Source: Oscillospiraceae bacterium (lineage in GTDB: Bacteria > Bacillota > Clostridia > Oscillospirales > Oscillospiraceae). From it: a DNA stretch of 64,000 bases. Shown here one piece after another: positions 1 through 64,000 of this stretch. Location: positions 1 to 64,000 of the forward strand of contig JAGAMN010000059.1 in assembly GCA_017624715.1 (NCBI GenBank), read 5' to 3'. The translations under genes and the position numbers were made by a program. Position 1 is the stretch's first letter; every line of letters starts with the position of its first letter. A model generated the notes under the pieces. The model had not been told where the DNA came from. It saw only the letters and a program-made list of their open reading frames with translations, and ran no database searches.

Positions 1-144
1 ACGCTGAAGGCATCTAAGCGTGAAACTCTCCCTAAGATAAGATCTCCACTGAGGCTCGACGTAGACTATGTCGTTGATAGGTCAGAGGTGGAAGCGCAGT
101 AATGTGTGTAGCTGACTGATACTAATAAGCCGAAAGCTTGATCT
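1..144 (+). rRNA. rrl: 23S ribosomal RNA, 3' end (partial)
   Basis: This is the 3' terminal part of a 23S rRNA that begins outside the window. The stretch around 105-135, reading gctgactgatactaataagc, is the conserved end of bacterial 23S rRNA. The exact 3' end near 144 is estimated from the family consensus. It is followed by the 5S rRNA and a tRNA, the usual order of an rRNA operon. Confidence 0.93.
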
Positions 145-341
145 AAAGCAGGCTCAGTGTTGTCCAAACCCAGATTGCAGAAATGAAGCAATGTTCAGTT
201 TTCAGGGTATATCCTTGAGATTTGTCGAAAGCTTTTGATAAAAAGTTGTTGACAAGGAGGCACTGCGGTGCTATAATTCACTTGCTGTTAGAAGCCGTGA
301 GGCTTTTGACATAAACGATGGGTTAAATCCCATCCATAAGA
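145..341 (+). other. 23S-5S intergenic spacer
   Basis: This spacer of about 200 bases lies between the 23S and 5S rRNA genes. No tRNA or ORF is visible in it. It is transcribed as part of the rRNA operon and should contain rRNA processing stems, but no clear one was assigned. Confidence 0.6.
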
Positions 342-457
342 GTTGGTATTGATTGTCGTGTGGGTCCACCTGTTCCCATCCCGAACACAGAAGTTAAGCA
401 CACGTACGCCGACGATAGTTGCCGGGTGACTGGCCGTGAAAATAGGTAATGCCAACA
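342..457 (+). rRNA. rrf: 5S ribosomal RNA
   Basis: The gene has the conserved 5S features: an outer stem pairing gttggtatt near 342 with the complementary aatgccaac ending near 457, and the loop motif cccatcccgaacacagaagt around 376-395. Length (about 116 bases) is normal. It sits directly between the 23S gene and tRNA-Asn, in an rRNA operon. Confidence 0.93.
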
Positions 458-464
458 CAAATAT

Positions 465-540
465 TCCCCCTTAGCTCAGTCGGTAGAGCGACGGACTGTT
501 AATCCGCAGGTCGTTGGTTCAAGTCCAACAGGGGGAGCCA
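465..540 (+). tRNA. tRNA-Asn (anticodon GTT)
   Basis: This 76-base cloverleaf has acceptor stem tccccct/aggggga, an encoded CCA end at 538-540, D-arm motif tagctcagtcggtagagc, anticodon loop ctgttaa (GTT, asparagine) and T-arm gttggttcaagtccaac. It lies 8 bases after the 5S gene. Its 3' end plus the following bases (520-550) is duplicated exactly at 1490-1520, which marks this tRNA as a possible insertion target. Confidence 0.96.
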
Positions 541-580
541 GAAAAAGAAAAGACACGCGAGAGCGTGTCTTTTCTTTTTC
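541..580 (+). terminator. Perfect 18-bp hairpin, rRNA/tRNA operon terminator and lead stem of structured element 1
   Basis: An 18-bp perfect stem (541-558 with 563-580) has a gaga loop and its 3' arm is T-rich. It starts right after the tRNA CCA end, so it should terminate the rRNA-tRNA transcript. It is also the first stem of a larger repeated element: equivalent lead hairpins of different sequence precede the other copies at 1511-1550 and, on the minus strand, 51607-51640. Confidence 0.8.
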
Positions 581-750
581 AACTAAGTGTGCCTTACGGC
601 ACGTGAAGCACACCTTCGGTGTGTGAAGTTTGCTTCGCAAGTGAAATGCGCTGCGGCGCGTGAGTGGCACACTTAACTTCACTTTGTGCGAAAGCACAAA
701 ACTTCACTACGCCAACGGCATAACTTCACATCGGCTTTGCCGATGCTTCG
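581..750. repeat. Structured multi-hairpin element, copy 1
   Basis: This tract is a chain of short hairpins with tetraloop-like loops (ttac, ttcg, ctgc, gaaa, ttt). In the left half the hairpins are separated by gtgaa(gtt); in the right half by the complementary aacttcac. An outer stem aagtgtgcc (585-593) pairs with ggcacactt (666-674), but the same left arm can instead pair locally with ggcac at 598-602, giving two alternative folds. Copies 2 (1551-1722) and 3 (51433-51606, minus) have the same plan with different, compensating sequences. There is no ORF here. Function is unknown: it could act as RNA or as folded single-stranded DNA. Confidence 0.7.
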
Positions 751-759
751 CTCAAACCC

Positions 760-788
760 TTGCACCTCCACCGCTTTTATGCTATAAT
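760..788 (+). promoter_or_regulatory. Sigma-A promoter, extended -10, for the 809 ORF
   Basis: The -35 box TTGCAC (760-765) and -10 box TATAAT (783-788) are 17 bases apart, and TGC precedes the -10. The same layout is seen at 1729-1757 before the second small ORF. A ribosome binding site AAGGCGGTG follows at 795-803. Confidence 0.8.
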
Positions 789-808
789 ACACCTAAGGCG
801 GTGATTCT

Positions 809-1306
809 ATGAATTTTGAAATCACAAATGAATTGATTGATACAATAAAACCATATACGGAAAATGTAACAGTAACAATTTCTACCGACAATAAAGATTG
901 GAAAGGTAGAGATTACAAATCGGATTTTGTAACTATTGATGAGAAAAATAATGTAGGATTTGAGGTTTTTGATAATGAGATAATTGTGTTTTATTTTACT
1001 GATCATTATCATTTTGAAGATTATTCATCTGAATTAGAAGATGGTGAAGATGATTACATAAAAAGAGCAAAGGATTTTATAGTTGAGTTATTGGAAAATA
1101 AAATCAAATATATACAAGGGTATAAGGGCAAAAAACTTGCGACCGAAAAATATTATATTGTCTATTCAGACAATTCAGAAGAACGCATTGGTGGTACTTG
1201 GTGGGGATTAGAAAGATTTCTTAATCCTTTTATCAAAAAGGCTGAAAAAACAACCATTTACAAATTTAATAAACTAAGTGGCTGTTTTGAGAAAAATAGC
1301 GTATAA
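809..1306 (+). CDS. Hypothetical protein, 165 aa, cassette ORF 1
   Basis: I do not recognise this protein. It is 165 residues, acidic, without signal peptide or membrane segment. The middle is rich in Asp/Glu and aromatic residues (around 55-85), followed by an amphipathic helix-like stretch (about 85-110) and a C-terminal patch GGTWWGLERF (about residues 128-137) that looks like a folded core. The start is ATG with AAGGCGGTG six bases upstream and a near-consensus promoter. The gene is clearly more AT-rich than its neighbours, stands alone between two structured elements, and ends before its own terminator at 1361-1390. This context suggests recent transfer as a single-gene cassette. A small immunity or antitoxin-like role is possible, but that is only a guess from size and context. 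Confidence 0.75.
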   Translation: MNFEITNELIDTIKPYTENVTVTISTDNKDWKGRDYKSDFVTIDEKNNVGFEVFDNEIIVFYFTDHYHFEDYSSELEDGEDDYIKRAKDFIVELLENKIKYIQGYKGKKLATEKYYIVYSDNSEERIGGTWWGLERFLNPFIKKAEKTTIYKFNKLSGCFEKNSV

Positions 1307-1360
1307 ATAAAGAAAATCCTCGGTTTTCACTCAGTTCTTTTTTGGACACGAATGACAATA

Positions 1361-1391
1361 AAAACACCACCCAAATGGGTGGTGTTTTTAT
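1361..1391 (+). terminator. Intrinsic terminator with the CACCACCCA stem
   Basis: The hairpin pairs acaccaccca with tgggtggtgt and is followed by ttttt. It ends the transcript of the 809 ORF. The terminator of the second cassette ORF at 2311-2346 uses the same stem sequence, although the two ORFs are unrelated. Confidence 0.85.
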
Positions 1392-1413
1392 TGGCAATTT
1401 TGATCCCAATTCT

Positions 1414-1501
1414 CTGTTGGACTTGAAAGGCGGCTCTTAGCAACAGTCCGGTGGACTGTTGCAACCGCCGTGGCTTTTCCGCAGAAAAGCAAGTCCAACA
1501 G
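1414..1501. repeat. Composite hairpin with GAAAGGCGGCTCTT / CCGCAGAAAAGC core
   Basis: An outer perfect 12-bp stem pairs ctgttggacttg (1414-1425) with caagtccaacag (1490-1501). Inside lie the motifs gaaaggcggctctt (1425-1438) and ccgcagaaaagc (1479-1490), and a separate perfect 9-bp hairpin (1441-1449 with 1453-1461). The same two internal motifs, within a different but equally perfect outer stem, occur at 51335-51378. The right arm of the outer stem is the start of the duplicated tRNA-Asn 3' end. Confidence 0.7.
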
Positions 1502-1520
1502 GGGGAGCCAGAAAAAGAAA
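1490..1520 (+). repeat. 31-base duplicate of the tRNA-Asn 3' end and flank
   Basis: These 31 bases are identical to 520-550, covering the T-arm 3' side, acceptor arm, CCA and first bases of the downstream hairpin. No complete tRNA is present at the second site. Direct repeats of a tRNA 3' end are the usual footprint of site-specific insertion at a tRNA gene, so 520-550 and 1490-1520 may be attachment-site-like ends of a unit of about 970 bases. No integrase is in the window. Confidence 0.75.
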
Positions 1521-1722
1521 GACACGCTGAATAGCGTGTCTTTTCTTTTCAACTAAATCCGTCCCTTCGGACGGGATAAATCCATCTTCGATGGGTGAAA
1601 TCACTTCGTGATGAAATCCTGCTTCGCAGGGATCGTGGACGGATTTAATTTCATCTGAGGTGGTAGCCGAAGCTTTCACCCAAGCTTTGCGTGGATTTCA
1701 TCGTGCGTTAGCACGATTTCAT
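1511..1722. repeat. Structured multi-hairpin element, copy 2
   Basis: This copy has the same plan as copy 1. A lead hairpin with stem agacacgc/gcgtgtct spans 1511-1550, then aactaa, then an outer stem aaatccgtcc pairing with ggacggattt (ending near 1649). Internal TTCG-loop hairpins are separated by tgaaat on the left and by atttcat on the right. The spacer sequence differs from copy 1 (tgaagt/acttca), but it is again uniform within the copy and complementary between the halves. The last clear hairpin is cgtgcgttagcacg near 1702-1715. There is no ORF. The gap between the terminator at 1391 and the ORF at 1778 is filled by this and the preceding hairpin. Confidence 0.7.
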
Positions 1723-1728
1723 TTGACC

Positions 1729-1757
1729 TTGCGGTTTTTCCACTTTTATGCTATAAT
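1729..1757 (+). promoter_or_regulatory. Sigma-A promoter for the 1778 ORF
   Basis: TTGCGG (1729-1734) and TATAAT (1752-1757) are 17 bases apart with TGC before the -10. The 11 bases ttttatgctataat around the -10 and the AAGGCGGTG binding site are the same as in the first module. Confidence 0.78.
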
Positions 1758-1777
1758 AACCCCAAGGCGGTGGTGAT

Positions 1778-2284
1778 GTGCTTATAGTTAATAAAAACTT
1801 AAATGCTGAAGATATTCGCGGCAAAAAGTATCGCTCTCCTGATTTTAGTCTTTCGGCAATTTTTTCAATACCCTTTATTTTGTTGGCTATATTTGTATCC
1901 GCAAATATTCCACCAAGAGAAGGACAAGGAGTAATTATTGGACTAGTCTTAGTTGTACTATTAGCATTACCGGCTGCTTTGTTGTTAAGTTCTTTGAAAA
2001 CATCATATATAATATGCAAAGATAGAATCTACTTTTTTAATTCGCAAGTTATACGCTTGAAAAATGAAAAACGCAAGAAAGAAAGTCGTATAAGAACTAA
2101 CGGTAGTGTCGGCTACTCCGATATTAAAAATTTTCGATATTTAGGTATTGAATTTAGTAGTATGGGCGGTCCACTTAGAAAATATATTTCGCCTCCAAGA
2201 GTTGTAATAATTGGTGATGATTTCGAAGTGGAAGTTTGTGCATATAAGAGTTTAATAAATAGAATCAAAGCCTTGCAAAGATAG
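1778..2284 (+). CDS. Hypothetical two-TM protein with PH-like C-terminal part, cassette ORF 2
   Basis: This is a 168-residue predicted membrane protein. It has a short N-terminal segment, two hydrophobic helices (about residues 27-43 and 51-72), and a soluble C-terminal part of about 95 residues with alternating hydrophobic strands (for example SYIICKDRIYFF and RVVIIGDDFEVEV). This resembles the bacterial PH-like domain seen in many small membrane proteins; the resemblance is a reading, not a search result. The start is GTG at 1778, because AAGGCGGTGG lies just upstream and the overlapping ATG at 1776 meets a stop after three codons. Like the ORF at 809 it is AT-rich and sits alone between a structured element and a CACCACCCA terminator, as a cassette would. 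Confidence 0.72.
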   Translation: MLIVNKNLNAEDIRGKKYRSPDFSLSAIFSIPFILLAIFVSANIPPREGQGVIIGLVLVVLLALPAALLLSSLKTSYIICKDRIYFFNSQVIRLKNEKRKKESRIRTNGSVGYSDIKNFRYLGIEFSSMGGPLRKYISPPRVVIIGDDFEVEVCAYKSLINRIKALQR

Positions 2285-2310
2285 TTTGTTATACTAAGGT
2301 CAAAGTACCC

Positions 2311-2346
2311 AAAAAGAACACCACCCAAGTTGGGTGGTGTTCTTTA
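2311..2346. terminator. Bidirectional terminator with the CACCACCCA stem
   Basis: The stem agaacaccaccca/tgggtggtgttct is flanked by aaaaa on the left and a T-rich right side. It ends the 1778 ORF on the plus strand and overlaps the stop codon of the minus-strand gene at 2344, so it can serve both. The stem core matches the terminator at 1361-1391. Confidence 0.82.
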
Positions 2347-2604
2347 TAGATCCTGAAGGTCTGCAAAGGGAATATCGTTTTCCAAATTGTCCCGAGCCAG
2401 ATCGTTATCGATTTGGCGGTAGGCTTTGGATATTGGCGGATCCGTGTGCCATACTTTTTGCTCTGCGCCCATGGTTTCCGCGATGATTGGATTTGCTTTT
2501 TCCTTTCCGGTTTTGGCTTTTCCCTGAATCTGCGGAACAGGGGACTGCTGATTCTTAGGATGGAGTTGCGTCCAATCCGGCCGTGCCATGCCCTTTTTTG
2601 CCAT
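2344..2604 (-). CDS. Small conserved-type hypothetical protein, 86 aa
   Basis: This 86-residue, charged, probably partly disordered protein starts MAKKGMARPDWTQ and ends in an acidic, more ordered tail (DNDLARDNLENDIPFADLQDL region). No domain is recognised with certainty; it has the look of short proteins that are conserved among Oscillospiraceae but unassigned. The start at 2604 is supported by GAGGTGA seven bases upstream. It ends inside the terminator at 2311-2346. Base composition is like the surrounding chromosome, not like the AT-rich cassette ORFs. No membrane segment or signal peptide is seen. Confidence 0.7.
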   Translation of the reverse strand: MAKKGMARPDWTQLHPKNQQSPVPQIQGKAKTGKEKANPIIAETMGAEQKVWHTDPPISKAYRQIDNDLARDNLENDIPFADLQDL

Positions 2605-2663
2605 AAAATCACCTCATGGCAAGTGTTCCACGGCATTTATGAAATATGCAGCATCATAATGGG

Positions 2664-2691
2664 GAAAGGCGTGCCGCAGCACGCCTTTCGT
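2664..2691 (-). terminator. Terminator of the VanY-type gene
   Basis: The stem aaaggcgtgc/gcacgccttt lies immediately after the stop codon of the minus-strand gene ending at 2692. Only a short T tract follows on the minus strand. Confidence 0.65.
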
Positions 2692-3621
2692 TTATTTTGT
2701 CAGTGCAATAATGTACTCTTCCAGGGTGATGCCCAATTCGTGAATCTCTTTAGCTACCTCTTTGCCCACATACCGGTAGTGCCAGGGTTCGTAAATGATA
2801 CCTGTGGAGTTGGTGGTGCCTTCCGGATACCGGAGGATGAATCCGTATTTCCAACTGTTTTCCATAAGCCACTGCTGGGCCGGCAGATCGGCCTGGCCTT
2901 CGTTTAGATTCCAGGAGCGAGTATCGATAATGTCCACAGCCAGACCAAGCTGGTGCTCGCTGGTGCCGGGAACGGCGACCACCGTACCGGCAAGCTCCAC
3001 GGCGTCTTCCTGTCCGTAGCCCTGGTTTAGGTAGAAGTTGACCTTCTTTTGGAACAGACCCTCTTGATATTCATGAGTGCGGTAAGAGGAAACCACGCAG
3101 ACCTTGGGGCATTCCTTGTTGCAATCGGCAATCATCTGCAGCAAGGCATCGTAGCAGCTGCGATCCACTTTTTGTCCGCTGGTGCTGATGGAAGTGCTTA
3201 GCGCCACCAGATCCGGTTCATAGCCTGCCGGTACTTTGTACCAGGGGTTGACCAGCAGAATGGGTGCGCCGGCGGAGGAGAAGAAATGCTCCACACCGTC
3301 GATGGTGACCATGCCCCGGGCCATGCGGCCATCCTCCCGGAAATAGTACAGCGTATCCCCAATGGCCTGCCAACCGGTTAACATAATGCCGCTCTCGTCA
3401 TAGTAATAGCGATCTTCGCCATCTTCATACCAGCCGATACGCAGCTCCGTTGTGGGAGGAACGGAAGGCTCGGTGGAGGGCTCTGTAGGCACAGAGGTTG
3501 CTTCAGAGGAGGGGGTGGTATCCGGAGGGATTGTGTCAGAAGGTGCGCCGGGGAGCAAGTGACAGCCGCCCAGTATCAGCGCTGCTGCAATACCCAGACT
3601 TATCCATTTTTCTTTCTTCAC
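2692..3621 (-). CDS. VanY-type D-alanyl-D-alanine carboxypeptidase lipoprotein with wall-binding-like repeats
   Basis: This protein trims the D-Ala-D-Ala end of peptidoglycan stem peptides outside the membrane. It is 309 residues. It has a lipoprotein signal with lipobox ILGGC (Cys20), a Thr/Pro/Ser linker (about 27-60), and two Trp/Tyr-rich repeats of the cell-wall or choline-binding type (about 62-105). An M15B peptidase domain follows from about 125: substrate motif SSYRTHEYQ (178-186), zinc motif HQLGLAVD (His223, Asp230), and EPWH (catalytic Glu278, zinc His281). All catalytic residues are present. Start is GTG at 3621 with GGGAG upstream. It is transcribed alone, divergent from the cysteine desulfidase gene. 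The repeat module on a lipid-anchored carboxypeptidase is less usual than the plain form. Confidence 0.9.
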   Translation of the reverse strand: MKKEKWISLGIAAALILGGCHLLPGAPSDTIPPDTTPSSEATSVPTEPSTEPSVPPTTELRIGWYEDGEDRYYYDESGIMLTGWQAIGDTLYYFREDGRMARGMVTIDGVEHFFSSAGAPILLVNPWYKVPAGYEPDLVALSTSISTSGQKVDRSCYDALLQMIADCNKECPKVCVVSSYRTHEYQEGLFQKKVNFYLNQGYGQEDAVELAGTVVAVPGTSEHQLGLAVDIIDTRSWNLNEGQADLPAQQWLMENSWKYGFILRYPEGTTNSTGIIYEPWHYRYVGKEVAKEIHELGITLEEYIIALTK

Positions 3622-3651
3622 AAGACCACTCCCTTTGTCGAACTTTCGTAT

Positions 3652-3680
3652 ATTTTAGCATACCGTGGCGCAGATTGCAA
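3652..3680 (-). promoter_or_regulatory. Promoter of the VanY-type gene
   Basis: On the minus strand TTGCAA (3675-3680) and TAAAAT (3652-3657) are 17 bases apart, and TATGC precedes the -10. It lies back to back with the plus-strand promoter at 3697-3725. Confidence 0.72.
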
Positions 3681-3696
3681 CAAAAGCGGTTTTTTG

Positions 3697-3725
3697 TTTA
3701 CATTTTGTTTTCCAGGTGCTATAAT
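3697..3725 (+). promoter_or_regulatory. Promoter of the cysteine desulfidase gene
   Basis: TTTACA (3697-3702) and TATAAT (3720-3725) are 17 bases apart with an extended -10 TGC. The gene's ribosome binding site AAGGAG follows at 3741-3746. Confidence 0.75.
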
Positions 3726-3755
3726 GATGGCAGCTTAAGCAAGGAGTGTGCCGCG

Positions 3756-5033
3756 GTGAAAAAGACGGACAAGATCTATCAGCAATATCTGGATATTCTC
3801 CGGGAGGAGTTGCGGCCTGCCATGGGTTGTACTGAGCCTATCGCTCTGGCTTATGCCGGTGCGAAAGCCCGGCAGCTGCTTGGCGCGCTGCCGGACACCA
3901 TGGAGGTTTATGTTAGCGGCAATATCATCAAAAATGTAAAGAGCGTCATCGTGCCTAACACCGGTGGCTTGAGCGGTATTGGCAGCGCGGTCTGTGCCGG
4001 CATTGTGGCTGGTGACGCGGACAAGCAGCTGCAGGTCATCAGTCAGGTGACGGACGAGCAGAGAGTGGCGCTGAAGGCATTCATGGCCACTGCACAGGTG
4101 ACCATCGCTCCTTCGGATTCAGAGCTGATCTTCGATATTGATCTGATCCTGCGCCGGGGTGAGGACCGAGTGCGGCTGCGGATCGTCAATCACCACACCA
4201 ACCTGGTCTATATGGAGAAGAATGGGGAGATTTTGCTGGATCTGCCTGTGGAAGAATCCTCTGAGGATCACTTGACGGATAAATCCTGCCTGAGTATTGA
4301 AAAAATCGTGGAATTTGCAGATTGTCTGGATGTAGAGGATGTCCGGGAATTGGTGGGCAACCAAATCGCTTGTAATATGGCCATCGCCCGGGAGGGCATC
4401 CGGGGCAACTGGGGTGCCAATATTGGCAGCGTGATCCTGGCACGGCAGGGAGAACTCCTTGCCAAGCAGGCCGCGGCCTACGCTGCTGCCGGCAGCGATG
4501 CCAGAATGAGCGGCTGTGAAATGCCGGTGATCATCATTTCCGGCAGCGGCAACCAGGGCATTACTGCCAGCGTTCCCGTGGCAGTTTATGCGGAAGCCAT
4601 GGGCGCTTCGGAAGAAGAAATGCTCCGGGCAGTAACCCTAAGCGACCTGGTGACCATCCATCAAAAGACCGGCATTGGTCGCCTGTCCGCCTACTGCGGC
4701 GCCATCAGCGCCGGTTGCGGCGCGGGTGCAGGTATTGCTTACTTAAGGGGCGGCAAGCTGGATGCAGTGGCACATACGGTGGTCAATGCCATTGCTATTT
4801 TGTCCGGTACCATCTGCGATGGCGCAAAGCCCTCCTGTGCAGCGAAGATTGCCGCCGCGGTGGATGCAGGCATCCTGGGCTGCGATATGTATGCCGAGCA
4901 CCAGCAATTCTGGGGCGGCGACGGCATCGTTACCAAGGGCGTGGATAATACCGTGAGCAATGTAGGCAGATTGGCCCGGGAAGGCATGCGAGAAACGGAT
5001 AAAACCATTCTCAAAATTATGCTGGATGAATAA
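3756..5033 (+). CDS. cyuA: L-cysteine desulfidase family protein (UPF0597/CyuA-like)
   Basis: The family breaks L-cysteine down to pyruvate, sulfide and ammonia with a [4Fe-4S] cluster. The product is 425 residues, normal for the family. The N-terminal signature MGCTEPIALAYAGAKAR contains the first conserved Cys (Cys25); further conserved Cys residues lie in the motifs AYCGAISAGCGAGAG and TICDGAKPSC near the C-terminus. The glycine-rich stretch IISGSGNQGI is also typical. I place the start at GTG 3756, nine bases after AAGGAG; the reading frame is open further upstream, but that part is not family-like and overlaps the promoter. The gene is monocistronic, with a terminator at 5040-5072. A role in cysteine detoxification or use as a nitrogen or sulfur source fits. 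Whether the substrate is strictly cysteine is not shown by sequence. Confidence 0.88.
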   Translation: MKKTDKIYQQYLDILREELRPAMGCTEPIALAYAGAKARQLLGALPDTMEVYVSGNIIKNVKSVIVPNTGGLSGIGSAVCAGIVAGDADKQLQVISQVTDEQRVALKAFMATAQVTIAPSDSELIFDIDLILRRGEDRVRLRIVNHHTNLVYMEKNGEILLDLPVEESSEDHLTDKSCLSIEKIVEFADCLDVEDVRELVGNQIACNMAIAREGIRGNWGANIGSVILARQGELLAKQAAAYAAAGSDARMSGCEMPVIIISGSGNQGITASVPVAVYAEAMGASEEEMLRAVTLSDLVTIHQKTGIGRLSAYCGAISAGCGAGAGIAYLRGGKLDAVAHTVVNAIAILSGTICDGAKPSCAAKIAAAVDAGILGCDMYAEHQQFWGGDGIVTKGVDNTVSNVGRLAREGMRETDKTILKIMLDE

Positions 5034-5039
5034 TATGGA

Positions 5040-5075
5040 AAGTGTGTCGCTTTTTCCGCGACACACTTTTTCTTT
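5040..5075 (+). terminator. Terminator after the cysteine desulfidase gene
   Basis: A 12-bp stem aaagtgtgtcgc/gcgacacacttt with a short loop is followed by tttcttt. Confidence 0.85.
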
Positions 5076-5142
5076 ATTTAGGTATAAAATTTACCTGAAT
5101 GTGGCATACTGACAGCGAACTAAAAGCATATGGAGGAAAAAT

Positions 5143-5781
5143 ATGAAAGTATTTGCTTTGTTCCTGTCCTGCGTAATGCTGTTAGGTATGCTCGCCGGCT
5201 GCCGCAGCAATGTTCCCCAGGAGACCGATGGCCATATTGTGCCCACCGATGATTCCACCGGTGCCACACTGATGACTGAGCTGACCGTTCCCACCATGCC
5301 CATGGGCATGGCGGAGAGCGACAGCGCAAAGGTGTTGCAGAAAATCTGGGATCAGTATCCCCAAAATGAACGCTTCTCTGTTTACGGCGGTGCAGTGGAG
5401 CAATCTGTGGCCGATGGCCCTGGCGATCTGGATATGCGGATGACCGAGGAACTGACTTCCCGGTACATGCTGCCGGAGGATCAGCTACAGGGGTTTGAGG
5501 AGGGCGCATCCTTGGTGCATCTGATGAACAACAATATTTTCACTGCCGTGGTATTTAAAGTGAAAGAAGATGCTGAGAACCTGGCAAAAAGCTGGCGCAC
5601 CAGCATCCAGGGCACGCGCTGGATCTGCGGTCAGCCGGATCGGTTGATTATGGCTCAACCGGTGGAGGGACAGCTGCTGATGGCATTTGGCAGCCAGGAT
5701 GCCATGACCTCCTTCCGGAGCTACCTGATTGCGGCATTCCCTGCGGCGCACATTCTGTACGAAGAAGCCATCGTAGCATAA
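5143..5781 (+). CDS. Lipoprotein of unknown function, 212 aa
   Basis: This is a secreted, lipid-anchored protein: signal peptide with lipobox MLAGC (Cys20), a Thr-rich linker (about 30-55), then a compact domain of about 150 residues with mixed helices and strands. It lacks enzyme motifs I can name. The general shape (lipoprotein linker, then helical region and a final strand-rich part) recalls DUF4358-type lipoproteins that are often found beside MBOAT/DHHW genes; this is an inference from shape and context. The start ATG at 5143 has GGAGG nine bases upstream. It precedes the MBOAT and DHHW genes on the same strand, but about 290 bases of hairpin-rich sequence separate them, so cotranscription is uncertain. 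Confidence 0.78.
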   Translation: MKVFALFLSCVMLLGMLAGCRSNVPQETDGHIVPTDDSTGATLMTELTVPTMPMGMAESDSAKVLQKIWDQYPQNERFSVYGGAVEQSVADGPGDLDMRMTEELTSRYMLPEDQLQGFEEGASLVHLMNNNIFTAVVFKVKEDAENLAKSWRTSIQGTRWICGQPDRLIMAQPVEGQLLMAFGSQDAMTSFRSYLIAAFPAAHILYEEAIVA

Positions 5782-5867
5782 ACTTACAGGGCGGCAGGTA
5801 AGACTGCCGCCCCGCAGAGCGTCACGAAAGCCACCAACCGTCAAAATGCGTAATTATGACGGATATA

Positions 5868-6020
5868 GCATCAAAAGCCTTCTCCTGGAGGAGAAGGTGG
5901 CAAAAGTCTTTGATTTTTGACGGATGTGGTGAGAAAATGCCTTGCTGCGCAAGGCATTTTGACTTACTGCGCAAACGGTCGGACTACCGTGCCTTTGTAC
6001 GCCGACGCCGACCGTTTGCT
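5868..6020. repeat. Degenerate inverted-repeat element and hairpins before the MBOAT gene
   Basis: The sequence gccttctcc..ggagaaggtggc near 5876-5901 and ctttgatttttgac after it match one end of the palindromic elements at 19896-20058 and 24298-24459, so this looks like a decayed half copy. It is followed by a perfect hairpin aaaatgccttg/caaggcatttt (5934-5960) and a 12-bp stem gcaaacggtcgg/ccgaccgtttgc (5971-5982 with 6008-6019). Apart from this, the 290-base gap 5782-6072 holds no gene. Confidence 0.6.
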
Positions 6021-6072
6021 TGTCTTGTCGGCTTTATTGACCTCTGCCCTTATATCCATAGGAGGCATGTCT

Positions 6073-7458
6073 ATGCTGTTTTCCGGTATTCCTTTTTTGT
6101 ATTATTTTCTGCCCTGTGTTCTGATTCTGTATTTTCTCATACCTAAATCCCTTAAAAACTGTTTCTTGCTGCTTAGTAGCCTGGTGTTCTATGCCTGGGG
6201 TGAGCCCCGATATGTCATTTTGATGATGGCGGCGATCATTTTGTTTTATGGGTTTGGTCTGGCCATTGGCGCAAGCAAAAAAACCAGGCTTCGCAAGCTG
6301 TGGCTGACGGCGGCCATCGTCACCGGCTGTGTTATGCTGGGGGTGTTTAAGTATGTGGACTTCGCCCTGGATAACTGGAATAAGCTCACAGGGATGAGCG
6401 TTCCGCTGCTGCGGCTGGCGCTGCCCATTGGCATCAGCTTTTACACCTTCCAGTGCATCAGTTATGCGGTGGATGTGTATCGAAAAGACGTGCAACCCCA
6501 GCGGAATTTGATCCATTTTGGCACCTATGTCGCCCTGTTTCCCCAGCTAATCGCAGGGCCTATCGTGCGCTATGTGGATGTGGCAGCTGAATTGGATGAT
6601 CGCCAGACCAAGTGGGAGGATGTGGCCCGTGGCTTAGGCCTGTTTTTGCTGGGTTTGGGGAAAAAGGTGCTGCTTGCCAATCCTTTGGGAGAGCTGACAT
6701 CGACATTTCGGCAGACGACAGAGCAGAGTGTGCTGTTTTATTGGCTGTACGCCGCGGCCTTTATGCTGCACATCTACTTTGATTTCGCCGGTTACAGCGA
6801 AATGGCCATTGGACTAGGTAGGATCTTTGGCTTCCGGTTTCCCCGGAATTTCGACTATCCCTATATCTCCCGGAGCATCACGGAATTCTGGCGCCGGTGG
6901 CACATGACCCTGGGCGGCTGGTTCCGGGATTATGTGTATATTCCTTTGGGCGGCAACCGGGTCAGCAGGATCAAATGGCTGCGGAACATCTTGGCGGTTT
7001 GGCTATTGACCGGCCTATGGCACGGCGCTGCCTGGAATTTTGTGATTTGGGGATTGCTGTTTGCTGCCTGTCTTTTGGCAGAAAAGTGGCTGCCCTTGCA
7101 GAAATTGCCCAATATCCTGCGCCATGGCTATGTGCTTTTGATCGTGTGCATCAGCTTTGTGATTTTCAATGCCCAGGATCTGACACAAGCCGGGCAGGAC
7201 ATTGCCGGAATGTTCGGCGGTCTGGGCATTCCTCTGATCAGCGCTCCAGCGGTGTATTATTTGCGCAGTTACGGCATTTTGCTGCTGGCTGGCATCATCG
7301 GCGCAACGCCCCTGCCTTATAAGCTCTTTTCCCGGGCGGCAAACCGATGGCCGGCTGCCGGCTGGTTGCTGCCGGCAGGTGCGTTGGCGTTGCTGCTGGT
7401 GTGCACCGCTTATTTGGTGGATGGGTCCTTTAACCCGTTCCTGTATTTCCGGTTTTAG
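6073..7458 (+). CDS. MBOAT family membrane O-acyltransferase (AlgI/PatA-like)
   Basis: MBOAT proteins of this type move an acyl group, usually acetyl, across the membrane to cell-surface polymers. The product is 461 residues with about 10-11 membrane helices. The family core is present: PIGISFYTFQCISYAVDVYR (about 137-156), the AGYSEMAIGLGRIFG region, the strongly conserved FWRRWHMTLGGWFRDYVYIPLGG region, and the catalytic His in LTGLWHGAAWNF (about residue 318). I choose ATG 6073, with AGGAGG eight bases upstream; the frame is open for 52 more codons upstream but these cross hairpins and are not family-like. The next gene, eight bases downstream, is the DHHW/AlgJ-like partner, so the pair probably acetylates a surface polysaccharide or peptidoglycan. 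The acceptor is unknown. Confidence 0.92.
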   Translation: MLFSGIPFLYYFLPCVLILYFLIPKSLKNCFLLLSSLVFYAWGEPRYVILMMAAIILFYGFGLAIGASKKTRLRKLWLTAAIVTGCVMLGVFKYVDFALDNWNKLTGMSVPLLRLALPIGISFYTFQCISYAVDVYRKDVQPQRNLIHFGTYVALFPQLIAGPIVRYVDVAAELDDRQTKWEDVARGLGLFLLGLGKKVLLANPLGELTSTFRQTTEQSVLFYWLYAAAFMLHIYFDFAGYSEMAIGLGRIFGFRFPRNFDYPYISRSITEFWRRWHMTLGGWFRDYVYIPLGGNRVSRIKWLRNILAVWLLTGLWHGAAWNFVIWGLLFAACLLAEKWLPLQKLPNILRHGYVLLIVCISFVIFNAQDLTQAGQDIAGMFGGLGIPLISAPAVYYLRSYGILLLAGIIGATPLPYKLFSRAANRWPAAGWLLPAGALALLLVCTAYLVDGSFNPFLYFRF

Positions 7459-7466
7459 GAGGGATT

Positions 7467-8561
7467 ATGGAAAAGGCAAATTGGAAGTTTGGCATGGCCG
7501 CCGTAGCGACAGTATGGCTGATTTTAGTCCTGGCAGCATGGCTGCATAAACCCAACAATATTTCTTTGCAGGAGCGCAGACCCCTGGCCCAGTTTCCGGA
7601 AATCACAGCGGAAAATCTGCAAAACGGACGGTTTATGGAGGATTTTGAAAGCTATACCTTGGATCAGTTCCCGGGCAGAACCCTATTCCGGCAGGTCAAG
7701 GCGCTGACCCATTACTATGTGTTGAATCAGCGGGATAACAACGGCATCTATCTGACCCAGGGACAGGCAGTGAAGTTGGAATATCCCCTAAAAGAAGAAT
7801 CCGTCCAGAGAGCCCGGCGGATTTTTGAACAGATTCAGAAAAAATACTTGCAAGATTCTCAAGTGTTCGTGTCGGTAATACCGGATAAAAGCTACTATCT
7901 GGCAGAAGAAAACGGCTATCTTGCTATGGATTACGACCGTTTATTTGAGATCATGTCCGCTATGGAGGGGGCGGTATATGTGCCCTTGACGGATTGTCTG
8001 ACGGGTTCAGACTACTACCGGACGGATACCCACTGGCGGCAGGAAAAGCTCTTCACGGCCGCTCAGAAACTCTGTAATTCCATGGATATTCCAACACCAA
8101 AGCAGGAGGAATATCGCCAGGTGGCGGCGTCAGAGCCCTTCTACGGGGTTTATTACGGTCAGGCGGCGCTGCCGATGGAACCGGATACACTGTTCACCCT
8201 GCAAAGTGATCTACTGGCGCAATGCACGGCCTATAATTACGAAACAAACACCACAGGCGGCATCTACGATTGGAGCAAATTGGCCAGCAGCGACCTGTAC
8301 GAGGTGTTCCTTTCCGGGTCGGTATCCCTGCTGCGGATCGACAATCCCAATGCTCAAACGGATCGGGAACTGCTCCTGTTTCGGGACTCCTTCGGCAGTG
8401 CCATCGCACCGCTGCTGATTCATGGCTACAAGAGCATAACCCTCATCGATATTAGGTATTTGTCGTCTGCGATGCTGGATCGTTTCATCGATTTCCACGG
8501 GCAGGATGTGCTGTTTCTGTACAGTACCATCGTACTGAATAACAGCGAAACTTTGAAATAA
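7467..8561 (+). CDS. DHHW/AlgJ-like SGNH-type protein, MBOAT partner
   Basis: This protein probably receives the acyl group from the MBOAT partner and transfers it to the polymer outside the membrane. The product is 364 residues with an N-terminal signal anchor (about 8-26) and an extracytoplasmic domain. The key motif is DTHW (YYRTDTHWRQE, about residue 190), the Asp-His pair of this hydrolase-like fold; a second conserved block, LLFRDSFGSAIAPLL (about 307-321), carries the likely nucleophile Ser. The start ATG at 7467 has AGGAGG before it and follows the MBOAT stop by eight bases, so the two are cotranscribed. A terminator lies right after. Confidence 0.86.
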   Translation: MEKANWKFGMAAVATVWLILVLAAWLHKPNNISLQERRPLAQFPEITAENLQNGRFMEDFESYTLDQFPGRTLFRQVKALTHYYVLNQRDNNGIYLTQGQAVKLEYPLKEESVQRARRIFEQIQKKYLQDSQVFVSVIPDKSYYLAEENGYLAMDYDRLFEIMSAMEGAVYVPLTDCLTGSDYYRTDTHWRQEKLFTAAQKLCNSMDIPTPKQEEYRQVAASEPFYGVYYGQAALPMEPDTLFTLQSDLLAQCTAYNYETNTTGGIYDWSKLASSDLYEVFLSGSVSLLRIDNPNAQTDRELLLFRDSFGSAIAPLLIHGYKSITLIDIRYLSSAMLDRFIDFHGQDVLFLYSTIVLNNSETLK

Positions 8562-8565
8562 TACA

Positions 8566-8598
8566 AAAACAGGACTTCCTTTTGGAAGTCCTGTATTT
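8566..8598. terminator. Bidirectional terminator between DHHW and MATE genes
   Basis: The stem acaggacttcc/ggaagtcctgt is followed by atttta on the plus strand and by tttttgt on the minus strand. It separates two convergent genes. Confidence 0.82.
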
Positions 8599-9983
8599 TA
8601 TATATTGGTTAGATTTTGAATCCAGGCGCCCTTTTTCAGCATAAACGCACCAATGGTACATTTCAGCAGTTCAGCGCTTTGGCAAATGATAAATAGGGGC
8701 AAAATAGGGATGCTCGTAAACCTGCTCAGGCAGAATGCCAAGGGCACACAAACACACCATACAAAGCAGCTGTCAAACAGGAACGTTACCAGGGTCTGAC
8801 CACCGGATCGCAGGGTGAAATAGGTGGCATTTGTGTAGGAACTGAAAGGCATAATGGCGGCATAGACATAGATCAATTGGGCGGCTAGCGTACGCACTGC
8901 GTCACCGGTGTTGTACAGCTGGGGGAATCCTCCGGCAAACAGCGCCATAATGCCGCCAAAAAAGCTGCCGGACAGTACGGAAATGGTAATCAGCTTGCGA
9001 TTGGCGCTTCGGACTTGGTCTTCCGAATGACCGGCACCCAACATTTGACCCATCAAAATACCAACGCTGTTGCCCATGGACAAGAATACTACGCTGCCCA
9101 GTTGTTGCAGGGTGCTGGCAATGTTCATGGCGGGAACCACTTCCAGACCGCAGGTGGAATAACACTGGTTCATAATGGCCATTCCGCTGGCCCACAAAAA
9201 TTCATTTATCAACAGCGGCATGCCCTTAACGCATATGGATCGGAAAAGCTTGCCGGGAATGTAGGGGGAGTGATATGCACCGCGGATATATGGGTTGCGG
9301 TCTTTATGCAGGTGCGTCCATCCGGCTACCACGACCAGCTCAACATATCGGGAAATAACGGTAGCCAAAGCTGCACCCCGGACACCCATGGCAGGAAGTC
9401 CCATGTGTCCGAAAATCAGCACATAGTTCAAGCCCAGGTTCACAAGTACTGCAACGATACCGCCTACCATAGGAACTAAGGTTTCGCCGGTTTCTCGCAG
9501 GGTGCTGGAATATGCGTTGCAAAGTGCGAAGGGCAGCAGACCCCAAAGCATCACCGCCAGATATTCCCGTCCGTAGGCAAGTACCTGGGCGGCAGAATGT
9601 GCATCGCCTTCGCCTTGCAAATAAAGGTTGATAAGGGGAGTGTCGGCAAGCAGGAAAATGGAAATGCCGATGGCAGTCAGCAGCAGGCAGATCAGCACCT
9701 TAAAGCGGAAGGTGTAGCGGATGCCCTGACTGTCCTTCGTTCCGTGGAATTGTGCCGTAAAAATACCGGCACCGCTGCTGGCACCAAAGATGCACAGATT
9801 GAACACAAACAGCAGATAATTTACGGTAGATACGCCGCTCATGGGATCCGTGCCGACTTGACCCACCATAATGTTATCCAGCAGAGCAACAAAATTGGTG
9901 ATGCCGTTTTGAATAATAATAGGAATGGCTACGGCCAGTACCCAACGGTAAAAGGCCTTGTCGCCGAAATATTTCTTTATCAT
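8598..9983 (-). CDS. MATE family multidrug/sodium exporter
   Basis: MATE proteins export cationic drugs or metabolites using a sodium or proton gradient. The product is 461 residues with about 12 membrane helices in two homologous halves. Typical family segments are PIIIQNGITNFVALLDNIMVGQVG near the N-terminus (split here as PIIIQNG and LLDNIMVGQVG), the loop after helix 4, and LPAMGVRGAALATVISRYVE in the middle. I place the start at 9983 (MIKKYF), since this is the usual MATE beginning; the frame extends to 10019, but that part overlaps a hairpin. No strong Shine-Dalgarno is seen (AGGT 8 bases upstream). It lies downstream of nagA on the same strand, but the hairpin at 10006-10034 suggests it may be separate from the amino-sugar operon. 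The substrate is unknown. Confidence 0.9.
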   Translation of the reverse strand: MIKKYFGDKAFYRWVLAVAIPIIIQNGITNFVALLDNIMVGQVGTDPMSGVSTVNYLLFVFNLCIFGASSGAGIFTAQFHGTKDSQGIRYTFRFKVLICLLLTAIGISIFLLADTPLINLYLQGEGDAHSAAQVLAYGREYLAVMLWGLLPFALCNAYSSTLRETGETLVPMVGGIVAVLVNLGLNYVLIFGHMGLPAMGVRGAALATVISRYVELVVVAGWTHLHKDRNPYIRGAYHSPYIPGKLFRSICVKGMPLLINEFLWASGMAIMNQCYSTCGLEVVPAMNIASTLQQLGSVVFLSMGNSVGILMGQMLGAGHSEDQVRSANRKLITISVLSGSFFGGIMALFAGGFPQLYNTGDAVRTLAAQLIYVYAAIMPFSSYTNATYFTLRSGGQTLVTFLFDSCFVWCVCVPLAFCLSRFTSIPILPLFIICQSAELLKCTIGAFMLKKGAWIQNLTNI

Positions 9984-10005
9984 TGCAAAATACCTGATTT
10001 TGAAG

Positions 10006-10034
10006 CCGGGTAAGCGCATTAGGCTTACCCGGCA
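10006..10034 (-). terminator. Hairpin after nagA
   Basis: The stem gccgggtaagc pairs with gcttacccggc around a short loop, 15 bases after the nagA stop codon on the minus strand. There is no good T tract, so it may be a weak terminator or an mRNA-stabilising stem before the MATE gene. Confidence 0.55.
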
Positions 10035-10048
10035 ATGATTTGTTACGA

Positions 10049-11176
10049 TCAGATTTCCTTACCGCCGAGGAATACACGCTTGCCGGTGTAATCGCTGCGG
10101 CAGATAATGAAGTCGGCATACTTGCCGGTGGTGATGGAGCCAACCTTATCCTGCACACCCAGCGCACAAGCAGGGTTATAGGTGGAAGCCCGAACAGCGT
10201 CCGCTTCGGGAATACCGAAGAGAATGGCGTTTCTCATGCAGTCAAACAGGTTGGTAGCAGAGCCGGCCAAAGTGCCGTCAGCCAGCTTGGCAACACCGCC
10301 GGCCAGGAAAACAGGCTGACCGCCCAGCTCATACTCGCCGTCGGGCATGCCGCAGCAGCGCAGCGCGTCGCTGACCAACACCATCCGGTGACCGCCGAAC
10401 ATGGCGAAAGCCAGGCGGATGGAAGCGGGGTGGATGTGCATGCCGTCACAGATCAGCTCTGCCCGGACATGGGGATTCTCCACAGCAGCAGGAATCACGC
10501 CGGGATTCCGGTGATGAATGGCGGGCATAGCATTGTACAGGTGGGTCAGGTGGGTAGCGCCACGGGCAAAGGCTGCCTTGGCATGGGCGTAGTCAGAGTC
10601 GGTATGGGCGACGGAAACGGTGCACAGCTTGCTGGCCTTTTCCACAAATTCTTCAGCACCGGGCAACTCGGGGGCAACGTCTACAATGCGAACCAGGCCG
10701 CCGCAGCCCTCATACAGGGCCTTAAAACCTTCAAAATCGGGATTCTTCAGGTAAGCGCCGTTCTGTGCGCCCTTCTTCTTCTCGGAGAAGTAGGGGCCTT
10801 CCATCTGAATGCCCATGAGCCGGGAGTGGCCCTCGGGGGCTTCGTCAACCAGCTGCCGGGCGGTGGCGAAAGCCTTCTCCAGCACGTCGTAGGGTAGGGT
10901 CATGGAAGCGGGAGCAAAGGAGGTAATACCGCTTTGCGCCAGGTACTTAGCCATCTTCTTCAGACCTTCGTAATCACCGTCAGAAAAGTCCGCACCGGAA
11001 TTGCCGTGGTTGTGGACATCGATGAGGCCGGGGATCACGGTTGCACCCTGGAGGTCAATGGCATCTTCGGGAACTGCATCCGGCAGGATCTGGCCGAAAA
11101 CACCGTCGGTTACCTCGAAAGCGCCCAGGTGGAACTGGTGATCAGAGCAAAAAATTCTCGCATTTTTATAAAACAT
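10049..11176 (-). CDS. nagA: N-acetylglucosamine-6-phosphate deacetylase
   Basis: The enzyme removes acetate from GlcNAc-6-phosphate, giving glucosamine-6-phosphate in amino-sugar catabolism. The product is 375 residues, normal length. The amidohydrolase metal motif HNH (His55, His57) lies in PGLIDVHNHGNSGADF; the family motif QMEGPYFSEKKKG carries the metal Glu (about residue 130); further metal His residues are in VAHTDSDY and LTHLYNAM; and VSDAL holds the catalytic Asp (about 270). Start ATG 11176 has AAGGAG six bases upstream. It is the last gene of a three-gene operon with the ROK protein and the hexosamine kinase. No nagB is in the window, so glucosamine-6-phosphate deaminase must be elsewhere. 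Confidence 0.95.
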   Translation of the reverse strand: MFYKNARIFCSDHQFHLGAFEVTDGVFGQILPDAVPEDAIDLQGATVIPGLIDVHNHGNSGADFSDGDYEGLKKMAKYLAQSGITSFAPASMTLPYDVLEKAFATARQLVDEAPEGHSRLMGIQMEGPYFSEKKKGAQNGAYLKNPDFEGFKALYEGCGGLVRIVDVAPELPGAEEFVEKASKLCTVSVAHTDSDYAHAKAAFARGATHLTHLYNAMPAIHHRNPGVIPAAVENPHVRAELICDGMHIHPASIRLAFAMFGGHRMVLVSDALRCCGMPDGEYELGGQPVFLAGGVAKLADGTLAGSATNLFDCMRNAILFGIPEADAVRASTYNPACALGVQDKVGSITTGKYADFIICRSDYTGKRVFLGGKEI

Positions 11177-11196
11177 AATGTTCTCCTTAATAATGC

Positions 11197-11222
11197 TGAC
11201 AGCCGGATTGGGGCTGTCAGCG
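11197..11222 (-). other. Intercistronic hairpin between ROK gene and nagA
   Basis: A perfect 10-bp stem gctgacagcc/ggctgtcagc lies in the 54-base gap between the ROK gene and nagA. It lacks a T tract, so an mRNA processing or stability role is more likely than termination. Confidence 0.5.
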
Positions 11223-11230
11223 AATCATGA

Positions 11231-12610
11231 TTATCGAATAGCAGGCAGGCTTGCTGCAGCGGCAGACTGGCCAACCCGGCGGGTCTTTTCGTCAGGGAGC
11301 ATAACCTGAATCTTGGCGTACAGTTCGGGGAACTCGTCGGCCAGAAGCTTCTGACAGGTGGCCAGGATCAGATCGCCGCCCTTACCGGACATAACACGAC
11401 CCAGCAACATCAGATGAGCGATGTCGTAGAACCGGCTGTACTGCACAACCGTATATGCCAGATAAACGCCAATGTCGTGGAATACCGCCTGGGCTCTGGG
11501 ATCATCAGCCTCCATCAGCTTCTGGACTTCCTTCAGCTTTTCGGCAGGGGTCAGGCTCTCGTCCAGTTCAATGCCTGCTCTGGGGGCCAGCTTGATGACG
11601 GCATCCTGGGAGAAGTACTTGCAGCCCACACCGATGTCAGTAGACCACTCGTCTTCCATAGCCTCTTCGTTGAGGTCAACGGGAGCAAAGGCCAGCTCGC
11701 TGATCCAGCCCAGCACATTCTGGTCCTTATCCACATAGCCCACAGCTTCACTGGTGCCCATGGCCAGACCCATGATCTGACCGCAGCCCATGCCCATAGC
11801 ACCGGCCAGAGCCGAAACGTCGCCGTCGTTGGCAACTACGATGGGTACATCACCGATGGCGGCAGCTGCCCGGTCATAAACGGTCTTAACTTCGTCCCAG
11901 CGATCTCTGGGAACGCAGTAGAAAATGCTGGAGATCATGGGTGCGTTGCCGATGAAAACGCCGGCAGAGCTGACACCAATGCCGTCCACTCGGGGCATCT
12001 TGGATGCAGCTGTGCGGAAGGAATCCAGAATGCCTTCAAACTGGTAGTTAGGGTCGGGATTGGTCTTAGGATGCCAAATAACTTCCTCGGAATACACAAC
12101 CTCGCCATCGATCACAGCGGAAACCTTCCGGTCGGAGCCACCGGCATCGAAGCCGATCCGGCAGCCGTCGATGTGGCCACCGATGGGGCGGGGGGATTCG
12201 TTAGGGGCGGGGCACTCACTCAGGGGCAGATCCAGAATCTCAAGAGGACGCTCGTAAAGCTTCTGGAAGAAATCAAAGTCAAAGGCACGCTCGCCCTCGG
12301 GGGAGTAGGCAGCCTGAAGCTTTTTGGCGATATCGCTGCAGCCGCAGACATATACCTTAAAGCCACCGATGGACCACAGCAGGAACTTCATATAGCGCTC
12401 CACAAACCGGTAGTCGGCTGCGGCCATTTCAGCAGTGCCGTGGATCTTGGCGTGGCGGACGGAAATAAAGCCTTCGTTGCGCTCAACGGCGATGGAGATG
12501 TTCTTCGTTGCGCCCTTTTCGTATTCGTTCATCCAAATACCGAAGGGGATAAAGCCGGGATCCAACTTAGGGGTGTTTTTCAGGTCAAAAGAAATACCAA
12601 GATAATTCAT
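11231..12610 (-). CDS. ROK family sugar kinase-like protein with N-terminal extension
   Basis: ROK proteins are sugar kinases or sugar-responsive repressors. The product is 459 residues. The C-terminal two-thirds has ROK/ASKHA features: the phosphate-1 motif RIGFDAGGSDRKVSAV (about 166-181), VDGIGVSSAGVF, VVANDGDVSALAGAMG (about 275-290) and MGLAMGTSEAVGYVD. The usual ROK zinc motif CxCGxxGC is not seen. The first 150 or so residues form a separate domain I do not recognise (it begins MNYLGISFDLKNTPKLDPGF). There is no helix-turn-helix, so a kinase is more likely than a repressor. Start ATG 12610 has GGAGA eight bases upstream. It lies between the hexosamine kinase and nagA, 10 bases after the former, so it probably phosphorylates GlcNAc or a related sugar; this is inferred from context. 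Confidence 0.8.
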   Translation of the reverse strand: MNYLGISFDLKNTPKLDPGFIPFGIWMNEYEKGATKNISIAVERNEGFISVRHAKIHGTAEMAAADYRFVERYMKFLLWSIGGFKVYVCGCSDIAKKLQAAYSPEGERAFDFDFFQKLYERPLEILDLPLSECPAPNESPRPIGGHIDGCRIGFDAGGSDRKVSAVIDGEVVYSEEVIWHPKTNPDPNYQFEGILDSFRTAASKMPRVDGIGVSSAGVFIGNAPMISSIFYCVPRDRWDEVKTVYDRAAAAIGDVPIVVANDGDVSALAGAMGMGCGQIMGLAMGTSEAVGYVDKDQNVLGWISELAFAPVDLNEEAMEDEWSTDIGVGCKYFSQDAVIKLAPRAGIELDESLTPAEKLKEVQKLMEADDPRAQAVFHDIGVYLAYTVVQYSRFYDIAHLMLLGRVMSGKGGDLILATCQKLLADEFPELYAKIQVMLPDEKTRRVGQSAAAASLPAIR

Positions 12611-12620
12611 GTGATTCTCC

Positions 12621-13697
12621 TTACTTGCGAACCTTAGCAGAAACCTCTGCCACAATACGGTTCATGTTGTCCAGCTTGCTGAACATATCGGCAGCCAGCT
12701 TGATCTGGGATCTGGCACGGACCAGGTTGTGCTCGGGGTAGGCGGTCTTGAAATACAGATCGCCGTCCAAATAGTCCTTCAGGAAGCGGGTGGCCAGCTC
12801 CACGGTGATGGACAGAGCACCCAGGGGCAGCATCTTCACTTCGGTGTCAGTCAAGGCTTTGGCAGCTTCCAGGAAACCTCTGGTGTACACCTCGAACAGA
12901 TGCAGATCCAGCCGCATCTTGCTCACATCCTCTTCGTCCTCAGCAGCGGTAGCTGCACCGAAACGAATGGAGTCACCAAAGTCGTGAAGGCTCAAGCCGG
13001 GCATAACGGTATCCAGGTCCAGTACGCACAAGGATTTGCGTGTCTTCTTATCCAGCAGAACATTGTTCAGCTTGGTGTCATTGTGAGTAACACGCAAGGG
13101 CAGCTCGCCGCTTTCCCGCATTTTCTGCAGAGAGCAGGCCAGCTCTTCCATGTCCATCAGGAATTGAATTTCCTTCTGCACACCGGCAGCACGGCCAACG
13201 CTGTCGTTCTTTACGGATTCCTTAAATTGGCGGTAACGGTCCACGGTGTTGTGGAATTCCGGAATGGTCTCGTACAGCGTTTCAGCAGGGAAGTCGGACA
13301 GCAGATCCTGGAAACGGCCAAAAGCCAGGGCGCTCTGATAGAAATCCTCGTCGGACTCGGGGGCATCCAGGCAGAAGCCGCCAACGAAATCATAAGCTCT
13401 CCAGAATTCACCATCCATATCACGATAGTAGTATAAGCCGTCGTGAGTAGGAATAAAGTGCAGGGCCATCCGGAGGTCCCCTACACGGGTACGCAGGAAG
13501 TCGGTAACGGCACTGACGTTGGCCATCAGCCGAACGGGGTCCCGGAATACATACTTATTGATTTTCTGTAAAACATATTCTGCACCGGTATCGGTGGTCA
13601 GTTTCAAAGTGTGATTGATATGGCCGTGACCAAAGCTGACACAGCTGATGGGTTTGCCGTCAAATTGGAAGGCATAGGCGGATTTTTCAATTTCCAC
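12621..13697 (-). CDS. N-acetylhexosamine 1-kinase-like phosphotransferase (NahK/LnpB family)
   Basis: NahK-type enzymes make GlcNAc- or GalNAc-1-phosphate in the use of host glycans such as lacto-N-biose and mucin core sugars. The product is 358 residues, equal to known NahK length. It has the aminoglycoside-phosphotransferase fold: N-lobe with FGHGHINHTLKL and EYVLQKINKYVF, catalytic loop VTHNDTKLNNVLLD (about 203-216) and metal motif LDLDTVMPGLSLHDFGD. Start is GTG 13697 with GAGGTGA six bases upstream. It is the first gene of the operon, behind the promoter at 13767-13795. The neighbours nagA and the ROK protein support amino-sugar use. Other small-molecule kinases (for example choline or homoserine kinases) share the fold, so the substrate is inferred. 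Confidence 0.85.
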   Translation of the reverse strand: MEIEKSAYAFQFDGKPISCVSFGHGHINHTLKLTTDTGAEYVLQKINKYVFRDPVRLMANVSAVTDFLRTRVGDLRMALHFIPTHDGLYYYRDMDGEFWRAYDFVGGFCLDAPESDEDFYQSALAFGRFQDLLSDFPAETLYETIPEFHNTVDRYRQFKESVKNDSVGRAAGVQKEIQFLMDMEELACSLQKMRESGELPLRVTHNDTKLNNVLLDKKTRKSLCVLDLDTVMPGLSLHDFGDSIRFGAATAAEDEEDVSKMRLDLHLFEVYTRGFLEAAKALTDTEVKMLPLGALSITVELATRFLKDYLDGDLYFKTAYPEHNLVRARSQIKLAADMFSKLDNMNRIVAEVSAKVRK

Positions 13698-13766
13698 GGA
13701 GCGTCACCTCAACAGATTTATTTTTTATAGAAAAAGCAGCGCTTATTCATACTATTTCAATTTAGA

Positions 13767-13795
13767 ATTCTATCATAGAAACGGAGAAAAATCAA
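13767..13795 (-). promoter_or_regulatory. Promoter of the amino-sugar operon
   Basis: On the minus strand TTGATT (13790-13795) and TAGAAT (13767-13772) are 17 bases apart. The leader of about 65 bases is AT-rich; no clear cre box or operator could be assigned. Confidence 0.6.
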
Positions 13796-13847
13796 TCTAT
13801 TTTATTTGTGGATCTGCCCTTTTACAGAAAAACACCTACTTTTTACA

Positions 13848-13881
13848 AAAAAATGCGGTGCGTCCGGAAACGCACCGCATA
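13848..13881 (-). terminator. Terminator of the M20 peptidase operon
   Basis: The stem atgcggtgcgt/acgcaccgcat follows the stop codon at 13885 and is followed on the minus strand by ttttttt. Confidence 0.85.
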
Positions 13882-13884
13882 GGG

Positions 13885-15318
13885 TCAACATTTATTCATC
13901 AAACGAATGTAGAATTCGACAGCCTTACCGATGGTTTCCAATCGGATCCGTTCGTTATGACCGTGGATGGTTGCACGCTCAGCGGCACTTAAATCCATGG
14001 CGGAGAAGCGGTAGACATGGTTGGAAATAGAACCGTAATGCCGGGAGTCGGAACACTGCACCATCAAGTAAGGAGAAACGATGCAACCCCGCCAGGTCTC
14101 GGCCACTGCTGTAGCTACCTTATTCCAGGCATCGCAGCCGGTTTCGGAAATGGGGCTGGGTTCAAAGGACTCCAGCGCTGTGATCTCAACGGCATCGTTA
14201 CCCACGGTCTTCCGCAGATATGCCAGAGCGGATTCTACAGAGTCAGCAGGATTTAAGCGCATATTGCTAACCATCTTGGCTTCCGGGGGGATCACGTTTC
14301 GGGCGGAGCTGCCTTCCATTTGGGTAAAGGCTACAGTGGTGCGGAGCAATGCGTTCATTTCACCGCCGGAGGACTTACCCAGCAGGTCCAAGATCCAACC
14401 GAAACACCATAGGTTGGCAAAAATCATCCGGTACAGGAAGGTAGAATGCCGGCCCAACGTGTCGAACATTTCCGCTGCAGGCTTGGTAATGTGCATTTTG
14501 AAGGGGTGATCTTCCACCTTTTTGCAGGCGGCCGCCAAAATACCTACGGGGGTATGGGGCTTGGGGGCAGAAGCATGACCACCGGTGGAGGTGGTGCGGT
14601 ATTGGGCGTTGATCATACCCTTTTCTGCGATGCCGATCAAGCCGCAGGGCTGTTTCACACCGGGGAACACATTCTCCACCACGGCGCCGCCTTCGTCTAC
14701 CACCAGGGCAGGGGTGATCTCGTGATCACGGAAGTAGTTGACAATATTCACAGCACCCTTACCGTTGACCTCTTCGCCGCCGGAGAAGGCGAAGTAGATG
14801 TCGTTTTCCGGGCGGAAACCCTTGGCAATCAAGTGATTGGCGGCGCAGAAGATGGCGTTAAAGGTCGCCTTGGTGTCCAGCGTACCGCGTCCCCAAAGGG
14901 TTCCATCTTCAATAATGCCGGCGAAGGGAGGCTTCTCCCAGCTTTCCTCATCCACGGGAACCACATCGTAGTGGGCCATCAGCACCACGGGGGCTTTGTG
15001 AGATTTACCGGGCCAACGGAGCAGCAGACCCCGATCGGGCAGTCGATCCACAGAGCAGATGTCAAAGACCCGGGGGTACAGACCCGGCAGCAGCGCAATG
15101 AGCTTTTCGAACTCTGCATCATCTTCCAAAGCATGGTCGTTGTAAGAAATCGTCTTGCATTGCACCAGCTGCTGCAGAGCATTGATCGCGGCATCCTTGT
15201 CAAAGGAAATTTCTGCGTCGGAAATGGGAGGTTGCGCCTTGGGAATAAATGCCAGGGTGCGAATCAGAATTACCGCAATAAAAAGCAAAAATGAACCCAA
15301 AATGATCCAACCGACCAT
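13885..15318 (-). CDS. M20 family metallopeptidase, membrane-anchored (PM20D1/CPS1-like)
   Basis: M20 enzymes hydrolyse peptides or N-acyl amino acids with two zinc ions. The product is 477 residues, with an N-terminal membrane helix (about 3-25) and the full catalytic domain: zinc motif LMAHYDVVPVDEESW (His about 113), GRGTLDTKATFNA (bridging Asp), catalytic GGEEVNGKG, VDEGGAV, the dimerisation lid from about 230 to 350, and C-terminal zinc His in IHGHNERI. Length and anchor fit the PM20D1-like branch. Start ATG 15318 touches the stop codon of the upstream gene, which indicates cotranscription with the two membrane proteins and lrgAB. The pairing with transporter-like proteins suggests hydrolysis of an imported or exported acyl-amino acid or peptide; the substrate is not known. 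Confidence 0.88.
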   Translation of the reverse strand: MVGWIILGSFLLFIAVILIRTLAFIPKAQPPISDAEISFDKDAAINALQQLVQCKTISYNDHALEDDAEFEKLIALLPGLYPRVFDICSVDRLPDRGLLLRWPGKSHKAPVVLMAHYDVVPVDEESWEKPPFAGIIEDGTLWGRGTLDTKATFNAIFCAANHLIAKGFRPENDIYFAFSGGEEVNGKGAVNIVNYFRDHEITPALVVDEGGAVVENVFPGVKQPCGLIGIAEKGMINAQYRTTSTGGHASAPKPHTPVGILAAACKKVEDHPFKMHITKPAAEMFDTLGRHSTFLYRMIFANLWCFGWILDLLGKSSGGEMNALLRTTVAFTQMEGSSARNVIPPEAKMVSNMRLNPADSVESALAYLRKTVGNDAVEITALESFEPSPISETGCDAWNKVATAVAETWRGCIVSPYLMVQCSDSRHYGSISNHVYRFSAMDLSAAERATIHGHNERIRLETIGKAVEFYIRLMNKC

Positions 15319-15984
15319 TTACAGCACCCCTCTCTTGTAGAGAATACGGCCAATGCCGATGGTGAACAGGGCAGAAACGGGCACCATGATGCCCACGGTA
15401 CCTGCATTCAGCGCAGGAACGAAAATGAACAGCACCAGCATCAGTCCAATGGGAGCCAGCGCCAGCTTCCAGTTCTTGGAAACGAAGGCAACGCCCAGGC
15501 CGCCGAACAGAGCGGGCAGGATCTGCTCAAAGGCAGGCCGCAGCACAGGCGCTGCAAGAATTGGGGTCAGGGGCACGATGCAGATAACGCCCACAATGAT
15601 GATCAAGGTAGTGACGATGCTGGAAGTGGCGATGGCGATGGTGGAAATGACCTCGCCCTCTTCGGAATTGGCGCTGACTTCGTTCTGCTCCAGCGCGTTC
15701 AGCGCACAGGGCAGCTTTAGGTTGGAGATATTGCCGGTAACAAAGCTTAAGTAAGAACCGCCAGCACCCAACATGGGCACAAATGTAACAGTTTCAATAG
15801 CACCAACCGCCCAGTACATGGGTGCGGTGGCGATCAGACCCATACCCAGTGCGCCCCAATCCGGGGAAACGCTGAATAAAATGGCAATGGTGCAGGGAAA
15901 TGCCAACAGCAGGATCATCACGCCGATGTTCCAAATGCGGCCGTCACGATGGACAGAATCAATATAGGATAAATTCTTCTTCAT
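15319..15984 (-). CDS. Integral membrane protein, putative transporter subunit, 221 aa
   Basis: This is a polytopic membrane protein with about six to seven helices (for example 22-40, 47-75, 115-140, 150-165, 170-190 and 195-215). It is glycine-rich around FVPMLGAGGSYLSFVTG, a pattern seen in transporter pores. I cannot assign a named family. It is directly followed by the DUF5058 gene's product in the operon (13 bases apart), and the two together probably form one membrane complex. The start ATG at 15984 has AAGGAGGT seven bases upstream. Its stop is adjacent to the start of the M20 peptidase gene. Confidence 0.8.
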   Translation of the reverse strand: MKKNLSYIDSVHRDGRIWNIGVMILLLAFPCTIAILFSVSPDWGALGMGLIATAPMYWAVGAIETVTFVPMLGAGGSYLSFVTGNISNLKLPCALNALEQNEVSANSEEGEVISTIAIATSSIVTTLIIIVGVICIVPLTPILAAPVLRPAFEQILPALFGGLGVAFVSKNWKLALAPIGLMLVLFIFVPALNAGTVGIMVPVSALFTIGIGRILYKRGVL

Positions 15985-15996
15985 AATGGCACCTCC

Positions 15997-16803
15997 TTAA
16001 CCCAGCCATGCGGTAATGGGGACAGCGGCAGCCATACCCAGCACCAAAGAAATGGGCAATGCGTACTCGCTGAGCCACTTCAGCTTGGGCTTGCGCATTA
16101 GCAGGCCGCAGATCACCATGACCACAGCGGACACCAGCAATACAAACACCGGAATCAGACCGGAGGTAGCGGAAACAGGCACCTGAACCTTCACTTCTTT
16201 GCCGTTTTCGATGACGGTTTCGGTGATGAACCGGGACTCAGCATCCCACAGACGGCTGACGTCGCAGAAAACAAAACCTAAAAATGCGGAAATCATACCG
16301 ATGAACAGACCATTGCTGAAAATATCCGCCCATTTGGCGTCCCGCTTACCCAGGGAGGACATGCCGTTTTGCAGCTTTTTGCCGATGACCGGCACCAGCC
16401 AGATGCCCATCATAATGGAGATGGTCATAACCAGAACCACGTTCAGGTACTGCTGGGCGGTCAGATCACCACCGGAACCCAGTGCCTGACCCATAGCCTG
16501 CAGCGCATTGCTGGCAGCCACGGTTTCATAGCTCATGGAGCCAACCACACTCAGGCGCAACCAGGGCAGGGGCAGACCCAGCTTCTTGCTCAGGGTAATG
16601 ACGCTGATCACGATGGCTACCGCCGGAGCGATGGTAAAGATTGCGGCAGTTTTGATGGTCTTACGGATCTTTTTTTGATCCATACCCAGTTCCTTACTGC
16701 GCTTCAGGGCCTTGATGAGGAAGTACACAGACTGTCCCAGCACTACAGCTACCAGCAGCGCAACGATGACAAAAATAATCGGATGGTTTACATGAAATTC
16801 CAC
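15997..16803 (-). CDS. DUF5058 family membrane protein
   Basis: The product is 268 residues with about seven helices. The N-terminal pattern (HPIIFVIVALLVAVVLGQSV, then LKRSKELGMDQKKIRKTI and FTIAPAVAIVISVITLSKK) is that of DUF5058, a family of unknown function that is commonly next to M20 peptidases and a second small permease. An 18-residue hydrophilic loop with VIENGKEVKVQ lies near 195-215. The start is GTG 16803, with GGAGGT eight bases upstream. The neighbours suggest a two-protein transporter working with the M20 peptidase; this is inference from gene order. Confidence 0.78.
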   Translation of the reverse strand: MEFHVNHPIIFVIVALLVAVVLGQSVYFLIKALKRSKELGMDQKKIRKTIKTAAIFTIAPAVAIVISVITLSKKLGLPLPWLRLSVVGSMSYETVAASNALQAMGQALGSGGDLTAQQYLNVVLVMTISIMMGIWLVPVIGKKLQNGMSSLGKRDAKWADIFSNGLFIGMISAFLGFVFCDVSRLWDAESRFITETVIENGKEVKVQVPVSATSGLIPVFVLLVSAVVMVICGLLMRKPKLKWLSEYALPISLVLGMAAAVPITAWLG

Positions 16804-16820
16804 GTTTTACACCTCCAAAA

Positions 16821-17513
16821 TTAAATAAACTGTGCCAAAACAGACATCAGTATGGATGTTACCAATCCTGCAAAGGTCAGGGAAAAGCTGCTCACCGCAC
16901 CGGCAAGCTCGCTCATTTGGGCGGCTTTGGTTGTGCCGATGACATGGGCTGCCGTGCCGAAGGCTACGCCCTGGGCAATGGGATCTTTCAGCCGTAGGAT
17001 CTTGCACAGAACCGGGCCAATGATGCTGCCTAAGACACCGGTGATTACGATCACTGCGGTGGTGATGGCGGCAATACCACCGAATTCCTGACTCAGGGCC
17101 ACGCCGATAGCGGTGGTAACGCTCTTGGGGAGCAGGGAAGCGGTGATGGATTCATCCACCCCAAAGGCCATGCACAGCAGATACACAGAACCAAGGCTGG
17201 CAATCGTGCCTGCCACAACACCGATGCAGATTACCGGCAAATGCTTCTTTAGCTTTTGGAATTGTTGATAAAAGGAAATGGACAGACAGATGGTGGCGGG
17301 GGTCAGCAGCCAGGTCAGAGCCTGGCAACCGGCTTGATAGTTTTCGTTTGGAATCCCTGTCAGCAGCAGAAAAGCCATGATAAAAATGGTGGCAAGCAAC
17401 AGAGGATTAAAGATGGCCAGCTTACACTTTTTCTGGATCAGAACACCCAGACCAAAGGCCGCCAGGGTCAGGGCTACATAGAAAAAGGAACTGTTTAAGA
17501 CGAAATCATACAT
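16821..17513 (-). CDS. lrgB: LrgB family protein
   Basis: LrgB is the partner of LrgA in a membrane system linked to murein hydrolase activity, overflow metabolism and, in some bacteria, pyruvate or glycolate transport. The product is 230 residues with about seven helices and the family motifs LLPKSVTTAIGVALSQEFGG (about 125-145) and GVAFGTAAHVIGTTKAAQ (about 172-189). The gene overlaps lrgA by eight bases. It is followed after 17 bases by the DUF5058 gene on the same strand. Confidence 0.92.
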   Translation of the reverse strand: MYDFVLNSSFFYVALTLAAFGLGVLIQKKCKLAIFNPLLLATIFIMAFLLLTGIPNENYQAGCQALTWLLTPATICLSISFYQQFQKLKKHLPVICIGVVAGTIASLGSVYLLCMAFGVDESITASLLPKSVTTAIGVALSQEFGGIAAITTAVIVITGVLGSIIGPVLCKILRLKDPIAQGVAFGTAAHVIGTTKAAQMSELAGAVSSFSLTFAGLVTSILMSVLAQFI

Positions 17514-17871
17514 CCTTTTTGTCCCCCTTTCGTCCCTTTAGGATCCATTGGGTTACCAGACCTGCCACGGCGAATACGATCACCGTGGTGGCGATCATCA
17601 CCACCAAAATGGGCACCAGCGCTTCCTTCAGTGCATCCCAGCTGGACAGCAGATTCACCGCCGGGGCAACGAACAGCACCGGCAGAATGGAAACCAGCCA
17701 GCCGCCGGCATCGTTGATGGCCGGTAAATTGATGATTTTCAGACCCAATGCGGCAAACAGCAAAATCATGCCGTAAATAGATGCCGGGATGGGAAAGGGG
17801 ATCAAAAACCGGCACAATTCGCCTAACAGGGAAAACAGCAGCACAAGCCCGAACTGTCGTAAGTACTTCAA
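17506..17871 (-). CDS. lrgA: LrgA/CidA family protein
   Basis: This holin-like membrane protein has 121 residues and four helices. The family signature is clear: LLGELCRFLIPFPIPASIYG (about 15-34) and the loop NDAGGWLVSILPVLFVAPAV. The start is TTG 17871, six bases after AAGGAGGG; this was preferred because no ATG or GTG fits the binding site. It is the first gene of a five-gene operon with lrgB, DUF5058, the second membrane protein and the M20 peptidase. Confidence 0.92.
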   Translation of the reverse strand: MKYLRQFGLVLLFSLLGELCRFLIPFPIPASIYGMILLFAALGLKIINLPAINDAGGWLVSILPVLFVAPAVNLLSSWDALKEALVPILVVMIATTVIVFAVAGLVTQWILKGRKGDKKDV

Positions 17872-17981
17872 GAAAAACCCTCCTTACAGAGTATCTATTA
17901 CTGGGAATTATAGCCTTTTTCGCTCCGAAAGTCAATGGAGCGCTGTTCCTCCAACGGCAAGAAAAAACTTTATCAAATTCC

Positions 17982-18010
17982 TTGCTATTTTGAAAAATAT
18001 CCTGTAAAAT
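17982..18010 (+). promoter_or_regulatory. Promoter of the DUF1846 gene
   Basis: TTGCTA (17982-17987) and TAAAAT (18005-18010) are 17 bases apart. It lies divergent from lrgA. Confidence 0.68.
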
Positions 18011-18048
18011 AAATGGGTGTTGATTTTAACCGGAAAGAGGCGATCACC

Positions 18049-19515
18049 ATGGCCTGTTTGGGCTTTGATAACGAGAAATACTTGCAGACCCAGTCCGCCC
18101 ACATCCGGGAGCGGCTGGCCCAGTTCGGCGGCAAGCTGTATCTGGAATTTGGCGGAAAGCTCTTTGATGATTATCATGCATCCCGTGTTCTGCCGGGCTT
18201 CCAGCCGGACAGTAAGCTGCGGATGCTGCTGCAGCTGAAGGACCAGGTGGAAATGGTCATTGCCATTAACGCCGCCGACATTGAAAAAAACAAGGTCCGT
18301 GGAGACCTGGGCATCACCTATGATGTGGATGTGCTGCGGCTGATCGATATCTTCCGTGATTTGGGACTGTATGTGTCCAGCGTGGTGCTGACCCGGTTTA
18401 ATGACCAGGCCGCTACCAAGGCCTTCCAGAGTCGGTTGGAGAGCATGGGTGTCCGGGTCTACCGGCATTATGCCATCGAGGGTTACCCCTCCAATATTCC
18501 CTATATCGTCAGCGACCAGGGCTATGGCCGCAATGACTATATTGAGACCACCCGGGAACTGGTGGTGGTCACTGCTCCCGGCCCCGGCAGCGGCAAGCTG
18601 GCCACCTGCCTGAGCCAGCTGTATCATGAGCACAAGCGGGGTATCCGGGCCGGCTACGCCAAGTTTGAGACCTTCCCTGTGTGGAATCTGGCGCTAAACC
18701 ACCCGGTGAACTTGGCTTACGAGGCTGCTACCGCTGACCTTAGCGATGTAAACATGATCGATCCCTTCCACCTGGAAGCCTACGGTGTTACCACCGTCAA
18801 CTACAACCGGGATGTGGAAGCTTTCCCGGTGCTGACTACTATTTTTGAGCAGATTTTGGGCTACTGCCCCTACAAATCTCCCACGGATATGGGTGTCAAT
18901 ATGGTGGGCAACTGCATTGTCGACGATGAAGCGGTTCGGGAAGCCGCCCGGCAGGAGATCATCCGCCGGTATTACGGCATCCTGTGTGACCAGAAGCAGG
19001 GCAAGTTGCCTGATGAAGTGACTTTGAAGCTGGAGCTGCTGATGAAGAAAGCTGGCGTGGATGTATCCTCCCGGAAGGTAGTGGCGGCTGCGCTGAAACG
19101 AGCCGAAGAAACCGGCCTGCCTGCCGCAGCTATGGAATTGCCCGACGGCAGAATCGTCACTGGCAAGACCTCCAATCTACTGGGCGCTTCTGCGGCACTG
19201 CTGCTGAACGCTCTGAAGGCCATCAGCAATATGCCCGACGATCTGCATCTGATTTCCCCGGTGGCCATCGACCCCATCCAACACTTGAAGGTCGAACACC
19301 TGGGCAACCGGAATCCCCGGCTGCATACTGATGAGACCCTCATCGCTCTGTCCATCAGTGCGGTGACCAATCCTCTGGCGGAACAAGCCATGGAGCAGCT
19401 GAGCAAGCTCCGGGGCTGTGAGGCCCATTCCTCGGTGATCCTTTCGGCGGTGGATGAAAAGATCCTCAAGCGCCTGGGCATCAACCTGACCTGCGAACCC
19501 AGATATAAAAACTGA
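18049..19515 (+). CDS. DUF1846 domain-containing protein
   Basis: DUF1846 proteins are large cytoplasmic proteins found widely in Firmicutes; their function is not settled. The product is 488 residues, typical of the family, starting MACLGFDNEKYLQTQS. Recognisable parts are the opening block with LYLEFGGKLFDDYHASRVLPGF, a nucleotide-binding-like loop VVVTAPGPGSGKLATCLSQ (about 178-196; P-loop-like GPGSGK), and the conserved LNHPVNLAYEAATADLSDVN region. The start is ATG 18049 with AGAGG nine bases upstream; the earlier in-frame ATG at 18013 has no binding site. The MazG-like gene follows after 12 bases and is probably cotranscribed. Confidence 0.9.
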   Translation: MACLGFDNEKYLQTQSAHIRERLAQFGGKLYLEFGGKLFDDYHASRVLPGFQPDSKLRMLLQLKDQVEMVIAINAADIEKNKVRGDLGITYDVDVLRLIDIFRDLGLYVSSVVLTRFNDQAATKAFQSRLESMGVRVYRHYAIEGYPSNIPYIVSDQGYGRNDYIETTRELVVVTAPGPGSGKLATCLSQLYHEHKRGIRAGYAKFETFPVWNLALNHPVNLAYEAATADLSDVNMIDPFHLEAYGVTTVNYNRDVEAFPVLTTIFEQILGYCPYKSPTDMGVNMVGNCIVDDEAVREAARQEIIRRYYGILCDQKQGKLPDEVTLKLELLMKKAGVDVSSRKVVAAALKRAEETGLPAAAMELPDGRIVTGKTSNLLGASAALLLNALKAISNMPDDLHLISPVAIDPIQHLKVEHLGNRNPRLHTDETLIALSISAVTNPLAEQAMEQLSKLRGCEAHSSVILSAVDEKILKRLGINLTCEPRYKN

Positions 19516-19527
19516 GAGGAAACCAAA

Positions 19528-19857
19528 ATGGCAGATTTCACCATAGGCCAAATGCAGGAAATGCAAAGAGCTCTGCAAGAAAAGTACCAGCATAAATGGG
19601 GCGAACCCATTGGTCCGGAAATCGGAAAGAATAAGTTGCTGTGGATGATCGGTGAGATCAGCGAAGTGGCAGATATCATCAAGAAGAACGGCGCAGAGGC
19701 AGCCGTCACCAATGAAAATTTGCGAAAAGCTCTGGTGGAGGAAATGGCAGATGTGCTGATGTACTACAACGATGTGATGCTCTGCTATGGCATTACCTCT
19801 GAGGAACTGCAGCAGGCCTACACCGAGAAGTTCGAAAGGAATATGAATCGTTGGTAA
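19528..19857 (+). CDS. MazG-like nucleotide pyrophosphohydrolase
   Basis: MazG-type enzymes hydrolyse nucleoside triphosphates, often damaged or non-canonical ones, to monophosphates. The product is 109 residues: an all-alpha domain with the two metal motifs GEISEVADIIKK (about 47-58; ExxE) and EEMADVLMYYNDV (about 74-86; ExxD). The length fits single-domain members. Start ATG 19528 has GAGGAAA upstream, 12 bases after the DUF1846 gene. A terminator follows directly. Confidence 0.88.
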   Translation: MADFTIGQMQEMQRALQEKYQHKWGEPIGPEIGKNKLLWMIGEISEVADIIKKNGAEAAVTNENLRKALVEEMADVLMYYNDVMLCYGITSEELQQAYTEKFERNMNRW

Positions 19858-19859
19858 TC

Positions 19860-19895
19860 AAAAACCGGCATCCATTATCGGATGCCGGTTTTTAA
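19860..19895 (+). terminator. Terminator after the MazG-like gene
   Basis: The stem aaaccggcatcc/ggatgccggttt is followed by ttaa. Confidence 0.82.
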
Positions 19896-20058
19896 CACCT
19901 CCCTTGTGTAAAGGGAGGTGGCTTGGCCGGAAGGCGAAGCCGGAGGGATTGTTAGACCAGATAGCAATCACGCACATAGTTCGTGGCTGGTTTTGCTCAA
20001 AACAATCCCCCAGTCAAAAATCAATGATTTTTGACAGCCCCATTTACACAAGGGGGCC
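19896..20058. repeat. MITE-like palindromic element
   Basis: This is a unit of about 163 bases with complementary ends: cctcccttgtgtaaagggag at the left, gccccatttacacaaggggg at the right. It has internal complementary arms ggagggattgtt and aacaatcccccagtc, and a middle hairpin around caatcacgcacatagttcgtg. It has no ORF. It is homologous to 24298-24459 and, in part, 5868-5930. Short non-coding elements with such ends are typical of mobile MITE-type repeats; the transposase source is not in the window. Confidence 0.75.
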
Positions 20059-20079
20059 TTGGTTTGTGCTTATTAGAAC

Positions 20080-21531
20080 TTATCGATGCCGCCAGGTGCT
20101 CCGGGAAAGCAGCGCCAGAATGGGGAAGATCTCCAAGCGGCCGGCCAGCATATCCAAAATGAGAATAATCTTGGACAACGGGCTGAAGCCCGCAAAATTG
20201 CAGGTGGGGCCTACGGCTTCCAGACCGGGGCCAATGTTGTTGAAGCAAGCAAAAACTGCCGTCAAATTGGTAGTAGGAGAGAATCCGTCCAGGGAAACAA
20301 AAAGCACGCTGACGAAAATAATGATCACATAGGCGGCCAGATAGGCGTTGGTATTGCGGACAATGGTTTCATCCACAACCTGACCGTTGCTGCGGATAAC
20401 GTGGACACTCTTAGGACGCAGAACCTGGCGAATATTTCGCCGCAGACTCTTAAATAGCAGCAGCACCCGGGCAACTTTGATGCCGCCGCCGGTAGAACCG
20501 GCACAGGCACCGATGAGCATCAAACCTACCAAAATCATCTTAGAGAAGCTGGGCCACAGATCAAAATCCGTGGTGGCATAGCCGGTGGTGGTAATGATAG
20601 AGCTGACCTGGAAAGCAGAATGCCGCAGAGTTTCCTCTTGGGTAGCATAAAAACCCTGCAGATTCCAGAAGATCAAACCGATACTGACGATGACGATGAG
20701 TATGTACAGCCGTAATTCTTCGTCCTTGAAAACGCCCTTGAACTGCCGCAGCAGCAGAAGGTAGTAGCAGCTGAAATTGACACCGAACAGCAGCATAAAC
20801 ACTGTGGTTACATTCTGAATGTAGGGGCTGTAACTGGCAAGGGAATCGCTGCGAACACCAAAACCACCGGTACCGGCGGTGCCAAAAGCGGTACACACTG
20901 CGTCGAAAACGGGCATGTTGCCCACCAACAGGAAGACCACATTCAAAATCGTCAAACCGATGTACAGCAAGTAAAGAATACCTGCGGTTTTGCGCATTTT
21001 CGGTACCAACTTACCTACGTTAGGGCCGGGGCTTTCCGCCCGCAGCAGGTGCATGGTAAAGCCAGAGTTACTATCTGCAGGCTGCAGCGCCAGTAGGAAC
21101 ACCAGCACACCCATGCCGCCTAGCCAATGGCTGAAGCTGCGCCAGTAGAGAATGCCCTTGGGCAGATCCTCTGGCCGGGCTACGACAGAAGAACCGGTGG
21201 TTGTGAAGCCGGAAACGATTTCAAAGAGGGCATCGATGTAGTTAGGTATTGCCCCTGAGAACACAAAGGGCAGGCAGCCCAGCAAACTCATAACGATCCA
21301 GCTGATACCCACGCACACCAGACCTTCTTTGGCGTTCAGCGCATTGGGCGCGGATTTGCAGATCAGATGCAGGATGCCGGTGACGGCCAGCATGATGACC
21401 ATGGCCAGTAAGAATCCTTGCCAGGCAGCGATTTCACCGGAAAACACGCTGATCAGCAGGGCCGGGATCATGAACAGCGTTTCTACAAAAAGGGTCTGGG
21501 ACAAAAAACGACCCATCATTTTATAGTTCAT
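20080..21531 (-). CDS. trkH: TrkH/KtrB-type potassium channel subunit
   Basis: This is the ion-conducting membrane subunit of the Trk/Ktr potassium uptake system. The product is 483 residues with four repeated M1-P-M2 units. The selectivity-filter loops are visible: SGFTTTGSSVVA (about 107), FGTAGTGGFGVR (about 215), ITTTGYATTDFDLW (about 315) and ACAGSTGGGIKVA (about 365). The start ATG at 21531 has GAGGT six bases upstream. The gene follows trkA by 12 bases on the same strand, so both are one operon. The length (483) fits TrkH rather than the shorter KtrB. Confidence 0.94.
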   Translation of the reverse strand: MNYKMMGRFLSQTLFVETLFMIPALLISVFSGEIAAWQGFLLAMVIMLAVTGILHLICKSAPNALNAKEGLVCVGISWIVMSLLGCLPFVFSGAIPNYIDALFEIVSGFTTTGSSVVARPEDLPKGILYWRSFSHWLGGMGVLVFLLALQPADSNSGFTMHLLRAESPGPNVGKLVPKMRKTAGILYLLYIGLTILNVVFLLVGNMPVFDAVCTAFGTAGTGGFGVRSDSLASYSPYIQNVTTVFMLLFGVNFSCYYLLLLRQFKGVFKDEELRLYILIVIVSIGLIFWNLQGFYATQEETLRHSAFQVSSIITTTGYATTDFDLWPSFSKMILVGLMLIGACAGSTGGGIKVARVLLLFKSLRRNIRQVLRPKSVHVIRSNGQVVDETIVRNTNAYLAAYVIIIFVSVLFVSLDGFSPTTNLTAVFACFNNIGPGLEAVGPTCNFAGFSPLSKIILILDMLAGRLEIFPILALLSRSTWRHR

Positions 21532-21543
21532 AATCTACCTCGC

Positions 21544-22902
21544 TCACGCAAAAATATCGTTGAGCTGGTGCAGTACACCCCGACCGCTGGTGACGATCAC
21601 CAGGGAATCGCCCTTCCGGAACGTGGAGTTACCGTTGGGAATCTCGGTTTTGCTGCCGTGGGAAATGCTGGCGATCAGCACATTGGGCTTCAGCTTCAGG
21701 TCTTTCAGCGGTGTGTCGCAGTGCAAAGTACGCTCATCTACCATGAATTCCACCGCTTCGGCCTGGCCGTCAGCAATGGTGTGCAGGGACACAGCAGCAC
21801 CGGTCTGGTTCTGCATAGCCCGAACATAGCGGATGATCTGGTTGCAGCACAGGTCCTTGGGACATACGATGCTGCCAAGGGAAAGATTGTCGATGATGTT
21901 GCGATTTTCTGCATGACCCAGCTTGGTGATGACCTGTGGAACACCACGGGAACCGGCATATAGAGAGATAATCATGTTCAGCTCGTCAATACCGGTCAGA
22001 GAAACCAAAGCATCGCTGTTAAGAAGACCCTCAGCTTCCAGAACGTTCTGGTCCGTGGCATCACCGTGAATGACGGCCACATTGGGCAGCAATTCCGCCA
22101 GCTCCAGACAGCGGTTGTGGTCGCTTTCAATGATCTGTACAGCAACACCGTCCTTATCCAGTTGGGCTGCCAGATAGTAGCTGACCCGTCCGCCACCGCA
22201 GAGGATGACATGCCGGGCCCGCTTTGTGATGATGCCCAGGTTTTTCAGCAGGATGGTTAAGTTTTCGGTAGGCGCAGTAACGAAGATCCGGTCACCTTCC
22301 TGCAGAACGAAGTTACCGTTGGGGGCAACGGCAGTTCCGTTTCGCAGGACAGCGCAGACAAGAACCTTGGCCTTAACAATGGAGTGCATATCTGACAGGG
22401 AAACATTGCACAGCTTGCTGCCTTCTTCAATGCGCAGCTCCACGATTTCCACACGGCCCTTGACAAAGGTGTCTCTGCGGAGAAAGCCGGGGTATTTCAG
22501 CAGCCGGGCAATTTCTCTGGCGGCCTGCTTTTCCGGGTTGATGGACATGGAAAGACCGAAAATATTCCGCAGAGCAAAGATTTGCTCGGTGTACTCGGGG
22601 TTACGGATCCGGGCGATGGTATGTAGCTTGGGGTTAATGCCGTGGGCGGTGGTACAGCAGAGCAGATTAACTTCGTCGGCACTGGTGGCAGCGATAAGCA
22701 GCTCCGCATCTTTGACACCGGCCTGCAGCAAGGTATCCATAGCGGCGCAGTTGCCGTGGACGGCCATGACGTCCAAACGCTCCATACTGGAAGTCAGCAC
22801 GGAGTGATTGTTGTCGATCAGCGTAATATCGTGTTTTTCCGCGGCCAGCTGCCGGGCCAGAGTGGAACCGACCTTGCCGTCACCTGCGATAATAATATGC
22901 AT
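21544..22902 (-). CDS. trkA: Trk potassium uptake regulatory subunit TrkA
   Basis: TrkA is the cytoplasmic NAD(H)/nucleotide-binding gating ring of the Trk system. The product is 452 residues with two tandem RCK modules: N-terminal Rossmann motif MHIIIAGDGKVGSTLARQL (1-19) with TrkA-C domain near 140-225, and second Rossmann motif VILCGGGRVSYYLAAQLD (about 233-250) with a second TrkA-C near 370-450. Both domains appear intact. The gene is first in the trkA-trkH operon, behind the promoter at 22935-22963. Confidence 0.95.
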   Translation of the reverse strand: MHIIIAGDGKVGSTLARQLAAEKHDITLIDNNHSVLTSSMERLDVMAVHGNCAAMDTLLQAGVKDAELLIAATSADEVNLLCCTTAHGINPKLHTIARIRNPEYTEQIFALRNIFGLSMSINPEKQAAREIARLLKYPGFLRRDTFVKGRVEIVELRIEEGSKLCNVSLSDMHSIVKAKVLVCAVLRNGTAVAPNGNFVLQEGDRIFVTAPTENLTILLKNLGIITKRARHVILCGGGRVSYYLAAQLDKDGVAVQIIESDHNRCLELAELLPNVAVIHGDATDQNVLEAEGLLNSDALVSLTGIDELNMIISLYAGSRGVPQVITKLGHAENRNIIDNLSLGSIVCPKDLCCNQIIRYVRAMQNQTGAAVSLHTIADGQAEAVEFMVDERTLHCDTPLKDLKLKPNVLIASISHGSKTEIPNGNSTFRKGDSLVIVTSGRGVLHQLNDIFA

Positions 22903-22934
22903 AAAAATCCCCCCGGATCAGGTTATTCTTCTCC

Positions 22935-22963
22935 AGTATAGCATTTTTCTTTCTATTTTACAA
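22935..22963 (-). promoter_or_regulatory. Promoter of trkA-trkH
   Basis: On the minus strand TTGTAA (22958-22963) and TATACT (22935-22940) are 17 bases apart, with TGC before the -10. Confidence 0.75.
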
Positions 22964-23000
22964 GAGGAAGGAAATGCATCGAAAAAAACGAAAATTTTTA

Positions 23001-23029
23001 TTGAAAAATGAACGGATTTAGAGTATAAC
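23001..23029 (+). promoter_or_regulatory. Promoter of the CofE-like gene
   Basis: TTGAAA (23001-23006) and TATAAC (23024-23029) are 17 bases apart, about 40 bases before the start codon. Confidence 0.65.
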
Positions 23030-23069
23030 ATGTATGTAAAGGAAATCCCACTCGAAAAGAGGTTTTATC

Positions 23070-24257
23070 ATGGAAAGAAAAGTCGGAACCGTATCCAGAG
23101 GCATTCGCTGCCCCATTATCCGGGAAGGTGATGATCTGGCGCAAATCGTGGTAGACAGCGTGTTGGAAGCTGCAATGAGCGAAGGCTTCTCCCTGCGTGA
23201 CCGTGATGTGGTTGCCGTTACCGAATCGGTGGTGGCCAGAGCCCAGGGCAACTATGCCCACATTGATGCCATTGCCAAGGATGTAAAGGAAAAGCTGGGC
23301 GGCGAAACCATCGGCGTTATTTTCCCCATTTTGTCCCGCAACCGTTTTGCAATTTGCCTCCGGGGCATCGCCAAAGGCGCAAAGAAGATCGTGCTGATGC
23401 TCAGCTACCCCTCTGATGAGGTGGGCAACGAGCTAGTCAGCCTGGATCAGCTGGACGCAGCAGGTGTAAATCCTTACAGCGATGTACTGACGGAAGAGAA
23501 GTATCGGGAGCTGTTCGGTGAGAACCGCCACCCCTTCACGATGGTGGATTATGTGCAGTACTACGGCGATCTCATCCGGGAGTGCGGTGCTGAGGCAGAG
23601 ATCATCTTTGCCAACAATCCCCGGGTGATCCTGAACTACACCAAAAATGTTCTGACCTGCGATATCCACAGCCGTGTCCGCACCAAGCGCATTTTGCGTG
23701 AAAATGGCGCAGAGCGTGTCTGCGGTTTGGATGATATCTTGAATGCCAGCGTGGACGGTAGCGGCTATAACGAAAAGTTTGGCCTGCTGGGCTCCAACAA
23801 GTCTACCGAAGATAAGATCAAGCTCTTCCCCAAGGAATGCACCGACATGGTCCTGGATGTCCAGAAGCGCTTCCTGGATGCCACCGGTAAGCACATCGAA
23901 GTCATGGTCTATGGCGACGGTGCGTTCAAGGATCCCGTGGGCAAGATTTGGGAGCTGGCTGACCCCAGCGTGTCCGTGGCCAACACCCCCGGTCTGGAGG
24001 GCACACCCAACGAGCTGAAGCTGAAGTACCTGGCAGACAATGACTTTGCCGACCTCAGCGGCGATGCGCTGAAGCAGGCCATTGAGCAGCGGATTCGGGA
24101 AAAGGGCGATGTATCCGGTACTATGGCCTCTCAGGGCACTACCCCCCGCCGCCTGACCGACCTGATCGGCTCTCTGTGTGATTTGACCTCCGGCTCCGGT
24201 GATAAGGGCACACCCATCATCCTGGTCCAGGGCTATTTCGATAACTATACCATGTAA
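23070..24257 (+). CDS. Coenzyme F420-0:L-glutamate ligase family protein (CofE-like)
   Basis: CofE adds glutamate to coenzyme F420 in archaea and actinobacteria; Firmicutes carry homologues of unknown substrate. The product is 395 residues. The N-terminal 250 or so residues match the CofE fold, with REGDDLAQIVVDSV, DRDVVAVTESVVARAQGN (about 45-62) and the metal/GTP-binding region around SDVLTEEKYRE and ITCDIHSRVR-like NVLTCDIHSRVRTK. A C-terminal extension of about 150 residues includes VMVYGDGAFKDPVGKIWELADP and a Ser/Gly-rich TSGSGDKGTPIILVQGY. Start ATG 23070 is preceded by a weak GAGGTTTT. No other F420 biosynthesis gene is in the window, so the true substrate is probably something else. 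Confidence 0.85.
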   Translation: MERKVGTVSRGIRCPIIREGDDLAQIVVDSVLEAAMSEGFSLRDRDVVAVTESVVARAQGNYAHIDAIAKDVKEKLGGETIGVIFPILSRNRFAICLRGIAKGAKKIVLMLSYPSDEVGNELVSLDQLDAAGVNPYSDVLTEEKYRELFGENRHPFTMVDYVQYYGDLIRECGAEAEIIFANNPRVILNYTKNVLTCDIHSRVRTKRILRENGAERVCGLDDILNASVDGSGYNEKFGLLGSNKSTEDKIKLFPKECTDMVLDVQKRFLDATGKHIEVMVYGDGAFKDPVGKIWELADPSVSVANTPGLEGTPNELKLKYLADNDFADLSGDALKQAIEQRIREKGDVSGTMASQGTTPRRLTDLIGSLCDLTSGSGDKGTPIILVQGYFDNYTM

Positions 24258-24297
24258 ACACACAACCACCAGCTTAGTGCGCCGGTGGTAAGAGAAG

Positions 24298-24459
24298 GCC
24301 CCCTTGTGTAAAGGGGGCTGGATTTTTGCGAAGCAAAAAGACTGGGGGATTGTTTTGAGTAGAACCAATCACGAACTCTGTGCGTGATTGTGCTTTGCCC
24401 CAACAATCCCTCCGTCAAAAATCAAAGATTTTTGCCACCTCCCTTTACACAAGGGAGGC
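24298..24459. repeat. MITE-like palindromic element
   Basis: This second copy has ends ggcccccttgtgtaaagggg and ccctttacacaagggaggc, internal arms actgggggattgttttg and caacaatccctccgtc, and a central hairpin around caatcacgaactctgtgcgtgattg. It sits between two convergent genes and ends five bases before the stop codon of the aldo/keto reductase gene, where its right end can act as that gene's terminator (on the minus strand). Confidence 0.78.
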
Positions 24460-24463
24460 TTTT

Positions 24464-25471
24464 TTATTTCTCCAGTTTTTCAGCAGCATTTTTCAGCAGC
24501 TGCCGAATGGGAAGCTGATAGGGACAGCGGGTTTCACACAGGCCGCATTCGATGCAGTCAGAGGCCCTTTTGTCCATACCGGCATACCGCTGGGCTGCCC
24601 AATCGGACAGGCCGTAGCGGCTTAAGTAGCCCTCCACCAGCAGCACCATGGGGATATTGATGCCCACGGCACAGGGGGCGCAGTAATTGCACCGACGGCA
24701 GAACTGGGTGCCCAGGGTGTTTCGGATGCTGTCAATCTTCGCCAGTTCTTCAGCAGAAAGGGGCGTAGGATCTTCCACAGCAGCGATGTTCTGGTCGATT
24801 TCCTTTTCCTCGGCCATACCGGGAATTACCACGGTTACATGATCGTTGGCGGCAATATATCGCATAGCCAGAGTGGCATCCTCAATTGCGCCGCCGGCCA
24901 AAGGCTTCATGCAAATGAAGCCGATATTTTTATCTGCACAGCAACGGATCAGTTCCTCACCCTGGGTCTCGACGATGTTGTAGGGGAACATGATCGTCTC
25001 TACCCAATCAAGCTCCAGGCAGCGTTCAAACAGCTCCACAGAGTGCAGCGTAATGCCAATATGGCCGATCTTGCCTGCATCCCGGGCTTCAATCAAAGCT
25101 TCCAGTGCACCACCGGGTGCAACTACCTGCTCCAAACCGGCGGCATTGGGATTGTGGATCTGATAAAGGTCAATATAGTCAGTGCGCAAATTTCGCAGGC
25201 TGATGTCAATATCCTTAGCCATACCGGCCTTGTCCCGGGCCATACTCTTGGTGGCCAGTACAAAATGCTCCCGGATGCCCTCCAGGGCATAGCCTAAGTA
25301 TTCCTCGCTGACGGTATAGCCTCTGGCTGTGTCAATATAATTGATACCGGCATCCATCAGCCGATGCATCAGCTGCTTTGTGCCTTCTCCATCGATCTTT
25401 TGAATGGGAATACCGCCAAAGCCCATACGGGATATCTTCAAACCGGTCTTACCCAAAACTCTATATTCCAT
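24464..25471 (-). CDS. Aldo/keto reductase with C-terminal [4Fe-4S] domain
   Basis: This NAD(P)H- or ferredoxin-linked oxidoreductase has 335 residues. The AKR barrel (1-265) carries the catalytic set: Asp47/Tyr52 region in NYIDTARGYTVSEEYLG, Lys in FVLATKSM, and His in LYQIHNP. The C-terminal 70 residues bind iron-sulfur: CRRCNYCAPC (about 263-272) and CIECGLCETRCP (about 311-322). This two-part layout is common in anaerobes. The start ATG 25471 has GGAGGT eight bases upstream. The gene appears monocistronic, ending at the MITE-like element. Confidence 0.92.
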   Translation of the reverse strand: MEYRVLGKTGLKISRMGFGGIPIQKIDGEGTKQLMHRLMDAGINYIDTARGYTVSEEYLGYALEGIREHFVLATKSMARDKAGMAKDIDISLRNLRTDYIDLYQIHNPNAAGLEQVVAPGGALEALIEARDAGKIGHIGITLHSVELFERCLELDWVETIMFPYNIVETQGEELIRCCADKNIGFICMKPLAGGAIEDATLAMRYIAANDHVTVVIPGMAEEKEIDQNIAAVEDPTPLSAEELAKIDSIRNTLGTQFCRRCNYCAPCAVGINIPMVLLVEGYLSRYGLSDWAAQRYAGMDKRASDCIECGLCETRCPYQLPIRQLLKNAAEKLEK

Positions 25472-25568
25472 CTTTTATACCTCCGCTGTTTTCTTTAACT
25501 ATAACGCTTTTTGGCAAGATGAGCAAGAGGTGAGGAAAGTTTTTATAAAATATTGGCGCATTTTACAC

Positions 25569-25597
25569 TTGCTATTCCATTAGATAAATGGTATGAT
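25569..25597 (+). promoter_or_regulatory. Promoter of serC-serA
   Basis: TTGCTA (25569-25574) and TATGAT (25592-25597) are 17 bases apart. The start codon of serC is about 80 bases downstream, leaving a leader that contains the hairpin at 25618-25665. Confidence 0.75.
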
Positions 25598-25617
25598 ACG
25601 CACTATAAATACATTTG

Positions 25618-25665
25618 TTTTCTGTACAAGCACAAAAAGCGAAGCATGTGCGTATTATACAGAAA
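25618..25665 (+). promoter_or_regulatory. Hairpin in the serC leader
   Basis: An outer stem tttctgta (25618-25626 region) pairs with tacagaaa (25658-25665), and an inner stem gcaca (25630-25634) with tgtgc (25647-25651). The stem ends five bases before the AGGAGG site of serC. It could influence initiation, but it has no T tract and matches no riboswitch I know. Confidence 0.5.
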
Positions 25666-25683
25666 TGAGCAGGAGGAATCTTT

Positions 25684-26766
25684 ATGGAAAGAGTTTACAA
25701 TTTTTCTGCCGGACCGGCGGTGCTGCCGGAGTCGGTTTTGCAGCAGGCAGCAGCTGAAATGATGAATTATCAAGGAAGCGGTATGTCCGTTATGGAGATG
25801 AGTCACCGCTCCAAGACCTACCAGAAAATCATCGATACTGCCCAGGCAGACCTGCGGGAATTGATGGGCATTCCTGATAACTATAAGGTGCTGTTCCTGC
25901 AGGGCGGTGCATCCCAGCAGTTTGCCATGATTCCCATGAACCTGATGAAAAACCGGGTGGCGGACTATATCATCACCGGTCAGTGGGCGAAGAAAGCCTG
26001 GCAGGAGGGCGGCCTCTACGGCCAGGCCAATGCAGTGGCATCCTCTGCGGATAAGACCTTCTCCTATATCCCGGATTGCAGCGATCTGCCCATCAGCGAA
26101 AATGCGGACTACGTGTATATCTGTGAGAATAATACCATTTACGGTACGAAATTCTGGGATCTGCCCAACACTAAGGGTAAGCCTCTAGTGTCAGATGTGT
26201 CCTCCTGTTTCCTGTCCGAGCCGGTGGATGTGACAAAATATGGCATGATCTATGGCGGTGTGCAAAAGAATATCGGCCCTGCCGGTGTGGTCATCGCCAT
26301 CATCCGGGAAGATCTGATCACCGAGGATGTGCTCCCCGGCACACCCACTATGCTGCGCTACAAGATCCACGATGACAACGGCTCTATGTATAATACCCCT
26401 CCGGCCTACGGCATCTACATCTGCGGTCTGGTATTCAAATGGCTGAAGGAGCAGGGCGGCTTGGAGGCCATCCAGGCCCATAATGTGAAAAAAGCAAAGC
26501 TTCTGTACGATTTCCTGGATAGCAGCAAGCTGTTCCGGGGAACGGTAGAGAAAAAAGACCGCTCCTTGATGAATGTGCCCTTTGTCACCGGTGATCCGGA
26601 GCTGGATAAGAAGTTTGTCCAGGCTGCAGAAGCAGCCGGCCTGGTGAATCTGAAGGGCCACCGGACGGTGGGCGGTATGCGCGCCAGTATTTACAATGCC
26701 ATGCCTTATGCCGGTGTAGAAGCGCTGGTTGGCTTTATGGAACAGTTTGAAAAGAATATGGAGTGA
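25684..26766 (+). CDS. serC: Phosphoserine aminotransferase
   Basis: SerC converts 3-phosphohydroxypyruvate to phosphoserine in serine biosynthesis. The product is 360 residues, the normal length. Family motifs are the opening YNFSAGPAVLPESVLQQ, GSGMSVMEMSHRSK (about 37-50), LQGGASQQFAMIPMNL (about 72-87), and the PLP-lysine region YGGVQKNIGPAGV (Lys about 197). Start ATG 25684 has AGGAGG eight bases upstream. serA follows, with its start six bases after the serC stop, so the two steps are made from one transcript. serB is not seen in the window. Confidence 0.96.
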   Translation: MERVYNFSAGPAVLPESVLQQAAAEMMNYQGSGMSVMEMSHRSKTYQKIIDTAQADLRELMGIPDNYKVLFLQGGASQQFAMIPMNLMKNRVADYIITGQWAKKAWQEGGLYGQANAVASSADKTFSYIPDCSDLPISENADYVYICENNTIYGTKFWDLPNTKGKPLVSDVSSCFLSEPVDVTKYGMIYGGVQKNIGPAGVVIAIIREDLITEDVLPGTPTMLRYKIHDDNGSMYNTPPAYGIYICGLVFKWLKEQGGLEAIQAHNVKKAKLLYDFLDSSKLFRGTVEKKDRSLMNVPFVTGDPELDKKFVQAAEAAGLVNLKGHRTVGGMRASIYNAMPYAGVEALVGFMEQFEKNME

Positions 26767-26771
26767 GAGCA

Positions 26772-27938
26772 ATGTATCAGATCCATTATCTGAATAAAAT
26801 ATCCCCCAAGGGCACAGCCCTGTGGACAGAAAACTACGAAACAGCTCAATCTATGGAGGATGCCCAGGCGGTGCTGGTCCGCAGCGCTGCCATGCATGAA
26901 ATGTCTTTCCCTGAGGGCCTGCTGGCGGTGGCCAGAGCCGGTGCCGGTGTCAATAACATCCCCCTGGACCGCTGCGCCGAGGAGGGCATTGTGGTGTTCA
27001 ACACCCCCGGTGCCAACGCCAACGGCGTTATGGAATTGGCGCTGTGCGGTATGCTCCTGGGCTGCCGGGATGTGGTGGGCGGTATCCAGTGGGTGCAGTC
27101 CGTTAAGGATAACCCGGATGTTGCTAAGTTGGTGGAAAAGGAAAAGAGCCGTTTTGCCGGTCATGAGATACTGGGTAAAAAGCTGGGCATCATCGGCTTG
27201 GGCGCAATCGGTGGTCCGCTGGCCAATGCAGCGGTAAAGCTGGGTATGGAGGTCTACGGCTGTGACCCCTATATTTCCATCGATGCCGCCTGGCACTTGG
27301 ACAGCCGTATCCACCCTGTGAAGACCCGAGAGGAAATTTACGCAACGTGCGACATTATTTCCATTCATGTGCCTTTGATGAAGGACACAGAAAAAATGAT
27401 TGATACCGCCGCATTTATCCAAATGAAGCCCGGTATGATCCTGCTGAATTTTGCCCGGGATAAGCTGGTAGACGACGATGCGCTGGAGATGGCCCTGCAA
27501 AGGGGCATCGTTTCCCGGTATGTGACGGATTTCCCCAACGAGCGCACCGCCGGTATGCCCGGCGTCATCGCCATTCCCCATTTGGGTGCATCTACGGAGG
27601 AATCCGAAGATAACTGCGCCCGGATGGCAGTAAAGCAGGTGATGAATTACCTGGAAAACGGCAACATCATCAACTCGGTGAATTTCCCCAACTGCGATAT
27701 GGGCATCTGCAATAAGGCCGGTGGCCGTATTGTGATCCTTCACCGGAATATCCCCAACACCCTGAGCCGGTTTACTGGTGCTGTGGCGGCGGAGAATATC
27801 AACATTTCCGACCTGATGAACCGCAGCCGTGGGGAGTATGCCTGCACCATTTTGGACTTGGACGCACAGCCCTCGGAGCATGTGATTCAGACCCTTAGTC
27901 AAATGGACGGTGTCCTCCGGGTCAGAAAGATTGGATAG
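26772..27938 (+). CDS. serA: D-3-phosphoglycerate dehydrogenase
   Basis: SerA oxidises 3-phosphoglycerate, the first step of serine biosynthesis. The product is 388 residues: substrate domain, NAD-binding Rossmann motif LGIIGLGAIGGPLANAA (about 137-153), catalytic Arg in LNFARDKLVDDDAL (about 225), and catalytic His in IPHLGASTEESEDN (about 273). A C-terminal ACT domain (about 315-388) points to feedback control by serine. I choose ATG 26772, eight bases after GGAG within the end of serC; a GTG at 26763 is possible but overlaps the serC stop. A terminator follows. Confidence 0.94.
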   Translation: MYQIHYLNKISPKGTALWTENYETAQSMEDAQAVLVRSAAMHEMSFPEGLLAVARAGAGVNNIPLDRCAEEGIVVFNTPGANANGVMELALCGMLLGCRDVVGGIQWVQSVKDNPDVAKLVEKEKSRFAGHEILGKKLGIIGLGAIGGPLANAAVKLGMEVYGCDPYISIDAAWHLDSRIHPVKTREEIYATCDIISIHVPLMKDTEKMIDTAAFIQMKPGMILLNFARDKLVDDDALEMALQRGIVSRYVTDFPNERTAGMPGVIAIPHLGASTEESEDNCARMAVKQVMNYLENGNIINSVNFPNCDMGICNKAGGRIVILHRNIPNTLSRFTGAVAAENINISDLMNRSRGEYACTILDLDAQPSEHVIQTLSQMDGVLRVRKIG

Positions 27939-27940
27939 AA

Positions 27941-27976
27941 GAAAAGCGTGCTGCGATAAGCAGCACGCTTTTTGCT
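27941..27976. terminator. Bidirectional terminator between serA and the GPH transporter gene
   Basis: The stem aaaagcgtgctgc/gcagcacgctttt has A- and T-runs on both sides, serving two convergent genes. Confidence 0.85.
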
Positions 27977-27979
27977 ATA

Positions 27980-29386
27980 TCAGTATTTTCTGGAAAGCTG
28001 CGCTTCGGCCTCTTCCCGGGTGATCTGACCGGCGTTGCAGCTGGCCATGATCTGCACATCCTTGTCGTTGAGCTTGTAGCCTAGGTAGAAGAAGGTGGAA
28101 ATGACCATGCCAATGACCGGCACCAGAGCATAGACGATCCACAGGCCGTTTAAGGCCTCAGGGCTTTGCTGAATGCCCATGTCAGCCAGCTGTTCAAAGC
28201 TTTCGGCTTCCACGGTGACCCAGCTATAAAGACCCAGCAGGAACAGGGCCAGGGCAGAGGAAATTGCGCAGGTGATCTTCACGGAGAAGGTCTGAATGGC
28301 GAAGGTGATGCCCTTGGCGTTGATGCCGGACTTATACTGACCGTATTCGGCACAGTCGGGGGTGAACATAAAGGCCAGGATACCCACCAAGCTCATGGGA
28401 ATGGTGCGAATGCAGGTCAGAGTAAGGAACAGGGGCTGATTATCGTAGCCGGTGAAGTAGATCACGAAGCCCAAAATGATATTGACGATGTTGCACCAGA
28501 ACAGCATCTTGAACTTATCAAACCGCTTTAAGAGGAAAGGCATAGCCATAGCGGCGAACACGCCGGGAACCATGTTCAGCACATTCAGCACAATGGAGAA
28601 CAGAGAACTGCCGAACAGGTAGAAAGAGACGAACAGCAGCACCGCATTGGAGGTCTTCAGCGCGTCGGTGGCGCAGTAACCGCCATAGTAGGTCAACAGG
28701 TACTTGTTTTTTCCTAAGTAAGTAAACATTTCCTTGGGAGTGAAGTTTTCGTCTTCGTCCTCGGGCTTGTAGTTGCGTTCCTTGCAGAAAATGCACACCG
28801 GGATCATGGTCAGGGCGCTGAAAATTGCCAGCACGGCAATGCCCAGGGATACATTCCAGTTGGTCAGTATGGGGAGTAGAATGCCATACAGCAGTACACC
28901 GGCGCCGGAGAATACCCGGTTGACAGACAGCAGGGTGTTCCTTTCCTGGAGATTGTCGGTCATGGTGTTGAGCATGGCGTAGGCAGGCACATCCGTCAAG
29001 GTGTACACCGTATCCCACAGCACATAGGCGATACCAAACCAAATCAGCTTGCCCGTTTCGTTAAAGAACGAGGGAATGGAGAACAGAATGATGGTCACCA
29101 GGGGGATCAGCAGGGTGGAGATCCGCAGCCAAGGCAGACTCTTCTGCTTGCTCTTAAACTTAATCTTGTCAAAGATAAAGCCAAACAGCGGGTCGTTGAT
29201 GGCATCCCAGATCTTCACAATCAGCAGTACCAGACCGCTCCAGAAGGGGTCAATGCCCTGCATGACAAGATAGGTGCTGATAAAGACCGCGGTGATGTTA
29301 TAGTAGATATTTTGACCCACGAAGAACATCCAGTAGCAGATGCGCTCCTTAAAGGTGGTCATATAGTGGGCGGGCTGCTTTTTCAT
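27980..29386 (-). CDS. GPH-type glycoside:cation symporter (MFS)
   Basis: GPH transporters import glycosides, pentosides or hexuronides with sodium or protons. The product is 468 residues with 12 membrane helices. The family pattern is visible: WDAINDPLFGFIFDKIKFKSK (about 60-80), the LWDTVYTLTDVPAYAML segment (about 122-138), and GYDNQPLFLTLTCIRTIP with TPDCAEYGQYKSGINAKG (about 346-363). Start ATG 29386 has GGAGGT seven bases upstream. metY lies 28 bases upstream on the same strand, but the two functions are not obviously linked. The sugar is unknown. Confidence 0.9.
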   Translation of the reverse strand: MKKQPAHYMTTFKERICYWMFFVGQNIYYNITAVFISTYLVMQGIDPFWSGLVLLIVKIWDAINDPLFGFIFDKIKFKSKQKSLPWLRISTLLIPLVTIILFSIPSFFNETGKLIWFGIAYVLWDTVYTLTDVPAYAMLNTMTDNLQERNTLLSVNRVFSGAGVLLYGILLPILTNWNVSLGIAVLAIFSALTMIPVCIFCKERNYKPEDEDENFTPKEMFTYLGKNKYLLTYYGGYCATDALKTSNAVLLFVSFYLFGSSLFSIVLNVLNMVPGVFAAMAMPFLLKRFDKFKMLFWCNIVNIILGFVIYFTGYDNQPLFLTLTCIRTIPMSLVGILAFMFTPDCAEYGQYKSGINAKGITFAIQTFSVKITCAISSALALFLLGLYSWVTVEAESFEQLADMGIQQSPEALNGLWIVYALVPVIGMVISTFFYLGYKLNDKDVQIMASCNAGQITREEAEAQLSRKY

Positions 29387-29413
29387 AGCAGTACCTCCGT
29401 TGTGTTATTGTAA

Positions 29414-30700
29414 TCAGACGTTTTCCAGGGCCTGGGCAATATCAGCGATAAGGTCTTCTGCGTTTTCCAGACCGCAGCTCAGTCGAATCAAATCCGCGCC
29501 CACACCGGCGGCAGCCAGCTGTTCGTCGGTCATCTGCCGGTGGGTAGCGCTGGCAGGATGCAGGCAGCAGGTGCGGGAATCGGCCACATGGGTCTCGATG
29601 GAGCCCAGCTTCAGATGCTTCATGAAAATTTCCGCAGCCTTTCTGCCACCGGTGAGGCCAAAGGAGATGACACCGCAGGAGCCGTTGGGCAGATATTTCT
29701 GAGCCAAATCGTAGTGCTTGTCACCCTTCAGGCCACAATACTTGACCCAAGCTACCTTTTCGTGATTGCTCAGATATTCTGCAATGGCCTGAGCATTGGC
29801 GCAATGCTGCCGCATACGGAAGGGCAGACTTTCCAGACCCAGGTTCAGATAAAATGCGCTCTGGGGAGACTGGATAGAGCCCAGGTCACGCATCAGCTGT
29901 GCGGTGCACTTGGTGATGAAAGCACCTTCCAGGCCAAATCGCTCGGTGTAGGTCACACCGTGGTAGCTGTCGTCAGGGGTGCACAGGCCGGGGAACTTGT
30001 CCGGATACTTGGTCCAGTCAAATTTGCCGCTGTCCACGATACAACCGCCCACAGCAACACCGTGGCCGTCCATATACTTGGTGGTGGAGTGGGTGACGAT
30101 GTCCGCGCCAAATTCGATGGGGCGGCAGTTGATGGGGGTGGGGAAGGTGTTGTCCACGATCAGGGGCACGCCGTGAGTGTGGGCAGCCTTGGCAAACTTT
30201 TCAATATCCAGTACGGCCAGGGCAGGGTTGGCAATGGTTTCGCCGAAGACAGCCTTGGTGTTCTCCCGGAAAGCGGCATTCAGTTCTTCCTCGGAGCAAT
30301 CGGGATCGACGAAGGTCACATCGATGCCCATGCGCTTCATGGTCACACTGAGCAGGTTGAAGCTGCCGCCGTAGATGGCGGAGGAGGACACGATGTGGTC
30401 GCCACAGGAGGCGATATTAAACAGCGCATAGAAATTTGCTGCCTGGCCGGAGCCGGTGAGCATGGCGGCGCTGCCGCCTTCCAAAGCGGCAATTCTTGCG
30501 GCTACCGCATCACAGGTGGGGTTTGCCAGGCGGGAGTAGAAATAGCCTTCTGCTTCCAGGTCAAAGAGCTTGCCCATGTCTTCAGAGGTGGCGTATTTAA
30601 AGGTAGTGCTCTGAACAATGGGGATCTGCCGGGGCTCGCCGCTGGCGGGGCTGTAACCGGCCTGAATGCAAAGGGTCTCGATGTGTAATTTGTTATCCAT
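29414..30700 (-). CDS. metY: O-acetylhomoserine sulfhydrylase family (MetY-like)
   Basis: MetY makes homocysteine from O-acetylhomoserine and sulfide, a PLP-dependent step in methionine synthesis. The product is 428 residues, which fits MetY (longer than MetB/MetC). Motifs: IPIVQSTTFKYATSEDMGKL (about 26-45), YSRLANPTCDAVAARIAALEGG (about 54-75), the PLP-lysine in VTHSTTKYMDGHGVAVGG (Lys about 209) and LLHPASATHRQ-like CCLHPASATHRQ (about 384). Start ATG 30700 has GAGGTGAT six bases upstream. A promoter with an internal palindrome lies at 30731-30759. Some family members act on O-acetylserine as well. Confidence 0.93.
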   Translation of the reverse strand: MDNKLHIETLCIQAGYSPASGEPRQIPIVQSTTFKYATSEDMGKLFDLEAEGYFYSRLANPTCDAVAARIAALEGGSAAMLTGSGQAANFYALFNIASCGDHIVSSSAIYGGSFNLLSVTMKRMGIDVTFVDPDCSEEELNAAFRENTKAVFGETIANPALAVLDIEKFAKAAHTHGVPLIVDNTFPTPINCRPIEFGADIVTHSTTKYMDGHGVAVGGCIVDSGKFDWTKYPDKFPGLCTPDDSYHGVTYTERFGLEGAFITKCTAQLMRDLGSIQSPQSAFYLNLGLESLPFRMRQHCANAQAIAEYLSNHEKVAWVKYCGLKGDKHYDLAQKYLPNGSCGVISFGLTGGRKAAEIFMKHLKLGSIETHVADSRTCCLHPASATHRQMTDEQLAAAGVGADLIRLSCGLENAEDLIADIAQALENV

Positions 30701-30730
30701 GGTGGATCACCTCAAAAATAGTATAGAGTT

Positions 30731-30759
30731 ATTGTAATCCCGGGCGGGATATTTGTCAA
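30731..30759 (-). promoter_or_regulatory. metY promoter with operator-like palindrome
   Basis: On the minus strand TTGACA (30754-30759) and TACAAT (30731-30736) are 17 bases apart. The spacer is almost filled by the inverted repeat ATCCCG-GG-CGGGAT (30737-30750). A palindrome between the -35 and -10 boxes is a usual place for a repressor operator. No S-box or T-box is present in the short leader. Confidence 0.65.
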
Positions 30760-30779
30760 TTGGGCAAGAAAAGTCCGCT

Positions 30780-30900
30780 GCATCCTGAGAGAGCCGTAAG
30801 GCGAGTCGAAGGATCCGCATCCTTGCGGTGCGAAGCACCGTGCCGGCAAAAGGAAACGGATTCTTCGACTTCGGGCTACGCCCTCCGCTCAGAATGACAC
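30780..30900. repeat. Intergenic inverted-repeat (REP-like) element
   Basis: The left side catcctgagagagccgtaag..gagtcgaaggatccg is roughly complementary to the right side cggattcttcgacttcgggc..ctccgctcagaatg, with a central hairpin ccttgcggtgcgaagcaccgtg. It has no ORF. Sequences of the type 'ctcagaatg..cgaagtcgaagaatcc' are repetitive in related gut Clostridia as far as I know; only one copy is in this window. Confidence 0.6.
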
Positions 30901-30906
30901 CCCTCT

Positions 30907-30937
30907 TGTAGGGACCGGCGTCCCCGACGGTCCTTTT
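30907..30937. repeat. Short intergenic repeat tgtagggaccggcgtccccg..
   Basis: The bases tgtagggaccggcgtccccg followed by acggtcctttta contain the inverted pair ggaccg/cggtcc. The same sequence, with two or three end differences, occurs at 49829-49859. Here it runs into the stop codon of the nitroreductase gene (minus strand). It is too short to be coding and looks like a dispersed palindromic repeat. Confidence 0.65.
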
Positions 30938-31460
30938 ACAGATAAGTCACCAACTCATCCAGGGATTTGCGCTTCTTCTCCCGAAGCTTGTCGTCCTCAG
31001 GATAACCCAAGGTGATGACCAGTCGCACCGGTGCGTCAAGACCGCAGATACTGCGCAGTTTCTCGTCATCCAGCCAGCCCAAAATGCAACTGCCTAATCC
31101 CTGGGCGGCTGCTTCTGCCGTAATGTAGGCGGCCACGATTCCAATGTCCATGGAACGGTAGTCGTTTTTCTTCAGCTTTGCGCCCAAGGCTGCGGACTTC
31201 ACATAGGGTTCTTCGGAAATTACCAGCAGCGCCGGTGCGTTAGCGGCGAACTTATTCATGCCCATACCCATGGTGGCCTTGGCAACCTCTTTCGCCGCTT
31301 CACCCTGGCACAGTGTCAGATGATAGGGCTGACCATTGCAGGCGGAGGGGGCAAGCCGGGCGGAGGCCAGGATGGCTTCCAGCTTTTCTTGCTCGATGGG
31401 GCGGCCTGGGTCATAGCTGCGACACGATTGTCTAGACTGTGCAATTTCAGTAAAATTCAT
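30936..31460 (-). CDS. Nitroreductase family protein
   Basis: This FMN-dependent oxidoreductase has 174 residues, a usual size. The family opening is seen: IAQSRQSCRSYDPGRPIEQEKL (about 6-27), with the FMN-phosphate contact RQSCRSY, and ARLAPSACNGQPYHLTL (about 35-51). The later block EAAAQGLGSCILGWLDDEKL (about 115-134) is also typical. Start ATG 31460 has AAAGGAG eight bases upstream. The stop codon falls within the short repeat at 30907-30937. The substrate cannot be told. Confidence 0.9.
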   Translation of the reverse strand: MNFTEIAQSRQSCRSYDPGRPIEQEKLEAILASARLAPSACNGQPYHLTLCQGEAAKEVAKATMGMGMNKFAANAPALLVISEEPYVKSAALGAKLKKNDYRSMDIGIVAAYITAEAAAQGLGSCILGWLDDEKLRSICGLDAPVRLVITLGYPEDDKLREKKRKSLDELVTYL

Positions 31461-31512
31461 GGAAAAACTCCTTTCTCAGGGGCGATACTTTCAAAAGTTT
31501 CTAAAAAATCCA

Positions 31513-31541
31513 TTGATTCAAGTCGGATTTTATGGTATAAT
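31513..31541 (+). promoter_or_regulatory. Promoter of the nucleotide hydrolase operon
   Basis: TTGATT (31513-31518) and TATAAT (31536-31541) are 17 bases apart. It faces the four-gene operon 31591-35451. Confidence 0.75.
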
Positions 31542-31590
31542 AAACAACCGGGCATAATAACCCGAGTAAATTCAGATAAGAGGTGGTACC

Positions 31591-32811
31591 ATGCCTAAAG
31601 AAAAACTGTCGGAAGAACTGTCCGCCAGAATCGCACAGGAAAAAGAAAACGGAACTCATGTTGACCTGGCCTTTAAGGACAGCATGGTCATCCGCCGTCG
31701 GAGCCATAAGGAAGAAACTCCGGTCTGGCGGCCCAAATTCGCTCGCGATATCGATCGGATCATGTACAGTCCTTATTATAATCGCTACACCGATAAGACG
31801 CAAGTTTTTTCTCTTGTTAAGAACGATGATATCACCAGACGGAGTCTGCATGTCCAGCTGGTTTCCCGGATTGCCCGGACCATCGGCCGCGCACTGAATC
31901 TGAATCTGGACCTGATCGAAGCCATTGCTTTGGGTCATGACATCGGCCATACACCCTTTGCCCATACCGGTGAAGTGTATCTTAACGAGCTGTATAATAA
32001 GCACACCGGTCGGTTCTTTGCCCACAATATTCACTCCGTCCGTGTTTTGGATCAGATTTTTCCCATCAACCTGAGTCTGCAGACCCTGGTGGGCATCGCC
32101 GGTCACAACGGTGAGATCGAGCTGGAAGAGTACTGGCCTGTGGAAATGAGCAGCTTTGAGAAATTCGACGAGGAGATCGAAAAGTGCTATCTGGACCGTG
32201 CCTACGCCAATAAGATCCAGCCCAACACCCTGGAAGGCAATGTGGTGCGTATTTCCGATATCATTGCCTATTTGGGCAAGGATCGGCAGGACGCTGACAG
32301 GATCAAGATGCTGGAGAAGAACGCCTTTGCCGGCTCGGATATTGGCACCATTAATTCCGAAATTATCAACAATCTGGTGGTAAATATCATCGAAAACAGC
32401 TATGGCAAGCCCTATATCAAGCTGGATGCGGAGCATTTTGAATCCCTGAAGATCACCAAGCGGGAGAACTATGCCAAGATTTACGAAAGTGAGCCCACCC
32501 GGATCCAAATGGAGCGGACCGTGCGGCCCATGATGGCAGAGATTTATGACCAGCTGCTGTCTGACCTGCGGCAGGGGAAGAAATACTCTCCCATTTTTAC
32601 CCACCACATTGACTATGTGAACCAGACCCACTACACCCGTCAGACCCCCTATGAGCGGACAGAGCCCAACCAGATGCTGGTGGACTACATTGCCAGCATG
32701 ACCGATGACTACTTCATCGACCTGCACCACTACCTGTTCCCGGACAGTACGTATAAGGTGCAGTATCGGGGCTATTTTGACGATGCAGAAGCATACAACA
32801 GAGAGGACTAA
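31591..32811 (+). CDS. dGTPase-like HD-domain triphosphohydrolase
   Basis: Enzymes of this group cleave dGTP or other dNTPs to the nucleoside and triphosphate. The product is 406 residues. The HD motif is complete: RRSLHVQLVSRIARTIGRAL (about 80-99) with the first His, then IALGHDIGHTPFAHTGEVYL (His-Asp about 112-113, and the following His), and the later Asp in VVRISDIIAYLGKDRQD (about 218-235). The N-terminal region with RDIDRIMYSPYYNRYTDKTQVF is typical of dGTPases. Start ATG 31591 has AGAGGTGG upstream. It heads an operon with two DHH phosphoesterases and surE. The exact nucleotide preference is not shown by sequence. Confidence 0.9.
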   Translation: MPKEKLSEELSARIAQEKENGTHVDLAFKDSMVIRRRSHKEETPVWRPKFARDIDRIMYSPYYNRYTDKTQVFSLVKNDDITRRSLHVQLVSRIARTIGRALNLNLDLIEAIALGHDIGHTPFAHTGEVYLNELYNKHTGRFFAHNIHSVRVLDQIFPINLSLQTLVGIAGHNGEIELEEYWPVEMSSFEKFDEEIEKCYLDRAYANKIQPNTLEGNVVRISDIIAYLGKDRQDADRIKMLEKNAFAGSDIGTINSEIINNLVVNIIENSYGKPYIKLDAEHFESLKITKRENYAKIYESEPTRIQMERTVRPMMAEIYDQLLSDLRQGKKYSPIFTHHIDYVNQTHYTRQTPYERTEPNQMLVDYIASMTDDYFIDLHHYLFPDSTYKVQYRGYFDDAEAYNRED

Positions 32812-32813
32812 GC

Positions 32814-33755
32814 ATGTTTGAAGAAGCACGCAGGCTGATTGAAGCCTACGACCGGATCATTATTCACCGCCATAACCGGCCCGATGGCGATGCCATGGGC
32901 AGCCAGCTGGGCCTGAAGCATATCATTTTGGAAAACTTCCCCGGTAAGCAAGTGTATGTTGTGGGCGATGTGTCCAAGCGGTTTACCTTTATGGAGGATT
33001 CCGTCATGGACCAGATCCCCGATGAATACTACAAGGGTGCGCTGGCCATTATTTTGGACACCTCTGCCAAGGCGCTGATCAGCGATGACCGCTATACTTT
33101 GGCAGAAAAAACCCTTCGCATCGACCACCACATTTTCTGTGAGAAGATTGCCGATGTGGAGATTACCGACACCAGCTTTGAAAGCTGCTGTGGCATGATC
33201 GCGGAGTTTGCCTACGAAAACGGCCTGAAGCTGGATGACGTAGCATCAAAATCCCTGTTTACCGGCATGGTCACCGACTCCGGTCGGTTCCGTTACGATT
33301 CCACCACCTCCCGGACGTTCCGTCTGGCATCGTTCTTGATGGAAAAGCCCTTTGACACCACCGATCTTTACGGCAACCTGTATGCCGATGACTTTGCCAA
33401 GGTACAGCTGCGGGCAAAATTCGTGTTGAAGATTAACTTTACCGCCAACAAAGTGGCCTACATTTATACCGACCTGGCAGAAGCCAAGGCGCTGAATGTG
33501 GAGACCTTTACCATCTCCCGGGAGATGGTAAACACCATGGCCAATATTAAGGGTGTGGATATCTGGGTAAACTATACCGAAACGGAGGACGGCGTCCTTT
33601 GTGAGATCCGTTCCAGCCGCTATAATATTAACCCCATTGCGGTGAAATACGGTGGCGGCGGTCATGCCAAGGCCAGCGGTGCGACGGTGGCAGACCGGCA
33701 GACGGCGATGGCCATGCTGGCCGATCTGGATGCCATGATAGGAGAAAACCAATGA
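32814..33755 (+). CDS. nrnA: DHH/DHHA1 phosphoesterase, NrnA-like (first paralogue)
   Basis: NrnA-type enzymes degrade very short RNA (nanoRNA) and can dephosphorylate pAp. The product is 313 residues. DHH motifs: HNRPDGDAMGSQLG (about 20-33), LDTSAKALI (about 83), RIDHHIFCE (about 102-110) and TGMVTDSGRFRYDSTTSRTF (about 149-168). The DHHA1 domain ends with the nucleic-acid-binding GGGGHAKASGATV (about 281-293). Start ATG 32814 follows the dGTPase stop by two bases. The next gene is a diverged paralogue overlapping this one by four bases. Confidence 0.92.
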   Translation: MFEEARRLIEAYDRIIIHRHNRPDGDAMGSQLGLKHIILENFPGKQVYVVGDVSKRFTFMEDSVMDQIPDEYYKGALAIILDTSAKALISDDRYTLAEKTLRIDHHIFCEKIADVEITDTSFESCCGMIAEFAYENGLKLDDVASKSLFTGMVTDSGRFRYDSTTSRTFRLASFLMEKPFDTTDLYGNLYADDFAKVQLRAKFVLKINFTANKVAYIYTDLAEAKALNVETFTISREMVNTMANIKGVDIWVNYTETEDGVLCEIRSSRYNINPIAVKYGGGGHAKASGATVADRQTAMAMLADLDAMIGENQ

Positions 33756-34738
33756 ACAAAGAAACCATGCTTGCGATCTTGAATAAGATCAAGGAATATG
33801 ACCGGATCATCATTTTCCGCCATTTCCGCCCAGACGGTGATGCCGTGGGCTCTACAAAGGGTTTGCAGCGGATTTTGCAGCTGACCTTCCCGGAAAAGGA
33901 AATTTACCTGCAGAATAACGATTTTTCCGACTACCTTGCCTTCCTTGGCGGTGAGGATGCGCCCCTGGACGATGAACTGTTTGCCGACGCGCTGGGCATC
34001 GTGCTGGATACGGCTACTGTTAAGCGCATCTCCAGCCCCAAGTACGAGCTTTGCAAGGAACTGTGCAAGATCGACCATCACATCGACATTGCTCCCTACG
34101 GTGATGTCTCCTGGGTGGAGGATCTGCGCTCTTCCACCTGCGAAATGATCGCCCATTTCTACAATACCTTTAAGGATGAACTGAAGATCGACGCACAGGC
34201 AGCAACCTATTTGTACACCGGTATGGTCACCGATTCTGGCCGTTTCCGTTATCGGGATGTGTCCGGCGAGACGCTGCGTCTGGCAGCGACTTTGTTGGAA
34301 CAGGGCATTGATACCGACCGGATCTATGCCAATCTGTACCTGGAAGCTTACGGCTATCTGAAGTTTAAGGCCCATGTTTATCAGCGGATGCAGGTTACCG
34401 AACACGGTGTTGCCTACCTGCACGTGGACAAGGCCATGCAGGAAGAATTCAACCTGTCCCTGGAGGCCGCCAGCGCTTCTATCAGCTGCCTGGATTCTAT
34501 CCGCGGCTGTATTTGCTGGATCGTGTTTGTGGACAATGGCGACGCTGAGGGCTCTATTCGCGTCCGTTTGCGCTCCCGGTTTGTGACCATCAACGAGTTG
34601 GCTGAACAGTATCGCGGGGGCGGCCATTCCTGCGCTGCCGGCGCAACGGTTTACAGCCAGGAAGAGATCGAGGAGCTGCTCCAAAAGGCAGATGCTCTGG
34701 TCAAAGAATATAAGGAAACCCACGAGGATTGGCTATGA
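33752..34738 (+). CDS. DHH/DHHA1 phosphoesterase, NrnA-like (second paralogue)
   Basis: This 328-residue protein is a diverged copy of the preceding gene's product: FRHFRPDGDAVGSTKG (about 22-37), VLDTATVKRIS, KIDHHIDIAPYGD (about 108-120), TGMVTDSGRFRYRDVSGETL (about 157-176) and C-terminal RGGGHSCAAGATV (about 291-303). All metal-binding Asp and His residues appear kept. The four-base ATGA overlap with the upstream gene and another with surE imply translational coupling. Keeping two intact paralogues side by side suggests different substrates, for instance nanoRNA versus pAp or cyclic dinucleotide products (pApA, pGpG); this is inference. Confidence 0.9.
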   Translation: MNKETMLAILNKIKEYDRIIIFRHFRPDGDAVGSTKGLQRILQLTFPEKEIYLQNNDFSDYLAFLGGEDAPLDDELFADALGIVLDTATVKRISSPKYELCKELCKIDHHIDIAPYGDVSWVEDLRSSTCEMIAHFYNTFKDELKIDAQAATYLYTGMVTDSGRFRYRDVSGETLRLAATLLEQGIDTDRIYANLYLEAYGYLKFKAHVYQRMQVTEHGVAYLHVDKAMQEEFNLSLEAASASISCLDSIRGCICWIVFVDNGDAEGSIRVRLRSRFVTINELAEQYRGGGHSCAAGATVYSQEEIEELLQKADALVKEYKETHEDWL

Positions 34739-35451
34739 GAATACTGATTACCAATGACGACGGCATTAATGCCTCCGAACTGATTCCCCTGGTCAAATGG
34801 GCGATGAAGCTGGGTGAGGTCGTGGTTGCCGCACCCAAGGTAGAGCAAAGCGGCAAGAGCCACGGCATCGAGATCCACAAGGCCTTCGAGGTTAAGCAGG
34901 TGGATCTGGTAGAGGGTGTCCGGGCCTATGCGGTAGACTCCACTCCTGCAGACTGCGTGCGTTTCGCCATTTTGGGTTTGAAGGAGAAGTTTGACTTGGT
35001 GATCTCCGGCATCAACCGGGGCTTGAACATCGGCATGGACATTATGTACTCCGGCACAGTTGCGGCGGTATTCGAAGCTGCTGCCCTGGAAGTGAAGGCT
35101 ATGGCCGTGTCCACGGAGCCTAAGTTCTATGAGGGGGCTGCCGGCCAGATGGATCGGATCTGGGCCTATATGACCCAAAATAAGCTCTTTGACATCCATC
35201 CCATTTACAATGTGAATTTCCCCAAGGAAGCCGGTCCCATTCGGATCACCAAGCAGGGTGGTCCCTACTATTCCGACGATTTTCTTCCCCAGGAGAACGA
35301 CATGTACCTGCCCCAGGGCAAGGATGTGTTTGCAGAAAGCGGCAACATGGACATCGACACCGATGCGGTGCTCCGTGGCGGTTTTACTTCCATTATGCCC
35401 CTGTCTTTGAGCCGTGCTGATATGACGGTGTTTGAAAAACTGAAGAAATAA
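34735..35451 (+). CDS. surE: 5'/3'-nucleotidase SurE
   Basis: SurE removes phosphate from nucleoside monophosphates and can act on short polyphosphate. The product is 238 residues. Motifs: MRILITNDDGINA with the metal Asp pair (Asp8, Asp9), AAPKVEQSGKSHGIE (about 36-50), the VISGINRGLNIGMDIMYSGTVAA block (split as VISGINRGLN and MYSGTVAA, about 83-107). The start ATG overlaps the stop of the second DHH gene. As the last gene of the operon it would take the mononucleotides made by the upstream enzymes to nucleosides. A terminator follows. Confidence 0.94.
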   Translation: MRILITNDDGINASELIPLVKWAMKLGEVVVAAPKVEQSGKSHGIEIHKAFEVKQVDLVEGVRAYAVDSTPADCVRFAILGLKEKFDLVISGINRGLNIGMDIMYSGTVAAVFEAAALEVKAMAVSTEPKFYEGAAGQMDRIWAYMTQNKLFDIHPIYNVNFPKEAGPIRITKQGGPYYSDDFLPQENDMYLPQGKDVFAESGNMDIDTDAVLRGGFTSIMPLSLSRADMTVFEKLKK

Positions 35452-35452
35452 G

Positions 35453-35482
35453 AAAATCCGCCGATTATTCGGCGGATTTTTA
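35453..35482 (+). terminator. Terminator after surE
   Basis: The stem aaatccgccga/tcggcggattt is followed by tta. Confidence 0.85.
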
Positions 35483-35489
35483 TCAAAAA

Positions 35490-35519
35490 AAGGAGCCGCA
35501 CGATTGTGCGGCTCCTTGT
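35490..35519 (-). terminator. Terminator of the surface/uptake locus
   Basis: The stem aaggagccgcac/gtgcggctcctt lies just after the stop codon at 35529; on the minus strand it is followed by ttttttt. Confidence 0.85.
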
Positions 35520-35528
35520 GCTATGTAG

Positions 35529-37382
35529 TTAGGGAACAACGTAGAAGCTCATCTGGAACAGAGGATCGGTAGTGGGATCGCTGGGAGTGTAGGTGCTCCA
35601 GTTGTTCTTGGAAGCATACCACTCCATGGTGTTGCCACGAACTGCATTCTTGATGTTGTACAGGCCATTGCCCAGGGAAATAACCTGCCACTTATCGTTG
35701 ACTTCGCCCAGCTTCATGCTGGCAAACTCAGCACCCATGGCGATCTTCTGGCCACCCTGCTCGAAGGAGAAGGTGCCATCGGAGTTAGCAACAACAGTCC
35801 AGATTTCGGTGGTGCCGTAGCCGGACAGGGTAGAACCGTTCAGAGTCACATCCACGCCCAGCTGATAGTAGCTGGTGGGGGCAGAGGGCTGGCTGGACAG
35901 AGCCTTGCCGTTGGCGGGGTTGTAAATGACAACCTTCATGCCATTGGTCAGGGTCACATCAGCAGGCTTGCTGGGGTTGCTGGGAGTGGTGGGAGGAGTG
36001 CTGGGCTCGGTGGTGGGAGGAGTGACGGGCTCGGTGGTGCCGCCCTCACCGTACAGGTGAGCGATGAAGGAAGTGCCGACATATTCCATCTTGTTGCAGG
36101 AGAAAGTGTTGTAGTTGTTGGAAGTACCGATGAAGCACTCTTTGTCCTCGTTCATGGCAACAAAGGTGTTGTGCTCAGTATTCCAGGTGTAGATGGTGGA
36201 GGGAGTGGTGGTAACCTTCAGGCTGTAGTGGGTGCCGTCCTTGTACATGACCAGGTAGTTCTTGGCACCGTTGATGTTAAAGTACAGACGCAGACCGCCG
36301 GAAACCTCTTCCACAAAGACATCGATAGCATCGGCTTCGTTCTCGGTGCTGGTGATGTACCAAGGCTGATTGTCTCTGGGCACGCCGGTGAAGTACAGGG
36401 TCTTGCCCAGATTGCCCTGAGTGATAGCAAACTTATAAGCAGTGCCGGCAACAGGCTTGGTGATCAGGCCGGTGCTGGGAGTGGAAGGAGTGGAGGGGGT
36501 GCTGGGAGTGCTGGGAGTGCTGGGCTCGCTGGGAGTAGAGGGGTCGCTGGGGGTCTCAGGATCCTTGTCAGGAGCGGTAGCAGGCAGGATGGTCAGAACA
36601 GCGTTGTGATCATCGCTCAGCTCCGGATAGCAGCCCCAAGAGGAGTAGCTGGTGCTGTAAGCCAGGGTCTTTGCCATGGCGTCGTTGACGATGGTGTAGC
36701 CGTCGCCTTCCTTGCCGATGGTGAACAGGTGGCCACCCTCTTCAGGAATGGTGGCGCTGACATTGAAGCTGTTGTAGGTGCCCTTCAGGTAGAAGTAGCG
36801 GCCGTAAGCATCCTGAATAGTGTAGCTGTCGCCAACCTTCTTGATGGTCAGAACGTCAGCCTTGAAGTGGTTGGAAACCTTACCATCAGCGACGGTGACT
36901 TCGTTGGCCAAGGGGTAGCCGTAGGGCTTATCCTGAGCCAGGGAGGACATGGTCAGGTTACCGGCCAAAATGACGTAGGTGCCATCGGCCAGGTTGCCAC
37001 CGGCGGGAACCTTATGGTCGAAGCTGACAGAAACAGAGTTACCATTGCCGTCAGAGATGGTGCCGGTCAGCTTGTAGTTGATCTCTTCTGCGGGGGAGCC
37101 GGGAATGTTGACAGTGACCATCTTGTCGTTGGGGGTGAAGGTGATGGCATCGCTGTCAGCGGACCAGGTAACGGTGTACTTGCCGTAGCCCTGAACATTA
37201 ACCACGCCGACAACATCAAAGCTGGCGGTAGTGGTGACACCGGAGTCCTTATACAGGTTGAACAGATAGGTCTTAGCTTTCTCCAGACCGGTCAGATCGG
37301 GAGCAGCCTCGTTCTGGGTGCAGCCGGCGAACAGGCTCAGAGCCATTGCCAGCAGCAGAATGTAAGAAAAGAGCTTTTTCAT
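35529..37382 (-). CDS. Large surface lipoprotein with repeated modules, 617 aa
   Basis: This secreted lipoprotein has signal peptide and lipobox LFAGC (Cys21). Order of parts: an Ig-like N-terminal domain (about 30-130, with TYTVTWSADSDAITF-like KYTVTWSADSDAITFTP), a strand-rich module (about 130-270, GTYVILAGNLTMSS), a TPS-repeat linker (about 275-305), a module starting KPVAGTAYKFAITQGNLGKTLYF (split KPVAGTAYKFAITQ and GNLGKTLYF, about 310-455), a second Pro/Thr linker, and a C-terminal module GMKVVIYNPANGKALS (about 490-617). The third and fourth modules are homologous to parts of the surface protein at 44130-45962. Strand-rich, lectin-like folds are likely, so a ligand- or polymer-binding role beside the nuclease and ABC transporter is plausible. 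No enzyme motif is seen. Confidence 0.82.
   Translation of the reverse strand: MKKLFSYILLLAMALSLFAGCTQNEAAPDLTGLEKAKTYLFNLYKDSGVTTTASFDVVGVVNVQGYGKYTVTWSADSDAITFTPNDKMVTVNIPGSPAEEINYKLTGTISDGNGNSVSVSFDHKVPAGGNLADGTYVILAGNLTMSSLAQDKPYGYPLANEVTVADGKVSNHFKADVLTIKKVGDSYTIQDAYGRYFYLKGTYNSFNVSATIPEEGGHLFTIGKEGDGYTIVNDAMAKTLAYSTSYSSWGCYPELSDDHNAVLTILPATAPDKDPETPSDPSTPSEPSTPSTPSTPSTPSTPSTGLITKPVAGTAYKFAITQGNLGKTLYFTGVPRDNQPWYITSTENEADAIDVFVEEVSGGLRLYFNINGAKNYLVMYKDGTHYSLKVTTTPSTIYTWNTEHNTFVAMNEDKECFIGTSNNYNTFSCNKMEYVGTSFIAHLYGEGGTTEPVTPPTTEPSTPPTTPSNPSKPADVTLTNGMKVVIYNPANGKALSSQPSAPTSYYQLGVDVTLNGSTLSGYGTTEIWTVVANSDGTFSFEQGGQKIAMGAEFASMKLGEVNDKWQVISLGNGLYNIKNAVRGNTMEWYASKNNWSTYTPSDPTTDPLFQMSFYVVP
36476..36552. 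repeat. Tandem short repeats encoding the TPS linker
   Basis: Nine-base units of the type ggagtgctg/ggagtggag encode repeated Thr-Pro-Ser on the minus strand. This is a slippage-prone low-complexity coding tract, so linker length may vary between strains. Confidence 0.7.
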
Positions 37383-37404
37383 ACGAATCTCCTATTCTTT
37401 AATA

Positions 37405-38727
37405 TTAGTGAATTACAATGTCGTCCATGGAGAACACGCGGATCTGATAGCTGCCTTCGTAGCAGTCGACAATGCCCTGAATGTCAATGGTCTTGCCTTG
37501 GAAGGTTTCGGCAGTGATCAGATTGCCGTTAGCATCCTTCAGCACAGCGGTACGCACGTCAACAGTCACACCGTCTACAGAGCAAGTCAGGGTCATAGCA
37601 CCCGTGTCGCTGGCGGCGGGATTGGTGGTAGTGTAAACGCTGTCCACCTTCAGATTTTTCATAGAGATGGAAGCAGAAACGGACAGATCAGCATACTTAA
37701 AGGTCTTTTCCTCATCGTTAATCAGGATCGTCTTATTACCGGCAAATTCAGCAGGTGTGACTTCCTTAAAGGCGATGGGGTTGCCCTTGCTGATCTGGGA
37801 AGTGTTAGCAGGGTCAGTGGGACGCATAGCGTTGTACTTCAAGCTGGAGATCTGATAGGTGCCGTAGAAGCTGTTCACAACACCAACAACCCGGACGATG
37901 GCGCCCTGTTCCAGGACAGGAATCAGCTGGGAGTTGTAGCCGTAGAAGATCTGCATACCGAAATACATATCGGTCTCTGCGTCGTAGCTTTCGATGTAGG
38001 CTTCGTAGTTGCTGTTGTAGGTAATGATACCTTCCACAGCTACCTTCTGGCCTTCATAGGAAGCAGCGTTGATCCGCAGCTCCTTCAAGGTGACGCTCTT
38101 GGCTTCGCCGTAGGGGAAGTCGGGGTCCTTGGTGCCGGAGAACATATACAGCTTTTCCTTGGTTGCCTGTGCGATGGCGTTAACAGCAGTCTGGCCGTAG
38201 ATAGTCTCGGCGGAGCTGGAGCCGCCGCCCAGACCGTTCTGGAGCAGCTCGATGTTCAGGCAGCGGTAGTCAGCCTCAGCAGTGGGCTTGTACCAAACCC
38301 AAACCAGGTAACGGCCGTTACCGTCAAAATTCCAACGGTCGGTCTCAGACTCGATGATAATGGAATGTGCAGTGGACAGCTTCTCCTTAGTAAAAGCGGA
38401 AGCGGCCTTGCCCCACTCTTCGATCTGACCGGTGGACTCGGGGGTATCAACTGCCAGATATCTGGCCTTGACGATACCGGTTGCGTCAAAATCCTTGGGA
38501 ACCGTAAAATGGCTGGTGTCGCCATCGATGTGGCTGCGCTCGGTCCACTTGACTTCGTAGTGCTTACGGCCGGAGTTTAAGTCCAGCTTCAGCTGATCCA
38601 CGTAGTCAATGTGAGTGGGCTCGGCAGGGGTGTTATCGGCGGGTGCCTGATCGCAGGCGGTAAAAACCGCCCCGATCATGCACACGATAAGAATCAAAGA
38701 AATAATGCGAAAAGTTGTTTTTTTCAT
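37405..38727 (-). CDS. Secreted SNase-type nuclease lipoprotein with OB-fold domains
   Basis: This is predicted to be an extracellular nuclease. The product is 440 residues with lipobox VFTAC (Cys25). The nuclease domain (about 45-190) shows the thermonuclease pattern RYLAVDTPEST (catalytic Arg, Asp and Glu, about 86-96), EEWGKAASAFTKEKL, and DGNGRYLVWVW (second catalytic Arg, about 134-144), then LNIELLQNGLG. Two OB-fold-like domains follow, marked by GQKVAVEGIITYNSNYEAYI (about 220-239) and the repeat VVGVVNSFYGTYQISSL, with a C-terminal one ending QGIVDCYEGSYQIRVF. The start ATG 38727 has GGAGTG before it. Adjacent genes are a sugar-binding lipoprotein and the large surface lipoprotein, suggesting that nuclease products are captured here. 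Substrate (DNA or RNA) is not known. Confidence 0.87.
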   Translation of the reverse strand: MKKTTFRIISLILIVCMIGAVFTACDQAPADNTPAEPTHIDYVDQLKLDLNSGRKHYEVKWTERSHIDGDTSHFTVPKDFDATGIVKARYLAVDTPESTGQIEEWGKAASAFTKEKLSTAHSIIIESETDRWNFDGNGRYLVWVWYKPTAEADYRCLNIELLQNGLGGGSSSAETIYGQTAVNAIAQATKEKLYMFSGTKDPDFPYGEAKSVTLKELRINAASYEGQKVAVEGIITYNSNYEAYIESYDAETDMYFGMQIFYGYNSQLIPVLEQGAIVRVVGVVNSFYGTYQISSLKYNAMRPTDPANTSQISKGNPIAFKEVTPAEFAGNKTILINDEEKTFKYADLSVSASISMKNLKVDSVYTTTNPAASDTGAMTLTCSVDGVTVDVRTAVLKDANGNLITAETFQGKTIDIQGIVDCYEGSYQIRVFSMDDIVIH

Positions 38728-38751
38728 AGCGTTCACTCCGTTTATGCGGAA

Positions 38752-40146
38752 TTACTGACCTGCCTGATACTTACATTCAGAAACAGCTTCCTCGAAAGCT
38801 CTCTTGATGGCAGCATCCAGATCATTGCCGGTCAGAGCCATGCACCGCTGCATCAGCAGACCAACCTGGTCACGGGCAACGGAAGAGCCGTTGAAAGCGG
38901 GGGAGACGTAGTAAGCGTCAGCCTGGTCCAGAGCGACCTTAACAGCGTAAGCTTGGATGTTGGCGGTGCTGTAGCTGTTCAGGAAGTCGGCGTAGATTTC
39001 GTTCTCCTTGACGGACTGGATAACAGGAGCGTAACCGTTGTTCATGGAAACGGAAGCCTGGAAGGTCACGTCGGTGGTCAGGAACTTAGCAAACAGCCAG
39101 GTAGCCAGAACTTCCTGGGGATCTTCGTTCTTGAAGATGCAGATGGAGGGACCCTGAGAGATAACCTTGGGCTTGTCGGGGTTGACCTGAGGAATGGAGG
39201 TAATGCCAACTTCAAACTCAAACTTGCCGTTAGTCTGGTTGGGCTGCTGGTAGGTAGCACCACCGGTGGAGCCGATGCACATGTAGCAACGGGTGCCGGC
39301 GTCGTTTTCACCGGTGAACAGAGCGGAGGTGTAACCGCCGGACAGCTCTTCGGTGGTAACCAGCTTCTGAGCATACCACTCCTGGAACTTCTTCACGAAG
39401 TTGCGGTTAGTCTCGTTATCAAAGCGGAAGTTCTCGCCATCAACACTGGTGTACTCAGAACCGTACTGCTCACACATGGTGATGAACCAGTTAGCCTCGG
39501 AGTCGTAGCCCAGGGGGATGCAGGTGGGATCGATCTGCTTGATCTGCTTACAGACAGCTTCCATCTCTTCCCAAGTGGTGGGGACGGTCAGGCCGTTCTT
39601 CTGGAAGAAGGTCTTGTTGTAGTACAGAACCTCAGTGGACTTGGAGATGGGCAGGGTGTACATCTTGCCATCGCCGAAGGCCTTACCTTCGTTGTAGTAA
39701 GCAGGGATGAAGTCAGCGATCTGTTCGGCGGTGAAGCCGTAGGTGGGGTCGCTGATCAGGGAGTCCAGGGTCTGGACAGCGCCGGCGACGTTGTACAGAG
39801 CAACGTGGTCGGGGTAGCAGTAAGCGATGTTGGGCTGATCGCCAACGGAGATCTCGGTCTTGATCTGATCACGGACACCGTTGTAATCACCGTAGGTCTT
39901 GTGCTCGACCTTGATGTTGGGATAGATCTTGTTGAAATCTTCGATAGCGGTGTTCAGGATTTCCTGCAGCTGAGCGCCCATCTGATGGTAGAAGGTGATG
40001 GTAATTTCCTTAGTGGTGTCGAGGCCGCCTTCGGGCATCACAAAGTCAGGAGCGACCTTATTACCGCCATTGTTGCAGCCGGCCAGAACGCCCATCATAC
40101 CAATCAGCATGATAGCGGCCAGGAGAAGAGAAACAATCTTTTTCAT
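38752..40146 (-). CDS. ABC transporter solute-binding lipoprotein (CUT1 type)
   Basis: This is the extracellular receptor of the ABC transporter encoded upstream. The product is 464 residues with lipobox GVLAGC (Cys24). The family fold 1 pattern is visible: ITITFYHQMGAQLQEILNTA (about 47-66), VGDQPNIAYCYPDHVALY (about 101-118), and TLPISKSTEVLYYNKTFFQK (about 164-183) followed by the usual PTTWEEMEAVCKQI. Start ATG 40146 has AAAGGAA upstream. It belongs to an operon with two permeases (40193, 41101) and an ATPase (42032), with the nuclease directly downstream. CUT1 systems import oligosaccharides, glycerol phosphate or related polyols; the ligand cannot be read from sequence. Confidence 0.92.
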   Translation of the reverse strand: MKKIVSLLLAAIMLIGMMGVLAGCNNGGNKVAPDFVMPEGGLDTTKEITITFYHQMGAQLQEILNTAIEDFNKIYPNIKVEHKTYGDYNGVRDQIKTEISVGDQPNIAYCYPDHVALYNVAGAVQTLDSLISDPTYGFTAEQIADFIPAYYNEGKAFGDGKMYTLPISKSTEVLYYNKTFFQKNGLTVPTTWEEMEAVCKQIKQIDPTCIPLGYDSEANWFITMCEQYGSEYTSVDGENFRFDNETNRNFVKKFQEWYAQKLVTTEELSGGYTSALFTGENDAGTRCYMCIGSTGGATYQQPNQTNGKFEFEVGITSIPQVNPDKPKVISQGPSICIFKNEDPQEVLATWLFAKFLTTDVTFQASVSMNNGYAPVIQSVKENEIYADFLNSYSTANIQAYAVKVALDQADAYYVSPAFNGSSVARDQVGLLMQRCMALTGNDLDAAIKRAFEEAVSECKYQAGQ

Positions 40147-40192
40147 GGTGAGTTCCTTTCGTTTCTTGTATTTTTATTTGTTTTGCGAAATT

Positions 40193-41086
40193 TTATCCCT
40201 TAATACCGCTTCTGGAAACACCCTTCATAATATACTTACGAAGGAAAATGAAAACCAAGAACAGCGGGAAGGAAACAACAGCAACTGCGGCCATCTGCAC
40301 CGGGATGTCGGTAACGCCTTCGGCATTGGTAAAGGCGGTACGCAGACCGTTGGTGATCAGTCTGTGTGCGTCGTCGTTAGCGACCAGACGGGGCCACATA
40401 TATGAGTTCCAAGAGCCCATCATTTTCAGAATGGTGATGGAAATGATGGTGGGCAGAGCCAGGGGGATCATGACCTTCCACAGGTACTTAATGTCGGAAG
40501 TGCCGTCAACCTTGGCTGCCAGGTACAGCTCATTGGGGATCTGCATGAAGTTCTGGCGCAGCAGGTAAATATAGAACACGCTGACCAGGAAGGGAACGAT
40601 CAAAACAGTGTAGGTCTCTTTCCAACCGAAGGAACTGACAGTCTGGTAGTTTGTGATGGTGAACAGCTCACCGGGGATCATCATGGTGGCGAGCAGTGCA
40701 GCAAACAGAGCGTTCTTGCCCTTGAACTCCAGGCGAGCAAATGCAAAGGCGGAGATAACGGTGATGACCAGAGACAGTGCGGTGGAGATCACACCGACCA
40801 ACAGGGTGTTGAAGAACAGCTGACCCAGCAGCAGATCTTCGTTGGTAAAAACTTCTGCGTAGTTGGCAAAGTCCAGGACCTTGGGGAACAGAGTGGGGAT
40901 GGACTGACGGTATTCGCCCATTTCCTTCAGGGAGGAGATGATCATCCAGTAGAAGGGGAAGATAACGATCAGTGCCATGGTGAACAGAAACAGATAAGTG
41001 ACGATCTGAACACCGACCTTCACTACCCGTTGCTGGGCAGATGCCTTCTGCAGGTCTTTGGCTTGCATAGTTTTGAAATCAGACAT
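40193..41086 (-). CDS. ABC transporter permease (MalG/UgpE-type)
   Basis: This second membrane subunit of the CUT1 transporter has 297 residues and six helices. It carries the EAA-type coupling loop ELYLAAKVDGTSDIKYLWKVMIPLA (seen as NELYLAAKVDGTSDIKYLW, about 193-211). Its N-terminal helix begins near residue 28 after a cytoplasmic tail. The start ATG 41086 has AAGGAGGT upstream, and the gene follows the first permease by 14 bases on the minus strand. Confidence 0.93.
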   Translation of the reverse strand: MSDFKTMQAKDLQKASAQQRVVKVGVQIVTYLFLFTMALIVIFPFYWMIISSLKEMGEYRQSIPTLFPKVLDFANYAEVFTNEDLLLGQLFFNTLLVGVISTALSLVITVISAFAFARLEFKGKNALFAALLATMMIPGELFTITNYQTVSSFGWKETYTVLIVPFLVSVFYIYLLRQNFMQIPNELYLAAKVDGTSDIKYLWKVMIPLALPTIISITILKMMGSWNSYMWPRLVANDDAHRLITNGLRTAFTNAEGVTDIPVQMAAVAVVSFPLFLVFIFLRKYIMKGVSRSGIKG

Positions 41087-41100
41087 TTGTCAGCACCTCC

Positions 41101-42030
41101 TTAGTAGTGAGTCTTTTTCTTGCTGACGTACAGGTTGATCATGGTAACAATGAAGATGATACCGAACAGGATCAACGCTGCGGCACTGGCTCTGCCCTCG
41201 TTGTTACCGATGGCCCGGTAGATAAAGCCGACCATGGTGTCCAGGGAGTATTGCTGACCGACAGGGCCCATTTTTTCGCCGAAAATACCGACGATGCTGG
41301 AGTATTCCTTAAATCCGCCGATGAAGCCGGTGATGATAACATAAGCCAGCATGGGGGACAGAAGGGGGATGGTGATCTTGGTGAACACTCTCCAACGGGG
41401 GGTGCTGTCCACGCGAGCAGCTTCGTAGTACTGCTTGTTGACACTCTGCAGGCCGCCCAGCAGAATCAATATCTTGAAGGGCAGGGCGTTCCAGACAATG
41501 TAAACCACCATAACGACAATGTTTGCCCAGTATTCAGAGCCGGCGTTCATCCAGTTGATGTACTCAAAGCCGAAGGCTTCCAATACATTATTGACGATAC
41601 CGACGGAGTCGGGTCGGGCACCGCCGCCAATGATCATGTTGAACATGGCCGCAAAGACCATGCCAATGGCGATGGAGTTGGTCACATAGGGCATGAAGAA
41701 GACGGTCTGCAGGAAACGCTGCAGAGGCTTGATGGAGTTCAGTGCCACGGCGATCAGCAGTGCCAAAAAAGTGGAGATCGGGACTGTGAGAACACACAGC
41801 AAAATCGTATTTTTCAGGCAGGTAATAAAACCGTGATACTCGAGAACGTTCTTGAAGTTACCAATACCAAAATTAAAGGAGACACCGGCAACATCCTGCA
41901 TGGTGGTATATCCCTCAAGCAGGGACATACGAATGGTGTTAAAGATGGGCCAGACGGTAAAGATCAGCAACAGCACTATTGCCGGTGCCAGATACAGCCA
42001 GGCTTTCCATTGATGCTTGCTGTCTACCAT
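41101..42030 (-). CDS. ABC transporter permease (MalF/UgpA-type)
   Basis: This first membrane subunit of the CUT1 transporter has 309 residues and six helices. The N-terminus KAWLYLAPAIVLLLIFTVWP is typical of the family, as is the coupling loop KQYYEAARVDSTPRWRVF (about 203-220), which contacts the ATPase. Its start codon lies within a base of the ATPase stop codon (42032), with GAGGTGA upstream, so the genes are translationally close. Confidence 0.93.
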   Translation of the reverse strand: MVDSKHQWKAWLYLAPAIVLLLIFTVWPIFNTIRMSLLEGYTTMQDVAGVSFNFGIGNFKNVLEYHGFITCLKNTILLCVLTVPISTFLALLIAVALNSIKPLQRFLQTVFFMPYVTNSIAIGMVFAAMFNMIIGGGARPDSVGIVNNVLEAFGFEYINWMNAGSEYWANIVVMVVYIVWNALPFKILILLGGLQSVNKQYYEAARVDSTPRWRVFTKITIPLLSPMLAYVIITGFIGGFKEYSSIVGIFGEKMGPVGQQYSLDTMVGFIYRAIGNNEGRASAAALILFGIIFIVTMINLYVSKKKTHY

Positions 42031-42031
42031 A

Positions 42032-43135
42032 TTAGTTCACCTCAAAATAGATTCTATCTTCGGTTTCCTTGTTGAAGATGAATACCTTGTGGGGCTTCAG
42101 GGAGAAGTTAACAGTTTCGGCAGCGGGATCAACCTTGATGTCGGAGTCAATAATGGAGCGGACCAGGGGATTCAGGGAAGCGGTGTGGGTGGTGACCAGG
42201 CTGGAGTCGCGGCCCATAACTTCCACGGAGCTCAGGTTACAGGTCATGGGACCGTTTTCCTCGGGGATGAAGCCCTCGGGACGGATGCCCACATAAACAT
42301 CCTGATCAGCAACGCCGGGAACGTCCAGAACGGCCTGCTCGCCAATGATCAGCTTACCGCCGGAAACAGCGCCTTCGAAGACGTTGATAGGGGGAGTGCC
42401 CAGGAACTTAGCGACGAACAGGTTGTGGGGATCGTCATACACTTCCTGAGGAGCACCGATCTGCTGCAGCACGCCCAGCTTCATAACAACGATCATGTCG
42501 GAAATGGACATGGCCTCTTCCTGGTCGTGGGTAACGAAGATGGTGGTAATGCCGGTCTCTCTCTGGATGCGGCGGATCTCCTCACGGGTCTGCAGTCTCA
42601 GACGGGCATCCAGGTTGGACAAAGGCTCGTCCAGCAGCAGGACACGGGGCATCTTGACCAGTGCACGGGCGATGGCAACACGCTGCTGCTGACCACCGGA
42701 CAACTCGCTGGGCTTACGCTCCATCAGATTGTCGATCTGTACCAGCTTGGCGGCCTCGGTGGCGCGCTTCAGCATTTCTGCCTTGGACATCTTGTCGGCA
42801 CCCTTCAGATTCTGCAGGGGGAACAGGATGTTCTGCTTGACAGTCATGTGAGGGTATAGTGCGTAGTTCTGGAAAACCAGGCCCACGCCACGGCTTTCGG
42901 TGGGCAGCTCGGTAACATCGTCGTCACCGAAGAAGATCTTGCCGCCGGTGGGCTTCTGCAGGCCGCTGATCATGTACAGCGTGGTAGACTTGCCGCAGCC
43001 GGAGGGTCCCAGCAGGCCGATGAGCTTTCCGTCCGGAATTTCAAAGGTAAAGTCGTTAACGGCAACGACTTCCTCACCGGATTTCTTGTTTCGGCTGGGG
43101 AAGATTTTGGTCAGATTTTGCAAAACAACTTTCAT
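42032..43135 (-). CDS. ABC transporter ATPase (MsmK/UgpC-type)
   Basis: This is the energising subunit for sugar uptake. The product is 367 residues. Walker A GLLGPSGCGKSTTL (about 40-53), Q-loop VGLVFQNYALYPHM (about 83-96), signature LSGGQQQRVAIARAL (about 143-157), Walker B VLLLDEPLSNLDA, and switch FVTHDQEEA are all intact. The C-terminal third is the TOBE/MOP regulatory region with VGIRPEGF. Start ATG 43135 has GGAAGGGA upstream. Having a dedicated ATPase in the operon is less common in Firmicutes, where one MsmK often serves several transporters. Confidence 0.94.
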   Translation of the reverse strand: MKVVLQNLTKIFPSRNKKSGEEVVAVNDFTFEIPDGKLIGLLGPSGCGKSTTLYMISGLQKPTGGKIFFGDDDVTELPTESRGVGLVFQNYALYPHMTVKQNILFPLQNLKGADKMSKAEMLKRATEAAKLVQIDNLMERKPSELSGGQQQRVAIARALVKMPRVLLLDEPLSNLDARLRLQTREEIRRIQRETGITTIFVTHDQEEAMSISDMIVVMKLGVLQQIGAPQEVYDDPHNLFVAKFLGTPPINVFEGAVSGGKLIIGEQAVLDVPGVADQDVYVGIRPEGFIPEENGPMTCNLSSVEVMGRDSSLVTTHTASLNPLVRSIIDSDIKVDPAAETVNFSLKPHKVFIFNKETEDRIYFEVN

Positions 43136-43175
43136 ACGATTCCCTTCCTATTATGTTAATTTTTAAGAAGACTAA

Positions 43176-43937
43176 TTAATAATCCTGCCGCTGGGCTTCT
43201 TCTGCGGCAAGTTGTTTCTTGTGTTCCATCAGATCATCTGCAGTTTCGAAGATCATCTGACTGGAGTGATCAATGACTACGGTAACGGCCATCAGGTCGT
43301 GGATGCAGGCCCGGTTACGGCTGGAGACCAGCAGACCGATCTGCACGGCCAAAAGGCCAAGGATGATGGTGGGCGCGATCATGCCGATGGGCGCGACCAG
43401 CATCGCCATAAACAGCATAGCGGGCACCATGGTTTCGATGGTGCACTTACCTAACATGCTGCGCACGAACAGAGCAAAATTGGTGAGCTTTACGCTGTCG
43501 GTCCGCATCAGAGCCAGGCTGAACATCTTCTTGCCAATGGTTTGACCATTGCCAAAGAGCATGGGCACGAAAAATTCCAAAATCAAATAACCCAGGAAAA
43601 TGCTTACGGAGATGATGAGGAATGAAAGATTGATGGTCATGTCGTAAGCATAGATCACTTCTTCGTCCTGGTCCATAGCGTTGGACGCCTCCATGTATCG
43701 ATCCTGTTCTTCCTTGGACAGAGCATCAAATGCGTCCTGATCCAGGCCGAATTCCACATCATACATTTCTTCATATTTGGCGTAGCCGTCGTTCAGGGCG
43801 GTTACGTAGGAATTGTAATTGACGATTTGAGAGAGCAACAGGGCGATACCGGTGATCAAGATCACAAGCAGGATCAGATCCAGGAAAGCGGCGGAGATCC
43901 GCTTCCACATATTAGCTCTTTGAATATCTGGATTCAT
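43176..43937 (-). CDS. RDD family membrane protein
   Basis: RDD proteins are small polytopic membrane proteins of mostly unknown function; some affect ion or solute transport. The product is 253 residues. The N-terminal helix carries the RDD-like pattern MWKRISAAFLDLILLVI (Arg, Asp; about 10-26), and a later conserved block is GNGQTIGKKMFSLALMRTD (about 130-148). About five helices and one extracytoplasmic acidic loop (about 45-95) are seen. I place the start at 43937, with AGGAGG ten bases upstream. It precedes the ABC ATPase by about 40 bases and is probably first in this operon. Confidence 0.85.
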   Translation of the reverse strand: MNPDIQRANMWKRISAAFLDLILLVILITGIALLLSQIVNYNSYVTALNDGYAKYEEMYDVEFGLDQDAFDALSKEEQDRYMEASNAMDQDEEVIYAYDMTINLSFLIISVSIFLGYLILEFFVPMLFGNGQTIGKKMFSLALMRTDSVKLTNFALFVRSMLGKCTIETMVPAMLFMAMLVAPIGMIAPTIILGLLAVQIGLLVSSRNRACIHDLMAVTVVIDHSSQMIFETADDLMEHKKQLAAEEAQRQDY

Positions 43938-43974
43938 AGTGTGAGTTCCTCCTGGGGATAGCATTCCAATGTAC

Positions 43975-44003
43975 ACTATACTATAACACAGAGCATCGCA
44001 AAA
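43975..44003 (-). promoter_or_regulatory. Possible promoter of the RDD-ABC-nuclease operon
   Basis: On the minus strand there is a -10 box TATAGT (43975-43980) and a weak -35 TTTTGC (43998-44003), 17 bases apart. A second TATAGT overlaps at 43980-43985. Confidence 0.4.
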
Positions 44004-44076
44004 ATCTACATTTTCGGAGAAAAATTTATAAAAAAACCTGGAATTTTATTGCCAAAAAAGCCCTGTGAAGCAACAA

Positions 44077-44108
44077 AAAAACACCGGCAGACCTAGGGCC
44101 TGCCGGTG
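44077..44108 (-). terminator. Terminator of the 44130 surface protein gene
   Basis: The stem caccggcag..cc/gg..ctgccggtg is followed on the minus strand by ttttttt. It lies about 25 bases after the stop codon. Confidence 0.82.
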
Positions 44109-44129
44109 GGGGTTAAAAAGGGTTTTAAA

Positions 44130-45962
44130 TTAGTTTTCCTTCTTCTTGATGATCAGAGCGGTGCCGCCGATAACAGACAGAACCAGAACTGCAGCAGCAG
44201 CGGAAATGAAGGAAGCATCGCCGGTGTTGGAAGAACCGCCAGCGGGTGCGTAGAAGGTGGAAACATACTGGCTAACACCAACATTAGCGGCCTTGTCGCC
44301 GGTGATGTAGGAGATGGAGGAAGCGCTCATGGTGGTGAAGTCGTTGTAAGTGCCCAGGTAGAAGGTGTCGGTGCCAACAACGCTGACGAAGGTCTTAGCA
44401 TCTGCGCTGTAGGTGAACACAGTGGTGGCCTCGGTGGTCAGCTTGACGGAAGCTCTCTGAGAGCCGTTCTTCAGGTAGCCTTCCAGAGACAGGTAGGTCT
44501 TGGTGGTGCCGTCCATGAAGTAGAAGTAGTAGCCACCCTCGGTAGCCTCCAGGTAAACGTCAACAGCGTCAGCAGCATTCTCGGAAGTTGCGTAGAAGTT
44601 GCCGTCCATCTTACCGGTGAAGTACAGGGTCTTGCCCAGCTTAGCCTGAACCAGAGCGAACTTGTAGCCGGTGCCGGCCACGGGCTTGGCTACGGGAGCC
44701 AGAGTGGTGGAGGGCTTGGTAGCGGGAGTGGTAGCCTCGGTGGAGGGAGTAGTAGCCTCGGTGGAGGGAGTGGTAGCCTCGGTGGAGGGAGTGGTAGCCT
44801 CGGTGGAGGGTTCGCTGGGTTCCACACTGGGCTCAGTGGGAGCAGCCTGCAGCTCGAAGGTGTACAGAGCGGTGTTGGTGCCCATACCGTAGCAGGTCAG
44901 GTAGCCGCTGTAAACTTCCAGATACTGGGCCTTGCCGGAGAAGGTGGCGTTGGCGCAGCGGATGTAGCTGCCTTCCAGTACGAACTCGGTGTTCTCGTCG
45001 GCTGCGGCAACCAGCTTCACGTCGGTGCCATTGCAGTACAGATACTTGCCGTCGTTGGTAACAAAGGAGATGTTACCGTTGCTGCCGACCTTAACGGTCA
45101 GAACCAGGGCGGAAGCCTTATCGGTGGTCAGCTTCAGCTCGGTCTTAGTAGAGCCACTCTTGCTGGTGTACAGATACTCAGTGCCGGTGACGTACTTGGC
45201 ATCGTTGGGATTGTAGATAACAATCTTGGAACCGTCGGTCACGGTGTTGCCGGTGGAGGGAGTAGTAGCCTCAGTGGAGGGGGTAGTAGCCTCGGTGGAG
45301 GGAGTAGTGTTTTCGGTAGCGGGGGGAGGAGTCACGGAGCCGCCGGCGGGAGTCCAGGACAGATTCAGGATGGTCAGACGGTCCTTATTGCCAGTGTTGG
45401 CGGTGGGAGAGGTGTTCAGAACTTCAATGGTGAAATCACCGGTAATGGGGGTGTCCAGAGTCCACTCGTAGGTCCACTTGGTGCCCTTGTCGTTCTTGTC
45501 AGCCTCTTTGGACAGGGTGTCGGTGTAAGCAGTGCCGGTGGTCTTGTCAGTGATGGTGATCTTGGCACCCAGCTTGGTGTCGGTGAACATCTTGGTGTAG
45601 ACGATGGTCAGCTTGGAGATACCGCCGGTCAGAGTGGGAGAAGTAACCTTACCGGGAGCGGAGACCTTACCGTTCAGGCAGACAGCCTTGTGGGTGTTGT
45701 CGGGGCCAACGACCATATACTGGGGGTTAGAGTCCTTAGTGCCACCGCACTGGATAGCAGAGTTTTCAACGGTCCAGCCGTTGGTGGTGGTGTAGGGACC
45801 AGCATAAGAAGAGTTGCCGTTTGCATTGGCGGTAACGATGGTGTTGAAGTCAGCCTCGGTGGCAGAGGGGTTGGGGCTGGTAGCAGAAGTGCCAACAGCG
45901 AACAGACCCAGAACCATGGTCAGGCAGAGAACAACGCCCAGGATTTTGCTGATTGTTTTCAT
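44130..45962 (-). CDS. Large secreted surface protein with C-terminal sorting-like tail, 610 aa
   Basis: This is a wall- or membrane-attached surface protein. It has a signal peptide (about 1-27), an N-terminal domain (about 30-205), Thr/Pro/Ser/Glu linkers (TEATTPS repeats), a module starting GSKIVIYNPNDAKYVTG (about 235-365), a second long linker, and a module starting KPVAGTGYKFALVQAKLGKTL (seen as KPVAGTGYKFALVQAKLG). It ends in a short motif SNTGD, a hydrophobic helix and IIKKKEN, which resembles a sortase-type tail with a weak LPxTG-like site. Both strand-rich modules are homologous to modules in the lipoprotein at 35529-37382, in swapped order. Start ATG 45962 has AGGAGG eight bases upstream. 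Function is unknown; binding of glycans or polymers is a reasonable guess. Confidence 0.82.
   Translation of the reverse strand: MKTISKILGVVLCLTMVLGLFAVGTSATSPNPSATEADFNTIVTANANGNSSYAGPYTTTNGWTVENSAIQCGGTKDSNPQYMVVGPDNTHKAVCLNGKVSAPGKVTSPTLTGGISKLTIVYTKMFTDTKLGAKITITDKTTGTAYTDTLSKEADKNDKGTKWTYEWTLDTPITGDFTIEVLNTSPTANTGNKDRLTILNLSWTPAGGSVTPPPATENTTPSTEATTPSTEATTPSTGNTVTDGSKIVIYNPNDAKYVTGTEYLYTSKSGSTKTELKLTTDKASALVLTVKVGSNGNISFVTNDGKYLYCNGTDVKLVAAADENTEFVLEGSYIRCANATFSGKAQYLEVYSGYLTCYGMGTNTALYTFELQAAPTEPSVEPSEPSTEATTPSTEATTPSTEATTPSTEATTPATKPSTTLAPVAKPVAGTGYKFALVQAKLGKTLYFTGKMDGNFYATSENAADAVDVYLEATEGGYYFYFMDGTTKTYLSLEGYLKNGSQRASVKLTTEATTVFTYSADAKTFVSVVGTDTFYLGTYNDFTTMSASSISYITGDKAANVGVSQYVSTFYAPAGGSSNTGDASFISAAAAVLVLSVIGGTALIIKKKEN
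44722..44812. repeat. 21-base tandem repeats encoding TEATTPS
   Basis: About four near-identical 21-base units of the type ggtagcctcggtggagggag encode (T/S)EATTPS on the minus strand. A shorter second run is at 45256-45312. Such coding minisatellites vary in copy number and act as flexible stalks. Confidence 0.8.
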
Positions 45963-46030
45963 TTTTCGAAAACCTCCTTTAATTTTACCCGGCTTTTTGC
46001 CGGTGCCAGGAAACCGGATATTCCGTTCCA

Positions 46031-46059
46031 AGTGTACCATATACTGACAAAAAATGCAA
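46031..46059 (-). promoter_or_regulatory. Promoter of the 44130 surface protein gene
   Basis: On the minus strand TTGCAT (46054-46059) and TACACT (46031-46036) are 17 bases apart. The leader of about 65 bases contains a short ccggc/gccgg hairpin. Confidence 0.65.
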
Positions 46060-46140
46060 CACCGCAGCAGATGCTTTTTTGAAAAAAAGTGAACAAAAAA
46101 CTACCATCGTAAAGGGAAAAAGCTTCTGTTTACATAACAA

Positions 46141-46170
46141 AACCGGGGCGCAGTTTGTGCGCCCCGGTAA
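46141..46170 (-). terminator. Terminator of the zinc dehydrogenase gene
   Basis: The stem accggggcgca/tgcgccccggt lies 11 bases after the stop codon, with tttt on the minus strand. Confidence 0.83.
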
Positions 46171-46180
46171 ATGGGAAGGA

Positions 46181-47440
46181 TTAGATTTTCTTGGCGTGGG
46201 CCAGCAGGTACTTTTCTGCTTCGGGATTCCACAGACCGTTATTAGCCTTGCACAGACGATCCAGCTCTGCGAACATGGGATCGGTTTTGCCCAGCTCCTC
46301 GAAATCGTCAATGGCAGCCAGGGGCAGGTCGATGTGGTTGTAGATCAGCTTCTTGCCGCCGGGGATCTTGGGCAGATTCAGCACGGTGTCCACAACTGCG
46401 TTCAGGCCGCCGATATGGGTGACCAGAGCGGAGGGATTCAGCTTGCCGGCGTTCATCATTGCAATGGCTTCTCTCATATCGTCGGTGTTGCCACCGGAGG
46501 TTCCCACTACATGGGTGTACAGATAGTGGACGTTGTACCAGTTGAAGGGAGCCTTAAACTGAGAGTCGGTAGGACCGGCAAAGAAGTTCAAACAGCCGTC
46601 GAAGCCCAGAATGTCGTCGGCTTGCTCGATAACGGGCTTGACGGGGGCGAAGCAGATCACATCGTCGTAGCCGGTGCCGCCGGACAGGCTGCGCAGATAC
46701 TCGGTGGCGTTCTCCATCCGGGTGTTCACATAGTGCAGCTCAACGCCCTGCTTGGCAGCCTCTTCCACAGTGTAGATGGAAGCGGCGCGCTTCAGACGGG
46801 CCTCGTCGATATCGGTGACCACCAGCAGAGAGGGACGACGGTCGCAGTGCAGAGCATAGTCAATGGCAGCCAGACCCATGGGGCCAACCGAGGCCAGCAT
46901 AGCCATCTTGCCGCCTTCCTTAATGCCCATCTCGTGGACATAGGAGCCGAGCTTTGTGTGGTACATGGCATGGAAGGTGCCGATGACACAGCTCAGGGGC
47001 TCAGCCAGAGAGCCGTAGTAGTAGGTGTCGGAATTGTAGGGCAGCAGGCAGTTCATCAGCAGGATCTCAATGGGGGTGTTGCCATACTGCGCGTTGCCGC
47101 CGCAGTACTTATAGGAGTAGCCGGGGGCATCCTGAGAGCCCTTGTAGAAGTGGGCGGGCTGGACGACGAACTTGTCGCCAACCTTGTACTTATGCTGCCA
47201 GTTTTCGCCAACTGCAATGATATCGCCACAGAATTCGTGGCCCACAATGGTGGGGTTCTCAGAGATGTCGTTGGGCACGCGCTTGTGATCCTCGCCCTCC
47301 AGAGCTGCCTTGTAGGTGGACATACAGACAGAGTCGGAAACGATACGGATCTGTACGTCGTCGGGACCCACTTCGGGCAGGGTCATTTCGTCCAGGCGCA
47401 GATCGTTCTTGCCGTGAATGCGAACAGCTTTCATCTTCAT
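46181..47440 (-). CDS. Zinc-binding dehydrogenase, L-sorbose-1-phosphate reductase-like
   Basis: This medium-chain dehydrogenase-type protein probably interconverts a sugar or sugar phosphate with its alcohol. The product is 419 residues. The N-terminal GroES-like domain has the catalytic-site pattern SVCMSTYKAALEGEDHKR (about 38-55) and NPTIVGHEFCGDIIAVGENW (about 62-81). The nucleotide-binding region shows MAMLASVGPMGLAAIDYAL (about 177-195). The usual structural-zinc four-Cys cluster is not evident. The length and the KAALEGEDHKRVP pattern resemble SorE-type L-sorbose-1-phosphate reductases. I place the start at 47440 (MKMKAV) with GGAGGT upstream. It is transcribed alone. The substrate is inferred by resemblance only. 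Confidence 0.82.
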   Translation of the reverse strand: MKMKAVRIHGKNDLRLDEMTLPEVGPDDVQIRIVSDSVCMSTYKAALEGEDHKRVPNDISENPTIVGHEFCGDIIAVGENWQHKYKVGDKFVVQPAHFYKGSQDAPGYSYKYCGGNAQYGNTPIEILLMNCLLPYNSDTYYYGSLAEPLSCVIGTFHAMYHTKLGSYVHEMGIKEGGKMAMLASVGPMGLAAIDYALHCDRRPSLLVVTDIDEARLKRAASIYTVEEAAKQGVELHYVNTRMENATEYLRSLSGGTGYDDVICFAPVKPVIEQADDILGFDGCLNFFAGPTDSQFKAPFNWYNVHYLYTHVVGTSGGNTDDMREAIAMMNAGKLNPSALVTHIGGLNAVVDTVLNLPKIPGGKKLIYNHIDLPLAAIDDFEELGKTDPMFAELDRLCKANNGLWNPEAEKYLLAHAKKI

Positions 47441-47530
47441 AATATGTATTACCTCCAAAATCGTTTGTGTGCAAATATTTCCTGAATATCATTATACATT
47501 CACTGATTAAAAAGTCAAGCAGAGGATAGA

Positions 47531-47563
47531 AAAAAGGGCCACACCGCCGGTGTGGCCCTTGGG
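47531..47563 (-). terminator. Terminator of the 213-aa lipoprotein gene
   Basis: The stem aagggccacacc/ggtgtggccctt directly follows the stop codon at 47565 and has tttttt on the minus strand. Confidence 0.85.
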
Positions 47564-47564
47564 A

Positions 47565-48206
47565 TTACTTAAGCAGATAGATATTCTCCAGCAGGGGGGC
47601 AGTGCCGGCCTCATCAACGCTGGTTACAGTCACGGTTGCCAGATAGCCATTGCACTTCATGAGGATGCAGGACTGCTGTAACTTCACACCATAAACGCTT
47701 CCGAATATGTTCATGACATCAAAAGTCTTACCGTCGATCTTTACAGTGGTGATTTCATGAGTGATGTTTTTGTAGCCCATACTCTCAAAAGAGGACTTAA
47801 AGGCATTGAAAGAGGCTTCCAGGCTTTGCTTCAGGTTCAGGTTTTTCAGTACGGCGTTGGGCTTTTTCTCCAGAACAACCATAATGTTGTCAGTGCCGCT
47901 GCTGCTGGCGGCCATCATATCGTAAACCAATGTAGCATTTTTCATCAGATCCAAATAATTCTGATCAGCCATATCGCCCACATAATTGTTCAGTTCCGCG
48001 ATCTCTTCATCGGTGTAGAAGGTCCAGCCCTCGGGCAGAGTAAAGCCCAGGCCAATAAAATCGCTTTCGTACTTGTTGCCCTTTACCTCACCCAGAGCGA
48101 ACTCTTCGTCCTTGGGGGTAGAGCCGCCCTTGTCGTCGTCCTTGGAGCAGCCAAACATGGCAAAAATCATCACAAAGGCCAGCAGACAAATGAGAAACTT
48201 TTTCAT
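47565..48206 (-). CDS. Lipoprotein of unknown function, 213 aa
   Basis: This is a secreted lipid-anchored protein with lipobox AMFGC (Cys20) and an acidic linker (KDDDKGG). The mature domain of about 165 residues starts with SDFIGLGFTLPEGWTFYTDE, a pattern (surface-exposed 'GF..lPegW') found in small lipoproteins and PsbP-like or DUF-type domains of Firmicutes. No catalytic motif is seen. I place the start at 48206, where MKKFLICLLA begins a proper signal peptide and GGAGGT precedes it; the frame is open further upstream but that part has no signal. It is transcribed alone. Confidence 0.8.
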   Translation of the reverse strand: MKKFLICLLAFVMIFAMFGCSKDDDKGGSTPKDEEFALGEVKGNKYESDFIGLGFTLPEGWTFYTDEEIAELNNYVGDMADQNYLDLMKNATLVYDMMAASSSGTDNIMVVLEKKPNAVLKNLNLKQSLEASFNAFKSSFESMGYKNITHEITTVKIDGKTFDVMNIFGSVYGVKLQQSCILMKCNGYLATVTVTSVDEAGTAPLLENIYLLK

Positions 48207-48278
48207 AAGGTTACCTCCGTTTATGTTGTTTATTAAGGGATACCACCAGTATACACCTCTCGATTTCAAAAAGCAAGC

Positions 48279-48306
48279 ACAAAAGGCGCCCATCGGCGCC
48301 TTTTGA
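48279..48306 (-). terminator. Terminator of the metallophosphoesterase gene
   Basis: The stem aaaaggcgcc/ggcgcctttt lies immediately after the stop codon at 48310. Confidence 0.78.
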
Positions 48307-48309
48307 AAA

Positions 48310-49305
48310 CTACTGCAGCGTGATTGTGCGATCCTTGATCTGGGGATAGCAGCCATCGGGAGGATTGGGGGGCGTAATGCCGTAGATCCATTGGGTTTGG
48401 CTGCCCTCAACGGAAATGGTCTTGCCCTCGACCGTCACCACGGCACACAGAGGATCGGCAAAGAACCAGGTGTTGATGGCCTGGGAAAGAGTGTTCAGGG
48501 GGATGTTTTGTACCTCAGTAGGGTTGCCTTGGATATCATATTTTTCCAGCCCGAAGGTTAACTCATCGGGGTAGTGATGCTTTTCCTCCAACTTCCAGCG
48601 GCCGTTGCGGACGGTGTTGATATCCATGTACATCACATTGTCAATGACGGTAAAATGGTCTTTGTGGTTGTGACCGTTGAGCACCAGCATCACCCGGTCC
48701 GGATGCTTGCGGATCACCGCTTGTGCGGCATAGGCGTCCGGGGAGGGATCCCACAGGCCTGTCAGGTCGGCGTGGGTGAATATCAGACATTTTTTCTGCT
48801 TCTCATCGGCATCGGTCAGCACTTCGTCCAGCCAGTTCAGCTGCTCCGGGCCTAAGGAGTGGGGGTAGATGTTACCCTCCGGATGACCCACGGTGTTGGT
48901 GTGGTTATGCTCCCAAATGCCAAGGGCTTCGTTGTAGGAGTGGTTGGTATCCAGAGCAATCAGGCGGTATTCACCCAGGTCTGTAAACCAATAAGCCTTC
49001 TTTTCACCGGCAAAGGTCACCGGTCGGTTGCACAGCTGGGGGATGACAACTTCTAGGGAGTTGCCCTCGGATTCCAGCTCGTGGTTACCCAGCACACCGT
49101 AAACCGGCAGATCATAGGGGTTTTGTAAAGTGGTGCGCAGAATTTCCGGGGAGCCCAGGTAATCGTTGCAAAGGTCGCCCAAATGCACCACAAAATCCAC
49201 CTTTTCCCTGGCTGCCCGGGCAAGGATTGCTTCCAGGTCGCTCACCGTGGTGGTGTACATACCCTTTTTGTAGTGAAAATCCGCAAAAACAAGAAATTTC
49301 AACAT
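48310..49305 (-). CDS. Calcineurin-like metallophosphoesterase
   Basis: This phosphodiesterase or phosphatase has 331 residues. The five metal motifs are present in order: FADFHYKKG (Asp about 8, His 10), VVHLGDLCNDY (about 40), GNHELESEG (about 75), LIFTHADL (about 180) and LVLNGHNHKDHF (about 214). There is no signal peptide, so it is cytoplasmic. I place the start at ATG 49305 (MLKFLVFADFHY), with AAAGGCGG nine bases upstream; the frame is open further upstream but outside the conserved fold. The promoter lies at 49330-49358. The substrate is unknown. Confidence 0.88.
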   Translation of the reverse strand: MLKFLVFADFHYKKGMYTTTVSDLEAILARAAREKVDFVVHLGDLCNDYLGSPEILRTTLQNPYDLPVYGVLGNHELESEGNSLEVVIPQLCNRPVTFAGEKKAYWFTDLGEYRLIALDTNHSYNEALGIWEHNHTNTVGHPEGNIYPHSLGPEQLNWLDEVLTDADEKQKKCLIFTHADLTGLWDPSPDAYAAQAVIRKHPDRVMLVLNGHNHKDHFTVIDNVMYMDINTVRNGRWKLEEKHHYPDELTFGLEKYDIQGNPTEVQNIPLNTLSQAINTWFFADPLCAVVTVEGKTISVEGSQTQWIYGITPPNPPDGCYPQIKDRTITLQ

Positions 49306-49329
49306 AAAAGCACCGCCTTTCTGAGTCCA

Positions 49330-49358
49330 GATATAGGATGCAAAACAGAGGTTGTCAA
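49330..49358 (-). promoter_or_regulatory. Promoter of the metallophosphoesterase gene
   Basis: On the minus strand TTGACA (49353-49358) and TATATC (49330-49335) are 17 bases apart. Confidence 0.75.
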
Positions 49359-49367
49359 GCTCTTTGC

Positions 49368-49754
49368 TTATGACTGAGCAGAATGTTTTTGTACAACAAA
49401 ATCCAATGCGAAAAACAGCAGACAGCCAACGGCGTAGCAAAGGATGTCCGGCCAGGAGAAAGTCCGCCCCATCAAAACCGAAAGGAAACGGTTGCTTTCC
49501 AGGCCCAACAGCTTCACAAGGTCAAAATACTGACTTACTTCGACCGCCGTTGCGAACAAAAACACATAAAAAGGCAATGCGGGCACCTTTCGGGGGATCC
49601 ATATTCTGCAGAAGCAGCAGATCAGCACTGTCACCAGCACATCACCGAAAAACGGGCGGATAAAGCTGTCGTTGACGAATAATGCAATCAAAACTTCTGT
49701 GACCAACAGCGCCAGAAATAAAAGCCCATAGAACAGCCGCGGCTTTTTTAGCAT
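49368..49754 (-). CDS. DUF2809-like small membrane protein
   Basis: This 128-residue protein has four membrane helices (about 6-24, 34-50, 62-78 and 99-117). The pattern RPFFGDVLVTVLICCFCRIW (about 28-47), then EVSQYFDLVKLLGL (about 68-81) and GRTFSWPDILCYAVG (about 93-107) matches DUF2809, a family of unknown function near VanZ-like proteins in shape. I place the start at 49754 (MLKKPRLFYG), with AAGGTGG about ten bases upstream. The promoter is at 49780-49808. Confidence 0.82.
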   Translation of the reverse strand: MLKKPRLFYGLLFLALLVTEVLIALFVNDSFIRPFFGDVLVTVLICCFCRIWIPRKVPALPFYVFLFATAVEVSQYFDLVKLLGLESNRFLSVLMGRTFSWPDILCYAVGCLLFFALDFVVQKHSAQS

Positions 49755-49779
49755 ATACTTCAACCACCTTTCTGTTTCC

Positions 49780-49808
49780 AATATAGAGAGAAATAAAAAG
49801 GTTGTCAA
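49780..49808 (-). promoter_or_regulatory. Promoter of the DUF2809 gene
   Basis: On the minus strand TTGACA (49803-49808) and TATATT (49780-49785) are 17 bases apart. The eight bases ttgacaac and the layout match the promoter at 49330-49358. Confidence 0.78.
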
Positions 49809-49828
49809 GACAAAATACCACATAAAAA

Positions 49829-49859
49829 TGTAGGGACCGGCGTCCCCGACGGTCCTTTA
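49829..49859. repeat. Short intergenic repeat, second copy
   Basis: This copy of tgtagggaccggcgtccccg plus acggtccttt matches 30907-30937. It lies between the DUF2809 gene and the start of the accessory island. Confidence 0.65.
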
Positions 49860-49869
49860 TTCACCGACC

Positions 49870-49900
49870 AAAGCACCAGCCGTTGAGGCTGGTGCTTTGA
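49870..49900 (-). terminator. Hairpin at the island edge, probable terminator
   Basis: The stem aaagcaccagcc/ggctggtgcttt lies 37 bases after the CD3324-like gene on the minus strand. The stem core caccagcc/ggctggtg recurs at 51401-51421. Confidence 0.65.
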
Positions 49901-49936
49901 TTGATAGGAACAAAAATGAAATTTATGGATTTCTCT

Positions 49937-50191
49937 TTAGTACAAAATCTTTCGGATAGAATCTACAGATAGATTATATTCATCTGCCAACGCTTCAATT
50001 TTAATTCCGCAGCGATGTTTTTCTCGGATTTGCTCATTACGTTGCTTATAGTAACTTCGAGCACCGGAAGTCTCGCCCCATTGCTTTTTTTCTTGCGCGT
50101 TGGGAATATAGAGTGTTTCCCCTGAGACATACTGCTGCAATTCTTTAAGCAGCCTGTCGGGCAGGATGTCCTGGGCGTTTTTATACTTCAT
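49937..50191 (-). CDS. CD3324-family small DNA-binding-like protein (Mor-type helix-turn-helix)
   Basis: The product is 84 residues: MKYKNAQDILPDRLLKELQQYV at the start, then GETLYIPNAQEKKQWGETSG (about 23-42), a basic helix and a final helix-turn-helix-like segment IEALADEYNLSVDSIRKIL (about 64-82). This layout is that of CD3324-type proteins related to the Mor transcription activator family. I place the start at 50191; the gene overlaps the end of the upstream nucleotidyltransferase-like gene by 11 bases, so the two are coupled. It is likely a regulator of, or partner to, that gene. Confidence 0.8.
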   Translation of the reverse strand: MKYKNAQDILPDRLLKELQQYVSGETLYIPNAQEKKQWGETSGARSYYKQRNEQIREKHRCGIKIEALADEYNLSVDSIRKILY

Positions 50192-51194
50192 TGGGGATTT
50201 CCTCGGGAGACTGATACTGGCGGATGATACCACCATTATTTGTGATGATATTGCGCATCTGTTCTTCCAGCTTGTTTGCTCGGGCGACAATTCGACTTAA
50301 GTCCTTATAGTCGTATTCGCTCAACAACTCCATCTTGGGAAGGTGGAAATCCTCACAGACCGCATTCAATTCGTTTTGAAGCACGATGCCCCACATATGG
50401 ACCTTTATGGCATCGTTACCTTGCCCGTAATAGCGGATTCGCAGCCAGGTGTAGGACAGTTCTGCATACCAGTCCGCCAAGTCTTGGAAATTACGCTCGA
50501 ACTTTCTATTGTTTGCCTGGGACAGAAAACACCCCACCATAGAAATCAATTCGCGACAAAGCTCTTTCCTGTGGCGATCATTTGATGTACGGATCACCTC
50601 AAGGTACATCTCTGCAAATTGAGAGGGAACGGAGGCCATGGTTTGCAGTTCTTCAAGCTGATCGATCTGCGATTTGTGGAAGTAGCTGTGATTGGCAAAG
50701 GCGATTGCTCGTGCAAGATAGTCCAGGATGTATCCTGCGTATAGACGGATGTTGCTGCCCTCTGCGAACAGCAGTTCCGTGTAAAGATTTTTTGCTGTTG
50801 CATAGGATTCCAATGCGTGTTTTCTTGCCTGAATGGGGTTGTTAAGATTATTAAGTTGCATATGCCTTAGCGACTCAAATCGTGCAGCATCTTCGGGTGT
50901 ACGGGAATAAAGGATTCTGCTGTCTGCCAAAACAGTAATGTTGTATTCATCCAGGTTGGCAAATCGCTCCAGTCGTTCCCACTCGATACCCCAAATATCA
51001 TAGCCACGTCCGTCCATAATAAAGGTTTGTGCAAATTGCCTACCTCTGTCGGTAATGGGAACAAAATAGCTTACAGTGTTTTCTTCGGAGTCAATATTGA
51101 GTGTAGAATGTGAAATAACCAAAGCGATATCATCTACATACTTTTCCTTTACGGTATTCAGCACCCAGTTAGAAAATAAAATGTCATTTTTCAT
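50181..51194 (-). CDS. Nucleotidyltransferase-like protein with helical C-terminal domain, 337 aa
   Basis: I cannot name this protein firmly. The N-terminal part (about 1-110) reads like a degenerate nucleotidyltransferase: VDDIALVISHSTLNIDSEEN in the place of the GS..SD.D motif, then GYDIWGIEWERLERFANLDE and ITVLADSRILYSRTPEDAARF, which match the later strands of that fold. The canonical GSxxxG..DxD residues are not present. The remaining 220 residues are helical, with an ARAIAFANHSYFHKSQ stretch, and may be a HEPN-like or four-helix domain. Start ATG 51194 has GGAGAT about nine bases upstream. It is AT-richer than the core genes and lies just downstream (minus strand) of structured element 3. 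An aminoglycoside-type transferase relative or a toxin-like module are both possible. Confidence 0.6.
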   Translation of the reverse strand: MKNDILFSNWVLNTVKEKYVDDIALVISHSTLNIDSEENTVSYFVPITDRGRQFAQTFIMDGRGYDIWGIEWERLERFANLDEYNITVLADSRILYSRTPEDAARFESLRHMQLNNLNNPIQARKHALESYATAKNLYTELLFAEGSNIRLYAGYILDYLARAIAFANHSYFHKSQIDQLEELQTMASVPSQFAEMYLEVIRTSNDRHRKELCRELISMVGCFLSQANNRKFERNFQDLADWYAELSYTWLRIRYYGQGNDAIKVHMWGIVLQNELNAVCEDFHLPKMELLSEYDYKDLSRIVARANKLEEQMRNIITNNGGIIRQYQSPEEIPNEV

Positions 51195-51334
51195 ATAAGC
51201 ATCTCCTCTGTTCAGTTTGCAGTCGACTGTAATAACAATATATCAGATATTTTGAAAAGGGAAAGGGAGCAAACGATTCCATTTTGTTCTTTCCGTAGGA
51301 TCATTTTGAGGAGTTGGGTTATCTTGCGAAAGAA

Positions 51335-51378
51335 GACGGATTCGCTTTTCTGCGGAAGAGCCGCCTTTCGAATCCGTC
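51335..51378 (-). repeat. Hairpin with GAAAGGCGGCTCTT / CCGCAGAAAAGC core, second copy
   Basis: Read on the minus strand, a perfect 10-bp stem gacggattcg/cgaatccgtc encloses gaaaggcggctcttccgcag and aaaagc. The two internal motifs are the same as in 1414-1501, while the outer stem differs in sequence but is again perfect. In the first copy a 20-base hairpin is inserted between the motifs. Confidence 0.7.
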
Positions 51379-51400
51379 CTCCAAATACCCAAACGCAAAC

Positions 51401-51421
51401 CACCAGCCAGTTAAGGCTGGT
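51401..51421 (-). terminator. Short hairpin caccagcc..ggctggtg
   Basis: The stem caccagcc pairs with ggctggtg around a 5-base loop. It lies between structured element 3 and the 51335-51378 hairpin, the same relative place as the terminator at 1361-1391 before the 1414-1501 hairpin. There is no T tract of note. Confidence 0.5.
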
Positions 51422-51432
51422 GAGAATTTGGC

Positions 51433-51640
51433 ACACATCCAGTGAAGCTTGGCCTCGCTAAGTGAAGTAGCGTCGTTGCCGCTGTGCAGTATCGTGCTAT
51501 GCACGATGTGAAGTAAAGTGCGCCACCCACTTGCAAAGCAAACTTCACTGCACAGCAGCTTCACGATGCGAAGCATCACTTCGCGCGCCGCAAGGCGCAC
51601 TTAGTTGAAAAGAGCACTTGCAAAAGCAAGTGCTCTTTTC
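51433..51640 (-). repeat. Structured multi-hairpin element, copy 3
   Basis: Read on the minus strand it begins with gccagaaaag, like copies 1 and 2, and a perfect 15-bp lead hairpin (51626-51640 with 51607-51621). The linker aactaa follows, then the outer stem aagtgcgcc (51594-51602 region) pairing with ggcgcactt (51516-51524). Internal hairpins are separated by gtgaag on the left and by acttcac on the right. The stems differ from copies 1 and 2 but keep pairing. With the flanking 51195-51432 and 51641-51798, this accounts for the 604-base gap between genes; no ORF there is convincing. Confidence 0.7.
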
Positions 51641-51642
51641 TG

Positions 51643-51784
51643 GCGTTTTTGAACCTAATCTATATTTTTCGTTAGGCTTTAGATGATGCGAAAACCGAAA
51701 AAGCCTAGAGCCGCAACGGTTTTTTGACTTTTGGTAGCTGCCCAAAGTGGTCATTTTTGCTTTTGAACTAAATATATATTTTGT
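51643..51784. repeat. Pair of imperfect direct repeats next to element 3
   Basis: The sequences tttttgaacctaatctatat (51646 onward) and cttttgaactaaatatatat (51761 onward) are about 80 percent alike and lie about 115 bases apart, flanking a hairpin-like stretch (aggctttagatg..aaaaagcctagagcc). They sit between element 3 and the end of the defence-like operon. Confidence 0.5.
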
Positions 51785-51798
51785 GGAAAAGGAGATTA

Positions 51799-52650
51799 CT
51801 AACAAAGCATATCAAGAGTAATTATTTCTTTCCCATATTGAAAGGAAGCGGGAACAATAGCATCATCATCTAGACGAAGAATGGGGTTGTCATGATCGTA
51901 CATATATTCTGGATGCGAATTCTGATATATTAGGAGTCTATGGCAAACTTGGGAAATAAGAAATTGGCACTTGTGAGCATAGTCCATTTCCTCGTGACCA
52001 TCAAACACAATGGAATTGATTGGTAATAAGTAATTTAAGCAGAAATATGTACTATTCTCAAAGAAATCTTTTTGTATTTTTTTATTACGAAGAAAACGAG
52101 ATAGTACTACTAGAAATTCCGGACCGTCATACAACTCACGAGCATAAGAATTTTTCATTAGAAGATCCCTCATCGCAAAGCCGTTGAAACAATAATCTTC
52201 ACGACCAGCATTATATCCTAGTCGTCCACGAAGGTAACATACATCAATCTGATTGGTATCCTCTAATGAAACAACGCTTCCGTAATGAATAATGAGAAGA
52301 TGTCCTTTGTGTTCTGCAAACTCAACACCATGCTCTCGTAGGAATGTACGAAGAGGTGTTTCTGTTGCAAGAAGGAATTTTAGGTTACATCCATCGTTGT
52401 TCTCGCCGTCTGTATTTAATCTACGAGTCAAATGGTGCAATTGAATCTCATCTATAGGTATTTCAGGTTGCAGGTCAGAGATAATGGACATCAATTCGAC
52501 ATTGAATATTTCAGAATTGAAGCCCCATTTATCTGGTGTTGCTTTTTCTGATGCATAATCAATGTACTGGTACAGTTCACTGCTTGTTATGTTTAGGTAT
52601 GTACATAATGAGCGTTCCATAGATCGTTGTGAGGTTGTATCGATATACAT
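51799..52650 (-). CDS. Hypothetical protein, third gene of the defence-like operon, 283 aa
   Basis: I do not recognise this protein. It is 283 residues, cytoplasmic, without membrane segments. Notable blocks: EIQLHHLTRRLNTDG (about 69-83), KFLLATETPLRTFLREHGVEF (about 90-110), HLLIIHYGSVVSLED, VCYLRGRLGYNAGREDYCFN (about 137-156), GFAMRDLLMKNSYARELYDG and PEFLVVLSRFL. The paired His-x-x-x-Arg-Arg and RGRLGY..D..FNGF motifs look like an active site rather than a scaffold. Start ATG 52650 has GAGGTGA eight bases upstream. It follows the ATPase gene by 68 bases on the same strand, so it may be the effector or the third component of the system. AT-rich composition agrees with horizontal transfer. 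Confidence 0.7.
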   Translation of the reverse strand: MYIDTTSQRSMERSLCTYLNITSSELYQYIDYASEKATPDKWGFNSEIFNVELMSIISDLQPEIPIDEIQLHHLTRRLNTDGENNDGCNLKFLLATETPLRTFLREHGVEFAEHKGHLLIIHYGSVVSLEDTNQIDVCYLRGRLGYNAGREDYCFNGFAMRDLLMKNSYARELYDGPEFLVVLSRFLRNKKIQKDFFENSTYFCLNYLLPINSIVFDGHEEMDYAHKCQFLISQVCHRLLIYQNSHPEYMYDHDNPILRLDDDAIVPASFQYGKEIITLDMLC

Positions 52651-52717
52651 TTTTTAAGTCACCTCTGCAATAAGTAACTGGAAAGCGATGAAGCGCGGGG
52701 CTCTCGGATTGTAAATG

Positions 52718-54397
52718 CTAGAAGCGAGTGAAGATTTCGGAGATCTCCGCTTCGTATGTGGCATATTCTGTTGAACTTAAAAGATGATTCTTGGGGTTTG
52801 AAAGCGAAATAATGTTAACATTCCCAAGCTCTGCTGCAGTTTCCTTGCCCTGAATGGATGCGACAATGACCTGGTTGTCTGTTTTATCCCATGTAAGCAA
52901 TGTACGAATAACAGAATCAAGATGCTCATTATCCTGTTCAAGTACATTTGGAGAATCGATTACGATGGGAAAGGTAATCAGGTTAGGCGCGCTTGCTCGC
53001 TGAGTTTCTACAAATGCCAGAATTTGTGCTATCTTACATCTAGGACCATAGGCACCACTGGCAATCAAAGCTGATCCGGGCTCGCTATAATCAGCTATTT
53101 GATCCGAAGGAATATCAAGACCAGTAAACAATGTTCCCAATTTGCCTAGATAGGTTGCATTGACAACGGCACGTCCCTTGTCATATGCAGCAAGTTGCTT
53201 GTTATAGCCGGAATTATCAGAACGGAGCCTCTCAATTTCGGCAATGTCAGCAGCAATTTGGTCACGATATTCCCGGAGCAACTGTTTTGTTGCCTTTGAT
53301 TTTAGATAGGCATTATAAGCTTCGCGGTCAGATTGGAGGCTATTCTCAAAATCTGCAAGGGTTTTTTGTTTTGCAGCAAATTTACTCCTATATTTGCTGA
53401 TTCGGCGCTCTAGTAACACTAATTTTTCGGAGAGATTGGTATAGTCATCGTGCAGAGATTCTAATAAATAGATTTTTTCCAGTTGCTGGGTCATCGCTTG
53501 AGCGAATACCATACCACAACGGGGACACTCAACGGTAGTATTATTAGAGGCTTCGGGAACAGGTGGTTTCTGCTTGATATATTTAGAAAGAACATCTTTT
53601 TCGTATTCAAGCTGTATTTTTTGATCCTCGGCCTCAAGTAAATCGGTGCGCACTTTTGCAATCTCGCTTAGAAGTCTTCTGATTTCAATTTGCCTGGAGG
53701 CAATCGCCTTTTCTAGCGATTCGCTGTCAAAAGACATTTGAGTTTCGCCCAGACCGGCCTGGAGTGTATCTACAACAGTACGGTATTTGTCGATTTCTTT
53801 CGTAAGCAGAGACATCTGTTTACTATTTGCTTTATGACGTTTTGCAATTTCAACATAGCTTCGGTCAAGTGCGCCGAGGTGGAAGAAATAGCTGTTCTTT
53901 CTTTGTCCCAGATCAAACTGCCCCATTCGATCAAAAGAATAGGAATTAGCGGCCCAGCCATTTTCCTGATCGACATAGTAAGGCATATAGTAGTATGCGG
54001 GAGGGCATCTTACAATAGTGCCATCTTCATCTTTACCGACAAGATTGATTTCTAGTTTAAAGAGCTCAGACAGCTTCTCTTCAAACGCTGCGGCAGAAGC
54101 ATAATAGCCGACAAAAGTGCTGTCACAATATAAAACATATGTATTTTTAAGACGAGCAACACGATAATGGTGGAGATCAAGAGAAAAATCAATAAATGTA
54201 AGCAGATTAATTCTCTTGATAGGTGTTGGAAAAAAGACTTCTGCACCGAGGGTGTAGAAAATTGACTTCATTATTACCGACTTGCCGAGGTGATTGTGAT
54301 CGCTAGTAAGCAAATTTTTGCCAGACTGGAAGTGAATCCGTTTAGCTTCTTTGTTAGTAAGGTCTACCAGTGTAATAGCGGATACAATTAACTTCAT
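52718..54397 (-). CDS. SMC/Rad50-like ATPase with CxxC hook, defence-type
   Basis: The product is 559 residues with an SMC-like plan. N-terminal ATP-binding half: FQSGKNLLTSDHNHLGKSVI (23-42) with GKS (38-40) of the P-loop, though the first Gly of GxxxxGK is replaced. Two coiled-coil arms (about 180-285 and 300-410) flank the hook CPRC (291-294). The C-terminal half has ASGAYGPRCKIAQILAF (446-462) in the place of the ABC signature and the Walker-B-like LITFPIVIDSPNV (473-485). A conserved-looking block YYVDQENGW..SYSFDRMGQFDLGQRK follows the P-loop. The start overlaps the stop of the DUF4297-like gene (ATGA), so they are coupled. This ATPase-plus-nuclease pair resembles ABC-three-component and Lamassu-type anti-phage systems. 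Confidence 0.8.
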   Translation of the reverse strand: MKLIVSAITLVDLTNKEAKRIHFQSGKNLLTSDHNHLGKSVIMKSIFYTLGAEVFFPTPIKRINLLTFIDFSLDLHHYRVARLKNTYVLYCDSTFVGYYASAAAFEEKLSELFKLEINLVGKDEDGTIVRCPPAYYYMPYYVDQENGWAANSYSFDRMGQFDLGQRKNSYFFHLGALDRSYVEIAKRHKANSKQMSLLTKEIDKYRTVVDTLQAGLGETQMSFDSESLEKAIASRQIEIRRLLSEIAKVRTDLLEAEDQKIQLEYEKDVLSKYIKQKPPVPEASNNTTVECPRCGMVFAQAMTQQLEKIYLLESLHDDYTNLSEKLVLLERRISKYRSKFAAKQKTLADFENSLQSDREAYNAYLKSKATKQLLREYRDQIAADIAEIERLRSDNSGYNKQLAAYDKGRAVVNATYLGKLGTLFTGLDIPSDQIADYSEPGSALIASGAYGPRCKIAQILAFVETQRASAPNLITFPIVIDSPNVLEQDNEHLDSVIRTLLTWDKTDNQVIVASIQGKETAAELGNVNIISLSNPKNHLLSSTEYATYEAEISEIFTRF

Positions 54398-55461
54398 ATG
54401 CTCCCACCTCCGTAACAATATTTGTATGCGAGTATCATAACTAGAGTCTTTAAGTAATACTCGTCTCGGTATGCTGTTGGGACAGAATCATCAAAGCAAG
54501 TACGGTCATAAACCATTGTCAATAAGGTTGGCATATCATCTACACCGTCGCTACAAGCACTTTCAATTGCACTAATCACTTTTTGTTTTAAGTCTATGAA
54601 TACTCGCATATCTGAGTACATATCGATTTTAATTTGTCGATACTGAGAAGAGCACCTTGTTTTCATCTTGAGCGAAGTGATACCAAATTCATCGAACAGC
54701 TTGTCAAGCGACGGGATTTGGATAGCAAGTCCACAAGATATTATGGCTTTTATATCATTTGAGGCCAAACCTTTCTTCTCAAATATTTCACCGATATCCG
54801 AACAAGTTTCATTGACCTCATCATTGAACTTGGTATCCAGTGTGCTATATAGAAGTCTATAGATTGATTTTGCAGTTGCAACTTGAAGGTCTGGGTCTTG
54901 TTTTAAGAGAAAATCCTGGAATTGGTGTTCGGTCTCTTCTTTGTGTCCCTTGGTTGAAAGCGTGGATCGCACAAAGAAAAATTTGGAAAGATCCACATCT
55001 TTAACATCAACCCCTTGGTCTTTGGCAATTGCTTTCCGAATTTTTTGAATATTGCTCTGAATGGCAGAATCATCTAACGAGGTTCTTTCATTAGGAAAAA
55101 CCTCGGTACCGTATGAAACTACATCCGTATTGCAGACCACGGACGCACTGCTTGTGTAGATTCCATATTTTTGGGCATTGACATAGAGCTTCTGAAACCA
55201 TTTCTCCGCTATAACTGTAGATAATAGATATTGTTTATCAGAGGATTTGGTTTTAACCTGGTATAGATGAATTGCAGAAGGGTTTTCAGGATCGCTAATT
55301 ATAGAAATGTCTTCGATGTAATCCATCATCACAAGGAAATCAGTCGTATAAAATTCCATGATAAGCTGGATGGCGTAGCTAATCTGAACAGTAAGCCTGT
55401 TTTTGGTTCTGGAGCCGGTAATCTCTTTGTGTGAACTAGAGATAATACTTCCTAGTGACAT
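54394..55461 (-). CDS. DUF4297/Cap4-like nuclease domain protein, defence-type
   Basis: The product is 355 residues. The first 100 residues match the DUF4297 (Cap4-type, PD-(D/E)xK) nuclease pattern: GSRTKNRLTVQ (16-26), Asp47 and Glu50-Asp51 in VMMDYIEDISII, and YQVKTKS (67-73) with the catalytic Lys70. The rest (about 100-355) is helical and probably senses or binds the partner. I place the start at 55461 (MSLGSIISS), seven bases after GAAGG; an upstream ATG at 55479 has no binding site. It is the first gene of the three-gene operon, behind the promoter at 55506-55534. In Cap4 and Lamassu, this nuclease degrades DNA when infection is sensed; that role is inferred here. Confidence 0.78.
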   Translation of the reverse strand: MSLGSIISSSHKEITGSRTKNRLTVQISYAIQLIMEFYTTDFLVMMDYIEDISIISDPENPSAIHLYQVKTKSSDKQYLLSTVIAEKWFQKLYVNAQKYGIYTSSASVVCNTDVVSYGTEVFPNERTSLDDSAIQSNIQKIRKAIAKDQGVDVKDVDLSKFFFVRSTLSTKGHKEETEHQFQDFLLKQDPDLQVATAKSIYRLLYSTLDTKFNDEVNETCSDIGEIFEKKGLASNDIKAIISCGLAIQIPSLDKLFDEFGITSLKMKTRCSSQYRQIKIDMYSDMRVFIDLKQKVISAIESACSDGVDDMPTLLTMVYDRTCFDDSVPTAYRDEYYLKTLVMILAYKYCYGGGSI

Positions 55462-55505
55462 GCAAAAACCTTCTCTCATAATGCAATATCGATTTGTATA
55501 AATGC

Positions 55506-55534
55506 ATTATATCACTGTTTGCCATTTTTCTCAA
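55506..55534 (-). promoter_or_regulatory. Promoter of the defence-like operon
   Basis: On the minus strand TTGAGA (55529-55534) and TATAAT (55506-55511) are 17 bases apart. The remaining part of the 55535-55982 gap holds no gene; it is AT-rich and contains the left end of the IS3-family element near 55740. Confidence 0.75.
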
Positions 55535-55744
55535 GAAAATATCGGAGAAATGGTAACTTTTGCGACATAATAGAATTTTTCACAATGATGAGACGAATGA
55601 AGACCCGACGTATCAGTATGTTGAAATGGAGAGCAAAAGATTAATCCATTGCATCTGATATATGTCTTGAGTAGATCATTTGGTGACATTATTTGTATAT
55701 GACTTATAATCAAATATTAAATTACTTATAGGGAATCACGGACA

Positions 55745-57313
55745 GAACTGAAAGTAACCTAAGTTAGATAACTAAGAGAGGTCTATATGATGGTGAGATG
55801 TTTAGAAATCATCAAGCGGCACATAAATGTATATTTTAGTAGGATGCTATTTATCATCGCATTGAGAAATCGATTAGTTTATAAAGTGTCTGCCAATTTG
55901 CTGGGAGTATATTTGGCTGTGACTTGCGTAGTTCCGATATAATTGTCTGGGCATTTGCCCTAAGAATTATAGGAGGTATATTATGCAACAAAAGAACACC
56001 GATATCCAAATGAAGGACCAGCTGCTTCAGCGGAAGCTCAATGGTGAAAGTGTAGCATCAATCGCAGTGGATACAGGCATTCCGAGAAGTACAGTATATT
56101 CCTGGATTGCGGCAGCTCGGGAAGCAAGGGAGGAAGAGGCTCGGAAGAAAGGGGAGATAATAGCGTCAGACCCGCGAACCTATTTCAAGCAAAAAGAACA
56201 TATCGATAAGTTGGAGGGGATGCTTGAAGTTCTCAAGGCGGTATTTGATGTGACAGAAATGCCCCTGGACAAGAGACTTAAGGTACTTGAGGAATTCTAT
56301 CATCAGGGCAAATATAGCGTGCGGCTTATGTGTGAAGCACTGGAGGTTCCGCGGGGAACATTTTACAACTACATAAACCGGGGATTGAAGGGTAATACGC
56401 AAGCAGCAAAACGGCGCGAGGTGATGAAAGCCAAAATTCGGGACATCTATTATGACAGCAACCAGATATATGGAGCTGCGAAGATTCATGCAATTCTGAA
56501 AGATCAAGGCGAAGCAGTTACGGTTGCGTACGTTCGAGAACTTATGCGGGAGATGGATTTGCAGAGCATTCGGATAGGATCTAAAAAGCGTCATTACGAT
56601 GAGACACGAAAATGCCAAAACATAGTAAAGAGAAACTTCGCAGCAGAACGACCAAATCAAATTTGGGTGAGTGATGTAACTTACTATCGCTTTGATGAGA
56701 TGCAATACTTTATTTGCGTCATCATGGATCTGTACGCCAGACGGGTGATCGCTTACAAGGTGGGGTACAGCAACAATACGCACCTGGTTAAAGAAACTTT
56801 CAGAATGGCATATGAATTCCGGAAACCGGAGCCTGGTCTGATTTTCCATACAGATCAGGGGGGTAATTACCGGTCGAGAGCATTTGGTGATTATTTGAAA
56901 GCACGAGCGGTAACGCAGTCGTTCTCCAAACCTGGTGTACCGTACGATAATTCTGTGATGGAGACTTTCTTCGCTTCAATGAAACGAGAAGAACTGTATA
57001 GATACAAATACCGCTCCGAACGTGAGTTCAGAGCGGCGGTAGATAGATATATTGATTTCTATAATAAACAGAGACCTCATAAGACGCTACATTACAAAAC
57101 ACCTCAGGCGAAAGAAGAATCTTATGAGAAAGCACGTAAGGCAGAAAGTGATGAGTGAAGCATATAATGTCCCCCAATTAATGTGCAGATCTGGTGTAAA
57201 ACTGGTTCCTATCTGCAAGCCTAAGTTTGAAAAAGCTCACTTATACACCCCAAAAGCGAAGTTTACGAAAAAGATAAAAAGTGTAAAATTTCAAACAATT
57301 TAGGTGAAGTCTG
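55745..57313 (+). mobile_element. IS3-family insertion sequence (ends approximate)
   Basis: A complete IS3-type transposase gene lies in a unit of about 1.57 kb. The left sequence ggacagaactgaaagtaacctaag (from about 55741; the first 20 bases are the clearest) and the complement of the right sequence tttaggtgaagtctggacag (57300-57318) are alike only in part, so the inverted repeats and the exact ends are uncertain. No target duplication could be fixed. It separates the defence-like operon from the tRNA-Tyr/tRNA-Thr genes. Confidence 0.6.
55983..57158 (+). CDS. IS3-family transposase, single fused ORF
   Basis: The product is 391 residues and joins both usual IS3 parts in one frame. N-terminal helix-turn-helix (about 10-45, LNGESVASIAVDTGIPRSTV) and a coiled-coil (about 60-110) correspond to OrfA; an HTH-like region with YGAAKIHAIL follows, then the DDE integrase core: WVSDVTYYRF (first Asp about 229), IFHTDQGGNYRS (second Asp about 290) and NSVMETFFASMKREE (Glu about 325). 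The end KTLHYKTPQAKEE is typical. All three catalytic residues are present and there is no frameshift, so it may be active. Start ATG 55983 has GGAGGT six bases upstream. Confidence 0.92.
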   Translation: MQQKNTDIQMKDQLLQRKLNGESVASIAVDTGIPRSTVYSWIAAAREAREEEARKKGEIIASDPRTYFKQKEHIDKLEGMLEVLKAVFDVTEMPLDKRLKVLEEFYHQGKYSVRLMCEALEVPRGTFYNYINRGLKGNTQAAKRREVMKAKIRDIYYDSNQIYGAAKIHAILKDQGEAVTVAYVRELMREMDLQSIRIGSKKRHYDETRKCQNIVKRNFAAERPNQIWVSDVTYYRFDEMQYFICVIMDLYARRVIAYKVGYSNNTHLVKETFRMAYEFRKPEPGLIFHTDQGGNYRSRAFGDYLKARAVTQSFSKPGVPYDNSVMETFFASMKREELYRYKYRSEREFRAAVDRYIDFYNKQRPHKTLHYKTPQAKEESYEKARKAESDE

Positions 57314-57507
57314 GACAGAGAAAAAAGCCAAACAAAAATATGCTAGAGCGGCAATAACTTTGCATAATTTGCTTCTTAGACAAGGGTGTTCGAATCGCAC
57401 ATTTTTCTGAGTTTCTGCACGGGTTTTCCGAAGTTTGAAAATCGGTGTCCAACTGAATAATGAGATGTGCGGCTTGAAAAAGCCGCTATTTGCAATGCAA
57501 AAACAAA
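57159..57507. other. Non-coding stretch after the transposase gene
   Basis: This 350-base stretch holds the right part of the IS element (to about 57313) and then about 190 bases with no convincing gene or RNA. A short hairpin gcggcttgaaaaagccgc is at 57471-57488. A small plus-strand reading frame overlapping the transposase 3' end was judged unlikely. Confidence 0.5.
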
Positions 57508-57556
57508 AACAACCATAGTCGTCCAACACCTGGTTGTTCGAATTACTATGGTTGTT
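57508..57556 (-). terminator. Terminator of the tRNA-Thr/tRNA-Tyr transcript
   Basis: A 12-bp stem aacaaccatagt/actatggttgtt with a 25-base loop, itself partly self-complementary (caacacctggttgtt), starts six bases after the tRNA-Tyr CCA; tttttgttttt follows on the minus strand. Confidence 0.8.
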
Positions 57557-57561
57557 TCAGT

Positions 57562-57646
57562 TGGTGGGGGAGGACGGATTCGAACCATCGAAGCGATACG
57601 CAGCAGATTTACAGTCTGTCCCCTTTGGCCACTCGGGAACTCCCCC
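57562..57646 (-). tRNA. tRNA-Tyr (anticodon GTA)
   Basis: This 85-base class II tRNA has acceptor stem gggggag/ctccccc, a long variable arm, anticodon loop ctgtaaa (GTA) and an encoded CCA. It is the second gene of a tRNA pair on the minus strand. Confidence 0.95.
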
Positions 57647-57672
57647 ATATTATGTTGTTTTCCGCCTCTGCT

Positions 57673-57748
57673 TGGAGCCGGTAGACGGACTCGAACCCCC
57701 GACCTACTGATTACAAATCAGTTGCTCTACCAACTGAGCTATACCGGC
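57673..57748 (-). tRNA. tRNA-Thr (anticodon TGT)
   Basis: This 76-base tRNA has acceptor stem gccggta/taccggc, D-arm tagctcagttggtagagc, anticodon loop tttgtaa (TGT), T-arm gggttcgagtcc and an encoded CCA. It lies 26 bases before tRNA-Tyr, in the same transcript. Confidence 0.96.
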
Positions 57749-57841
57749 GGCTCAAACAGAACACGCTTATTATAGCGGTGAGGTATCGGTTTGTCAAGCA
57801 CTTTTTTTGCTTTTTCAAAAAAAGGAAAGAATGTGGGTTTG

Positions 57842-57869
57842 TTGATTTTTACTGGGGTTTTGGTATACT
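57842..57869 (+). promoter_or_regulatory. Promoter of the DNA glycosylase gene
   Basis: TTGATT (57842-57847) and TATACT (57864-57869) are 16 bases apart, 23 bases before the start codon. Confidence 0.6.
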
Positions 57870-57891
57870 AAAAAAGAAAGGAAGTGACCCT

Positions 57892-58449
57892 ATGGCTATG
57901 CTGTCATATGAATTTTTCCGCCGCCCCTGTTTAGAGGTAGCCCACGATCTGGTTGGAAAGCTTTTGGTGCGCCGGCTGCCCGATGGCACGCTGCAGCGTT
58001 TGCGCATTTCGGAAACAGAAGCTTACTGCGGCGAAGAAGACACCGCCTGCCATGCCCATAAGGGTCGAACCAAGCGCACCGAGGTACTCTATGCCGATGC
58101 CGGTACGATCTATGTGTATCTGTGCTACGGCATTCACTGGCTGCTGAATATTGTCACCGGGGAGGAAGAACAGCCCCAGGCGGTGCTGATTCGTGCTTGC
58201 GTGGAGGCTCCCGGCCCCGGCAGGCTGACAAAAGCCCTGTCCATTACCGGGGACTTAAACCGCAAAAGCATTCTCGCCCAGGAGCAGCTGTGGGTGGAGG
58301 ACGACGGCTTTCAGTGCGATGTGGTGACAGACAAGCGCGTAGGCATTGGCTACGCAAGTCAGGAAGACCAAGATAGGCTTTGGCGATTCATAATGAACCA
58401 AATGAAAACCCCTGTCGAAAGCATGATATTCTTAACGAAACTAATCTGA
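57892..58449 (+). CDS. DNA-3-methyladenine glycosylase (AAG/MPG family)
   Basis: The enzyme removes alkylated and deaminated purines from DNA to begin base-excision repair. The product is 185 residues. Family motifs: YEFFRRPCLEVAHDLVGKLLVR (split as FFRRPCLEVAHDLVGKLL, about 6-23), RISETEAYCGEEDTACHA (about 38-55, catalytic Glu in ETEAY), and IYVYLCYGIHWLLNIVTG (about 72-89). The C-terminal end from about 165 is somewhat unusual. Start ATG 57892 has AGGAAGTG upstream. It is transcribed alone. Confidence 0.93.
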   Translation: MAMLSYEFFRRPCLEVAHDLVGKLLVRRLPDGTLQRLRISETEAYCGEEDTACHAHKGRTKRTEVLYADAGTIYVYLCYGIHWLLNIVTGEEEQPQAVLIRACVEAPGPGRLTKALSITGDLNRKSILAQEQLWVEDDGFQCDVVTDKRVGIGYASQEDQDRLWRFIMNQMKTPVESMIFLTKLI

Positions 58450-58457
58450 ACAAAAGA

Positions 58458-58495
58458 AACCTGCACATACCAAATCTGGTGCTGTGCAGGTTTTT
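58458..58495. terminator. Bidirectional terminator
   Basis: The stem aaacctgcaca/tgtgcaggttt is followed by ttt on the plus strand; it separates the glycosylase gene from the HAD gene on the other strand. Confidence 0.8.
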
Positions 58496-58514
58496 CGGTC
58501 TTCTGAGAGCTGTC

Positions 58515-59285
58515 CTAGTTCGCTAATATCCGCTGTTCTATGAATTTTGCAACGCCATCGGCATCATTGCTTTCTGCAACATAATTTGCTGCGATTTTTA
58601 CTTCGTCTATTCCGTTGGAAACAGCGACACCTATGCCGCACATTTTAATTGGCTCGATATCATCATAATCATCTCCGAAATAAGCAGTTTCTTCAGGGGA
58701 ACAGTTGCTGATCTCCAGCATTGCCTTAATGCCGCTCCACTTTGTCGCAGCTTTGTTCATGATTTGAATTAAGTGTCCATTGGCGATCGTACAATACAAA
58801 TCTTCCGATAAGCTTTCCTTGACAACAGTCAATGTTTCTTCACTGTCAAGACGTACCAATATTTTTAATGCACCTTCTTCTTTGACAACGCCGACTAAAT
58901 CATCAGAAATAACCGTTTCATAATCCGCAATCGGCTTGTTTGAATAAGCAACATCTCCCGTTTCAAGGGTAATTAACAAAGAGGGGTGGCGATTCAAGAC
59001 ATTCAATAGATACACGGCGCTCTGTTGGCAGATCCCATACTCCGCTTGCTGATCTCCACAAATCACCCTTGCACCGTTGGAAACAACCATGGCATCAGCA
59101 TCGATCATCTCACAATACTGCTTTGCGGTACGCACCGGTCTGGCTGTGGCAACCATGATTTGTATTCCTTTTTCCTTGCACGCTTTTAGAACTTTTACGG
59201 TTTGCGCAGATAATGTTTTGTCTGTGTGTAACAATGTTCTGTCTAAATCCACGATAATTGTCTTAACGTTTTTGATATTTATCAT
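58515..59285 (-). CDS. Cof-type HAD-IIB family phosphatase
   Basis: This cytoplasmic phosphatase acts on small phosphometabolites such as sugar phosphates or flavin-type compounds. The product is 256 residues. HAD motifs: IIVDLDRTLLHTD (nucleophile Asp and acid Asp, about 8-20), VATARP (about 45), Lys about 192 in ATKWSGIKAML, and YFGDDYDDIEPIK (about 206-218). The middle is a C2B cap. I place the start at 59285 (MINIKN) because AAAGGA is ten bases upstream; the ATG at 59294 is too close to it. It lies 80 bases after the LD-carboxypeptidase gene on the same strand and may share its attenuated transcript. Confidence 0.88.
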   Translation of the reverse strand: MINIKNVKTIIVDLDRTLLHTDKTLSAQTVKVLKACKEKGIQIMVATARPVRTAKQYCEMIDADAMVVSNGARVICGDQQAEYGICQQSAVYLLNVLNRHPSLLITLETGDVAYSNKPIADYETVISDDLVGVVKEEGALKILVRLDSEETLTVVKESLSEDLYCTIANGHLIQIMNKAATKWSGIKAMLEISNCSPEETAYFGDDYDDIEPIKMCGIGVAVSNGIDEVKIAANYVAESNDADGVAKFIEQRILAN

Positions 59286-59364
59286 TGTCGACATATCCTT
59301 TCCGAAGTTTTACGGCAGTAGTGTTTGAGAGGTTTTCTGCTGCACTCCCTCGTGGAATTATTCT

Positions 59365-60297
59365 TTAGTGGGAGAGAATTTCAATCTCTGCTCCATTATT
59401 AACCGCTGTGATTCTCGCTATTCCCCCAATAGGGAATGTAATCATTGGGAAGACGTGGCCAAAGTCTACTCCAAAAACAACGGGAATATTTGGTGGCACT
59501 TTGTCGCGGATGATATCTGCAATTGTTTCAACAGTCATACTGCAGCTATCATCGAACCGCCCAAGGATAATGCCCTTAATCGTTTCTGCACCCTCAGTCT
59601 GTAAAAGTGATTCAAGATTTCGATCAAATTCATAGCAGAAATATTCTCCCATAATGTTATCATCTTCCAGGAATAGCACCTTATTTCTTATATCGGGCAT
59701 ATAAGGCGTTCCTTGCAGAAGATTCAGTGTGCAGAGATTTCCACCTATAATTGTCCCTTCGCAACATCCTTCTTGGATGGTGTGGTACTTTTCCGTCGTT
59801 TCGGAGGGGGTAACAACGATAGGGTCACTGTTCATCACGCAATCGAAAAATGCTTTCCTAGTGTATGCTGCTTCTTTTTTGAAGGCGAATGTGCCATAGT
59901 GTGGGCCATGGTAAGTAACCAACCCGGTCTTGGCATAGATGGCATTGTGAAGAGCAGTAATATCAGAAAAGCCGCAAAGAATTTTTGGGTGTTTTGCAAT
60001 CAAATCATAGTCCAAATGACGTAGGAGCTGATTGGCATTAAAGCCTCCCAGACAGGTAATGACCATTTTAACCATTGGGTTGCAGAATGCTTCGTGGATG
60101 TCCTCAACCCGTGATGCAATGCTGGAGGAATGGAACTGGCCAATCTCCCGGCTGTGCTTAGAAAAGGTGAGATGAAAGCCCTCTTTTGCCCAGAAGTCAA
60201 CCGCATGATGATGGACATCCTGTCTCACTTCCGTCAGATTTCTTGATGGCGCAATTACTCGAACTTCATCGCCAAGTTTCAGTTTGCTTGCAATCAT
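59365..60297 (-). CDS. LD-carboxypeptidase, S66 family (MccF-like)
   Basis: S66 enzymes either recycle peptidoglycan tetrapeptides or, as MccF, cleave microcin C-type peptide-nucleotide antibiotics. The product is 310 residues. Features: VRVIAPSRNL at the start, LGGFNANQLLRHLDYDLI (about 84-101), the nucleophile Ser in ILCGFSDITALHNAI (about 106-120), the catalytic Glu region KVLFLEDDN (about 206-214), and the catalytic His in VVFGVDFGHVFP (about 273-284). The start ATG 60297 has AAGGAGGT seven bases upstream. The upstream attenuator (60317-60502) with a leader ORF means expression is probably induced by something that affects translation or termination. That favours a resistance role over simple cell-wall recycling. 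Confidence 0.9.
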   Translation of the reverse strand: MIASKLKLGDEVRVIAPSRNLTEVRQDVHHHAVDFWAKEGFHLTFSKHSREIGQFHSSSIASRVEDIHEAFCNPMVKMVITCLGGFNANQLLRHLDYDLIAKHPKILCGFSDITALHNAIYAKTGLVTYHGPHYGTFAFKKEAAYTRKAFFDCVMNSDPIVVTPSETTEKYHTIQEGCCEGTIIGGNLCTLNLLQGTPYMPDIRNKVLFLEDDNIMGEYFCYEFDRNLESLLQTEGAETIKGIILGRFDDSCSMTVETIADIIRDKVPPNIPVVFGVDFGHVFPMITFPIGGIARITAVNNGAEIEILSH

Positions 60298-60316
60298 GCG
60301 ATTACCTCCTTGTTAG

Positions 60317-60356
60317 AATAAATAATAAAACGGTGCAGACCTATGCCTGCACCGTT
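60317..60356 (-). terminator. Attenuator terminator in the LD-carboxypeptidase leader
   Basis: On the minus strand a perfect 10-bp stem aacggtgcag/ctgcaccgtt with an 8-base loop is followed by ttttattatttatt. It lies between the leader ORF and the LD-carboxypeptidase gene, 20 or so bases before its binding site. The leader stop codon overlaps the first bases of the stem, so a ribosome at the stop would block hairpin formation. Confidence 0.8.
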
Positions 60357-60444
60357 ACATACTCATTGCCTCGATTATTACCGGGTAAGAGCAAGAGGAG
60401 CAAAGCATAGCTATGAACACATAGAAAATGGAATGATGCAGCAT
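60355..60444 (-). CDS. Leader peptide ORF, 29 codons
   Basis: This short ORF reads ATG CTG CAT CAT ... ATG TAA and encodes a 29-residue hydrophobic peptide beginning MLHHSIFYVFIAML and ending IIEAMSM. A strong binding site AAGGAG lies eight bases before the start. It sits between a perfect-consensus promoter and an intrinsic terminator that begins at its stop codon, the classic layout of a translational or antibiotic-responsive attenuator. Alternatively it could be a small membrane peptide in its own right. No repeated codon run for a single amino acid is seen, so simple amino-acid attenuation is less likely. Confidence 0.7.
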   Translation of the reverse strand: MLHHSIFYVFIAMLCSSCSYPVIIEAMSM

Positions 60445-60473
60445 GATTCTCGCTCCTTACAAAAACTGAATTA

Positions 60474-60502
60474 ATTATAATACTACAGGAAAGTAATGTC
60501 AA
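60474..60502 (-). promoter_or_regulatory. Perfect consensus promoter of the LD-carboxypeptidase operon
   Basis: On the minus strand TTGACA (60497-60502) and TATAAT (60474-60479) are 17 bases apart, identical to the sigma-A consensus. A promoter this strong fits a gene whose output is held down by attenuation. Confidence 0.88.
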
Positions 60503-60611
60503 TCAAAACATACGCATAGAGTGATTTCCTCCGGCTTTAGTCTGTGGCAAGCAGAGCATCCGGCTGCCCACCGGATATAAGAAATGGGATGATGCCCACA
60601 CCCTCAATAGA

Positions 60612-60640
60612 AAACCGGAAGGTCAAACGACCTTCCGGCA
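60612..60640 (-). terminator. Terminator of ileS
   Basis: The stem ccggaagg/ccttccgg (60615-60622 with 60631-60638) is followed on the minus strand by tttt. It lies about 55 bases after the ileS stop codon. Confidence 0.75.
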
Positions 60641-60693
60641 ATGCATGCACATTTCTCCGCTAAGAACACACGGTAAAAAGCAGGTTTTTATTG

Positions 60694-63483
60694 TTAGATT
60701 TCGATATCCAGCTTGGAAACAACAGCAGCGCAGCGGGGGCACAGACCTTCGGCGTTTGCCTGTTCGGAGTGCATCCAGCAGCGGGGGCACTTCTCGCCTC
60801 TGGCCTCGGAAACGCCCACGGTCAGCTCGGGGAAGTTTACACCGGCAGCAACCTCAGCGCCCTCGGGAGCGGTTTCCCAAGCGCAGGTGGAAACAATGCA
60901 GATTTCTGCCAGGTTCAGACCCTCGCAAGCAGCCTTCAGCTCGTCGCTGCCCACTAGGCTCACGTGAGCCTCCAGAGCCTTGCCGATCCGCTTGTCGGCA
61001 CGGGCTTTTTCCAGAACACCGTTGACATCCTGACGCAGCTTCATGACGGTAGCCAACTTTTCCATGGTGGCATCGTCCAGACTGTAGGCGGTGAAGTCCG
61101 CAGGCATCTGGTTCAGCAGCACATTCCGGGCGTCATCGGATGCCAGATGGGGCATAGCCTGCCAAATTTCATCGCAGGTGAAAGCCAGAATGGGAGCAAA
61201 CAGCTTTGCCATAGCATCCAGAATCAGATACAGAGCCGTCTGGGCGCTGCGGCGGCGCAGGCCGGTGGCTTCCTCACAGTACAGGCGGTCCTTCAGAATG
61301 TCCAGGTAGAAGCTACTGAGCTCAACCACGCAGAAGTCGTTGATATCGTGGGTGATCACATGGAATTCATAGCCTTCGTAAGCCTTACGGACATCGGCCA
61401 CCAGTTGATTCAGCTTGGTCAGAGCCCACTTGTCCAGCTCTTCCATGGCTTCCGCAGGAACCATATCCTTGTTGGGATCAAAGTCTGCCAGGTTACCCAG
61501 ACAGTACCGGGCGGTGTTGCGGAACTTCAGGTAGTTCTGAGCGATCTGCTTGAAGATCTCCTTGGAGCAGCGCACATCTGCATGATAGTCAGAAGAAGCA
61601 GCCCACAGACGGACGATGTCTGCGCCAAAGTCCTTAATGAGGTCAGCGGGGTCAACACCGTTGCCCAAGCTCTTGTGCATGGCACGGCCCTGGCCGTCCA
61701 CCACCCAGCCGTGGGTCAGAACCTGCTTGAAGGGTGCACCTTGATCCAGCGCACCAACGGAGGTCAGCAGACTGGACTGGAACCAACCGCGGTACTGGTC
61801 AGCGCCTTCCAGGTATACATCTGCAGGCCACAGCTCGGGGGTGCGGTGCATCAGAGATGCGAAATGGGTAGAGCCGGAGTCAAACCAGCAGTCCAGAGTA
61901 TCGGTTTCCTTGTCGAAAGCCTTGCCGCCGCAGTGGGGGCAGGTAAAGTTCTCGGGGACCAGCTCCATGGCGTCCTTTTCAAACCAGATGTTAGAGCCGT
62001 GCTCGTCAAACAGAGCGGAGATCTTGGCAATGGAATCAGGGGTAGAAACAGGCTTGCCGCAGTCCTTGCAGTAAAACACGGGGATGGGCAGACCCCAGCG
62101 GCGCTGACGGCTGATACACCAGTCGGCACGCTCGCGGATCATGCTGATCATACGATCTTCGCCCCAGGCAGGGAACCACTTCACGTCCTCGATGGCCTTG
62201 ACAGCCTGATCCTTGAAGGATTCGACGGAGCAGAACCACTGGGGAGTTGCCCGGAAGATAATGGGCTTCTTGCAGCGGTCGTGGTGGGGGTAGGAGTGGA
62301 TGATCTCCTCGGAAGCGAACAGCATGCCGCTTTCCTTCATATCGGCCAGAATGATGGGGTTACTCTCCTCGGTCTTCAGACCCTCATACTTGCCGGCGTA
62401 GTCGGTGTGGCGGCCGTAGTCGTCCACGGGAACAACCAGGTCCATGCCGTAACGCATGCAGGTCTGATAGTCGTCGGCACCGAAGCCGGGAGCGGTGTGA
62501 ACACAGCCGGTACCGGAATCCATGGTGACATACTCGGCGTTGACCAGGCGGCTGGTCTTGTCCAGGAAGGGATGCTGTGCCAGCATATTTTCAAAGAACT
62601 GACCGGGATAGGTGGCCAGGATTTCATAGTTCTCGAAGCCGCCCATCTTCATGGTCTTTTCCATCAGGGCCTCGGCCATGATGTAGGTTTCACCGTTTTC
62701 AGCCTTGACCAGCACATAGCTGTCCCGGGGATGCAGGCAGATGCCCATGTTGCCGGGCAGAGTCCAGATGGTGGTAGTCCAAATGACGAAGAAGGTCTTG
62801 CTCAGGTCAAACTGGCTCAGTTTGCCCAGATCGTCCTTCATGGGGAACTTGACGTAAACAGAGGTGCAGGGATCATCCTTGTACTCGATGTCGGCTTCGG
62901 CAACGGCGGTTGCGCAGAAGGGACACCAGGTAACGGGCTTCAGGCCCTTGTAGATAAAACCCTTGTCGAACATCCGGCCAAAGACCTTGACCTCCTGGGC
63001 TTCAAAATGCTTATCCATGGTGCGGTAGGGATGCTCCCAATCGCCCACAACGCCCAGTCGCTTAAAGCCGCCCATCTGCTTCTGGATAAAGTCCTCGGCA
63101 AATTCCGTGCATGCGGTACGGAATTCCGGCACGGACATATCCTTGTTCAGCTTCTTCTTGGAAGTTTCGATAGCCCGCTCAATGGGCAGACCGTGGTTGT
63201 CCCAGCCGGGGACATAGGGGGTGTAGTAGCCCATCATGGCGTGGCTGCGGATGATGAAGTCCTTCAGGGTCTTGTTCAGAGCGTGACCCATGTGGATGTA
63301 GCCATTGGAGAAGGGAGGGCCGTCATGCAGAACGAAGGGGGGCAGATCCTTGTTCTTTTCCAGCATGGCATTGTAAAGATCCAGCTCCTGCCATTTTTCC
63401 AGCATACCCGGTTCCCGGGCAGGCAGACCGGCTTTCATGGGGAAGTCAGTTTTCGGGGTGATGATCGTGTTCTTGTATTCCAT
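60694..63483 (-). CDS. ileS: Isoleucine--tRNA ligase
   Basis: IleRS charges tRNA-Ile. The product is 929 residues. Class I signatures: HIGH motif in PPFSNGYIHMGHALNK (about 56-71) and KMSKS equivalent MHKSLGNG (about 605-612). The editing domain lies between about 190 and 400, with GTGCVHTAPGFGADDY typical. The C-terminal zinc finger CPRCW..CPRC (about 897-919) marks the bacterial type, which is usually mupirocin-sensitive. The start ATG 63483 has GGAGG eight bases upstream; the frame is open further upstream through the T-box and is not protein there. Expression is controlled by the T-box at 63510-63720. The upstream partial gene looks like divIVA, the usual neighbour. Confidence 0.97.
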   Translation of the reverse strand: MEYKNTIITPKTDFPMKAGLPAREPGMLEKWQELDLYNAMLEKNKDLPPFVLHDGPPFSNGYIHMGHALNKTLKDFIIRSHAMMGYYTPYVPGWDNHGLPIERAIETSKKKLNKDMSVPEFRTACTEFAEDFIQKQMGGFKRLGVVGDWEHPYRTMDKHFEAQEVKVFGRMFDKGFIYKGLKPVTWCPFCATAVAEADIEYKDDPCTSVYVKFPMKDDLGKLSQFDLSKTFFVIWTTTIWTLPGNMGICLHPRDSYVLVKAENGETYIMAEALMEKTMKMGGFENYEILATYPGQFFENMLAQHPFLDKTSRLVNAEYVTMDSGTGCVHTAPGFGADDYQTCMRYGMDLVVPVDDYGRHTDYAGKYEGLKTEESNPIILADMKESGMLFASEEIIHSYPHHDRCKKPIIFRATPQWFCSVESFKDQAVKAIEDVKWFPAWGEDRMISMIRERADWCISRQRRWGLPIPVFYCKDCGKPVSTPDSIAKISALFDEHGSNIWFEKDAMELVPENFTCPHCGGKAFDKETDTLDCWFDSGSTHFASLMHRTPELWPADVYLEGADQYRGWFQSSLLTSVGALDQGAPFKQVLTHGWVVDGQGRAMHKSLGNGVDPADLIKDFGADIVRLWAASSDYHADVRCSKEIFKQIAQNYLKFRNTARYCLGNLADFDPNKDMVPAEAMEELDKWALTKLNQLVADVRKAYEGYEFHVITHDINDFCVVELSSFYLDILKDRLYCEEATGLRRRSAQTALYLILDAMAKLFAPILAFTCDEIWQAMPHLASDDARNVLLNQMPADFTAYSLDDATMEKLATVMKLRQDVNGVLEKARADKRIGKALEAHVSLVGSDELKAACEGLNLAEICIVSTCAWETAPEGAEVAAGVNFPELTVGVSEARGEKCPRCWMHSEQANAEGLCPRCAAVVSKLDIEI

Positions 63484-63509
63484 TGGAATAACCTCCATAG
63501 TAATATACA

Positions 63510-63720
63510 AAATAAAAGCGCCTTTGTCCCTAATGCAAGAGACAAAGGCGCATAACCTCTGCGGTACCACTCTTGTTCCGCCCTTTGGGCGGCACTCGAA
63601 ATGCTGTAACGGGCAAACCCGGCGCAGCCTACTGACTTTTCGGTGCGCAGCTCGGAGGGGATACCACAATCCGCTGTTTACTGCCTTGCAGCAACCGGCA
63701 GCTCTCTGAAAACAAAAGGT
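63510..63720 (-). promoter_or_regulatory. T-box riboswitch, isoleucine-specific
   Basis: On the minus strand the T-box sequence AAGAGTGGTACCGCAGAGG (63562-63580 region) precedes a terminator with stem gcgcctttgtc/gacaaaggcgc and tttt. The upstream part has Stem I features and a candidate specifier ATC in GTGGTATCCCC near 63658-63664. Uncharged tRNA-Ile would bind and prevent termination. A stem-loop ccgccc..gggcgg (near 63580-63595) lies between. Confidence 0.92.
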
Positions 63721-63756
63721 GGAATGTGACGTGTCCTCGTCATAGCAAAGGGATAT

Positions 63757-64000
63757 TTACTTCTGCGTGGGGTTGTAGTTGGGGCCGAACTTCAGCTCAC
63801 CAAACTTGGTGGTGCTGGAAGTGGGGTGCATGGGTTCAGCCTTGGGGGCAGTTTCCTCCGCAGGACCCATCAGCGCTTCCAGGCTGCTGGCGATCTCGTC
63901 AGCAACGGCGGCAGCGGCAGCATCTTCCTTGTCGGGATCGCTATCGTAGTCGTATACTTCCGCCTTAGGCGCTGCAGGTCGGTTGGAGGTTCTGATCTGC
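63757..64000 (-). CDS. C-terminal part of a probable DivIVA-family protein (partial)
   Basis: The last 80 or so codons of a gene that begins outside the window. The visible protein is low-complexity and acidic, with an alanine-rich helix (DAAAAAVADEIASSLEALMG) and a tail ending KFGELKFGPNYNPTQK. This is like the variable C-terminal tails of DivIVA proteins. The position directly upstream of ileS fits the common Firmicutes order sepF-ylmG-ylmH-divIVA-ileS. The conserved N-terminal domain is not visible, so the name rests on gene order. Confidence 0.55.
   Translation of the reverse strand, partial: QIRTSNRPAAPKAEVYDYDSDPDKEDAAAAAVADEIASSLEALMGPAEETAPKAEPMHPTSSTTKFGELKFGPNYNPTQK

Follow-up and report, generated by a model that had tools for sequence, protein, structure and literature searches.

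Hairpin chains with a Gut-1 left half and small cassettes behind tRNA and tmRNA genes in gut Clostridia

Cassettes and hairpin chains in the window

The window, meaning the whole stretch of DNA that we analysed, is 64,000 nucleotides of an Oscillospiraceae genome (GCA_017624715.1, contig JAGAMN010000059.1, positions 1 to 64,000). Near its start, a tRNA-Asn gene is followed by two cassettes, each made of a tRNA 3' end, a terminator, a hairpin chain, a promoter and an ORF in that order.

465..540, +, tRNA-Asn (gtt), anchor of the array (ARAGORN, Rfam)
541..579, +, terminator behind tRNA-Asn, the lead hairpin of copy 1; perfect hairpin with flanking A and T runs
580..750, +, copy 1 of the hairpin chain, with Gut-1 as its left half at 580-652 (Rfam, own model, fold)
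758..803, +, block with promoter-like sequence and RBS in cassette 1; 46-nt repeat, 78% like 1727-1772
809..1306, +, ORF for 165 aa, the cargo of cassette 1; matches no known domain
1353..1396, +, terminator behind cargo 1 (inverted repeat I17)
1415..1500, +, folded palindrome; its outer stem is the tRNA-Asn T-arm
1490..1510, +, exact repeat of the 21 nt that end tRNA-Asn (C56 to CCA); cassette 2 starts here
1511..1549, +, terminator ahead of copy 2 (from sequence)
1550..1722, +, hairpin chain copy 2; left half 1550-1622 is Gut-1 (Rfam, own model, fold)
1727..1772, +, promoter-like and RBS block of cassette 2; repeat of the cassette 1 block (D12)
1778..2284, +, ORF for 168 aa, the cargo of cassette 2; matches no known domain

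A preliminary description of this DNA had placed three copies of a multi-hairpin element at 541-750, 1511-1722 and 51433-51640 (minus strand). The copies stand there and all of the stem sequences that it cited are found in the DNA; it overlooked that a tRNA anchors them, that they belong to cassettes and that palindromes with T-arms are present. Two of the parts that it assigned to the element are present but belong to something else. The shared gcca start is a tRNA 3' end and lies outside the chain: in copy 1 it ends tRNA-Asn itself (465-540), in copy 2 it lies within a 31-nt exact repeat of the tRNA-Asn 3' end and the terminator start (520-550 = 1490-1520), and in copy 3 it is merely a degenerate ggttcaaaaacgcca. 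The lead hairpin is perfect as described, but the T's after it make it a terminator, a part separate from the chain (541..579 is 76% like 1513-1549).

The chain thus begins just past the terminator and stops ahead of the cargo promoter, where the block at 758..803 has TATAAT and AAGGCGGTG, both read by eye. The palindrome at 1415-1500 consists of an inverted T-arm (TGTTGGACTTG), a GC stem with an inner hairpin, a small hairpin and the T-arm (CAAGTCCAACA). We found no integrase gene within cassettes 1 and 2, which hold only ORFs without domains. A common tail, CAGTTCTTTTTCGGACACGAATGAC, stands behind cargo genes at 1310-1352 of the window and at three other loci (L119, L121 and L165), and in L121 and L165 it passes directly into a terminator and chain.

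Copy 3 lies far downstream on the minus strand, in a stretch with a tRNA-Tyr gene.

57562..57646, -, tRNA-Tyr (gta), putative anchor of the Lamassu stretch; 51332-51382 has its T-arm again
55983-57158, +, transposase gene with rve and HTH domains, in the tRNA-Tyr stretch
54394..55479, -, LmuA of a Lamassu defence operon (PADLOC 1.6e-32; Pfam Cap4 nuclease)
52718..54418, -, LmuB of the Lamassu defence operon (PADLOC 4e-109)
51799..52650, -, 283-aa ORF behind LmuB, no database match
51608..51640, -, terminator with gcca remnant ahead of copy 3 (from sequence)
51433..51607, -, hairpin chain copy 3; left half 51537-51607 is Gut-1-like, below cut-off (fold)
51332..51382, -, short palindrome with the tRNA-Tyr T-arm (inverted arm 14/14, direct arm 12/13)

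LmuA and LmuB are adjacent and their ends overlap, the arrangement of a Lamassu operon, and the 283-aa ORF is possibly a further subunit. Copy 3 sits between these genes and the T-arm palindrome, so that its chain comes after its cargo, whereas copies 1 and 2 precede theirs. We read the stretch from tRNA-Tyr to the palindrome, about 6.2 kb in length, as one unit anchored at tRNA-Tyr that has Lamassu cargo and the rve transposase gene, which by our reading is of IS3 type; no PF00589 match was found in this stretch.

Two further features of the window are of other kinds. Another inverted-repeat family occupies 19898-20060, 24295-24461 and 5895-5924, with CCCTTTACACAAGGGGG hairpins and arms that are up to 100% complementary. 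An ordinary T-box leader at 63536-63752 (minus strand) stands ahead of a class I tRNA synthetase gene at 60694-63669 (minus strand).

Structure of the hairpin chain

All three window copies fold far better than chance. Against 200 dinucleotide shuffles each, the z-scores were -8.33, -6.54 and -6.48 for copies 1 to 3, and none of the 200 shuffles matched the fold energy of any copy. The preliminary description knew of no named function for the element, but its left half is Rfam Gut-1 (RF01706): copies 1 and 2 score 52.6 and 57.5 bits against a gathering cut-off of 50 bits, and copy 3 falls below it at 46.9 bits. With our own covariance model the copies score 69.4, 74 and 60.2 bits. The window's genome has eight Gut-1 matches, four of them above cut-off, and some of the eight are right halves read on the opposite strand. 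The chain's left half has the same first hairpins and spacers as Gut-1; the Rfam model covers 77 positions, while the element here extends over about 170-235 nt, has its right half inverted and is anchored behind tRNA genes.

We built the covariance model from 31 copies; it replaced a strand rule by exact arm matches that had oriented 55 of 115 elements. It gave 182 matches, from which we kept 141 at 38 bits or more, leaving out 40 with lower scores and one truncated match (L143:1-48, 39.3 bits). Two of the 141 lie too close to a contig end, leaving 139 evaluable for an anchor, and 13 are short of the full 235 nt, leaving 128 for loop, spacer and stem counts. The preliminary description had suggested such a search of related genomes, and had said that finding these copies only, free of compensatory change, would refute its reading; the search found many more copies, with covariation.

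A full element runs as CAA, three or four spacer and hairpin units, a closing arm that is able to pair with the arm of the first hairpin, and about three hairpin and inverted-spacer units, which makes the chain a near-palindrome built of direct and inverted units. Full elements average 6.8 hairpins, and block shuffles of them 2.9. The outer stem of the preliminary description is not what the minimum-energy folds show, since in all three window copies these join a portion of the left half to the right half, but the stem is retained across the family: in 123 of 128 elements the first arm can pair without mismatch with a distal partner of at least 6 nt. The same letters can form a local alternative hairpin in 91 of the 128, so the two competing folds proposed for the window copies are a feature of the family.

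The spacers are chiefly TGAAAT, TGATAT or TGAAGT. They had been called uniform within a copy, which is nearly but not fully so: copy 1 has tgaag plus one tgaaat, and among the 116 scorable elements spacers are mixed on the left side in 7 and on the right side in 19. The correspondence between left and right halves holds up well, with spacer types agreeing in 110 of the 116 and disagreeing in 6 (12 of the 128 could not be scored).

For covariation we aligned 120 matches, giving 118 distinct rows, in which standard pairs fill 89.7% of the pair cells. The covariation score was 0.661 against 0.240 in shuffles, was reached by none of 500 shuffles and was at most 0.099 with slid partners; the alignment was fitted to the model's own structure, which flatters this score, and the sequences are related. 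Two coarser measures were not in excess of shuffles: pairs changed on both sides (14, reached by 52 of 500) and pair types (47, reached by 135 of 500). Selection for the fold of the chain rather than its sequence, as first proposed from the window copies, is on these alignments well supported.

The mismatches within stems tell us about the strand. On the tRNA-sense strand there are 59 G.T against 26 A.C (p 0.0004), and terminator hairpins have 28 G.T against 6 A.C on the same strand. The bias is one-sided, which indicates that one strand is folded, and it fits RNA as well as single-stranded DNA. Left-half loops are TNC or TNNC in 274 of 366 cases and right-half loops GNA or GNNA in 79 of 192, the latter often GNNA yet not GNRA (e.g. 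GTCA, GTTA). GNA and GNNA loops are stable in DNA. From the loop types we had considered that the two halves form hairpins on opposite strands; the one-sided G.T bias weakens this idea.

Could the chain simply be an RNA? Gut-1 would then work as the structured non-coding RNA that Rfam classes it as. Its transcription would either continue through the tRNA terminator or begin at a promoter of the chain, and its vicinity to tRNA genes would be an insertion preference. The Rfam match, the strong covariation of the stems and the preference for G.T over A.C (59:26, like the 28:6 of terminator hairpins) all fit. However, the chain starts past a terminator and ends ahead of the cargo promoter, its direct and inverted units make it nearly palindromic, and its right-half loops are often GNNA and not GNRA, a type that prefers DNA. 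We consider this explanation rather unlikely, even though Weinberg et al. 2010 rank Gut-1 as a certain structured RNA that is probably not cis-regulatory, with the taxon given as 'human gut only' (PMC2864571). The element here occurs in animal-gut genomes of many genera.

tRNA anchors, palindromes and cargo across relatives

An intact tRNA or tmRNA gene stands 30-45 nt ahead of the chain at 69 of the 139 evaluable matches, with 17 kinds among the 69. At 15 more, a duplicated 3' fragment of an upstream tRNA is directly ahead of the chain, and 14 have a tRNA-like remnant with CCA. The remaining 41 are without a recognisable tRNA (11 have CCA-GAAA alone and 30 have nothing tRNA-like). On the opposite side, at the same distance, we found a tRNA at a single element of the 139. 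The pattern that we used to collect most loci holds the terminator T-run and no tRNA part, and in an Rfam-derived set that is independent of this pattern (32 of 37 loci counted) the anchor is present in 18 of 32.

Gut-1 matches occur in 30 of 60 relatives, above cut-off in 27, with up to 48 matches per genome. A 21-base pattern hit at least 119 loci in GTDB contigs; among the matches listed, most are MAGs of gut Clostridia or Oscillospiraceae and some are chance matches (e.g. Listeria). Judged by these relatives, the window's organism is probably a gut dweller of this group too. A phage origin found no support, as none of the nine viral contigs that match the pattern has a chain. A sequence search with the stretch behind copy 2 gave distant gene matches only.

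The cargo is diverse. The 83 first downstream ORFs, some of which are chance frames, fall into 69 clusters, the largest being 14 four-helix-bundle proteins. This commonest cargo sits behind various anchors (L046, L047, L048, L056, L057, L081, L115, L116, L126, L137, L156, L186 and others), sometimes followed by an acetyltransferase-like or deaminase-like gene, names that we gave by eye. ORF 1 of the window (809..1306) has 172 homologues; among 394 genomes of the order we found it in 6, each from a different genus. Outside the window we looked at five loci with a homologue, and at one of the three whose upstream side is readable it stands behind a tRNA-Ser 3' fragment and terminator, without a chain. 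Two loci with homologues have neither tRNA fragment nor terminator in the stretch covered, one of which begins 120 nt upstream.

One tRNA-Gly locus could be compared in six genomes (G009, G029, G004, G002, G000 and contig L117). The upstream DNA and the tRNA are common to all six, with the tRNA block of G000 inverted relative to those genes, while chains and cargo differ. Most asnS loci are without the tRNA-Gly. G029 has a 258-nt chain insert where G009 is continuous, between flanks that are 86% and 88% identical; this insert is a terminator and chain, and follows a stop codon rather than a tRNA fragment. Directly behind 5S-tRNA-Asn, none of six relatives from the window's genus (G002, G004, G008, G010, G018, G019) has a chain. 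G004, G008 and G019 have palindrome-like stretches there instead (by eye), followed in G008 by chain-like inverted units, and G039, from another family, has a terminator and chain at this place. The genome differences that we compared are species-level, and among them we saw no excised circle or strain-level excision.

These comparisons raise the possibility that the terminator-chain block is itself a mobile repeat, MITE-like or REP/BOX-like, that lands behind tRNA terminators, with the T-arm palindromes being independent of it. The 30 of 139 chains without a tRNA, the palindromes without a chain and the G029 insert with its terminator and chain behind a stop codon would all be expected, and direct and inverted spacer-hairpin units resemble REP/BIME. 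REP/BIME and BOX elements likewise have many copies and a modular build of direct and inverted motif-hairpin units. Unlike them, the chain has its place behind tRNA terminators, one spacer type common within a copy and no Y1 transposase partner: Y1 transposases (PF01797) are absent from G000 and from the chain-rich genomes G002, G039, G047 and G059. We dropped a RAYT/REP partner since Y1 transposases do not follow the chains. Landing at terminators alone does not predict the 15 chains directly after duplicated tRNA fragments either, and we regard the mobile-repeat explanation as clearly improbable.

The tRNA genes themselves are repeated in part. We found 29 partial repeats of tRNA 3' ends across 173 loci, all downstream of the gene (behind 22 of 138 tRNA genes) and none upstream, a contrast that is partly by design because loci were picked for a chain on the downstream side. 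A more specific test is that for palindromes with the resident tRNA's own T-arm: of 132 tRNA genes, 9 have one behind them and none has one upstream, while arms taken from other tRNAs give an expectation of 0.1. The window's tRNA-Tyr and tRNA-Thr share one palindrome site, so eight of the nine are independent. A scan for palindromes that ignores tRNA identity gave excess noise.

We folded 13 palindrome sites with DNA parameters, and 10 gave z-scores from -5.1 to -7.5, with weaker folds at L087 (-3.1), L133 (-2.6) and L119 (-2.2); the scores are inflated because the outer stem was chosen for complementarity. Most of the 13 have an outer T-arm stem, a stem with an inner hairpin, and a 3' hairpin. 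Folded palindromes end cassettes in the same orientation at 1415-1500 of the window, L048, L107, L118 and others. Behind a tmRNA, L048 has two cassettes with near-identical end sites and four-helix-bundle and deaminase-like genes (by eye), and L107 has three tandem elements behind tRNA-Val. Palindromes and tRNA fragments without a chain occur at L044, L133, L186 and L343.

Two further observations concern these ends. At L133 (minus strand), three tandem 3' fragments stand behind tRNA-Leu, two of them without the usual chain terminator directly after. A recurrent tail, GTGAGAGTTCGAATTCATAC or close variants of it, often followed by AATATCTTTTT, is found near chains or cargo at L011, L091, L172, L192 and L341, and is perhaps a degenerate end site.

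Duplications from the T-loop to the 3' end typically mark the action of tyrosine integrases on tRNA genes, and the loci might be remnants of many unrelated tRNA-integrating islands, each with its own integrase, that share terminators and repeats. One genome, G000, does have 22 PF00589 matches. However, G059 has 48 Gut-1 matches and a single PF00589 match, the repeat-to-tRNA distances of about 0.1 to 2 kb are in most units too short for an integrase, and the same architecture of terminator, chain and palindrome recurs at 17 tRNA and tmRNA kinds in many genera. Separate islands thus seem very unlikely to us. Islands that target tRNA genes, tycheposons included, share with our units the tRNA 3' end as target, its duplication at the junction (here at 22 of 138 tRNA genes) and defence cargo. 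They differ in that most units here have no room for an integrase and that ours have a folded palindrome with a T-arm inverted repeat and a hairpin chain.

We tried co-occurrence with chains for three families: the integron integrase, the Y1 transposase and the recombinase family of G059. The integron integrase (TIGR02249) is above cut-off in none of the 60 relatives. The single PF00589 match of G059 was a candidate for a dedicated tyrosine recombinase, but its family is present in 17 of 60 relatives and unrelated to chain number.

Proposed movement of the cassettes

Our best explanation, in which our confidence is evenly balanced, is that the chain mostly leads small cassettes behind tRNA and tmRNA genes and that these cassettes likely insert by site-specific recombination. 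It builds on the observed layout, repeats, tRNA association and covariation. Several observations speak against it: of the 139 chains, 30 have nothing tRNA-like ahead of them and 11 have CCA-GAAA alone, palindromes and tRNA fragments also occur without a chain, copy 3 comes after its cargo, the G029 insert does not start at a tRNA fragment, a tRNA fragment precedes the ORF 1 homologue at one of three readable loci, and none of the three enzyme families that we tried proved to be a partner of the chains. A typical cassette begins with the tRNA 3' end, from C56 of the T-loop to CCA, which leaves the tRNA gene whole. After it come a terminator, the chain and a promoter with RBS, then the cargo of one or two genes and a second terminator. 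The palindrome at the end has the T-arm in inverted form, a GC stem that contains an inner hairpin, a small hairpin and the direct T-arm, and the next cassette starts inside it.

Insertion would be a strand exchange between the folded T-arm palindrome and the T-loop of the anchoring tRNA. We infer this from the duplications, whose 5' edges coincide in the T-loop, and from a topology that resembles that of integron attC sites. T-loop duplications and a palindrome whose 3' arm opens the next cassette make up the topology of integron cassettes, with the tRNA in the role of attI; the recombinase would probably act in trans. The chain itself may act as one folded strand, in tRNA sense, in the movement or set-up of cassettes. 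This is the weakest step of the proposal; we prefer it to a free regulator because the chain stands between the terminator and the promoter of the cargo, is built as a palindrome and has matching spacers.

Integron cassettes, too, are single small genes in one orientation with diverse cargo, and end in an imperfect palindrome whose 3' arm opens the next cassette. The attC R-box is GTTRRRY, whereas the palindrome arms here have the T-arm sequence of the resident tRNA. The platform is a tRNA or tmRNA gene and not an integron, no IntI is above cut-off in the 60 relatives, and the cassettes often have their own promoter, terminator and hairpin chain. We suggest tentatively, and think it somewhat unlikely, that gut Clostridia have a class of gene-capture system of their own, with a tRNA/tmRNA platform, single-strand attC-like T-arm palindromes, the Gut-1 chain as recombination module and a trans recombinase, by which diverse small genes and defence systems would enter arrays anchored at tRNA genes. 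The literature that we searched holds neither tRNA-anchored cassette arrays nor the genomic setting of Gut-1; the additional files of the 2010 paper, preprints and most subscription papers were outside this search.

Gut-1 has been an orphan structured motif since 2010, and its placement at the head of cassettes provides both a genomic context and a mechanism that can be tested. A hairpin repeat that is found in half of the 60 relatives, at up to 48 matches per genome, is thereby accounted for as well. If the cassettes do move, gut Clostridia would be able to exchange small genes and anti-phage systems in an integron-like way, and this would escape surveys that are based on IntI or attC.
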